DNA of 27,019 nucleotides from positions 1 to 27,019 of the IMG/VR virus record IMGVR_UViG_3300032069_000855; one strand, 5' to 3'. Below are positions 1 to 27,019 of the stretch, piece after piece. The notes under the pieces were generated by a model, which worked only from the letters and a program-made list of their open reading frames with translations, was not told where the DNA came from and ran no database searches. The stretch comes from a virus. The first letter of the stretch is position 1; every line of letters starts with the position of its first letter. The position numbers and the translations under genes were made by a program.

Positions 1-1944
1 TCATGAGATCGTGTAGCTGAGCGTGGTCTCTCGCCCGCTTGTGTCCCCGTCATTCCAGGTATCAGGATCGTCGCACACCTGCACCTTCACCTGGTTGGAC
101 CCTACGTCGCAGGCCAGAGTCCTCCAGCTCCAGGAGTTCTTCTGCTGCCAGCCGGTCCAGTCGCGCCAGACATTGCCCGTGCCTGGCCCCTTCTGCCAGA
201 AGCGATAGTAAATGCCAGCAGTCTTGTTGCCAACGGCAGAAAATACGATGGTGTTCTCATGGGCCTGCGGGCTGGAGAGGGAGGGTGTGACTGAGGTTAG
301 GCTTGCTCGGGAGACACTGAGAGCAAGCGTCTTTTCGGCATCATAGGACTCTTCTCCAGCGTGCTTCCCGTCACGAACCTGCGCCTTGAATGTGATTGTT
401 CCATAATCGGTTTCATCAAGCTCGTACAGCAGCCAGTTCTTATCCTGCCATCCGGTGAGCTGCTCCCATGCTACTCCAACGCTCCCTCGGTATATCCAGA
501 ACCTGAAGAGCAGTTTGTCTCCGTCTGGGTCTGATGCATTGGCCACGATATGGACATTATCGCCCACATAATGAGTCCCTGATTCATTGCAGTACAGGCT
601 ATTGACTGCGGGTATTGAATTATCTGATACGACAAACGCAATGGATTCGCTGTCATCGAATGAGCCAATGCCTGCATGCTGTCCGTCCCTGATCTGAACC
701 TGGATGGCGCTCGTCCCGATGTCTTTCTTGGAGGGCTCCCAGCGCCAGGCATTCTTCTGGCTCCAGTCTTGCACCAGCTTCTTCTTCGAGGCAGTGCCGG
801 GACCTGTCAGATAGAAACGATAGTAAATCGGATCTAAATCGGCGTCAGTGGCAATGCAGATGAAGTCTATCTCCGTGCCTTGGCTCCTGGGGCTGCTCAA
901 AGAGCTGGAGTGTGAGCTTATGGCTGGAAGTGCATTATCCGATACGACAAAGGTAATGGACTCGCTATCGTCATAAGAGCCAATGCCCGCATGCTGTCCG
1001 TCCCTGATCTGAACCTCAATGGTGCTGGTGCCGACGTCTTCCTTAGAGGGCTCCCAACGCCAAGCATTCTTCTGGCTCCAGTCCTGCACCAGCTTCTTCT
1101 TCGAGGCAGTGCCGGGGCCGGTCAGGTAGAAGCGATAGTAGATCGGATCGCTATCTACATCGGTGGCCTGGCAGATGAACTCTATCTTTGTGCCCTGGCC
1201 CCGTGGAGAGCTCAATGTGCTGGAGAGCGAGCTTATGACTGGAAGCTCATTGTCACTGGAGCTCTCGGCTGTAATTTCATAGCTGATGCTCGCCTGCGCA
1301 TCCGGCAGCCCTCGGCCAGATCGCACCTCTGCCTTTATGGTGGAGCTGCCAGCGTCTGCCGCCTCCGGCCTCCAGGAGAAGGAGTTGCGAGAGATCCAGC
1401 CGGACAGATCACGCCACTCGGAACCGGTCCCTGGACCCTGCAGCAGGAAGCGATATTCCAGCCCTTCCGCTGGCGGATCGGCAGTGGCCACAAAGACTAT
1501 GGTCGATCCTGCTGCGTGGGGGCTGGCCAGGCTGGCCGCCAGAGAGAGCGAGAGGCTGGGCGGGATGTGGCCGTGGATCACCAGGCGGCAGCGATAGCCG
1601 ATTAGGATCTTGTCATGCCTCACCGTTCCCAGGATCTTGCTTGTCTGCACGCTGCCGAAGCCGTCTCGCAGCAGCTCTGTGACGGCAGATACGATCTCAG
1701 AGCAATATTCAGCCCCGCCATCCTCGCCCTTGCGGCTCCGGATGTCCACCACAAAGACGGGATCAGTAATGCTGTTCCGGCCATCCCAATCCTGCAGCTC
1801 GCAGGATATCATGCTGCGATTGCCTGAATTGAGCAGCGCTTCGCTCTTCTCCAGCGGCTTGAACTTGTAGATCTTGGCATCCACAAGGCCGGAGATACCT
1901 TCATCCCCGGCCAGAAGCTCCTGCAGAGAGTCCAGCAGTTCCAT
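1..1944 (-). CDS. Tail terminator-like protein (DUF3168-type) fused to Ig-like repeats
   Basis: A 647-residue protein. Residues 1-125 or so look like the DUF3168 tail-completion family: an opening helix over the LLDSLQELLAGDEGI stretch, then strands around IYKFKPLE and a VVDIRSR strand followed by a helix. The rest is a string of about five Ig/PKD-like repeats of about 105 residues, each carrying a YYRF, GPGT, KNxWxW and VQIRDG pattern. These resemble surface-adhesion modules common in methanogen proteins. DUF3168 proteins normally end near 130-150 residues, so the repeats look like an added adhesin or host-recognition arm on the virion tail; this is inference. The ATG at 1944 lies 3 bases after the stop of the preceding gene. 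The gene is complete, with its TGA at the first three bases of the window. The family call rests on overall pattern only. Confidence 0.62.
   Translation of the reverse strand: MELLDSLQELLAGDEGISGLVDAKIYKFKPLEKSEALLNSGNRSMISCELQDWDGRNSITDPVFVVDIRSRKGEDGGAEYCSEIVSAVTELLRDGFGSVQTSKILGTVRHDKILIGYRCRLVIHGHIPPSLSLSLAASLASPHAAGSTIVFVATADPPAEGLEYRFLLQGPGTGSEWRDLSGWISRNSFSWRPEAADAGSSTIKAEVRSGRGLPDAQASISYEITAESSSDNELPVISSLSSTLSSPRGQGTKIEFICQATDVDSDPIYYRFYLTGPGTASKKKLVQDWSQKNAWRWEPSKEDVGTSTIEVQIRDGQHAGIGSYDDSESITFVVSDNALPAISSHSSSLSSPRSQGTEIDFICIATDADLDPIYYRFYLTGPGTASKKKLVQDWSQKNAWRWEPSKKDIGTSAIQVQIRDGQHAGIGSFDDSESIAFVVSDNSIPAVNSLYCNESGTHYVGDNVHIVANASDPDGDKLLFRFWIYRGSVGVAWEQLTGWQDKNWLLYELDETDYGTITFKAQVRDGKHAGEESYDAEKTLALSVSRASLTSVTPSLSSPQAHENTIVFSAVGNKTAGIYYRFWQKGPGTGNVWRDWTGWQQKNSWSWRTLACDVGSNQVKVQVCDDPDTWNDGDTSGRETTLSYTIS
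617..1246 (-). repeat. Two near-identical 315-bp tandem units in the Ig-repeat gene
   Basis: Two adjacent units with an exact 315-base period (105 codons) are almost the same at the DNA level. For example, the bases around 626 and 941, and around 772 and 1087, match. The other Ig units in the same gene are more diverged. This shows recent internal duplication, and such units can expand or contract by recombination. Confidence 0.85.
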
Positions 1945-1947
1945 GCC

Positions 1948-2364
1948 TTAATCCAGGGTGAAAGCCAGGTCTGCGGCGTCGAACTTCAGAGTGTCTCCGC
2001 TCCCGATGGCCTTGGGGGAGGAGAGCGTGGCAAAGGCCAGGATATTTCCGCCTGAAGCGGCAGTTGCCAGGAATACATCCGTAATGGTTCCCCAGCTTCC
2101 GCTTGCCTCAGGAAACTCGATGGCGGCATGATTGGCGATCTTGGTCAGTCCGTCCACCTGGGAAAAGTCCCAGTGATCGGCATCATTCAAGACTGCAACC
2201 CTGGCATATCCGTTTCCTGAGGGTTCGCCAGTCACCACTCCCGCCTCCGTCACGCCTCCCGTGCAGACTCCTACATAGACGGTCCCTGGCGCTGTGTATG
2301 CGGCTATACCGAAAAGGTGCTTCAGCACCTTCTCTTCCCAGTAGTTCGTAAAGCTTCCCGACAT
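1948..2364 (-). CDS. Phage tail fibre / baseplate domain protein
   Basis: A 138-residue protein with the pattern of a common phage structural family: an N-terminal helix (NYWEEKVLKHLFG), then TAPGTVYVGVCTGG, EPSGNGYARVAV, a conserved N..AIEFP, SGSWGTITDVFLA, GGNILAFATL and a final GDTLKF. These proteins are usually encoded next to tail fibres and are taken to be fibre or baseplate parts. The ATG has a good ribosome site (AGGAG about 6 bases upstream) that overlaps the stop of the preceding gene, so translation is probably coupled. The biochemical role is inferred from family and position. Confidence 0.7.
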   Translation of the reverse strand: MSGSFTNYWEEKVLKHLFGIAAYTAPGTVYVGVCTGGVTEAGVVTGEPSGNGYARVAVLNDADHWDFSQVDGLTKIANHAAIEFPEASGSWGTITDVFLATAASGGNILAFATLSSPKAIGSGDTLKFDAADLAFTLD

Positions 2365-2372
2365 TTTAGCTC

Positions 2373-2657
2373 CTATTCAAAAGGCTCGTATATTTTCAGT
2401 ATCACACTCTCTCCTGTGTGCTTGCTGTCCTCTCCCCATTCCACATAGGACTGAAGAACATAATCGCCACTGGCCGCCAGGTCCACGGAGGCAGTCACAT
2501 AATAAATCGTGTTGCTGTTGTACTGTTGAGCAGCCCATTCTGCTTCAGTCCCATCGGGCTTTTGCACCTTGATCTTCATGGCCGTGGCGCCGGTCAGATT
2601 CTGGCCGGTATCAAGCCGGATCTCGACTCCAACATCTCCCTTGTAGATCTTCGTCAT
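2373..2657 (-). CDS. BppU-like baseplate / tail protein
   Basis: A 94-residue all-beta protein opening MTKIYKGDVGVEIRLDTGQ and ending in EPFE. The LTGATAMKIKVQKPDGTEAEW core is typical of small phage proteins related to the N-terminal domain of baseplate upper proteins. It carries no signal peptide or enzymatic motif. Its start overlaps the stop of the kelch-repeat fibre gene by 4 bases (ATGA), so the two are translationally coupled. It likely forms a connector or base for the receptor-binding apparatus; this is inference from the family. Confidence 0.68.
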   Translation of the reverse strand: MTKIYKGDVGVEIRLDTGQNLTGATAMKIKVQKPDGTEAEWAAQQYNSNTIYYVTASVDLAASGDYVLQSYVEWGEDSKHTGESVILKIYEPFE

Positions 2658-4648
2658 AGCCTGGACCTCATGGCTCGCATTTTGGTGATCTTCGACTCGG
2701 CTGATGCTGGACCGGCCATCTCAGATCTGGCCTGTGCAGCCAGAGATGCGATGGATCTCATGGCGACTATGATCCTCACTTCGGCGGCGACAGCCTCTAC
2801 CAGGGATTCAGCATCGCTGCAAGCCACCGCAGCAGCCAGAAGACGGGCATCAGCTAAAATCTGGGATTGCGGCTCGCAGACCGCGAAGGCGGATTTCAGT
2901 ATGGCTGGCGTGGCAGCACCAGAACACAAGGACTCGACCATGGCCGAGACAAGCCTTCGGACCTCTGACTCTGCCAGCCCGGAAGAACTAGCAGAAGAGA
3001 TGGCAGAGACCCACTGAACCCAAATGATCCCAGCGTCAGCAAAACCGAACGATTCAGCCTCAATCGCTGCCAGGACGGCTCTCCAAGACTTGCCTTCTGC
3101 CAGGCCGAACGAGGCGGCTTCGGTGAGCGCCGAGATCGTGCGGATCGCTCTTGCTTCAGTCAAGCAGTGGGATTCGGCGCTTATCAGGCCCGAACTTGTT
3201 CTTAGAGCACCTGCAGATGAGAGGATGGATGATTTAGCCCTCACGCTGGCAGATGCCAGCTTAAGGGCGCTGCTCACTAGAGCCAGGGCTGCAGAGCAGG
3301 CCTCAACGGTGGCGAAACCGGATTTTAAGGGATGAGAGCTGGCGAGACCGGCTGATGCAGAGTCTATTATTGCGGCCACCGCCCTTAAAGCCGCAGGCGA
3401 GGCCAAAATCGATGAATCGGCATCCACCAATGCCGAAACTGCTTTCAGAATGGCAGCTTTAGCAGACGGCGAAGACCCCGCCTCAGCCAGGGCAGACACG
3501 ATCTTTTGAGCGCTGGCGATTGCTTGAGCTACAAGCTGGGCCTCGATAGTAGCAGAGCCGGATAGTATAGCATGAGCACTGGCAATTGCAGCTTCTAGCT
3601 GAGCCTCGATAGTAGCGGAACCGGATAGCTTGGCATGAACACTGGCCTGTCCTGCCGACGCTGAATCCGTGATAGCTGCTACAGCTCTGAATGCAATAGA
3701 TGAAGCAAAGCCGGAAGAAGCCATATCAGCAAGCGCTGAGATCGACCTTAGGGCGCTAGCAGTCCCGCTGAAATAGGATTCGGCATCGACCAGAGCTTCG
3801 GCCAGCACGTAGTTTATGGAGGCCGCAAGCACTTCGCAGACGCTTGAATAGCTCCCCGAATCACGCCCGCCCATGGAAATAGCATTCCCGGATAGGCCGC
3901 CTCCTGCTAGATAGTAGCGGGCGACATTCAGATCATCACTTGCGCTCCAGCTCGTCCCATCGTACTCTTCTGTGTCCCCTAAAAAGCCGCCATCGGTTCC
4001 TCCAAAGCAAATTGCATCAGAGGAGTTCCCGCCGCCTGCCAGTCCCTCCCTTGCTGTGCCCAGGCTCCCGGCAGAGCTCCAGGAAGTGCCATTGTATTTC
4101 TCAGCGGCGGCGGAATAATAATCTCCATCATAGCCGCCCATACAGATAGCATCTGAAGAATTGCCGCCGCATGCAAGGTAGTATCTGGCCGTGGAGAGGT
4201 TTCCGCCGCTGCTCCATGAGATGCCATTGTACTCTTCTGTGGCATCAAAAATTACGCTCTCTTCCGTCTCTTCATTATAATAATATCCTCCAACGGCGAT
4301 AGCATTGGAAGAGCTGCCGCCGCCAGCAAGGTACTTCTTGACTGCAGAAAGACTCCCTCCCCTGCCCCAGGAGCTGCCATTGTATTCCTCTGTGCTTTCA
4401 ATGCAGATGCCATCGCTAAACCCGCCCATGCAGATTGCATCTGCAGAGTTTCCTCCCCCTCCCGCTCCTGCTCTGCCTGTAGCCAGATCTCCGCCGCTGC
4501 TCCAGGATGTGCCGTTGAACTCTTCCGAGACATCCTCAAAATAGGAAGAACTGCTCTCTCCTCCAAAGGAGATAGCATCATCAGAATCGCCTCCGCCAGA
4601 GAGAGTATTGCGGCCTGTGTTGAGACTGCCTGCGGACTCCCAGGCCAT
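2654..4648 (-). CDS. Tail fibre: six kelch-like repeats plus Ala/Ser-rich helical repeats
   Basis: A 664-residue protein. The N-terminal 280 residues hold six kelch-like units with pattern EEYNGTSWSSGG..LxTAR..LAGGGNSSDAIxxGG, expected to fold as a six-bladed beta-propeller. The remaining 380 residues are highly Ala/Ser-rich with a repeating unit of about 22 residues (LRAVSALVDADSSxLAS type), predicted to form a long helical or fibrous stalk. The layout suits a receptor-binding fibre. I chose the ATG at 4648 because AAAGGAG lies 7 bases upstream and the start is 2 bases after the stop of the preceding gene; an upstream in-frame start would overlap that gene by 70 bases and lacks such a site. 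The propeller is N-terminal, unlike many fibres where the tip is C-terminal. Confidence 0.72.
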   Translation of the reverse strand: MAWESAGSLNTGRNTLSGGGDSDDAISFGGESSSSYFEDVSEEFNGTSWSSGGDLATGRAGAGGGGNSADAICMGGFSDGICIESTEEYNGSSWGRGGSLSAVKKYLAGGGSSSNAIAVGGYYYNEETEESVIFDATEEYNGISWSSGGNLSTARYYLACGGNSSDAICMGGYDGDYYSAAAEKYNGTSWSSAGSLGTAREGLAGGGNSSDAICFGGTDGGFLGDTEEYDGTSWSASDDLNVARYYLAGGGLSGNAISMGGRDSGSYSSVCEVLAASINYVLAEALVDAESYFSGTASALRSISALADMASSGFASSIAFRAVAAITDSASAGQASVHAKLSGSATIEAQLEAAIASAHAILSGSATIEAQLVAQAIASAQKIVSALAEAGSSPSAKAAILKAVSALVDADSSILASPAALRAVAAIIDSASAGLASSHPLKSGFATVEACSAALALVSSALKLASASVRAKSSILSSAGALRTSSGLISAESHCLTEARAIRTISALTEAASFGLAEGKSWRAVLAAIEAESFGFADAGIIWVQWVSAISSASSSGLAESEVRRLVSAMVESLCSGAATPAILKSAFAVCEPQSQILADARLLAAAVACSDAESLVEAVAAEVRIIVAMRSIASLAAQARSEMAGPASAESKITKMRAMRSRL
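2660..3800 (-). repeat. DNA encoding about 22-residue Ala/Ser-rich repeats
   Basis: This stretch encodes degenerate copies of an Ala-rich unit such as ALRAVSALVDADS and AVAAIIDSASAG. One local duplication is visible: SGSATIEAQL appears twice 22 codons apart. The composition produces long open frames on the opposite strand that are not genes. Confidence 0.7.
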
Positions 4649-4650
4649 TC

Positions 4651-5322
4651 CTATGCTCCTTTGAGCAAGCGCTTGCTGCGCTCGACCAATTTTGGCGGCA
4701 AAGGAATGCTCCGCCTCTCGCATTCGGCAAGCATGGTTCCGGCCTGGGCTATGATATTTACAGCACCGCCTACATCTTTGCCCGCTCGCATTGCTGCTGG
4801 TAGCTCTTGGAGGTAACGAATCGCAAGGCCCTGCAGCTCTTCTGTATCCTTGTTGTCATGATCAAAGGGAGCCGCAGCTTCCAGCTGAGCCTTGATCTGG
4901 CTCCACATCTCGATCTCCCGGAGCCGCTCCTTAGCCTCGTTCCTCATCCATGCGAGCTTGTAGGTGAGCCTGTCGCATTTCACCTTGAGCCGCTCCAGCT
5001 CGAATCCCTGGGCGCTCTTGATCAGCTCTTCAGCTTCGGCCAGATCGATCAGGGCTTCCCTGTAGTCAAAGCTAAGCATCATCAGGTTGCCGAACATGAC
5101 AACCTGCTCCAGCTTGGCCTGATGATATTTTGAGGCAGGCGTGGGATGCTTGAGGTCGTTCAAGACGCTGAACCTGGCTTCAGTTGGCGTCCTGAACATT
5201 GTTCGTGTAGCAACGGCCTGCATCAGCTCTGGCACCAGAGCCTGCAGCCTCTGCAGATCATCAGACTCCAGGACCTGGGATTTCTGGAGCTGAGCAAGTC
5301 CAGCGGCAGGCTGCTCTGTCAT
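4651..5322 (-). CDS. Helical virion-region protein, unknown function
   Basis: A 223-residue, mostly helical protein with charged stretches likely to form coiled coils (about residues 65-140: AEAEELIKSAQGFELERLK and on). There are no signal peptide, membrane segments or catalytic motifs that I recognise. The ATG overlaps the stop of the holin gene by 4 bases, so the two are co-translated. Its place between holin and fibre suggests a tail or baseplate part, or an assembly factor. The family is not recognised. Confidence 0.6.
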   Translation of the reverse strand: MTEQPAAGLAQLQKSQVLESDDLQRLQALVPELMQAVATRTMFRTPTEARFSVLNDLKHPTPASKYHQAKLEQVVMFGNLMMLSFDYREALIDLAEAEELIKSAQGFELERLKVKCDRLTYKLAWMRNEAKERLREIEMWSQIKAQLEAAAPFDHDNKDTEELQGLAIRYLQELPAAMRAGKDVGGAVNIIAQAGTMLAECERRSIPLPPKLVERSKRLLKGA

Positions 5323-5753
5323 CTCCTCTCCTCGCCGGTATGCTGCTTGTGGATCTTCTCCAGGGCGGCCATGAGCGGTTCAGGCAGAGGCACCCCTATT
5401 CGGCCTGCATTCTCCAGGGCACTCAAAGACTCGTTGGCTATGAAGAACATGATCACGCAGGTCCTGATCCACGGTTCGCCCAGGCCAGAGGTGGTGTCCA
5501 GGATATTGGCCAGGGCGACCATCAAGAACATGCACAGCTTCTTCACGATTCCCCGGAAGCCTGTCTCGCTGTTGAGCCTCTTCTCATAATATCCGGCCAT
5601 GATGCCGCTCAGGTAATCGATGACTATCATGGCAATGAGTGCCTGAAGAATGGGATCCCAGGCCCCAAAGAGCCAGGTGCCAAAAGATCCGAAAGCGGCC
5701 AGAATAAGCCTGGCCAGATCGGCCTGAGAGATGACTGGATGCTCAATTCCCAC
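5319..5753 (-). CDS. Phage holin (Phage_holin_4 / toxin-secretion holin family)
   Basis: A 144-residue membrane protein with likely transmembrane segments at about residues 35-55, 70-87 and 95-112. The conserved core IDYLSGIMAGYYEKRLNS followed by GFRGIVKKLCMFLMVALAN and the C-terminal NESLSALENAGRIGVPLPE are hallmarks of the PF05105 holin family. These proteins form membrane lesions that trigger lysis or release an endolysin. The start overlaps the connector gene stop by 11 bases. It lies among structural genes, and no endolysin is visible in the window. For an archaeon without murein, the partner enzyme would have to act on another cell-wall layer (inference). Confidence 0.85.
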   Translation of the reverse strand: MGIEHPVISQADLARLILAAFGSFGTWLFGAWDPILQALIAMIVIDYLSGIMAGYYEKRLNSETGFRGIVKKLCMFLMVALANILDTTSGLGEPWIRTCVIMFFIANESLSALENAGRIGVPLPEPLMAALEKIHKQHTGEERR

Positions 5754-6135
5754 TGCAAGTCCCCCGCTTGAAGACTGAGCCCCTGTTCAGGGAATCAGCG
5801 CTGTAGCCCGGCCTCCTCGGTCTGCTGCTCGCCTGCTTCTCGGCCTCGGCCTTCTCAGCGGCTGCCTGTGCCCTGTATCTGTCTGCAGCCCGCAGGAAAT
5901 TCATGGTCTTGGTGGTTGCACCCTCAAGATCTCCCACGACCTCGGCGGGATTGTCGGCATAATGAGCGGCCAGGGCTTCGCAGGCTTCCGCTGAGGCCAG
6001 CAGGACATTATTATCGTTGTTCTCCAAAAATGCGAGGATCGCCTCATCGGATAGGAGGGGCGAGTCTTCGGTATCCCCGGCCTTGAGCCTGACAAGATCA
6101 GCCAGGCTCCCCGTAGGGTTGTCAGTGTAGGCCAT
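5743..6135 (-). CDS. Head-tail connector / adaptor protein
   Basis: A 130-residue protein. Residues 10-70 (SLADLVRLKAGDTEDSPLLSDE, then AILAFLEN and ASAEACEALAAHYA) match the helical core of phage head-tail adaptor (gp6/gp15-type) proteins, which cap the portal after DNA packaging. The C-terminal part is Ala/Lys-rich and Arg-rich. The ATG at 6135 is chosen because GGAGG lies 5 bases upstream; the in-frame TTG four codons earlier sits inside that ribosome site. Position right after the major capsid gene fits. Confidence 0.7.
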   Translation of the reverse strand: MAYTDNPTGSLADLVRLKAGDTEDSPLLSDEAILAFLENNDNNVLLASAEACEALAAHYADNPAEVVGDLEGATTKTMNFLRAADRYRAQAAAEKAEAEKQASSRPRRPGYSADSLNRGSVFKRGTCSGN

Positions 6136-6166
6136 CGAATCCTCCAAAAAAGGAGAAGAGGCTAGC

Positions 6167-7141
6167 CTACACTACAGCGCTGGCGTAGACTGCCAGATCC
6201 GAAGCCACGAGCTTGGGATCAAAGGACAGCTCAGCCTCTACCCTGTCGGACTTGAGCTCTTCCATCCTGAACTTCTTGATCCTGGACCCTAGCTTCGAGT
6301 TTCCGTATCTGCCCTTCCAAGCGAACAGATAGCCCGCGCTCGGGTTCTCGATGCTCGGCCTATCGGCTGCATAGGCCAGCAGAACCTGTCCCGATGCCAT
6401 GCGGCTCATGGCGGTTGCAGCCCCTTTGGGTGCAGTGTTGTATGTGCCGCGGGCTACGAGCACCTTCTCGACCTCGAACAGACTGGCCAGGATCTCAGGC
6501 GTGATAATGCCCCGCTGGGTGTACTGAATGCGACTGATGATGTCCGCATTGTCCTTGAGGGCCGACATCACGTCCGGGGAGATGACAAGACGATTTGGAC
6601 GCATGCCGGTTTGCTCCTCGACGGCATTCATCCAGACATCTATATCCTTGACCGGCTTGGAGCCGCTGGCGCTCCACTTCTTGAATTGGCTCGCTCCCGG
6701 CTCACCAGCAATGCCTGTATAGTTCGTGCTCCACACGCCAGCTTTGAGGTAGTTGCCCAGGAACTGTCTCTCGCGCTTGATGAGGAGCTTCTGAATGGCG
6801 AACTGCATGGCGTCTCTGTCGGGGTCGATGGGCTTGTCAGCGTTGTCTCTGGTGTCATCGTCCACGTCTTTGTGGAATGAGAATGTCCTGCAGGTGTAGT
6901 AGGGCGAGGTGTCGATATCGTAGTTCCCGCCCGCCGATTCGGTGGCAGGTGCCCTCTCCTCTGCCTCATCTCTGAGGAAGTCTCCCTTGTCGTAGACCAC
7001 GTAGTTATCCGACTGCTTATCTACGGGGACAATCGGGAATACGTCGGCTGAAATGAACATGTGAGCGCCCAGAATGACCTTAACAGCCAGGTTTCCGAGC
7101 AGGCTGTGAACATGGACATCTCCTCTGTTTGGTCTCGGCAT
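6167..7141 (-). CDS. Major capsid protein, HK97 fold
   Basis: A 324-residue protein with the layout of HK97-fold coat proteins: an early FISADVFPIVPVDKQSDNYV segment, a PYYTCRTFSFHKDVDDDT loop followed by a long helix with RERQFLGNYL (spine helix), MRPNRLVISPDVMSALKDN (A domain) and a beta-rich end. It assembles into the icosahedral shell. An excellent ribosome site (AAGGAGGTGA) sits 7-10 bases before the ATG, the strongest in the operon, which suits a high-copy product. No N-terminal delta domain is evident, in line with scaffolding being supplied by a separate protein. Its neighbours are a decoration protein upstream and the connector downstream. Confidence 0.85.
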   Translation of the reverse strand: MPRPNRGDVHVHSLLGNLAVKVILGAHMFISADVFPIVPVDKQSDNYVVYDKGDFLRDEAEERAPATESAGGNYDIDTSPYYTCRTFSFHKDVDDDTRDNADKPIDPDRDAMQFAIQKLLIKRERQFLGNYLKAGVWSTNYTGIAGEPGASQFKKWSASGSKPVKDIDVWMNAVEEQTGMRPNRLVISPDVMSALKDNADIISRIQYTQRGIITPEILASLFEVEKVLVARGTYNTAPKGAATAMSRMASGQVLLAYAADRPSIENPSAGYLFAWKGRYGNSKLGSRIKKFRMEELKSDRVEAELSFDPKLVASDLAVYASAVV

Positions 7142-7157
7142 TGTCTTTTCACCTCCT

Positions 7158-8015
7158 TCAGGGCCTCGTATAGCCGATCATCAGCCAGATTGCACCCTCG
7201 GCAAAAGCAGTCACACTGGATGCTTCGATGCTGATCTTCTGGGTGGCTGAGAAAGCATTGTTCCCGGTGATCTCAGTTGCGGCAACCTGCACCCCTTTCG
7301 GCGTACAGTTGGCAGAAGTCAATGCCAAGACTCCGCCGGACAGGTCTGTGCTCTCGATCTCGGCGTTCAAGGTGGCGGCTCTGTCTGCTGTGGTGGCTGG
7401 CTTCTGGACGTGAGCCAAAATCTCGGTGATCGTCCCGGCAAATCCGGGCACCCATTCGGTCAGCAGATCGCCATCTGCGATATCGGCCAGAGGATTATGG
7501 AAGATCCACCACTCCTTGGTCTTCTGATAGCTGGGATTGGCCCCATGTCCACCAGTCTCGAACCTCATCCCGGCCACCGCTCCGTGATGCAGCACGACCC
7601 AGTTCGAGTCGTTGAAGAAGAGAACGTCTCCCTGCTCGCCCACAGGATAGGCTCCAGGAGTCTGCGGAAGAACGAGCACGGAATGCTCCTCGCCTGCAAC
7701 GCCTGCTTCCAGAGCTGTGGCCACTACAGGCTGGCCAGCCACTGCGGGCACAAGATGACCATTTGCGTCTGAAGCAAGGTCAGGGCTGTCGAGTGTCACA
7801 GTAGCGCCATAGACCGCGGGACTAATGCCCAAGGCCATGACAGAGCCGACCTGCCCGCTCTCAGGATTATCCTGCGAGATGCCTACGCACCTGGCGCCAG
7901 CGGTTCCTTTCACGAAATGGCCGTCTGTATCCAGCTTAATTGCGTGATAGATGGCCTCGCTGAGGTCCTCCCCGGCAATGCGGGAGAATCTGAAGACGGG
8001 ATACTCGATCGCCAT
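7158..8015 (-). CDS. Capsid decoration protein (DUF2190-like) with C-terminal beta domain
   Basis: A 285-residue protein. Residues 1-115 resemble the DUF2190 capsid-cement family: FRFSRIAGEDLSEAIYHAIK, then GTAGARCVGISQDNPESGQVGSV and a PAVAGQPVVATALEAG segment. Residues 125-285 form a second beta-rich part (VGEQGDVLFFNDSNWVVLHH, then FAGTITEILAHVQKPATTAD and GAIWLMIGYTRP) that looks like a jelly-roll or receptor-type domain. It probably binds the outer capsid and displays the extra domain. It sits between the scaffold-like and capsid genes, with a G-rich ribosome site before the ATG and a 2-base gap to the previous stop. Confidence 0.68.
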   Translation of the reverse strand: MAIEYPVFRFSRIAGEDLSEAIYHAIKLDTDGHFVKGTAGARCVGISQDNPESGQVGSVMALGISPAVYGATVTLDSPDLASDANGHLVPAVAGQPVVATALEAGVAGEEHSVLVLPQTPGAYPVGEQGDVLFFNDSNWVVLHHGAVAGMRFETGGHGANPSYQKTKEWWIFHNPLADIADGDLLTEWVPGFAGTITEILAHVQKPATTADRAATLNAEIESTDLSGGVLALTSANCTPKGVQVAATEITGNNAFSATQKISIEASSVTAFAEGAIWLMIGYTRP

Positions 8016-8017
8016 TC

Positions 8018-8911
8018 TCAGGCCACCCCCTTCACAGCTTCGGCTCGGGCCGCCTCATATTCATCGTACCATTCGGGATGATCGTCAAGCACCTTCTCGA
8101 TTGCATCCTCATAGGTCATGCCCGAGGTATCCTTTCTGACCAGTGCCTCGGCGGCCTTCTGAATCTTGCCCATGACTGAGCCGCCGCTGATGGCCCTATG
8201 ACTCCCGAACTCATCCCAAGCAGCGGACTTCTCCAGCAGATTATCGGCCGCCTTGAGCACGCTGTAGAGCTCTGCAAACTCGGCGGGATGATCTTCTCCC
8301 AGAATCTTCATTATGGGCGCATGCTTCTCTGCGGTCAGGCCGGGAATGTTGGGCAGAGCATCGGCCTTTTCGATGTAAGCCTTGGTGATCTCAGCATCCT
8401 TCAGCTCCTTGGCCAAGGCCTCGGCCTTTTCAGCCCTTTCTCTCGTGGCCTGGTTGTCTGCGGCCATCTTCTCGAAGAGCACCCGGACTCCGGGGTCCAT
8501 CTTCTCCAGCTGCTCTTTGCTGTAGCCGTAGCTGCCCTCGCCCTCGTCTTCATCCTTGTCTTCCTTGCCTTCCTTGCCCTCCTTCTCAGGCTCTTTGGGC
8601 TCAGGGTAGCCGCAGGCTTTGGCCAGGATGGCCAGCGTCTGTTCCGGCAGCTTGTCCTTGTAGGCCTTGAGAATGCTTCCAACAGTCCCAAGGACATCAA
8701 GGGATTCTTCGTCCAGCTTGGCCTCGGAGAGGGCCTTCCTCAACTCCTCATCCGGGGTTTCAGCTATGCTATTCAGGATCGCTTCCTTCATCTTTGCCTC
8801 TTTCACCAGTAGGTATTCCTTCCCGTTCGCTCCACGAGGAACGAACGACACTTCATCCAGCAGCCCGCTGATTATCAGGTCGTACTCTTTCAATGAGCAC
8901 CCCCCTGCCAC
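8018..8911 (-). CDS. Scaffold-like head assembly protein
   Basis: Up to 297 residues and strongly charged. It has an acidic low-complexity linker (residues 103-128, rich in Glu, Lys and Asp) and helices typical of scaffolding proteins (LEKMAADNQATRERAEKAEAL). Residues 7-40 (LLDEVSFVPRGANGKEYLLV and onward) match the tail end of XkdF-type protease domains, which usually continue the same chain. The frame overlaps the end of the polyprotein gene by 59 bases. The GTG at 8911 has no clear ribosome site; the TTG at 8893 follows AGGGGGGTG and is the better independent start. The gene may once have been, or may still be expressed as, part of the polyprotein. It lies directly upstream of decoration and coat genes, the classical scaffold position. 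Confidence 0.7.
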   Translation of the reverse strand: MAGGCSLKEYDLIISGLLDEVSFVPRGANGKEYLLVKEAKMKEAILNSIAETPDEELRKALSEAKLDEESLDVLGTVGSILKAYKDKLPEQTLAILAKACGYPEPKEPEKEGKEGKEDKDEDEGEGSYGYSKEQLEKMDPGVRVLFEKMAADNQATRERAEKAEALAKELKDAEITKAYIEKADALPNIPGLTAEKHAPIMKILGEDHPAEFAELYSVLKAADNLLEKSAAWDEFGSHRAISGGSVMGKIQKAAEALVRKDTSGMTYEDAIEKVLDDHPEWYDEYEAARAEAVKGVA

Positions 8912-11900
8912 CGATTGAGAACGCCCTGTAAATGCCGGACTTTATCTTGCCCCAAACCTCATCATCCAGGACGCGGACACACATCAACCAGGACCCGGCC
9001 TTGACAAGCACTCCCTCGAACCAGAAGTCGTTTTCAGCAATCCAGGACCGTACTATCTCTGCCTTGACTTTTCTGCGGGTATGACGGTCTCGAAACTCCC
9101 GGACGTACTGCTCGAAGTTTCGGGCCATCCGGGCGATTTCTTCTCTGGAGAGAACGTGGCCCTGTTTATCCACGGTGTCAGGTTCCGAAATTACGCCAAA
9201 AACGAGCCTTTTTCCTTCATCGGCTTTCAATATCGCGGCGTATCTCTGTTTTTTAAATGGGCACTCCTGAATATTTAAGACCTTTGGAGGTTGGCCAGGC
9301 TCAGCGGCCCACACTAGCTTCTCCTGGCCTTTTTCCTTCAATTCCTCAATGACATCCTCCAGCTTGTGGCTAGAAGTGTACGGCTCCTGGCTCTCCGGCC
9401 TGGAGATGACCCACACCCGCCCTTCTGAGGCGGGCATGTACTGCATCAGCACTCTGCCCTTGATCTTCTCGCCGTGCAGGAACACCTCCCTGCCGTGCTG
9501 CCGGGCAAAGCTGAACTCGTAGGTTCCAGCATCGAGCTGGAAGAACTTGGAGAACTTCTGGGAGGTGGAGCCCACACCCCCGGGCCCGGAAACGAAGGGC
9601 TTCTCCTCGGCAATAGTCAGCCAGGCGTGCGGCTGCTGCAGCTTAAAGGCGCCCTGCAGGCTGTCGGTTGGAGGCAGATGCAAAATCCTGGCCTCGCCCT
9701 GGCCTTTCTCTCTGATATCTTTGGTGGATCCCTCGAAGATCGTGAATCCCCATAGACGGGATTTGTCTATCTCTAGCCGGAGATCGCAATGCACGGAATG
9801 ATCTGTCTTGAGAAGCTCCTCATGGGAGAGCTTTGTCTCCTCCTCGGAGAGCCCCCGCCAGTGAGCCTGCAAGACAAACCGGCCTTTTCCAGAGGCTGGC
9901 ACCATCTGCCACCAGATCCTTTCATACTCGCGGGCGGCTATGTCCGAGCGGGTATCCTGGCCGTCATCCTGCTTGGCCACCTCCTGGATCTTGTCCATGA
10001 GCTGCTTGATCTTCCGGGAGACCTCGCCTGAGTTTCCATATCTATGCACGGCTGCAGGATGAGGCATCACGAAATCTGCGAGGTCCTCCAGTGCCAGGCC
10101 CGCCTGCTTCCCCAAAGCTACGATGACACGAGGATTGATCTCGAAAAGCTTCTGCATCAGATGCGGAGTCCAGGCCTCGACCTCCAGCTCCCCAGGTGCC
10201 CGAAGCTGGCCCTTTTCGTAGAGGACCTGGGGCACCAGATAGAGGAGAGCTACATCCTCTTTTTTCAGCCCGGCCGGTTCAAGGTAAAGACTCTGGAATA
10301 GCTCTCCCGGAGGGCCGACCATTGGCTCACGCCTGGCTCTCTCGCCCTCGTTCGGGCTGGCTGCCACGAACGCAATCTGAGAGCCCTCTCTTCCCCATGC
10401 CGGAACATCCTCTTTGCCTACCTCGACTTTCAGGACATGGCCACGCCGGGCCAGATCCACGGCCTGCGCCACGGTGTAGGCATCCCTCGATGAATCTGGC
10501 CCTACTACTGTCGGCTTTCCCCATGCTATCCTGACCTCCCCTTTGCTCTTGTTTAAGATGAGCAGCTCCTCAATGCGGACATTCAGGACTTGGCCGGGCT
10601 GAGAACGCAATTGCGTTACAAACGTATTTCCCAGCATCAGAAGATGATCCGAACGCAATTGCGTTCTATCTGCGTTCTTGGGTGGATCTCGCAAGCCGCA
10701 GAGGTAGGAGAAGCCGTTTTTCTTCTCCTGTACTTCGAGGACCTGGACCTTGAGCTCCAAAACGGTCTTGAATTTGGCCCAATCATCAGATCCGCCAGGA
10801 TGATAGGGCTTCAGAAGATCCTTGACGACCAAGCCCTCACTTGTTGGCTGTGAGGCTGCCCAGCGCCCGACGATCTCCAGCTCCTTCTGGCTGTCGAACC
10901 TTCGGACCTTGGAAAGCTGGATCTGAGGAGACTTCAGATCATCCACTACAGCAGCAAGGATAGCTTGCCTCTCGCCAAGCGGCCTCTGGCTGATGTCCTC
11001 ATTCAGGTTCAGGCAATCGAAGGCCACATAATAGGGCTCGAAGGCCGGATCTCCGGAGAGCATCTCCATGAGCTGAGTTCTGGGGATGATCCGGCCATGA
11101 TGATCGACGGCCAGCATCTCGCCGTCCAGGATGAGGCTCTTGTAGCCGCTGGCCTGCACGACCTGGACTATGCCCGGCAGATGGGAGGCCCGGTCCTCTC
11201 CCGAGTCCTCGAACCAGGCCGAGACATTCCCCTCTTGCAGGGAGACGATGCACCTGAAGCCGTCAAACTTCACTTCCCCGGCGAGCCTCGCTCCTTCCTT
11301 GATCTTCCTCTCGCACCAGGGCCAGAGCTCCGAAGTAGAGAAGAACTCGGTGTACCCGGCCATGAGGGGCTTTTGTGGCGGGAATCTGTCGCCAGGCTGC
11401 AGGGCCTTGACTATCTGCTTTTCCAAGGATTCCCGGCGCAGGACCAGAGAATAGAGAGGCACATGATCGGAGTGCGGCCCCAGGGGATTGTCGATGAAGT
11501 GCAGCCTTTGCAGCTTTCCAGGAGCGAGAGCTTTTCTGAGCGGCAGCCAGACATTATCCCCCTGGAGGAGGAAGTTCTCGCCGGCATCGTCTCTCCTGGC
11601 CCGGAGGAGCACATCGATATCCCTGGGCTTGTCCTTGGAGACAGCAGAGCCCACAAGGGAGGCGAAGTCCTTGACTAAAAGGACCTCGGCCGGTAGAGAA
11701 TCTAGAGCCTGGGCCACAGAAAGGGACATGCCCTTATGAAGCTGCAGGCTGGCCACGGCCTGGGCCAGAGGCTTGCTTGGATTGATCTGCAAGCCCCGGC
11801 GCTGGAACTCCGCAGAAACGAAGACGGCAGCGTTCACGATGTTCTCCACCGCCTTTCCCTTGGCCTGAGCAGCACCATACCACTGAGAGAGGCGCAGCCA

Positions 11901-11966
11901 GGCGGAGCGCACCTCCTCCTCCGAGGCGGCTTCGAGCCTGGGGGGAGTCATCTCGGCCAGCTTCAT
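8853..11966 (-). CDS. Polyprotein: NTase-like, ATP DNA ligase, UDG-like, LigD phosphoesterase, XkdF protease
   Basis: A 1037-residue protein. Residues 95-125 hold a nucleotidyltransferase-like signature (LVGSAVSKDKPRDIDVLL; GS then D-I-D). Residues 200-400 are an ATP-dependent DNA ligase: motif I EVKFDGFR with nucleophile K233, ILDGEM at 279-284, SEGLVVKD at 376-383 and WAKFK at 396-400; an OB-like region follows to about 490. Residues 529-660 resemble uracil-DNA glycosylase (VAASPNEGE, VGPPGELFQ, PRVIVALGKQA, MPHPAAVHR) but lack the family-4 iron-sulfur cysteines. Residues 696-860 resemble the LigD 3'-phosphoesterase (VLQAHW, HCDLRLE at 726-732). Residues 905-1025 match XkdF prohead protease (VFGVISEPDTVDKQG, FSIGG). 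The start overlaps the portal stop by 4 bases. Ligase and protease are clear; the other calls are weaker. Confidence 0.85.
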   Translation of the reverse strand: MKLAEMTPPRLEAASEEEVRSAWLRLSQWYGAAQAKGKAVENIVNAAVFVSAEFQRRGLQINPSKPLAQAVASLQLHKGMSLSVAQALDSLPAEVLLVKDFASLVGSAVSKDKPRDIDVLLRARRDDAGENFLLQGDNVWLPLRKALAPGKLQRLHFIDNPLGPHSDHVPLYSLVLRRESLEKQIVKALQPGDRFPPQKPLMAGYTEFFSTSELWPWCERKIKEGARLAGEVKFDGFRCIVSLQEGNVSAWFEDSGEDRASHLPGIVQVVQASGYKSLILDGEMLAVDHHGRIIPRTQLMEMLSGDPAFEPYYVAFDCLNLNEDISQRPLGERQAILAAVVDDLKSPQIQLSKVRRFDSQKELEIVGRWAASQPTSEGLVVKDLLKPYHPGGSDDWAKFKTVLELKVQVLEVQEKKNGFSYLCGLRDPPKNADRTQLRSDHLLMLGNTFVTQLRSQPGQVLNVRIEELLILNKSKGEVRIAWGKPTVVGPDSSRDAYTVAQAVDLARRGHVLKVEVGKEDVPAWGREGSQIAFVAASPNEGERARREPMVGPPGELFQSLYLEPAGLKKEDVALLYLVPQVLYEKGQLRAPGELEVEAWTPHLMQKLFEINPRVIVALGKQAGLALEDLADFVMPHPAAVHRYGNSGEVSRKIKQLMDKIQEVAKQDDGQDTRSDIAAREYERIWWQMVPASGKGRFVLQAHWRGLSEEETKLSHEELLKTDHSVHCDLRLEIDKSRLWGFTIFEGSTKDIREKGQGEARILHLPPTDSLQGAFKLQQPHAWLTIAEEKPFVSGPGGVGSTSQKFSKFFQLDAGTYEFSFARQHGREVFLHGEKIKGRVLMQYMPASEGRVWVISRPESQEPYTSSHKLEDVIEELKEKGQEKLVWAAEPGQPPKVLNIQECPFKKQRYAAILKADEGKRLVFGVISEPDTVDKQGHVLSREEIARMARNFEQYVREFRDRHTRRKVKAEIVRSWIAENDFWFEGVLVKAGSWLMCVRVLDDEVWGKIKSGIYRAFSIGGRGVLIERVRPDNQRAAG
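10604..10666. repeat. Two copies of palindrome AACGCAATTGCGTT inside the polyprotein gene
   Basis: The 14-base perfect palindrome AACGCAATTGCGTT occurs at 10604-10617 and again at 10652-10665, where it extends to 16 bases (GAACGCAATTGCGTTC). Both copies encode TQLRS in the same reading frame, within the OB-like part of the ligase. A related degenerate palindrome lies at 18021-18049 in the AT-hook/zinc-ribbon gene. Confidence 0.85.
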
Positions 11967-13378
11967 GCTGGCACCTCTTCATCCTGAGACGGCGATTGCA
12001 TGACTTCTGCGCCCTCATCTTCTCCTTCCGCTTCTGCATTCTCTTGAGATTGCGTTTGCGTTGCTGGCCGGAGCGGGAGGTCTGCCTGACTGCGAAGATG
12101 GTTCTCCAGGATTACATCGCCCCTCAGCCAGTCCGCCTTATAGCCCAGCTTCTGCAGGAAGCTGGCGAGCTGCTCAAGGTTGGGAATCTCCACCTTGCCG
12201 TGGACGTAATAAGGCAGCTTCTCCAGATCCTCGAAGATGGAAGGATTGAATTCGACGAGATCAGGAACGACTGAGGCGTTGATCTCCTCAACTATGATAT
12301 CCAAAATAGCCGAGATGGCCTGAGCGAAGAGCTTGCTTTTTGTTTCAGCGAGAGCATACGAGCCCTGCTTTCCCTGCCCGAGGAGCAGGAAGTCGGTCAT
12401 CATGCTTACGGCTATGGCACTCTTCCAGCGCATAATGGCCTGGTTGGTAGAGATCTGCCGGGTGCCGGAACTGGTGACCAGTTTCAGCTCATAGAGGAGA
12501 TGGCCGTTTTCGTCCCGCTCTGAAGAGAGGAGCAGGCCTTCGGTCTCATCGCGGCGCACGCTGGTTATCAGCGCCATGAAATCTTCATGCGCTGCAACGG
12601 CTTCCTCATCCTCCGGGTCCGGGTCGGCTATCTCCTTGGAAACATACAGGACAGGATAGCCTGCAAGGTCCCTCTCCATTCCTATGGCTTCGAAATCCTC
12701 CAGGTTGGTGGCGATATACCAGGCCCTATATGTGCGACGCAGGCCTGACTGCCCTTCAGGATTGTCCTTGGCCGATGACATTCGAAAATGGCAGCACTTC
12801 TCAATGGGCACCCGCAGTTCCTGAAAGTCGGGAGGAGCGAGCTGGATCATGGCCTGCAGGGTATCTGTATCCTCATCGTACTCCCAATCCTGCAAGGTCT
12901 CCTGAGCTCTGGGGGCAAGCTTGCGCACCCGAACCCGGCCATCATCGTACTGGCTGCGAAATCGCGGGTCCTTCTGGTCCCGGCCGCGGCAGATCTTGAA
13001 AACCTTCTCCAGCACCGCCCAGCCAAAGGGATACATGGTCAGGATTTCGGACAGGGTTGCAGGCCAGGAAAACTCCATGTCATACAGGCAGGACTCCAGG
13101 AACTCTGCGGCTTCCAGATCCCTTGAGCTGCTGCCGCCTGGCACCGCCCTCCAGGGAACCTGCTTGGCAACCATCTCGATAGCGAACAGCCCGCCGCCGA
13201 TAATGGCGTCATTGGTGCTCATGCGCTTGTAGATCTCAGCCCCCTTTGAGCCCTGCAGCTCGGGAAGCCACTCCTCGGCGATCCACCCGCCAAATCGGTT
13301 CAGGCCGGTTCGGCCCAGCTCAGAGAAGCCGCTGTTCGGCCTCTGAGACGATTTGATCTTCTTGAAGTTCTTGCTCAC
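11963..13378 (-). CDS. Portal protein (DUF935 / Mu gp29-like)
   Basis: A 471-residue protein with the hallmarks of the DUF935 portal family: STNDAIIGGGLFAIEMVAKQ near residue 55, then EFLESCLYDMEFSWPATLSEIL and MYPFGWAVLEKVFK. The middle has QAMIQLAPP and GQSGLRRTYRAWYI, followed by the LILGQ-like FLLLGQGKQGSYALAETKS and a long helix. Portals form the dodecameric ring at one vertex through which DNA is packaged by terminase. The C-terminus is Gln/Glu-rich and probably disordered. The GTG start overlaps the stop of the terminase nuclease frame by 4 bases. Family and context agree strongly. Confidence 0.88.
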   Translation of the reverse strand: MSKNFKKIKSSQRPNSGFSELGRTGLNRFGGWIAEEWLPELQGSKGAEIYKRMSTNDAIIGGGLFAIEMVAKQVPWRAVPGGSSSRDLEAAEFLESCLYDMEFSWPATLSEILTMYPFGWAVLEKVFKICRGRDQKDPRFRSQYDDGRVRVRKLAPRAQETLQDWEYDEDTDTLQAMIQLAPPDFQELRVPIEKCCHFRMSSAKDNPEGQSGLRRTYRAWYIATNLEDFEAIGMERDLAGYPVLYVSKEIADPDPEDEEAVAAHEDFMALITSVRRDETEGLLLSSERDENGHLLYELKLVTSSGTRQISTNQAIMRWKSAIAVSMMTDFLLLGQGKQGSYALAETKSKLFAQAISAILDIIVEEINASVVPDLVEFNPSIFEDLEKLPYYVHGKVEIPNLEQLASFLQKLGYKADWLRGDVILENHLRSQADLPLRPATQTQSQENAEAEGEDEGAEVMQSPSQDEEVPA

Positions 13379-13971
13379 GCACTCCTCCGGAACTTGGATC
13401 GTTTCCTTGCAACTCCCGGCCGGGATATCGAGGCCGGAGGCGAATAGCGGTTCAAGAGCTCCACAGCTCCGCAGACCGCATCCACCACATCGTCATGCCG
13501 AAAAACTGGAAAATTCGTGAACTCAGTTATCAGGTACTCGGACCAGGAGGCACCGGCCGCATAATACAGCATGCCGTTGCTCCCTTTGGCCGAGACCAGC
13601 AGCGCCCGGCTGGTCTTGTCTATGGCCATGGCCACCGGATGAAAAGCGACGCTCTTTAGCCGCGAGTCTCTCACCAGCGCCTGAAAAGAGGAGAGCTGAA
13701 AGCCATTGGTCTCGACCCCAACCAGCTTAACCTTCTGCCACCGGATCTCGTCCACGATGTGCTCATAGGCGTCAGGCCACTCCCAACGCCCGCGCAAAAT
13801 ATCGAGGATATAGACGTTCAGTGCCTTGTCCATGCCGACGGTGGCCACGACGGTATAATCCGCCCTGGTTTTCGTGCTGGTCGCCAGGTCGCAGAAGCTG
13901 CCGATTCGCAGACTCTTTCTGGAAACGGTGAGCGGCCGGGTGACCTCCAGTTCGTCCGCTATCTCATACAT
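13375..13971 (-). CDS. Large terminase, C-terminal nuclease part (split gene)
   Basis: A 198-residue frame carrying the RNase-H-like nuclease half of a phage large terminase. Acidic residues that would bind metal are visible: D28 in FCDLATS, E87 in GVETNG and D160/D161 in HDDVVDAV. It is in the same reading frame as the ATPase half, separated only by one TGA and five codons (13972-13989). The ATG at 13971 has only a weak ribosome site. Either translation re-initiates to make a two-subunit terminase, the TGA is read through, or the gene is inactivated by a point mutation. Joined, the protein would be about 506 residues, a normal size for the family. The portal gene follows with a 4-base overlap. 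Confidence 0.85.
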   Translation of the reverse strand: MYEIADELEVTRPLTVSRKSLRIGSFCDLATSTKTRADYTVVATVGMDKALNVYILDILRGRWEWPDAYEHIVDEIRWQKVKLVGVETNGFQLSSFQALVRDSRLKSVAFHPVAMAIDKTSRALLVSAKGSNGMLYYAAGASWSEYLITEFTNFPVFRHDDVVDAVCGAVELLNRYSPPASISRPGVARKRSKFRRSA

Positions 13972-13986
13972 GGATTTCCAAAAATT

Positions 13987-14895
13987 TCACGCCAGGACCT
14001 CGATAGGCCGGAAGAACTCGCGCCGGAACAGGTTGCCTGCCTTCATGATTGGAGCTTGCTGGTATTCAGACTCCCAGTCATAGATTGATGTCTCGCCCTT
14101 GATCGCATACAGAAGCTCAAGCGGGTACTTCTCCGGCCACAGGGCCTCTCCGGGCTTTCGGCCCAAAGGATCATTTTCCAGAGCAACGGCTGGCAGCTTG
14201 TACTGAACCCAGGGCGGCACGAACTTCTCCAGCTCGGCATCCACCTTGCGGCTCAGCATCCGGCCTGGCAGATCGTCGAGATGCCAGCGGGTGTTCATGA
14301 CGATGACCACAGAATAAGGAGCCCATGGCAGAGGATTAAGGCGGGTCCTGGCTGTGCCCGTCCACCAGTCCCAGATCCTGTTTCGGTAAGTGAGTGATTC
14401 GGCCTCCTCCCTTGATTTTATGGGATCATCGATGATGAGTACGTGGGCTGGCTTGCCGGTCACGGAACCAGAGGTGCCGGAACTGGACATGCCTCCGCCC
14501 TCGGTTGTGGACCAAAGATTCGCAGCCGCCGAATCGTCCGAGATCCTCACCCTGAGCTGATCAGAGTTGGCCTGAATGGTATTGCGGACCTTCTTTCCCC
14601 AGGTGGCGGCATAGTCGTCCTGGTAAGAGCCAAGAATGATCCTGGCCCAGGGGAATAGGTCCAGCAGCCAGACAGGGAACCAGTGCGAGACAAGCTCACT
14701 CTTGCCGTGCTGAGGAGGCATCGAGATTATCAATCTCGGATACTTCCCGGCCACCGCCAGGGACAAGATTATGGAGAGTTCCGCCAGGTGGCGGTATGAT
14801 CTCCACTTGCCAAGGGACAAATGCTCCGCGAGCGTTGCGGGCGTGGCTCTCCAGGCGTTCTGCAAGAGCTGCCGCGGATCGTATGGCATCGGCAT
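13987..14895 (-). CDS. Large terminase, N-terminal ATPase part (split gene)
   Basis: A 302-residue frame with the packaging ATPase: Walker A PPQHGKSE at residues 60-67, Walker B VLIIDD at 152-157 with a following SREEAES, and the coupling motif NTRWHLDDLP at 201-210. The family ending YDWESEYQQAPI..GNLFRREFF at about 272-295 is complete, and the chain then stops at a TGA just where the linker to the nuclease should begin. This motor pumps viral DNA into the procapsid through the portal. Its first 200 bases overlap the 3' end of the small terminase gene in another frame, which is unusually long. The family call is firm; whether the protein is functional depends on the TGA. Confidence 0.88.
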   Translation of the reverse strand: MPMPYDPRQLLQNAWRATPATLAEHLSLGKWRSYRHLAELSIILSLAVAGKYPRLIISMPPQHGKSELVSHWFPVWLLDLFPWARIILGSYQDDYAATWGKKVRNTIQANSDQLRVRISDDSAAANLWSTTEGGGMSSSGTSGSVTGKPAHVLIIDDPIKSREEAESLTYRNRIWDWWTGTARTRLNPLPWAPYSVVIVMNTRWHLDDLPGRMLSRKVDAELEKFVPPWVQYKLPAVALENDPLGRKPGEALWPEKYPLELLYAIKGETSIYDWESEYQQAPIMKAGNLFRREFFRPIEVLA

Positions 14896-15445
14896 CAGCA
14901 GCCATTACAGCGGCTTCGAAGAAGCGGTACTCTTCATAGGTGTGAGTCTCCTTGAGGTTGATGGCCTGAACGGGTTTGCCGAGGCCGCGGTCGAGGATTT
15001 CCTTTGCGTAGGCGAGAATGATTTCGGGCCGGTCAATGGGCAGGTCGCGGAAGATGTTCATGAGGGTCTCCGCAACATAAGGCGCGAAGTCCGACAGCAT
15101 CGTTTTTGCCTTCCTGGCGGAGCTAAGATAGTTAGCGCCAATTTGATTTCCAGGAAGAAATCTCCCGGAAGAGTCCCGCTGATCGGATAGGGGCTCGGGA
15201 GCCTGCGGGTCTTGATGCCGCTGGTTTGTTGGCTGCCGGTTGATCTGGCACCCTCCGGCCCGATCCGGCATAGACCCGGCATCATCGGCTGACCGTTTTT
15301 CCATCTGCTCGCTGACCTGATTGGGCCAGATCGGCAGCCCATCCGGCAGGCTGCCCTTTCGAATGTAATCCTGCAGGGTTGACCGAGGAAGGCCCACCAT
15401 AAGGGCAGCCTTCTTGAGCGAGGTTCCCTCTGCCATGAGCTGCAC
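14696..15445 (-). CDS. Small terminase subunit, helix-turn-helix
   Basis: From the GTG at 15445 the protein has 249 residues. Residues 8-31 (TSLKKAALMVGLPRSTLQDY and on) form a Psq/homeodomain-like helix-turn-helix, as used by small terminases to recognise the packaging site. A Gln/Pro-rich linker follows, then a helical oligomerisation part at about 110-200. The frame stays open upstream, and GGAGGG at 15503-15508 is ideally spaced (6 bases) from an ACG at 15494-15496, which would add 17 residues (TAKKNDYSEIREKVQQA). The true start may be this ACG, perhaps a mutated ATG. The gene precedes the large terminase and overlaps it by 200 bases. Confidence 0.75.
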   Translation of the reverse strand: MQLMAEGTSLKKAALMVGLPRSTLQDYIRKGSLPDGLPIWPNQVSEQMEKRSADDAGSMPDRAGGCQINRQPTNQRHQDPQAPEPLSDQRDSSGRFLPGNQIGANYLSSARKAKTMLSDFAPYVAETLMNIFRDLPIDRPEIILAYAKEILDRGLGKPVQAINLKETHTYEEYRFFEAAVMAADADAIRSAAALAERLESHARNARGAFVPWQVEIIPPPGGTLHNLVPGGGREVSEIDNLDASSARQE

Positions 15446-15511
15446 AGCCTGCTGGACCTTCTCCCTGATCTCGCTGTAGTCGTTCTTCTTAGCCGTGCAT
15501 AGCCCTCCAGG

Positions 15512-15778
15512 TTATAGCTTTACATCTGAAGGCATCGGCCCGTGTCCCATTTCTGTGAACCAGACTACCGGGTCCACTTCCTGGCCTTCATTCTTAGACC
15601 AAGCTTTGAACGCCTGCCTGGTAAGCCATTGGCTAGTTGTGGTTCTATACTCTCGTTCCTGGCCTGCCAATTTCCGGGTTCCGCAGGGAATTACTCTGTG
15701 CTGCAAGTCTTGCTCGATGCATTCACATGCCTGCTCACCGGAGGCCTGACCTCCGCAACATTCGAAGCTATCCTTCAA
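15512..15778 (-). CDS. Small Cys-containing protein, unknown function
   Basis: An 88-residue product if started at TTG 15778, which has GGAGG 9 bases upstream; the frame is open to a GTG at 15820. It has five cysteines in the N-terminal half (ECCGGQ, CECIEQ, VIPCG) and a Trp-rich C-terminal half with no motif that I recognise. It starts inside the end of the preceding membrane-peptide gene and ends just before the ribosome site of the small terminase. Its position suggests a lysis or packaging accessory protein, but this is a guess. Confidence 0.5.
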   Translation of the reverse strand: MKDSFECCGGQASGEQACECIEQDLQHRVIPCGTRKLAGQEREYRTTTSQWLTRQAFKAWSKNEGQEVDPVVWFTEMGHGPMPSDVKL

Positions 15779-15783
15779 CTTGA

Positions 15784-15888
15784 TCAACCTCCAAAGATCG
15801 GCCACCCCCAGGCATTGCACTTCATCCCCAAGAAAATCAAGAATAGGAGCAATGACAGGAGGAGCACGAAAATCTTGAAAACTTCCAC
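15784..15888 (-). CDS. 34-residue single-pass membrane peptide
   Basis: A short frame starting at GTG 15888 with GAGAGG 6 bases upstream. It encodes one strongly hydrophobic helix (VFKIFVLLLSLLLFLIFLG) followed by MKCNAWGWPIFGG. It could be a small lysis or membrane-signalling peptide, or a signal peptide whose mature part lies in the overlapping next frame after a frameshift. The downstream gene begins inside its last codons. Too short for a family call. Confidence 0.5.
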   Translation of the reverse strand: MEVFKIFVLLLSLLLFLIFLGMKCNAWGWPIFGG

Positions 15889-15953
15889 TTTAAACCTCTC
15901 AGAATTGACTTGCCAATGCCCGCAAATCTGGATTCGTAGTAGCGGCTCGATAG

Positions 15954-16454
15954 CTAAGAAGCATCTCCGGCATCTACAGTATATGATATCCTCGTCGAGC
16001 TGTTCAGTCTGAAAGGTCCCCGATGGAATATTGATGAGAGCTCCACCATCCGGCCCTTGTCGCCTCCGGTCCTGGCCGCTTCTCTGACCGTGCCGTTTCC
16101 CGAGGCTGTAAAGAGCGAGAACCGCTCCTCTCCCAGTTCCGAGAGCGTCCTTGACATCCTGGCCGTGGCATTGATCCTGCAGGCTTCCCTGATGCTGAGG
16201 TAATGATCTTGAGAAGATACAATGTAGCTGCTGTCTCCCAGGGCCTCGAACCCTGAGAAGCTGTCATTCTGGGCAAGGATGTGGCCATAAACGAGGGATC
16301 CTCCTCGGGTAGATGCTCGATCCTGGACGCCGTAGAGATCGGAGCGGGCCTGGAACTCGCCCTCTCCAGAGAAGTCTTCTCTTAACTCCATCTCGGCGCT
16401 GACGATCATGATGAGCGCAAGAGCAGCCAGAGCGGCGAAATGTGCATGTCTCAC
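15954..16454 (-). CDS. Exported protein with signal peptide, unknown function
   Basis: A 166-residue protein starting at GTG 16454, chosen because GGGAGG lies 5 bases upstream and because this start places a clean signal peptide (RHAHFAALAALALIMIVSA) at the very N-terminus. An upstream in-frame extension would run through the GC-rich hairpin spacer. The mature part is polar and beta-rich with several Ser/Thr (SSYIVSSQDHYLSIREACR), has potential N-glycosylation sites (NAT, NDS, NGT, NSS) and resembles secreted methanogen proteins of unknown role. It may change the cell surface of infected cells; this is inference. Confidence 0.62.
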   Translation of the reverse strand: MRHAHFAALAALALIMIVSAEMELREDFSGEGEFQARSDLYGVQDRASTRGGSLVYGHILAQNDSFSGFEALGDSSYIVSSQDHYLSIREACRINATARMSRTLSELGEERFSLFTASGNGTVREAARTGGDKGRMVELSSIFHRGPFRLNSSTRISYTVDAGDAS

Positions 16455-16479
16455 TTTTTCCTCCCAAAATTCCGGGGTG

Positions 16480-16561
16480 CCGCGCGCGGTGTTACGCGCG
16501 GAGGGGCGACGGGGGCGCACTCAAGCGCCGTGCAGGCTGCCCCTAACCCCGCGCTGCGGGG
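16480..16561 (-). other. GC-rich spacer with three hairpins
   Basis: The 128-base gap between two late genes holds three perfect stems: CCGCGCG/CGCGCGG (16480-16501), GGCGC/GCGCC (16514-16529) and CCCCGC/GCGGGG with a 3-base loop (16547-16561). Base composition is much richer in GC than in its neighbours. It may be a processing or transcript-attenuation site between the first gene and the rest of the late operon. No T-run follows, so a simple terminator is not supported. Confidence 0.5.
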
Positions 16562-16582
16562 AACAATCCCCGAAAATCTCCC

Positions 16583-16873
16583 CTACCCTCGAATGTGCTT
16601 CAGCAGCCCAAAGAGCATGTCTTCCAGAGTCCTGATGGCTCCATAGTCCTTGGCCATCTGGAGAACCTTCTGGATCTCCTGCGGGCTTACCTGATCGTCG
16701 TCGGTGACCTCATCCAGGGCGGCAGCCCCCACTGCAGCGCACTTCAGGCCGACCTTGAACCTCTTCCAGCCTTCAGGGCTCGTATTCTTCAGTGCGACAA
16801 TTCCGCTGGTGAGTAGCCTTGCACCGGCATTTTCCATGAAGCCAGTGCTGATGTTTTCGATATCTTCTACCAT
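16583..16873 (-). CDS. Small protein, first gene of the late operon, unknown function
   Basis: A 96-residue, mostly helical protein with a central EGWKRFKVGLKCAAVGAAAL segment and an acidic DEVTDDDQVSPQEIQKVL stretch. There is no membrane helix of full length and no known motif that I can name. The ATG has a strong GGAGGAGGG ribosome site. It lies immediately downstream of a promoter region covered by a 44-bp inverted repeat, so it is probably the regulated first gene of the leftward structural transcript. Confidence 0.6.
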   Translation of the reverse strand: MVEDIENISTGFMENAGARLLTSGIVALKNTSPEGWKRFKVGLKCAAVGAAALDEVTDDDQVSPQEIQKVLQMAKDYGAIRTLEDMLFGLLKHIRG

Positions 16874-16898
16874 GGTTGCTCTCCCTCCTCCGAAAATA

Positions 16899-16942
16899 GT
16901 TCTATGACATTTTTAGATGACTTCCACTAGATGTCATAGAAC
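16899..16942. promoter_or_regulatory. Operator-like inverted repeat, copy 1
   Basis: Perfect 12-base arms GTTCTATGACAT (16899-16910) and ATGTCATAGAAC (16931-16942) with a 20-base spacer, total span 44 bases. On the minus strand the spacer carries an A/T-rich TCTAAAAAT that could be the TATA box for the gene starting at 16873. The same arms with the same 44-base span recur at 21447-21490. This is best explained as a binding site of a dimeric or tetrameric regulator. Confidence 0.75.
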
Positions 16943-17309
16943 GCCTTCAGAGGAGCATCTCCGGGCCGAGGTCCTGGAGAAAAGGAAGACGAGGTGTAGA
17001 GGGGAGACCAAGAAGGGATTCCAAGGCCCCGGCTGTCCGGTGTCTCGCTGCGATCCCGCAGGATCGCATACGTCAAGTTTTTGCGGCGCTTTTTACTAAA
17101 AAGCGCCCGTGAAGTAAAGGAGGCCCCAGCCGGAGAAATGCTAGAAACTCCTACTGGGGTTTGAAGCTGAGTTTAAATAGCGAACCTATCCTGAAAAATC
17201 GCCTCTTGTTAACTCGATTATTCCATTGACTATAAGAATAGACTAATCTTCTACCACAACCCCATGCTTTACGGGTGGGAAAAGGTTTTGATAATAATGT
17301 GAGAATGAA
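16943..17309. other. Gene-free region with three strong hairpins
   Basis: No credible gene is present. Three stems stand out: TGCGATCC/GGATCGCA with a 4-base loop (17049-17068); a 10-bp perfect stem GGCGCTTTTT/AAAAAGCGCC with a 3-base loop (17085-17107); and a composite stem CCCCAG..GGAG/CTCC..CTGGGG with a symmetric 2x2 internal loop (17124-17159). The 17085 stem carries an internal T-run or A-run on either strand and could act as a terminator for the leftward genes ending at 17310. The remaining 17160-17309 is AT-rich with nothing recognisable. Confidence 0.5.
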
Positions 17310-17636
17310 TTAAACCGCTATCTTCTGCTTGAATTCTGAAAAGGAGATGAGGCGGTTGTAATACTGTTGCTTATTCTGGAGCCAGTAATCAAGGAAAACT
17401 TCGAAATGTACTCCTCTCCCCCAGATGGTCCTGAGAACCTTTTTGCCAGCAGAATTTGACATCATGCTTTTTCCTCTGGGCCGAAGGAGACCCTCCCGAA
17501 AGAGCCTGGTGGCCACTCCCTGAGATGGAAAGCCCAGGGCTTCATAGTCCAGGCCGCCGTTCTCGGGCAACCCGGCCAGGGCGCCGGGATTGATTCCAGC
17601 TCCGAGGAGATCCTCGATGATATATTTGGGCCTCAT
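17310..17636 (-). CDS. Hypothetical protein, 108 residues
   Basis: A basic protein (MRPKYIIEDLLGAGI, then LLRPRGKSMMSNSAGKKVLR and HFEVFLDYWLQNKQQYYNRL). A helical N-terminus and a positively charged middle would suit nucleic-acid contact, but no domain is recognised. The ATG overlaps the stop of the preceding small gene by 4 bases (ATGA) and has GAGGT just upstream. It is the last gene of the leftward 18960-17310 cluster and is followed by the hairpin region. Confidence 0.6.
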   Translation of the reverse strand: MRPKYIIEDLLGAGINPGALAGLPENGGLDYEALGFPSQGVATRLFREGLLRPRGKSMMSNSAGKKVLRTIWGRGVHFEVFLDYWLQNKQQYYNRLISFSEFKQKIAV

Positions 17637-17818
17637 CTTGACCTCGCCAGGCGCTCTGCGGCCGCCCAGTCCTCAGATGTCGGCATCCTGGGGAGAATGA
17701 CCGCCGCCCCCAGCTCCTCGCCCATAAGATGCCGGTAGGCTTCGGCCAGCTCCGGGTTCTTATCCACCATGGCGTAAATCTCAGTATCCAGCTCCATCAT
17801 CTCTTTTCTGGTGTCCAT
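17633..17818 (-). CDS. Hypothetical small acidic protein, 61 residues
   Basis: A short helical, acidic protein (MDTRKEMMELDTEIYAMVDK, then PELAEAYRHLMGEEL). It has a very strong ribosome site, AAGGAGGG, starting 6 bases before the ATG, and is coupled to the next gene by a 4-base overlap. Acidic and basic partners encoded back to back can be a two-protein complex; this is speculative. Confidence 0.62.
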   Translation of the reverse strand: MDTRKEMMELDTEIYAMVDKNPELAEAYRHLMGEELGAAVILPRMPTSEDWAAAERLARSR

Positions 17819-17842
17819 TCAGCCCTCCTTACAAGGGTGGTT

Positions 17843-17860
17843 TCCGGCCCGAAGGCCGGA
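17843..17860 (-). other. UUCG-type hairpin in the leader of the 61-residue gene
   Basis: On the coding (minus) strand the sequence TCCGGCC-TTCG-GGCCGGA forms a 7-bp stem closed by C-UUCG-G, an unusually stable tetraloop. It lies 13 bases before the ribosome site of the gene starting at 17818 and 100 bases after the preceding gene. It may be a transcript-processing or stabilising hairpin. An 8-G run lies nearby at 17877-17884. Confidence 0.6.
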
Positions 17861-17960
17861 CCCTTATTATCTTGATGGGGGGGGTCCTGTGAGTCCAGAT
17901 TGGACCCCTGGGGATATGGTCGGCTCAGCCCCTCGCTTCAGATGCTCGGCATCCCAGGAC

Positions 17961-18677
17961 TCAGGCGTCATAGCTGGCATACATCCGGAAGCTCTTGTAT
18001 TTTCTCATCCTCTCATGTGGAGAACGCGATTGCATGCGCGATGCGTTCTTGAGCCCTTTGCCGCAGGCGGTGCAAAAGGGCTCCTCCCTTGCGTCGTACT
18101 GCATCTGCCCGCTGCACTTGCATCTGGAATGTAGCAACCGGCCAGCCTTCCCGCCGTGATGCTCCGAGGCTAACTTGGTGCCGGGCTCCTTGAAGGCTGC
18201 GCCTAGCGGTCGTCGATAATCTCCAGAAGAGGAATCCCTCGGGGAGGGGCTGCCCACTGGGCTTTCGCCCTGAACATTGGTACTTACTTGAGGTCCCTCG
18301 CTATAAAAAGTTTTGGATCTCATAGCTCCCCGGCCTATGCTGCGGGCTTTTCGGCCCAGATCCTCGGCCAGCGCAGGGATTCCCTTTCGAATACTGCTGC
18401 TATCTTCGATGCAGGCATTTTTTTGCGGCCGTCCCGGCCGTCTCTTGGGCGGCGCCGCAGCGCCGACCGTTGAGGGAGAGGAAGAGATGGGGTCCGGGGA
18501 AGGGTGGGGGAGGGGCCGGTCTGTCATGATCTTAGCCGGGCCGAATACCTCGATCCTGAAGCCATCAGGATGCTCCTCTGGCCGTTCAGCGCCGCAGCTT
18601 CTTAGATGCTCTATCTCATCCGAAGTTCTCAGTGCTCGGAATCCCGCTATTAATGGCAATTTTATCCACCTCACCAA
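17961..18677 (-). CDS. AT-hook and zinc-ribbon protein, unknown function
   Basis: Up to 238 residues. Residues 78-86 contain the AT-hook-like core KRRPGRPQK, which binds the minor groove of A/T-rich DNA. Residues 184-208 hold a zinc-binding pattern (CKCSGQ, then FCTACGKG). Between them is a Ser/Pro/Gly-rich, probably disordered region. The start is uncertain: TTG 18677 has AAGGAG 8 bases upstream; TTG 18659 follows GGTGAGGTGG in a context identical over 18 bases to the start region at 22332-22349. The frame overlaps the preceding zinc-ribbon gene by up to 62 bases. A viral DNA-binding regulator is likely. Confidence 0.55.
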   Translation of the reverse strand: MVRWIKLPLIAGFRALRTSDEIEHLRSCGAERPEEHPDGFRIEVFGPAKIMTDRPLPHPSPDPISSSPSTVGAAAPPKRRPGRPQKNACIEDSSSIRKGIPALAEDLGRKARSIGRGAMRSKTFYSEGPQVSTNVQGESPVGSPSPRDSSSGDYRRPLGAAFKEPGTKLASEHHGGKAGRLLHSRCKCSGQMQYDAREEPFCTACGKGLKNASRMQSRSPHERMRKYKSFRMYASYDA

Positions 18678-18960
18678 TCACGTACTCCTTGGTGAAGCGG
18701 AAGCCGCATTTACAGCAGCGATAAGACTCCTGCCGCATTCCTGCCTGCCGCCGTGTCACTCGCCCGACGGCTTGCAGCCGTGTACACTGCGGGCAAAAAT
18801 CCAGGAGATCTTCAGGCCCCAACATTGGTTTTTCCGCCACTTGCCAGTCGGAAAGCAGGCTCAAGCTCAACGCAACGGCTTCCAATCCGTTGCTTTCCAC
18901 CTCACCATTTAGAAGAAGTTGGTTACCGGCATAAATATTCTTTGCAGAATCCGCGCACAT
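18616..18960 (-). CDS. Zinc-ribbon protein
   Basis: A 114-residue protein with a four-cysteine zinc ribbon in its C-terminal half (FCPQCTR at about 55-61 and YRCCKCGFRF at about 80-89), a fold used in many archaeal transcription-associated proteins. The N-terminal half has no recognised motif. It is the first gene of a leftward cluster, and an A/T-rich stretch suited to a promoter lies just upstream (18962-19005). The next gene starts inside its 3' end, so the two are co-expressed. Confidence 0.65.
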   Translation of the reverse strand: MCADSAKNIYAGNQLLLNGEVESNGLEAVALSLSLLSDWQVAEKPMLGPEDLLDFCPQCTRLQAVGRVTRRQAGMRQESYRCCKCGFRFTKEYVIGEVDKIAINSGIPSTENFG

Positions 18961-19062
18961 ACCTAAAATATAATATTCTCTGTTAATTTTTTCCAGTCAA
19001 AAATCTGATCACAAGTACTGAATCAAGGTACGCTACAAAGAGAGATGCGCGACGAAAAATCC

Positions 19063-19078
19063 AAAAGAGATATATATC
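19063..19078 (+). promoter_or_regulatory. BRE/TATA promoter element in the divergent region
   Basis: AAAAGA followed by the palindromic TATA box GATATATATC. On the plus strand transcription would begin near 19098-19100, just ahead of two stem-loops. Because the TATA is palindromic, it might also serve the leftward zinc-ribbon gene about 110 bases away. Confidence 0.55.
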
Positions 19079-19099
19079 ACCGGCATGGTTCAAAGAAAG

Positions 19100-19185
19100 G
19101 CAGGAACTGGAAGGCCACGACAGGGCCTTGGAAGCAGCTTTCTGTCGTGGCAGGTTTGCCTACTGGTGAGGTAGCAAAACCCGAG
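19100..19185 (+). ncRNA. Candidate structured RNA with two stem-loops
   Basis: Right after the predicted transcription start are a perfect 10-bp stem GCCACGACAG/CTGTCGTGGC (19114-19151) and a second stem GGTTTGCCTAC/GTAGCAAAACC (19153-19181) with a small bulge. A competing stem AAGGCC/GGCCTT (19111-19129) uses part of the first arm, so two exclusive folds are possible, as in attenuators. No good reading frame covers it. It may be a free small RNA or the 5' part of a long leader for the gene at 19460. Confidence 0.35.
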
Positions 19186-19345
19186 TTCCTCAAAGGAAGA
19201 TCCTGAATGAAGAACTCAAATAAGAATATGGGCGATCAACGTTATTTAAGGTTTTTCATAACATTCGTAACGCGAGTCGATTGTGCTATATCAACGAATA
19301 TAAACTCTATTGTGAAATTTGGATCTCCCACGAGAAATGTCAAGA

Positions 19346-19457
19346 GGGCCTGGGAAGGCCCCCCGCCTTGCGGAAACTTGGGAGGTTTTCGCAAGATACT
19401 AACCCAACGAGCCCCGAACCACCAAGGCACGCTAGGATACACCACCGCAGGATGCGG
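19346..19457 (+). promoter_or_regulatory. Structured leader before the rightward gene
   Basis: Three stems precede the ATG at 19460: GGGCCT-GGGA-AGGCCC with a GNRA-type loop (19346-19361); an 11-bp stem CTTGCGGAAAC/GTTTTCGCAAG with one G-T pair and a 7-base loop (19367-19395); and CCGCA-gga-TGCGG (19445-19457), whose loop holds the only ribosome-site-like bases. ATATAAA near 19298 could be the promoter. The layout suggests translation control. Confidence 0.45.
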
Positions 19458-19459
19458 CA

Positions 19460-20314
19460 ATGTCTAACCGAAAATTAGCCGCCGATAGTATAAACGTGTT
19501 TCGGAGCAGCCAGGAGCTTGCTTCTTCAAATACTGCGCAGCTGCGTAAGACCATTGCGGAGCTGGAAGAACGTATCCACGCCCAGGACCTCCTTATTGAG
19601 GAGCAAAAGCAAGCACTCGTCGAAAAGGAGGCCCAAATCGATGACCTTGCCTACGAGCTGGACATTCTTTGCGGAGCAATTCACGACCCGCGGCATAAAG
19701 GCAAAGTGCTGGCCAAGGAACTGCAAGAGGGTTATAAACAGTATGCAAAAATCCAGCAGCTGGCGAAGGCTAATGAGAGCTTTACCAGATCTTTGGAAGA
19801 GCTGCAGGACGCCTTCCAGCACATCATAGATGCGGTAATTGCGAACGTAGAGGCTGCTCTGGCTGCCTTGGCTGAGATGCCAGCCACAGAGGAGACCGCC
19901 AACATGCATGCCAGGGCTGAAAAGGAGATCAAGGGTATAATGCGGGCCAAGAAGGCCAATCAGATCTCACCCGCCAACTGCCTGCGCCAGCTTGCGGACG
20001 TGGAATACGGCATAATCTCTTTTATTACCGCCCGGCCGGCGTTGACCTTCAAAAAGGCAGAACACTACCGTGCGGCGCTCCTGGTAGAGACGCTCTATCG
20101 AGATCCAAAGGCCAAGAGCCTCAACAGCGCCAATGCCATTCAGATCATCAGCACTGCCGAGGAGAAGCCCATTGCTCGGATGCAAGCCAGGAGGGCCATG
20201 GAATGGGCGGCGAAGCTGCAGCCAGATAAAGTCATGCTCCGCAAGCGTGGCCAGGGCAAAGGCAGGACATGGCTATTATGTAAAATCGGTGGCGAGGAGG
20301 GCAATAAACTATGA
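19460..20314 (+). CDS. Coiled-coil protein with C-terminal winged-helix-like domain
   Basis: A 284-residue protein and the only credible rightward virus gene before the IS element. Residues 20-135 are a long heptad-rich coiled coil (LRKTIAELEERIHAQDLLIE and on). Residues 195-276 look like a small winged helix ending in basic strands (VMLRKRGQGKGRTWLLCKI), a plausible DNA-binding end. It could be a regulator, or an initiator or partition protein for replication. Four palindromes lie immediately downstream of its stop and may be its targets (inference). No exact family is recognised. Confidence 0.62.
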   Translation: MSNRKLAADSINVFRSSQELASSNTAQLRKTIAELEERIHAQDLLIEEQKQALVEKEAQIDDLAYELDILCGAIHDPRHKGKVLAKELQEGYKQYAKIQQLAKANESFTRSLEELQDAFQHIIDAVIANVEAALAALAEMPATEETANMHARAEKEIKGIMRAKKANQISPANCLRQLADVEYGIISFITARPALTFKKAEHYRAALLVETLYRDPKAKSLNSANAIQIISTAEEKPIARMQARRAMEWAAKLQPDKVMLRKRGQGKGRTWLLCKIGGEEGNKL

Positions 20315-20333
20315 ATTATGCCGCCTGCTCTTT

Positions 20334-20589
20334 AGGAACATCGTGTTCCTTTTACGACGAAAGGAACATTTTGTTCCTTTACCTCCATGAAGCTCTAGCT
20401 AGGGCCGAGAGAGGACCGTTTTCCCAAGGAGGAATTTTCAGGATAGAGCTTTCCTAGAAAGATAAATCAAGGCTACTGTATCTAAGGAACAGGTTGTTCC
20501 TTTTAGCTTAGGCTGTATTTGTCTCGGGAACCAAGGTCGGGGGGTCCGGGGGGGCTGGAGAGAAAATCTTAAGGAACACGATGTTTCTT
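20334..20589. repeat. Cluster of four palindromes AAGGAACA-N3-TGTTCCTT
   Basis: Copies: 20334-20350 (7-base arms), 20360-20380 (9-base arms), 20484-20502 (8-base arms) and 20571-20589 (one mismatch). All have a 3-base spacer. They fill the gap between the rightward gene ending at 20314 and the convergent leftward gene ending at 20589. The gap also carries a G6-TCC-G7 tract (20539-20554). Candidates are iterons of a replication origin or operators; no other copies were noticed in the window. Confidence 0.85.
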
Positions 20590-20837
20590 TAGGGGCTCCA
20601 GCCCAAAAGCTTATACAGTTCTGTGATTTTCATGTAGGTTTTCAGGCCTGCATTTGTCGTTTCAAATTGCCCATTTTTCACTGCAAGCAATTTTTCTCTC
20701 TGCAATAAGTCTAAAAAAAGGTCCGCTGTATGAAAATTTAGATTGCATGCGTATACTATCTTTGTCTTACGTTGAGGCGTCCGGCAGATTTCTAATATCG
20801 CCGCTGCAATCTCAATTTTATCTCTCTTTTTTGTCAT
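20589..20837 (-). CDS. Small winged-helix DNA-binding protein (HTH_45-like)
   Basis: An 82-residue protein of the common archaeal winged-helix type: KKRDKIEIAAAILEICRTP, then RKTKIVYACNLNFHTADLFL, a recognition-helix region, and LLAVKNGQFETTNAGLKTYM as the wing. Such proteins are usually transcription regulators. I chose the ATG at 20837, since the longer open frame upstream has no family similarity; a TATA-like CATTTATC about 30 bases before suggests a nearly leaderless transcript. The ATG at 20846 is an alternative. One of the four palindromes overlaps its stop codon region. Confidence 0.72.
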   Translation of the reverse strand: MTKKRDKIEIAAAILEICRTPQRKTKIVYACNLNFHTADLFLDLLQREKLLAVKNGQFETTNAGLKTYMKITELYKLLGWSP

Positions 20838-21011
20838 GCCGATCATAATTATACTTGTGGTACTGATAAATGATCCGGATATCTGTTCACCTCCTGCCGA
20901 AGTGCCAGCAGGGGGCTGGGGAAAACGCCGGATCCCGAGGAGAAAAATCCTGGAAACTTTACATGCCCAAAGCAGCGGGGTGGCCACACCCCTGCCTCCA
21001 ACTCGCCGTGT

Positions 21012-21437
21012 TTACGGCGCGGGATTGGGTGTATCCTCTCCTCCGGCCTGGTCGATCCCCAGGGCCTCTGCCTTGGCCTTCCTGGCCTTCTGCAGGGCAG
21101 CCTGATGGTCCAGCTTCTTGCAGGAGCCGAGATGGACGTTCCGGACCTTGGAGCCCTCTCTCCAGGAGGCCATCCAGTATTCGTACTTCTTGGTGCCCTT
21201 TCGGGAGTCCCTGGTCTTCTCCATCCTCCAGAGGTGCAGGTCTTCCAGGCGGGCGGCGTCCTTCAGGCTCAGGGCCTCGGCCAGGGCCGAATCTGCCTCT
21301 CCCTGCAGCCTGCGGGCCTCGGAGCGGGCCTCGGGGACTACAAGGGCGGCCTTGCTTGCGATCTTTGCGCTCCTAGAGAGCTCCAGGGCCTCTCTCCGCA
21401 GAGCCTTCATTCGGTTGCCTGCGTCCGTGGTATGCAT
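21012..21437 (-). CDS. Protein with archaeal DUF6788-like C-terminal motif
   Basis: A 141-residue protein. The N-terminal 70 residues are a charged Ala-rich helix (possibly a coiled coil). The C-terminal part KYEYWMASWREGSKVRNVHL followed by GSCKKLDHQAALQKARKAK is a motif found in many small methanogen and archaeal-virus proteins, often near mobile elements; the function is unknown and nucleic-acid binding is likely. The ATG at 21437 lies about 28 bases after the TATA-like ATTTATGTA, fitting a leaderless transcript. Its promoter is covered by inverted-repeat copy 2. Confidence 0.6.
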   Translation of the reverse strand: MHTTDAGNRMKALRREALELSRSAKIASKAALVVPEARSEARRLQGEADSALAEALSLKDAARLEDLHLWRMEKTRDSRKGTKKYEYWMASWREGSKVRNVHLGSCKKLDHQAALQKARKAKAEALGIDQAGGEDTPNPAP

Positions 21438-21446
21438 CAAAGAATA

Positions 21447-21490
21447 GTTCTATGACATTCTACATAAATCTTTCTAAAATGTCATAGAAC
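21447..21490. promoter_or_regulatory. Operator-like inverted repeat, copy 2
   Basis: Perfect 13-base arms GTTCTATGACATT (21447-21459) and AATGTCATAGAAC (21478-21490) with an 18-base spacer, span 44 bases as in copy 1. The spacer, read on the minus strand, contains the TATA-like ATTTATGTA of the gene starting at 21437. A protein bound to both arms would straddle the TATA box. Confidence 0.78.
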
Positions 21491-21531
21491 AAAAGAGAAA
21501 GCATGGCTGGCACCTGGCAAAAAGTGTTATC

Positions 21532-21620
21532 GGGAGGTCGAAGTATGCGGAGACCTCCCACGCACACCGCGAAGCGGGAATAGGGATTATGGGAGGCCAG
21601 AGCCGTAGCGGAGGCCTCCC
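21532..21620. repeat. Two sister hairpins with matching stem changes
   Basis: GGGAGGTC/GACCTCCC (21532-21559, 12-base loop) and GGGAGGCC/GGCCTCCC (21591-21620, 14-base loop) differ by a T-A to C-G pair exchange that keeps the stem. A small CCGC/GCGG stem lies between them. The surrounding gap 21491-21809 has no credible gene. Confidence 0.65.
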
Positions 21621-21809
21621 GTAGTGAGCGAGCAAAGCGAGCCGGGCGAAATCGATAGCATGCGCGGCCTCATCAGAAGCCCAAGGCGGCAGAAAAAGGA
21701 GGTATCCAGGGCCAGGGCACGAAAAAAGGCAAATCATCGATCCCTGGGCATCCTGGCGCGCCGATTTCCTATGGAAATAGAATAACGGAGGGGTGAGTAA
21801 AAAGAGAGA

Positions 21810-21974
21810 TCAAAGCTCGCCCTTGCAAGCTAGACAGGAGCCGATGATCTCCAGAAGCTCGCCGCCTTCGTCATACTTGGCCAACAAGGGATAGCCGCAG
21901 ACGAGGCACTGAGCTTCCCCTATCCGGCCCTCGGTAATGTGGCCTTCAGCGTCGGTCTCTGAGAACCAGGCCAT
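21810..21974 (-). CDS. 54-residue zinc-ribbon protein
   Basis: A short gene with two CxxC knuckles 23 residues apart (CLVCGYP at about 23-29 and GSCLACKGEL at the end), a minimal zinc ribbon. The ATG follows the stop of the previous gene by 2 bases and is preceded by a GGCGGGG stretch, so translation is coupled. It is the last gene of the leftward early operon. It likely contacts nucleic acid or protein; no family name is possible at this length. Confidence 0.68.
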   Translation of the reverse strand: MAWFSETDAEGHITEGRIGEAQCLVCGYPLLAKYDEGGELLEIIGSCLACKGEL

Positions 21975-21976
21975 GC

Positions 21977-22333
21977 TTAATCCCCGCCCAGAAGCTTATG
22001 GCTGATGATCTCCCAAATTATCTGCTCCTCGACTTGGCAGCATTCCTCAATCTCAGCCTCCGGCAGCTCTCGCAGGGCGTCCTTCAGCGTCACCCTGGCC
22101 AGCCGATTGAAGTGCTCCGGCCACCTGGCCCGGAAGGATTCGGAGATTATGGAGCGGCGGCAGCTGATTTTCTGCCTGCGCTCAAATGGCCCGGCATTTG
22201 TTACCTTTTCCAGCTCCAACACATCCAGGAGCGTCCTAAGAAGACTCTCGTTTGCTTTCAATTCCTTTCTCTGCTTCCTGATTATTTCCTGTAGCTCATA
22301 AGCTTCCTCAATCGTCTCTTCAGCGTTGAACAT
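21977..22333 (-). CDS. Hypothetical helical protein, 118 residues
   Basis: The N-terminal half is a charged coiled-coil-like helix (EEAYELQEIIRKQRKELKAN). The second half includes basic FERRQKISCRRSIISESFR and an acidic C-terminal ELPEAEIEECCQVEEQIIWE. Start chosen at ATG 22333 with GAGGTGG just upstream, rather than the in-frame GTG at 22342, which lies within that ribosome site. It lies in the same leftward operon as the ArdC-like gene. No family recognised. Confidence 0.6.
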   Translation of the reverse strand: MFNAEETIEEAYELQEIIRKQRKELKANESLLRTLLDVLELEKVTNAGPFERRQKISCRRSIISESFRARWPEHFNRLARVTLKDALRELPEAEIEECCQVEEQIIWEIISHKLLGGD

Positions 22334-22356
22334 TTTATCCACCTCACCAGATTTCT

Positions 22357-22653
22357 CTAGGCTCTCGCCTTCCGCTGTTGATATTGCTCTCGCTTTGCTG
22401 CCGCCACCCTAAAAGCTTCCATCTTCTCTACAGCCTCGGCGGAGAGCTCCACCTCCGGCCAACGGTCGAGAATGGCCAGGTTCCGCAAGGTGAGTGGCCC
22501 GCACCACTGCTGCCGGTCCCGATTCCATTTGAATCTCATCCCCTCAAATCCCAGGGCCTTGCACCTGTGGCGAGTCTTGCCGCTGACGATTATAGAGAGA
22601 TCACGAACGGCCACAAAAATAACGGGGAGGGTCTTAAGCAGTGGCGGTTGCAT
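22357..22653 (-). CDS. Small protein with DUF5710-like motif
   Basis: A 98-residue protein. The segment RHRCKALGFEGMRFKWNRDR followed by QQWCGP resembles the 'KALGARWDxxxxxWYVP' pattern of DUF5710-type modules, often found in conjugative and viral DNA-handling proteins. The C-terminus is a charged helix. GGAGG lies 9 bases before the ATG, and the gene starts 20 bases inside the end of the ArdC-like gene. The domain match is weak and short. Confidence 0.55.
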   Translation of the reverse strand: MQPPLLKTLPVIFVAVRDLSIIVSGKTRHRCKALGFEGMRFKWNRDRQQWCGPLTLRNLAILDRWPEVELSAEAVEKMEAFRVAAAKREQYQQRKARA

Positions 22654-23494
22654 GCCCTTTTACCTCCGAAAGCTTGCCGCTCATTACGAATTCCACGGCG
22701 TCCTTGGCCTGCTTGCTGGCCTTCAGGACCCACTTAGGATTATTCTGGAGATGCTGGATCCAGGACTGAATATAGGCGGCGGAGTTCTGCAGGGTCTCGG
22801 ATGTATCGAGGGCTGCAATCTGGCAGAAGAAGGCGGCACCCATCTCGGCGGTTAGCTCCTCTTGGCTCCTTACGTCTTTGCCTACGTGATAGTTTCTGAT
22901 GGTGTCCCGGCCCAGCCTCCCAGCTCCTCCTGTCCAGTGAGTCAGCTCATGGAAGGCCGTAGCGTAATAAGCCTCGCTGCTCTCGAACTGGTCGAGCATG
23001 GGCAGATAAATCTTATCGCTATGCGGGCAGTAGTAAGCCTGCTCGGTGTCGATATCGATGCATGGGTTAGGCCTCCTTAGGAGCTCTTCAGCGCTCTGGA
23101 TCTGCTGATTATCCCTCTCCGGTGGATTCTTCTCCGGCAAGCCTTTTGTCTGGCACCAGTTGAAGACGGTGTAATATTTGAGGAAGCTTAGGACCTTAAA
23201 GGAGACCTCGCCCCTTTCGTTTTGCTCCTCCTTTACAATGCGGTCCACAAAAACGATGGGCTGGCCCTTCTCACCGGCCTTGATAGCTCCTCCCATCTTC
23301 TGAGCCTGCCGGAAGGTAAGCCAGTAGGGGCTCTCGTAATTCGATTGCAGGAGAATTGTATTGATTCCCTGGTATTCTTTGTTGGTAGCGTAAGATGCCG
23401 GGCCATTGATGGACCACGGCCGGCGCCAGGGAATTATGCCTTCCTCCAGTTGCTTTAGAATCTGGTCGGTCACGACCTTGAAGACGTCCTTCAT
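22634..23494 (-). CDS. ArdC-like antirestriction / ssDNA-binding metallopeptidase
   Basis: A 286-residue protein. Residues 1-115 match the ArdC N-terminal ssDNA-binding domain (DUF1738): LEEGIIPWRRPW, YQGINTILL, YWLTFRQAQKMGGAIKAGEK, then PIVF. Residues 140-280 are a zincin-like peptidase (MPTase-PolyVal type) with active-site FHELTHWTGG (H182-E-x-x-H186) and a downstream EELTAEMGAAFF whose E217 is a likely third zinc ligand. ArdC-type proteins protect incoming DNA against restriction on plasmids and phages. GAGGAGG sits just before the ATG. It stands in an early operon with small accessory genes, as expected for anti-defence functions. Confidence 0.85.
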   Translation of the reverse strand: MKDVFKVVTDQILKQLEEGIIPWRRPWSINGPASYATNKEYQGINTILLQSNYESPYWLTFRQAQKMGGAIKAGEKGQPIVFVDRIVKEEQNERGEVSFKVLSFLKYYTVFNWCQTKGLPEKNPPERDNQQIQSAEELLRRPNPCIDIDTEQAYYCPHSDKIYLPMLDQFESSEAYYATAFHELTHWTGGAGRLGRDTIRNYHVGKDVRSQEELTAEMGAAFFCQIAALDTSETLQNSAAYIQSWIQHLQNNPKWVLKASKQAKDAVEFVMSGKLSEVKGHATATA

Positions 23495-23496
23495 CT

Positions 23497-23628
23497 TCAG
23501 GCCTCCTCAAATCCCAGGGATTGAAGCTCTCCCAGGACGTGATATTCAAGCTGCTGCGCTATGCTTTCCTGTTGCGAAATGGGAAGCTTGAGAGCCTCCC
23601 TGAGGATCGTTTCGGCGTCCATTTGCAT
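23497..23628 (-). CDS. 43-residue helical protein, addiction-module-like
   Basis: A short gene whose ATG at 23628 overlaps the stop of the preceding gene (TGATG) and which ends 2 bases before the ArdC-like ATG. The sequence DAETILREALKLPISQQESI then AQQLEYHVL follows the pattern of the small 'putative addiction module component' family (EALxLPxxxRxxLAxxLLxSL). No partner toxin is visible, so it may simply be a small accessory protein. Tight coupling on both sides supports that it is translated. Confidence 0.62.
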   Translation of the reverse strand: MQMDAETILREALKLPISQQESIAQQLEYHVLGELQSLGFEEA

Positions 23629-24389
23629 CACCAGCATGAATTAATTTGCATGCCCGGCGGTGCAATGGCCTTGGCCTCTGCAAGCATCGCCTGTATCTGC
23701 TTATTTTCTTCGTCCGAGAGCGTGTCGCAGTACTGCAGCCTAAGGCTGATGGATTGGATACCGCTATGCTTGATTTTTACACTCTCAAGAAAGGGATATC
23801 GGCCGTCCCCCAGCTGGCCTGCTATCTTTTGGCCAAGATCGCGGAGTTCGGCCCGGCTCAGGTCCCGCGGTTCGGCTGCCTGTGCCTTTCTCTCTGCCCT
23901 GATCTGCTCGATTATAGCCTTGTTATGGGCTGCCTGCTCCGGGAAGGCGTCTGCGTAATGGCGGCAGTAGCCCACGTCGTAGCGCTGCATCGAGTAATAC
24001 CATCCTTTGCAGGTGCAGCCCTGCTGCTCTGTCACGCGATAGTAGAATTGCTCCGTGCTGGAGAGTATCAGGACTATCCTCTCGTAGATCGTCTCTGGCA
24101 TCTCGATTTTTTGGGGCCTTACCTGGGTAGGCCTGCCGGTGAGAATCTCCACTAGAGCCTGTACCACCCTGGCCTCGTACTTTCCCTCTCCTTGGAGCTG
24201 AGGGATGGGCAGCTTGGCGGCCTGCTCTTTCATCCTCTCGGCTTCGGCCTTGCACGGCGCTGCAATCTCCTCAGCGTGCGCGGCGATTGCGCTATTCTGC
24301 TGTAGTTGTCGCTGCCACCTGGCCTCCTCGCGGGCCTTTTTGGCGTAGCGGGCGGCTCTTTTCTCTGCTGTGGTTCGTGGTTCTTGCAT
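23628..24389 (-). CDS. SWIM zinc-finger protein, unknown function
   Basis: A 253-residue protein. Residues 125-144 form a SWIM-type finger, C-x-C-x14-C-x-H (GCTCKGW .. GYCRHYADA), a module that binds DNA or protein in many archaeal and mobile-element proteins. The N-terminus is a long basic/Ala-rich helix (KRAARYAKKAREEARWQRQ). The ATG at 24389 is chosen over an in-frame start 21 codons upstream because GGGAGG lies 8 bases before it and a TATA box sits at 24424-24432. It is the first gene of the leftward operon that includes the ArdC-like protein. Confidence 0.68.
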   Translation of the reverse strand: MQEPRTTAEKRAARYAKKAREEARWQRQLQQNSAIAAHAEEIAAPCKAEAERMKEQAAKLPIPQLQGEGKYEARVVQALVEILTGRPTQVRPQKIEMPETIYERIVLILSSTEQFYYRVTEQQGCTCKGWYYSMQRYDVGYCRHYADAFPEQAAHNKAIIEQIRAERKAQAAEPRDLSRAELRDLGQKIAGQLGDGRYPFLESVKIKHSGIQSISLRLQYCDTLSDEENKQIQAMLAEAKAIAPPGMQINSCW

Positions 24390-24423
24390 TTTGAAAACCT
24401 CCCAATAGAATAGAGGATCTCCG

Positions 24424-24432
24424 GTTATATAA
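24424..24432 (-). promoter_or_regulatory. TATA box of the early leftward operon
   Basis: On the minus strand ATTATATAAC lies about 26 bases before the predicted transcription start near 24402, giving a short leader of about 12 bases that begins at the GGGAGG ribosome site of the SWIM-finger gene. Confidence 0.6.
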
Positions 24433-24528
24433 TGTTGTCGCTTACGTTGCATGATGTTGCTATCGATGGCGGCTAAATAGCCTGTTTTCAGGTCCAGAAG
24501 GTCAACTTTTCCGGCCTAATCCGGTGTT

Positions 24529-24642
24529 ATGCGCGACGACATTATGCAATCGTTCGCGAACCGCACCGAAGAGGGCCGAGAAGATGCAATAAAAAAACTT
24601 ACAACGTTTAGGCCCAGGTCCTCGAAAATAGTTCTATCCTAA
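24529..24642 (+). pseudogene. Possible small ORF disrupted by the IS element
   Basis: A 37-residue frame (MRDDIMQSFANRTEEGREDA and on) runs into the IS left end. With the IS and one target copy removed, it would continue SGEKLFG and stop after 43 residues. There is no clear ribosome site. It is reported because an insertion in it could have inactivated a small gene, but the frame may be chance. Confidence 0.25.
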
Positions 24643-24696
24643 GCTCCCCATAATTTAGGCATATTAAAATAATTTTCGTTATCTCCGACCGAAATC

Positions 24697-24704
24697 TATA
24701 AATA
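24697..24704 (+). promoter_or_regulatory. Transposase TATA box
   Basis: TATAAATA lies about 27 bases before the ATG at 24728, so transcription should start at that ATG (leaderless mRNA). Confidence 0.55.
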
Positions 24705-24727
24705 GTATGATGTGCCTAAATATGCAT

Positions 24728-26269
24728 ATGAAATCATTTACTAGAATCAAGAAGATAAATGGCCAGGAATACATCTACGAGATTACACCCTATTATGACA
24801 AAGAGAAGAAGCAAATTCGCCAGAAAAGTAAGTACCTCGGCAAGAATGTCAACGGAGTTCCAGTCAGAATGCGCTCCAAGGACCAAATTCCAAAGAAAGT
24901 TCTGTCGCATGGCGAATTTGTTCCCCTCAAAAAGATCGCAGAGGACCTTGAGCTGGAAAAGATTCTCACTGATGTCCTACCCAGCAAGGAAGTCTGGCCT
25001 GTCTTGACCCTGGCGATGAATTATGCCATACGTCCCAGAGCACTAACCCATATCCAGAGCTGGTATGAAGGCACAGTTTTGGCTGAGAGCCATCCTGATC
25101 TTCCCATCTCCTCCCAGAGCCTCTCTAGATTGCTAAGCCGTATCGGTGAGAGCACTGCGAATCTGGAATTTTCTCGCGGACTCATCCAACGAATATCCAC
25201 ATGCAGCACACTGGTCTATGACATAACTTCCATGTCATCTTACTCTCAGAGCATTAACCTCTTGGAGTACGGTTACAATCGCGATGGCCTCGATCTTCCT
25301 CAGATCAACCTGTCCCTTATTGTGGATAAGGATCTCGGCATACCGGTGATGTATGATCTTTATCCCGGAAGCATATCGGATGTCACCACCCTTAAGAATA
25401 CAGTCAAGAAAATAGAGGCTCAAGGCGTTCGAAATTATACCCTAATCTTGGATCGAGGTTTCTTCTCAACCGCAAATATCGAGGAGATGGTATCTGCCGA
25501 CTTATCATTCATCATTCCGCCAACAAGTACTCTCAAGAACGTCAAAGAAGCCATATCCTCCATTCATAGCAGCATCGATGATCCTGAGCACCTGAAGCTC
25601 TACGAGAAAGAACCGTTATTTGTCATGCCCGTGAACATCGAAGTTGGGGAAAACAAGCTGAAAGGATATGCATATTACGATCAGAAGCGAGAGCAGCAGG
25701 AGAGAAACACCTTCTATAAGCGGTTGTACGATTTGATGGAGGTGCTTAAGGCCAAGAACCTGAAGCCCTGGATGAATCCAGGAGAGGTTTTCAGGGAGAC
25801 TGCAAAGAGGGATGCCAAGTTCATCGAATGGAAGGCGCCTAACGGCAGGTTTGAGGTCTCTCTCAGGAAAAATGCAGTCTCTCAGGCCGTTAATAAAATG
25901 GGAAAGTTCATTCTGCTGTATCGGGGCGAGTTTTCCTGGATGGAGTGTCTTGCGCTTTACAGAAGCAAGGACATCGTCGAGAAAGGATTCGACGTGTTGA
26001 AGAATGACATTGAACTGATGCCGGCAAACCTGAGGACCGACAGCAGTCTAAGGGGATACCTGTTCGTCGCGTTCCTTGCTTTGATCTTAAGGATGAAGCT
26101 GATGAGGTTGATGATCGAGGCAGAGCTGAATAAAAAGTACTCAGTGGAAGGACTGCTCACTGAGCTTGAAAAGATCAAGATTATGATCTTGCCGGATGGC
26201 GAGAAGATCACCACTGAGATTACCAAGAAACAGCGCGAAATCCTGGACGCACTTCATATGTGTGCCTAA
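24728..26269 (+). CDS. IS1634-family DDE transposase
   Basis: A 513-residue protein with the family N-terminus (FTRIKKINGQEYIYEITPYY, a DNA-binding region) and an RNase-H-like catalytic core. The candidate acidic triad is D165 in VYDITSMSSYS, D242 in LDRGFFS and E418 in the YREK-like segment RSKDIVEKGFDVLK, which keeps E followed by K seven residues later. It cuts and joins the element's inverted ends. I chose the ATG at 24728 because of the TATA spacing; ATGs at 24707, 24710 and 24722 are also in frame. The stop codon lies inside the right inverted repeat. It appears intact. Confidence 0.88.
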   Translation: MKSFTRIKKINGQEYIYEITPYYDKEKKQIRQKSKYLGKNVNGVPVRMRSKDQIPKKVLSHGEFVPLKKIAEDLELEKILTDVLPSKEVWPVLTLAMNYAIRPRALTHIQSWYEGTVLAESHPDLPISSQSLSRLLSRIGESTANLEFSRGLIQRISTCSTLVYDITSMSSYSQSINLLEYGYNRDGLDLPQINLSLIVDKDLGIPVMYDLYPGSISDVTTLKNTVKKIEAQGVRNYTLILDRGFFSTANIEEMVSADLSFIIPPTSTLKNVKEAISSIHSSIDDPEHLKLYEKEPLFVMPVNIEVGENKLKGYAYYDQKREQQERNTFYKRLYDLMEVLKAKNLKPWMNPGEVFRETAKRDAKFIEWKAPNGRFEVSLRKNAVSQAVNKMGKFILLYRGEFSWMECLALYRSKDIVEKGFDVLKNDIELMPANLRTDSSLRGYLFVAFLALILRMKLMRLMIEAELNKKYSVEGLLTELEKIKIMILPDGEKITTEITKKQREILDALHMCA

Positions 26270-26389
26270 ATGCAGGGGAGGTCAGGCTCTATCTGGTGAA
26301 AAGCTTTTCGGATGACAAGGAAAACAGGTAAATAGCTTCCGCTCAAAGGCGGATATGCATCATGCGATGGGCAAGATCGCGATGCAGAA

Positions 26390-26578
26390 CTAAGCGGGAA
26401 TGGGTTCAAGAGCGTTGGCCATTTGAGGGTTTCCGCTCTTCCCATTTTCCATTAATATTTTCCTGACCGTGAGTTCTACCAAGTCTCCCTCCTTGATCAT
26501 CAAAGTCTCTCTGATGACAGGGGGGATAGTTACCCTACCCTGCTTGTCGACTTTCGCAGGCGCAGTCATTTCGCGCAT
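26390..26578 (-). CDS. AbrB/SpoVT-domain regulator (MazE-like antitoxin type)
   Basis: A 62-residue protein with a full swapped-hairpin AbrB domain: AKVDKQGRVTIPPVIRETLM then IKEGDLVELTVRKI. Dimers of this domain bind DNA as transition-state regulators or antitoxins. No toxin gene lies next to it in the window. A TATA box (GTATATAA on the minus strand, 26602-26609, preceded by an A-rich BRE) is 24-31 bases before the ATG, so the mRNA is expected to be leaderless. The short polar C-terminal tail has no motif. Confidence 0.82.
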   Translation of the reverse strand: MREMTAPAKVDKQGRVTIPPVIRETLMIKEGDLVELTVRKILMENGKSGNPQMANALEPIPA

Positions 26579-26601
26579 GCTTTATACTATTCATGGTGAC
26601 C

Positions 26602-26609
26602 TTATATAC
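26602..26609 (-). promoter_or_regulatory. BRE/TATA promoter of the AbrB-type gene
   Basis: CGAAAA-GTATATAA on the minus strand, centred about 27 bases before the ATG at 26578, is close to the archaeal BRE/TATA consensus. Confidence 0.6.
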
Positions 26610-26650
26610 TTTTCGGCTATATCATTCTGAATAATATGATTTAGCATAAA

Positions 26651-26660
26651 CAATATATAC
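26651..26660 (+). promoter_or_regulatory. TATA box of the rightmost gene
   Basis: CAATATATAC lies about 26 bases before the expected transcription start near 26681, leaving a leader of about 18 bases that contains the GGAGG ribosome site at 26684-26688. Confidence 0.5.
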
Positions 26661-26698
26661 ATGGCATGATCTAAGCTAGATTTGGAGGCTAACGAGAC

Positions 26699-27019
26699 AT
26701 GACTGCAGCAATCCAAACCGTGTCCCAGGTCGGGCAGATCAGGCACCTCGAAATCACTATGCCCAACGGAGACACCCGGCATATGTCAGTCGAGCAGACC
26801 CCAGGCGGCTACCGGCTTCCCTTTGCCACCCTCGTCAACATGTGGAACCTCTACAGCCATATGCAGGGCAGGACCTACCTAACGGTCGAGGCCTTCCTGG
26901 ACGACGCCCACCCCGGCTGGCAGAGCTGGAGGGAGGAGGTGCGGCTCCCGGTCATGACCAATGCCCAGGAGACGGCAGTCGTGAAGGCGGCCCTGAGGGG
27001 CGCCGGCATCCGGCCCAAG
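26699..27019 (+). CDS. Unknown protein, 5' part only (runs off the window)
   Basis: An open frame of 107 codons from ATG 26699 to the window end with no stop. GGAGG at 26684-26688 is 10 bases before the ATG. The visible part (RHLEITMPNGDTRHMSVEQT, then PGGYRLPFATLVNMWNLYSH and a WQSWREEVRLPV segment) is soluble, with no signal peptide or membrane helix. Strong ribosome site, promoter and codon use support a real gene. The family is not recognised, and it is unclear whether it belongs to the provirus or the host. Confidence 0.72.
   Translation, partial: MTAAIQTVSQVGQIRHLEITMPNGDTRHMSVEQTPGGYRLPFATLVNMWNLYSHMQGRTYLTVEAFLDDAHPGWQSWREEVRLPVMTNAQETAVVKAALRGAGIRPK

Follow-up and report, generated by a model that had tools for sequence, protein, structure and literature searches.

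The fusion gene and its neighborhood

The window, that is, the whole 27,019-base virus record analyzed here, carries on its minus strand a single gene (P0001, 8853..11966) that starts with ATG, is free of internal stops and encodes 1037 amino acids, with several enzymatic domains and a prohead protease joined in one chain (Table 1). The first-pass annotation, which was made from the letters alone, had proposed a frame of this extent within the head operon. Both the frame and its position stand, and the strand, absent from that annotation, is minus: the portal gene (phrog_113) adjoins on one side, and the scaffold-like ORF, a head protein and the major head protein lie on the other. The limits assigned at that stage to the ligase, UDG and XkdF domains likewise agree with those of the Pfam search.

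Table 1. Domains of the fusion protein and flanking head genes in the window
Feature	Residues (sites)	Position	Strand	Basis
N-terminal helical domain	1-90	11697..11966	-	AF2 pLDDT ~96-98 for residues 1-70
Pol-beta-like nucleotidyltransferase signature region	91-190	11397..11696	-	invariance; NTP_transf_2 match
ATP-dependent DNA ligase adenylation domain	215-405 (K233, E283, E377, K398)	10752..11324	-	PF01068
Post-catalytic ligase segment (OB fold expected)	406-515	10422..10751	-	after motif V; low dN/dS
UDG-superfamily domain	517-660 (His636; motif A AASPN)	9987..10418	-	PF03167, PDB match, motif survey
LigD-type 3'-phosphoesterase	668-900 (H702, H726, D728, R730)	9267..9965	-	profile and fold matches
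XkdF (Peptidase_S78_2) prohead protease	905-1026 (H962, S1017)	8889..9254	-	Pfam, PHROG, BFVD
Terminase large subunit, two ORFs (ATPase 13987-14895, nuclease 13375-13971)		13375..14895	-	phrog_38 1.6e-55, 9.6e-24
Portal protein, immediately upstream of the fusion gene		11963..13378	-	phrog_113 4.6e-64
Scaffold-like ORF		8018..8911	-	weak matches to PHROG families without an assigned function
Head protein (PHROG 'head scaffolding'; possibly decoration)		7158..8015	-	phrog_673 7.5e-14
Major capsid protein		6167..7141	-	phrog_1005 5e-83

All segments of the fusion protein evolve under purifying selection, with pairwise dN/dS values between 0.06 and 0.30, and therefore, no domain looks released from selection; in nearly all pairwise comparisons, the 3'-phosphoesterase (PE) and the ligase are constrained at least as strongly as the protease. 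The N-terminal helical domain is kept in most relatives, and a fold search recovered no PDB match for it. In three relatives (L004, L007 and L008), about 75 additional amino acids (VKIEIEAND...KLLELLQYIKHVGNIGHSFSIVVDPGD) are present after query residue 75, between the helical domain and the nucleotidyltransferase (NTase) region.

Several other features of the window and of related loci are worth recording. The division of the terminase large subunit into ATPase and nuclease ORFs is found also in the relatives L001, L063 and L064, and in a close relative (L012:906-3029), an in-frame intein-like insertion of about 400 amino acids occupies the Walker A motif of the terminase ATPase (HGK|C...HN|SELV). 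A 689-aa ORF (2654-4723, minus strand), without a Pfam match, contains repeats of the form GGGSSSDAICMGG(Y/F).., after which comes a tail very rich in Ala and Ser. On the strand opposite to the head genes, a DDE transposase (24707-26269, plus strand; PF01609) marks an insertion sequence or the edge of a provirus.

Active sites of the enzymatic domains

In the case of the ligase, Pfam places PF01068 at residues 225-399 (E 1.5e-22), phmmer matches the segment to DNA ligases in the PDB, and motifs I, III, IV and V are all intact (EVKFDGFR, LDGE, EGLVVK and WAKFK, respectively). K233 is conserved in 62/62 homologues, the EG pair in 63/63 and K398 in 62/63; in about half of the relatives, Asn occurs in motif I, and either Asp or Asn in motif III. 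Two relatives, L011 (6624-7702) and L160 (an 898-aa ORF at 8018-10711), carry intein-like insertions exactly at ligase motif V, both starting with CLPPxTPIF; the one in L011 has Cys as its first residue and HN/Ser at its end. Inteins usually occupy the active sites of working enzymes.

The PE domain is missed by both Pfam and NCBIfam in the full-length protein, and therefore, fragment, profile-profile and fold searches were applied. The isolated fragment matches LigD_N at E 0.021, under the Pfam cut-off; profile-profile comparison with archaeal LigD_N gives a probability of 91 (E 1.1e-6); a sequence-profile search of the PDB yields four matches, 5dmp, 3p43, 3p4h and 3n9b, all of which are LigD PE structures; and a Foldseek search with the AF2 model, which is confident (pLDDT 89), returns seven PDB matches at E<0.001, again, all seven of them LigD PE structures (best 1.4e-6). 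In addition, the relative L115 passes the LigD_N cut-off (2.6e-15). These approaches agree in bearing out the LigD-type PE that had been suggested from the sequence alone.

In the LigD of P. aeruginosa, His42, His48 and Asp50 serve for manganese, and Arg52, His84 and Tyr88 for phosphate, with His84 and Tyr88 required for activity (PMC8656161). The counterparts of the first four of these residues, His42, His48, Asp50 and Arg52, are H702, H726, D728 and R730, all invariant (68/68), and that of the His84/Tyr88 pair is unrecognizable, K, Q, R or E appearing at the aligned place in a part of the alignment that is uncertain. The family has invariants of its own, K775, W782 and E827, with H824 nearly so (63/68). 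Because His84 and Tyr88 lack an evident counterpart and the family shows these invariants, the PE active site may have been rebuilt around its own conserved residues, with H824 as a stand-in for the missing phosphate-binding residue being a matter of speculation. By fold and metal site, the case for membership in the LigD superfamily is strong, the phosphate-binding pair being the part that goes unmatched.

The assignment of the segment that precedes the PE to the UDG superfamily holds. It is backed by the profile match (PF03167, residues 524-644, E 4.1e-11), by a match to a family-4 UDG in the PDB (6.9e-7) and by the motif B His636, which is kept in 45/47, but the hallmarks of family 4 are missing: there is no Cys in residues 505-665, so that the Fe-S cysteines are absent, and the motif-A Glu (GEAPG) is absent as well, the motif reading AASPN in the fusion protein and mostly GASPG in its relatives. 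Position 576 is Tyr in the clade of the fusion protein as opposed to Asn in 33/47. Lacking the motif-A Glu, the Fe-S cysteines and the common Asn, this domain weakens the earlier proposal that the protein repairs uracils.

As for the nucleotidyltransferase proposed for the N-terminal part, the signature GS...DID (hG[GS]...DhDh) is present and practically invariant (G106, D116 and D118 in 56/56, S107 in 55/56), but the NTase fold was not recovered: the AF2 model has a pLDDT of 78 overall and no PDB matches at E<1, and the local hhalign match to NTP_transf_2 (probability 51) extends over 27 columns, that is, the signature alone. The best candidate for the third carboxylate, position 173, is D in 45/56 homologues and S in 11/56; gap filling by this protein is weakened because it has Ser, in common with its clade, where those 45 have the candidate third Asp. 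The region should be called an NTase signature rather than an NTase, and, judging by the residues present, the active sites of both the UDG-like and the NTase parts are altered in this clade.

The protease and the scaffold-like gene

The C-terminal domain matches XkdF (PF14550) at residues 910-1023 with an E-value of 1e-21 and a score of 77.6 against a cut-off of 24 bits, and this segment also has a PHROG match to head maturation proteases and fold matches in BFVD. The putative active-site residues H962 and S1017 are conserved in 63/64 and 64/64, respectively. The next ORF, which is scaffold-like, shares 59 nt with the fusion gene but is read in another frame. The residues at its start (LDEVSFVPRGANGKEYLLVK) correspond to the C terminus of XkdF-type proteins encoded by a single ORF, as judged by comparison with psiM100 ORF12: the protease ends in ...FSIGGRG, and the segment matching VSIVDKPAVPKAKYLSIK starts the next ORF. 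Protease and scaffold are thus split here, and therefore, the cargo-protease and the scaffold are two proteins in this family. A programmed frameshift into the next ORF at the G6 run in the overlap was considered and rejected, given that L008, L010, L020 and distant relatives lack the run, and that the next gene has a separate start in L026, L027 and L031.

We also rejected a methyltransferase-XkdF fusion in Lactococcus and Rhizobium phages, an idea that came from annotations and a PHROG name: the two proteins inspected consist of protease and scaffold-like sequence only. The gp33 protein of Lactococcus phage 28201 (L206:3878-4927), annotated as 'DNA methyltransferase', is such a misannotated XkdF protease without a methyltransferase.

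Recurrent fusion of swappable modules to head proteases

We ran the full-length protein, the PE and the N-terminal region as queries against IMG/VR and clustered the matches at 85% identity. Of the resulting 71 non-redundant ORFs with a PE, 62 extend in frame to XkdF; a contig end truncates two more, and XkdF is missing from the other seven. The latter include two (L069 and L115) whose in-frame fusion partner belongs to another prohead-protease family (DUF2213/head maturation protease), one (L025) directly upstream of a protease-scaffold-capsid fusion gene, and four (L092, L103, L107 and L111) in which the next ORF looks protease-scaffold-like by eye and has no library match. With 62 non-redundant in-frame PE-XkdF homologues, the linkage of PE and protease is not a chance fusion, and the joining of enzymes to a prohead protease proposed in the first-pass annotation is confirmed. 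The same homologues refute an assembly artefact or fortuitous read-through of adjoining genes: beyond a frameshift inside the gene of one relative (L006), we found nothing to support this explanation, to which we give practically no weight, as the 62 in-frame fusions come from many metagenomes and are joined by a Methanothrix MAG.

Across the family, the domains follow the order NTase-(methyltransferase)-ligase-(UDG)-PE-XkdF; UDG has changed place in one case (L029). Homologues that share the order seen in the window adjoin portal genes, and the outcome that the first-pass annotation had named as fatal to its proposal, ligase and protease never joined in one chain, was not observed; more generally, the ORFs upstream of the relatives match portal or MuF-type families, and those downstream match major head proteins. 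The enzyme set varies by the addition of further modules to the chain. These include the anti-CBASS protein Acb1 (L026, 1.4e-23), Dam (L186, 6.3e-26), an ADP-ribosyltransferase (L103, 1.6e-40), 2H phosphoesterases (L118 and L138), DHH (L132) and MBL (L115 and L186). Two long chains are a head-protease fusion of 2845 aa (L188:3625-12159) that contains consecutive C5 cytosine methyltransferases (five stretches, E 5.7e-162), and an 1806-aa chain (L103:3470-8887) in which two ADP-ribosyltransferase exoenzyme domains lie among ligase and methyltransferase modules, with the PE on the next ORF.

The host of the virus is Methanothrix. The sole match in species genomes, which is the closest locus with a host name, is in a Methanothrix MAG and is 81% identical; genomes of the family of this MAG contain syntenic head modules with shorter fusions as well as decayed copies. 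In a Methanothrix provirus (L063:6422-7918, minus strand), a ligase-UDG-XkdF chain has a ligase motif I without the lysine (PLFDGCR) and a motif III without the Glu (ILDGVAL), L064 and L066 encode UDG-XkdF fusions, and the ligase in L066 is a remnant. The smallest fusion kept in Methanothrix proviruses is therefore UDG-XkdF, and because the L063 provirus keeps these two domains next to a ligase devoid of the catalytic lysine, ligation is not always needed.

Among named phages, we found no full-length relative of the fusion protein. A partial parallel comes from ANMV-1, an archaeal virus of methane seep sediment, in which an NTase-ligase-PE chain (AJP62006, annotated as 'ATP-dependent DNA ligase') directly follows the portal gene; it differs from the fusion protein in that UDG and XkdF are absent from the same chain. 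The preceding ANMV-1 protein, AJP62005 (L205:1913-3193), annotated as 'MutT-like phage hydrolase', is itself misannotated and is the portal protein (3e-22).

A putative cargo protein of the procapsid

The recurrence of these fusions with changing enzyme sets suggests that enzymes protecting DNA are packed inside the virus particle. The reading that we favor, with moderate confidence, is that the fusion protein is targeted to the procapsid as cargo, serves to protect or repair the genome of the virus and is carried into the next cell. The idea that the enzymes travel as cargo had been put forward from the sequence of this one gene, and it is supported by context, namely, the obligate linkage to prohead-protease genes and the swaps with early counter-defense effectors. 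Under this scenario, the gene product would be a head-assembly polyprotein of a tailed Methanothrix virus, with the C-terminal XkdF protease serving as the address that directs the chain to the procapsid interior, next to the scaffold encoded by the following gene. The N-terminal enzymes would enter as cargo. During maturation, the protease in their own chain would probably trim or release them, and they would remain with the packaged DNA and reach the next cell along with it. In that cell, or even earlier, inside the capsid, the PE would heal 3' ends and the ligase would seal nicks or ends, whereas the UDG-like and NTase-like parts might add recognition of bases or ends, their chemistry being uncertain in this clade. 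The purpose, conceivably, is early protection of the genome, from damage or from cuts made by host defense, before viral genes are expressed. Against this reading weigh the unrecognizable His84/Tyr88 pair of the PE, the altered UDG and NTase sites, the substitutions in ligase motifs I and III of about half of the relatives, and the lysine-less ligase of the L063 provirus.

The steps of this scenario draw on different observations. Loading into the procapsid is proposed because of the obligate protease linkage, the two independent fusions to another protease, the position between portal and capsid genes and the exchange with early effectors. Encapsidation is thus suggested by genomic context, whereas we infer cleavage and release, retention in the mature head and delivery by ejection with the DNA from the precedent of P1 DarA and the argument made for polyvalent proteins. 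As for enzymatic activity and biological purpose, protecting or mending the genome around entry seems the simplest option because a 3'-end healing enzyme and a ligase are the most regular cargo.

The main rival is that the enzymes act in the producing cell, at the site of packaging: gathered at the procapsid through their fusion to the protease, they would seal nicks or clean ends of the DNA as it is packaged and then be degraded, without being delivered. The gene does belong to a late head operon, beside terminase and portal, a ligase combined with 3'-end healing would fit the removal of nicks, and the position of the protease permits the clearing of internal proteins. However, the Acb1, ADP-ribosyltransferase and methyltransferase modules of the relatives make little sense at packaging alone, and internal proteins such as P1 DarA are kept and ejected (PMC12810830), so we regard this possibility as unlikely, if worth keeping in mind. 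It seems less probable again that the repair domains serve the inner head scaffold by binding DNA or as structural elements, their catalysis being vestigial. The altered UDG and NTase sites, the missing His84/Tyr88 pair of LigD in this clade, the provirus with a lysine-less ligase and the dual part of P1 DarA in head assembly and protection all lend some credence to such a structural role; yet across very divergent relatives, the residues that bind metal in the PE and the lysine of the ligase show essentially no variation, the dN/dS of PE and ligase is no higher than that of the protease in nearly all comparisons, and other XkdF proteins, such as psiM100 ORF12, mature heads without any such domains.

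Counter-defense could alternatively be the main role, with the set disarming nucleotide-signaling or DNA-modifying immunity and the ligase and PE acting on host nucleic acids or signals. The Acb1, 2H and MBL modules of the relatives, together with the precedent of polyvalent proteins (PMC5512222), are compatible with this possibility, but in most members of the family, the modules are enzymes of DNA ends (PE and ligase) rather than hydrolases of nucleotide signals, and the window protein itself offers no hint of a signal substrate; we consider this option improbable.

Relation to known systems

The fusion family is best read as a repair-centered branch of the published polyvalent-protein idea. 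Polyvalent proteins, described in 2017, are multidomain, virion-injected proteins in which an assemblin-like peptidase is always C-terminal (PMC5512222). They share with the fusion family the combination of several disparate enzymes in one chain with a C-terminal protease, the 2H, ART, methylase and NTase themes, and the predicted delivery with DNA (Iyer et al. 2017, PMC5512222). Unlike in polyvalent proteins, the modules of the fusion family belong to DNA-end repair (ligase, LigD PE, UDG), the protease is the head protease itself, encoded in the head operon, and the hosts include methanogenic archaea; the terms 'DNA ligase' and 'glycosylase' are absent from the text of the polyvalent-protein paper (PMC5512222). 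The first-pass statement that no such system had been described therefore needs qualification: the fusion is absent from the literature searched, but virion-injected polyvalent proteins have been on record since 2017 (PMC5512222). In the open-access literature that we searched, we came across no account of the repair-centered set, of its size or of its occurrence in methanogen viruses.

Other systems resemble parts of the arrangement. The bacterial NHEJ ligase LigD also combines PE and an ATP-dependent ligase in one chain, whereas the fusion protein adds the NTase signature, UDG and the prohead protease, has a PE without recognizable His84/Tyr88, and contains no AEP-type polymerase (POL) domain of LigD that Pfam detects. 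In phage P1, DarA is an internal antirestriction protein that is cut by the prohead protease and co-ejected with the DNA (PMC12810830). The P1 proteins DarA and Hdf together with Pro thus offer the closest likeness in terms of internal head proteins, one of them protease-cut and co-ejected for DNA protection; unlike the fusion, however, DarA and Hdf are encoded by separate genes, serve in antirestriction rather than repair and are not fused to the protease (PMC12810830). African swine fever virus packages its ligase, PolX and AP endonuclease in the virion (PMC12172490), but this is an unrelated eukaryotic virus, in which these are separate proteins without a protease fusion. Finally, ORF12 of the Methanothermobacter virus psiM100/psiM2 is an XkdF-type protease of a methanogen virus whose gene likewise lies between those for portal and capsid; it differs in that protease and scaffold are in one ORF and no enzyme cargo was detected.

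Beyond the gene in the window, we see roughly even chances that the family represents an undescribed, widespread class of tailed-virus head proteins in which the protease is also an encapsidation tag for swappable enzymes. The core of such a set would be DNA end repair (NTase, ligase, 3'-phosphoesterase and UDG-like domain), present in the virions of archaeal viruses, and probably of bacterial ones, so that the genome is mended or shielded on arrival; some lineages would add counter-defense enzymes to the same chain. Should this be the case, viruses of prokaryotes, like some large DNA viruses of eukaryotes, would deliver ready-made DNA repair to the cell inside the capsid. The prohead protease would serve as a general handle by which cargo is loaded, a natural capsid-loading tag. 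The family would then provide a sequence-defined route to virion-delivered effectors, including undescribed counter-defense enzymes, and the need of incoming viral genomes for end repair in anaerobic archaea would become testable.

Apart from the fusion gene, the same virus encodes a second protein on the polyvalent theme, at 22634-23494 of the window (minus strand), which combines an ArdC N-terminal domain with the zincin MPTase-PolyVal (PF08401 5e-29 and PF18818 2e-32, respectively).
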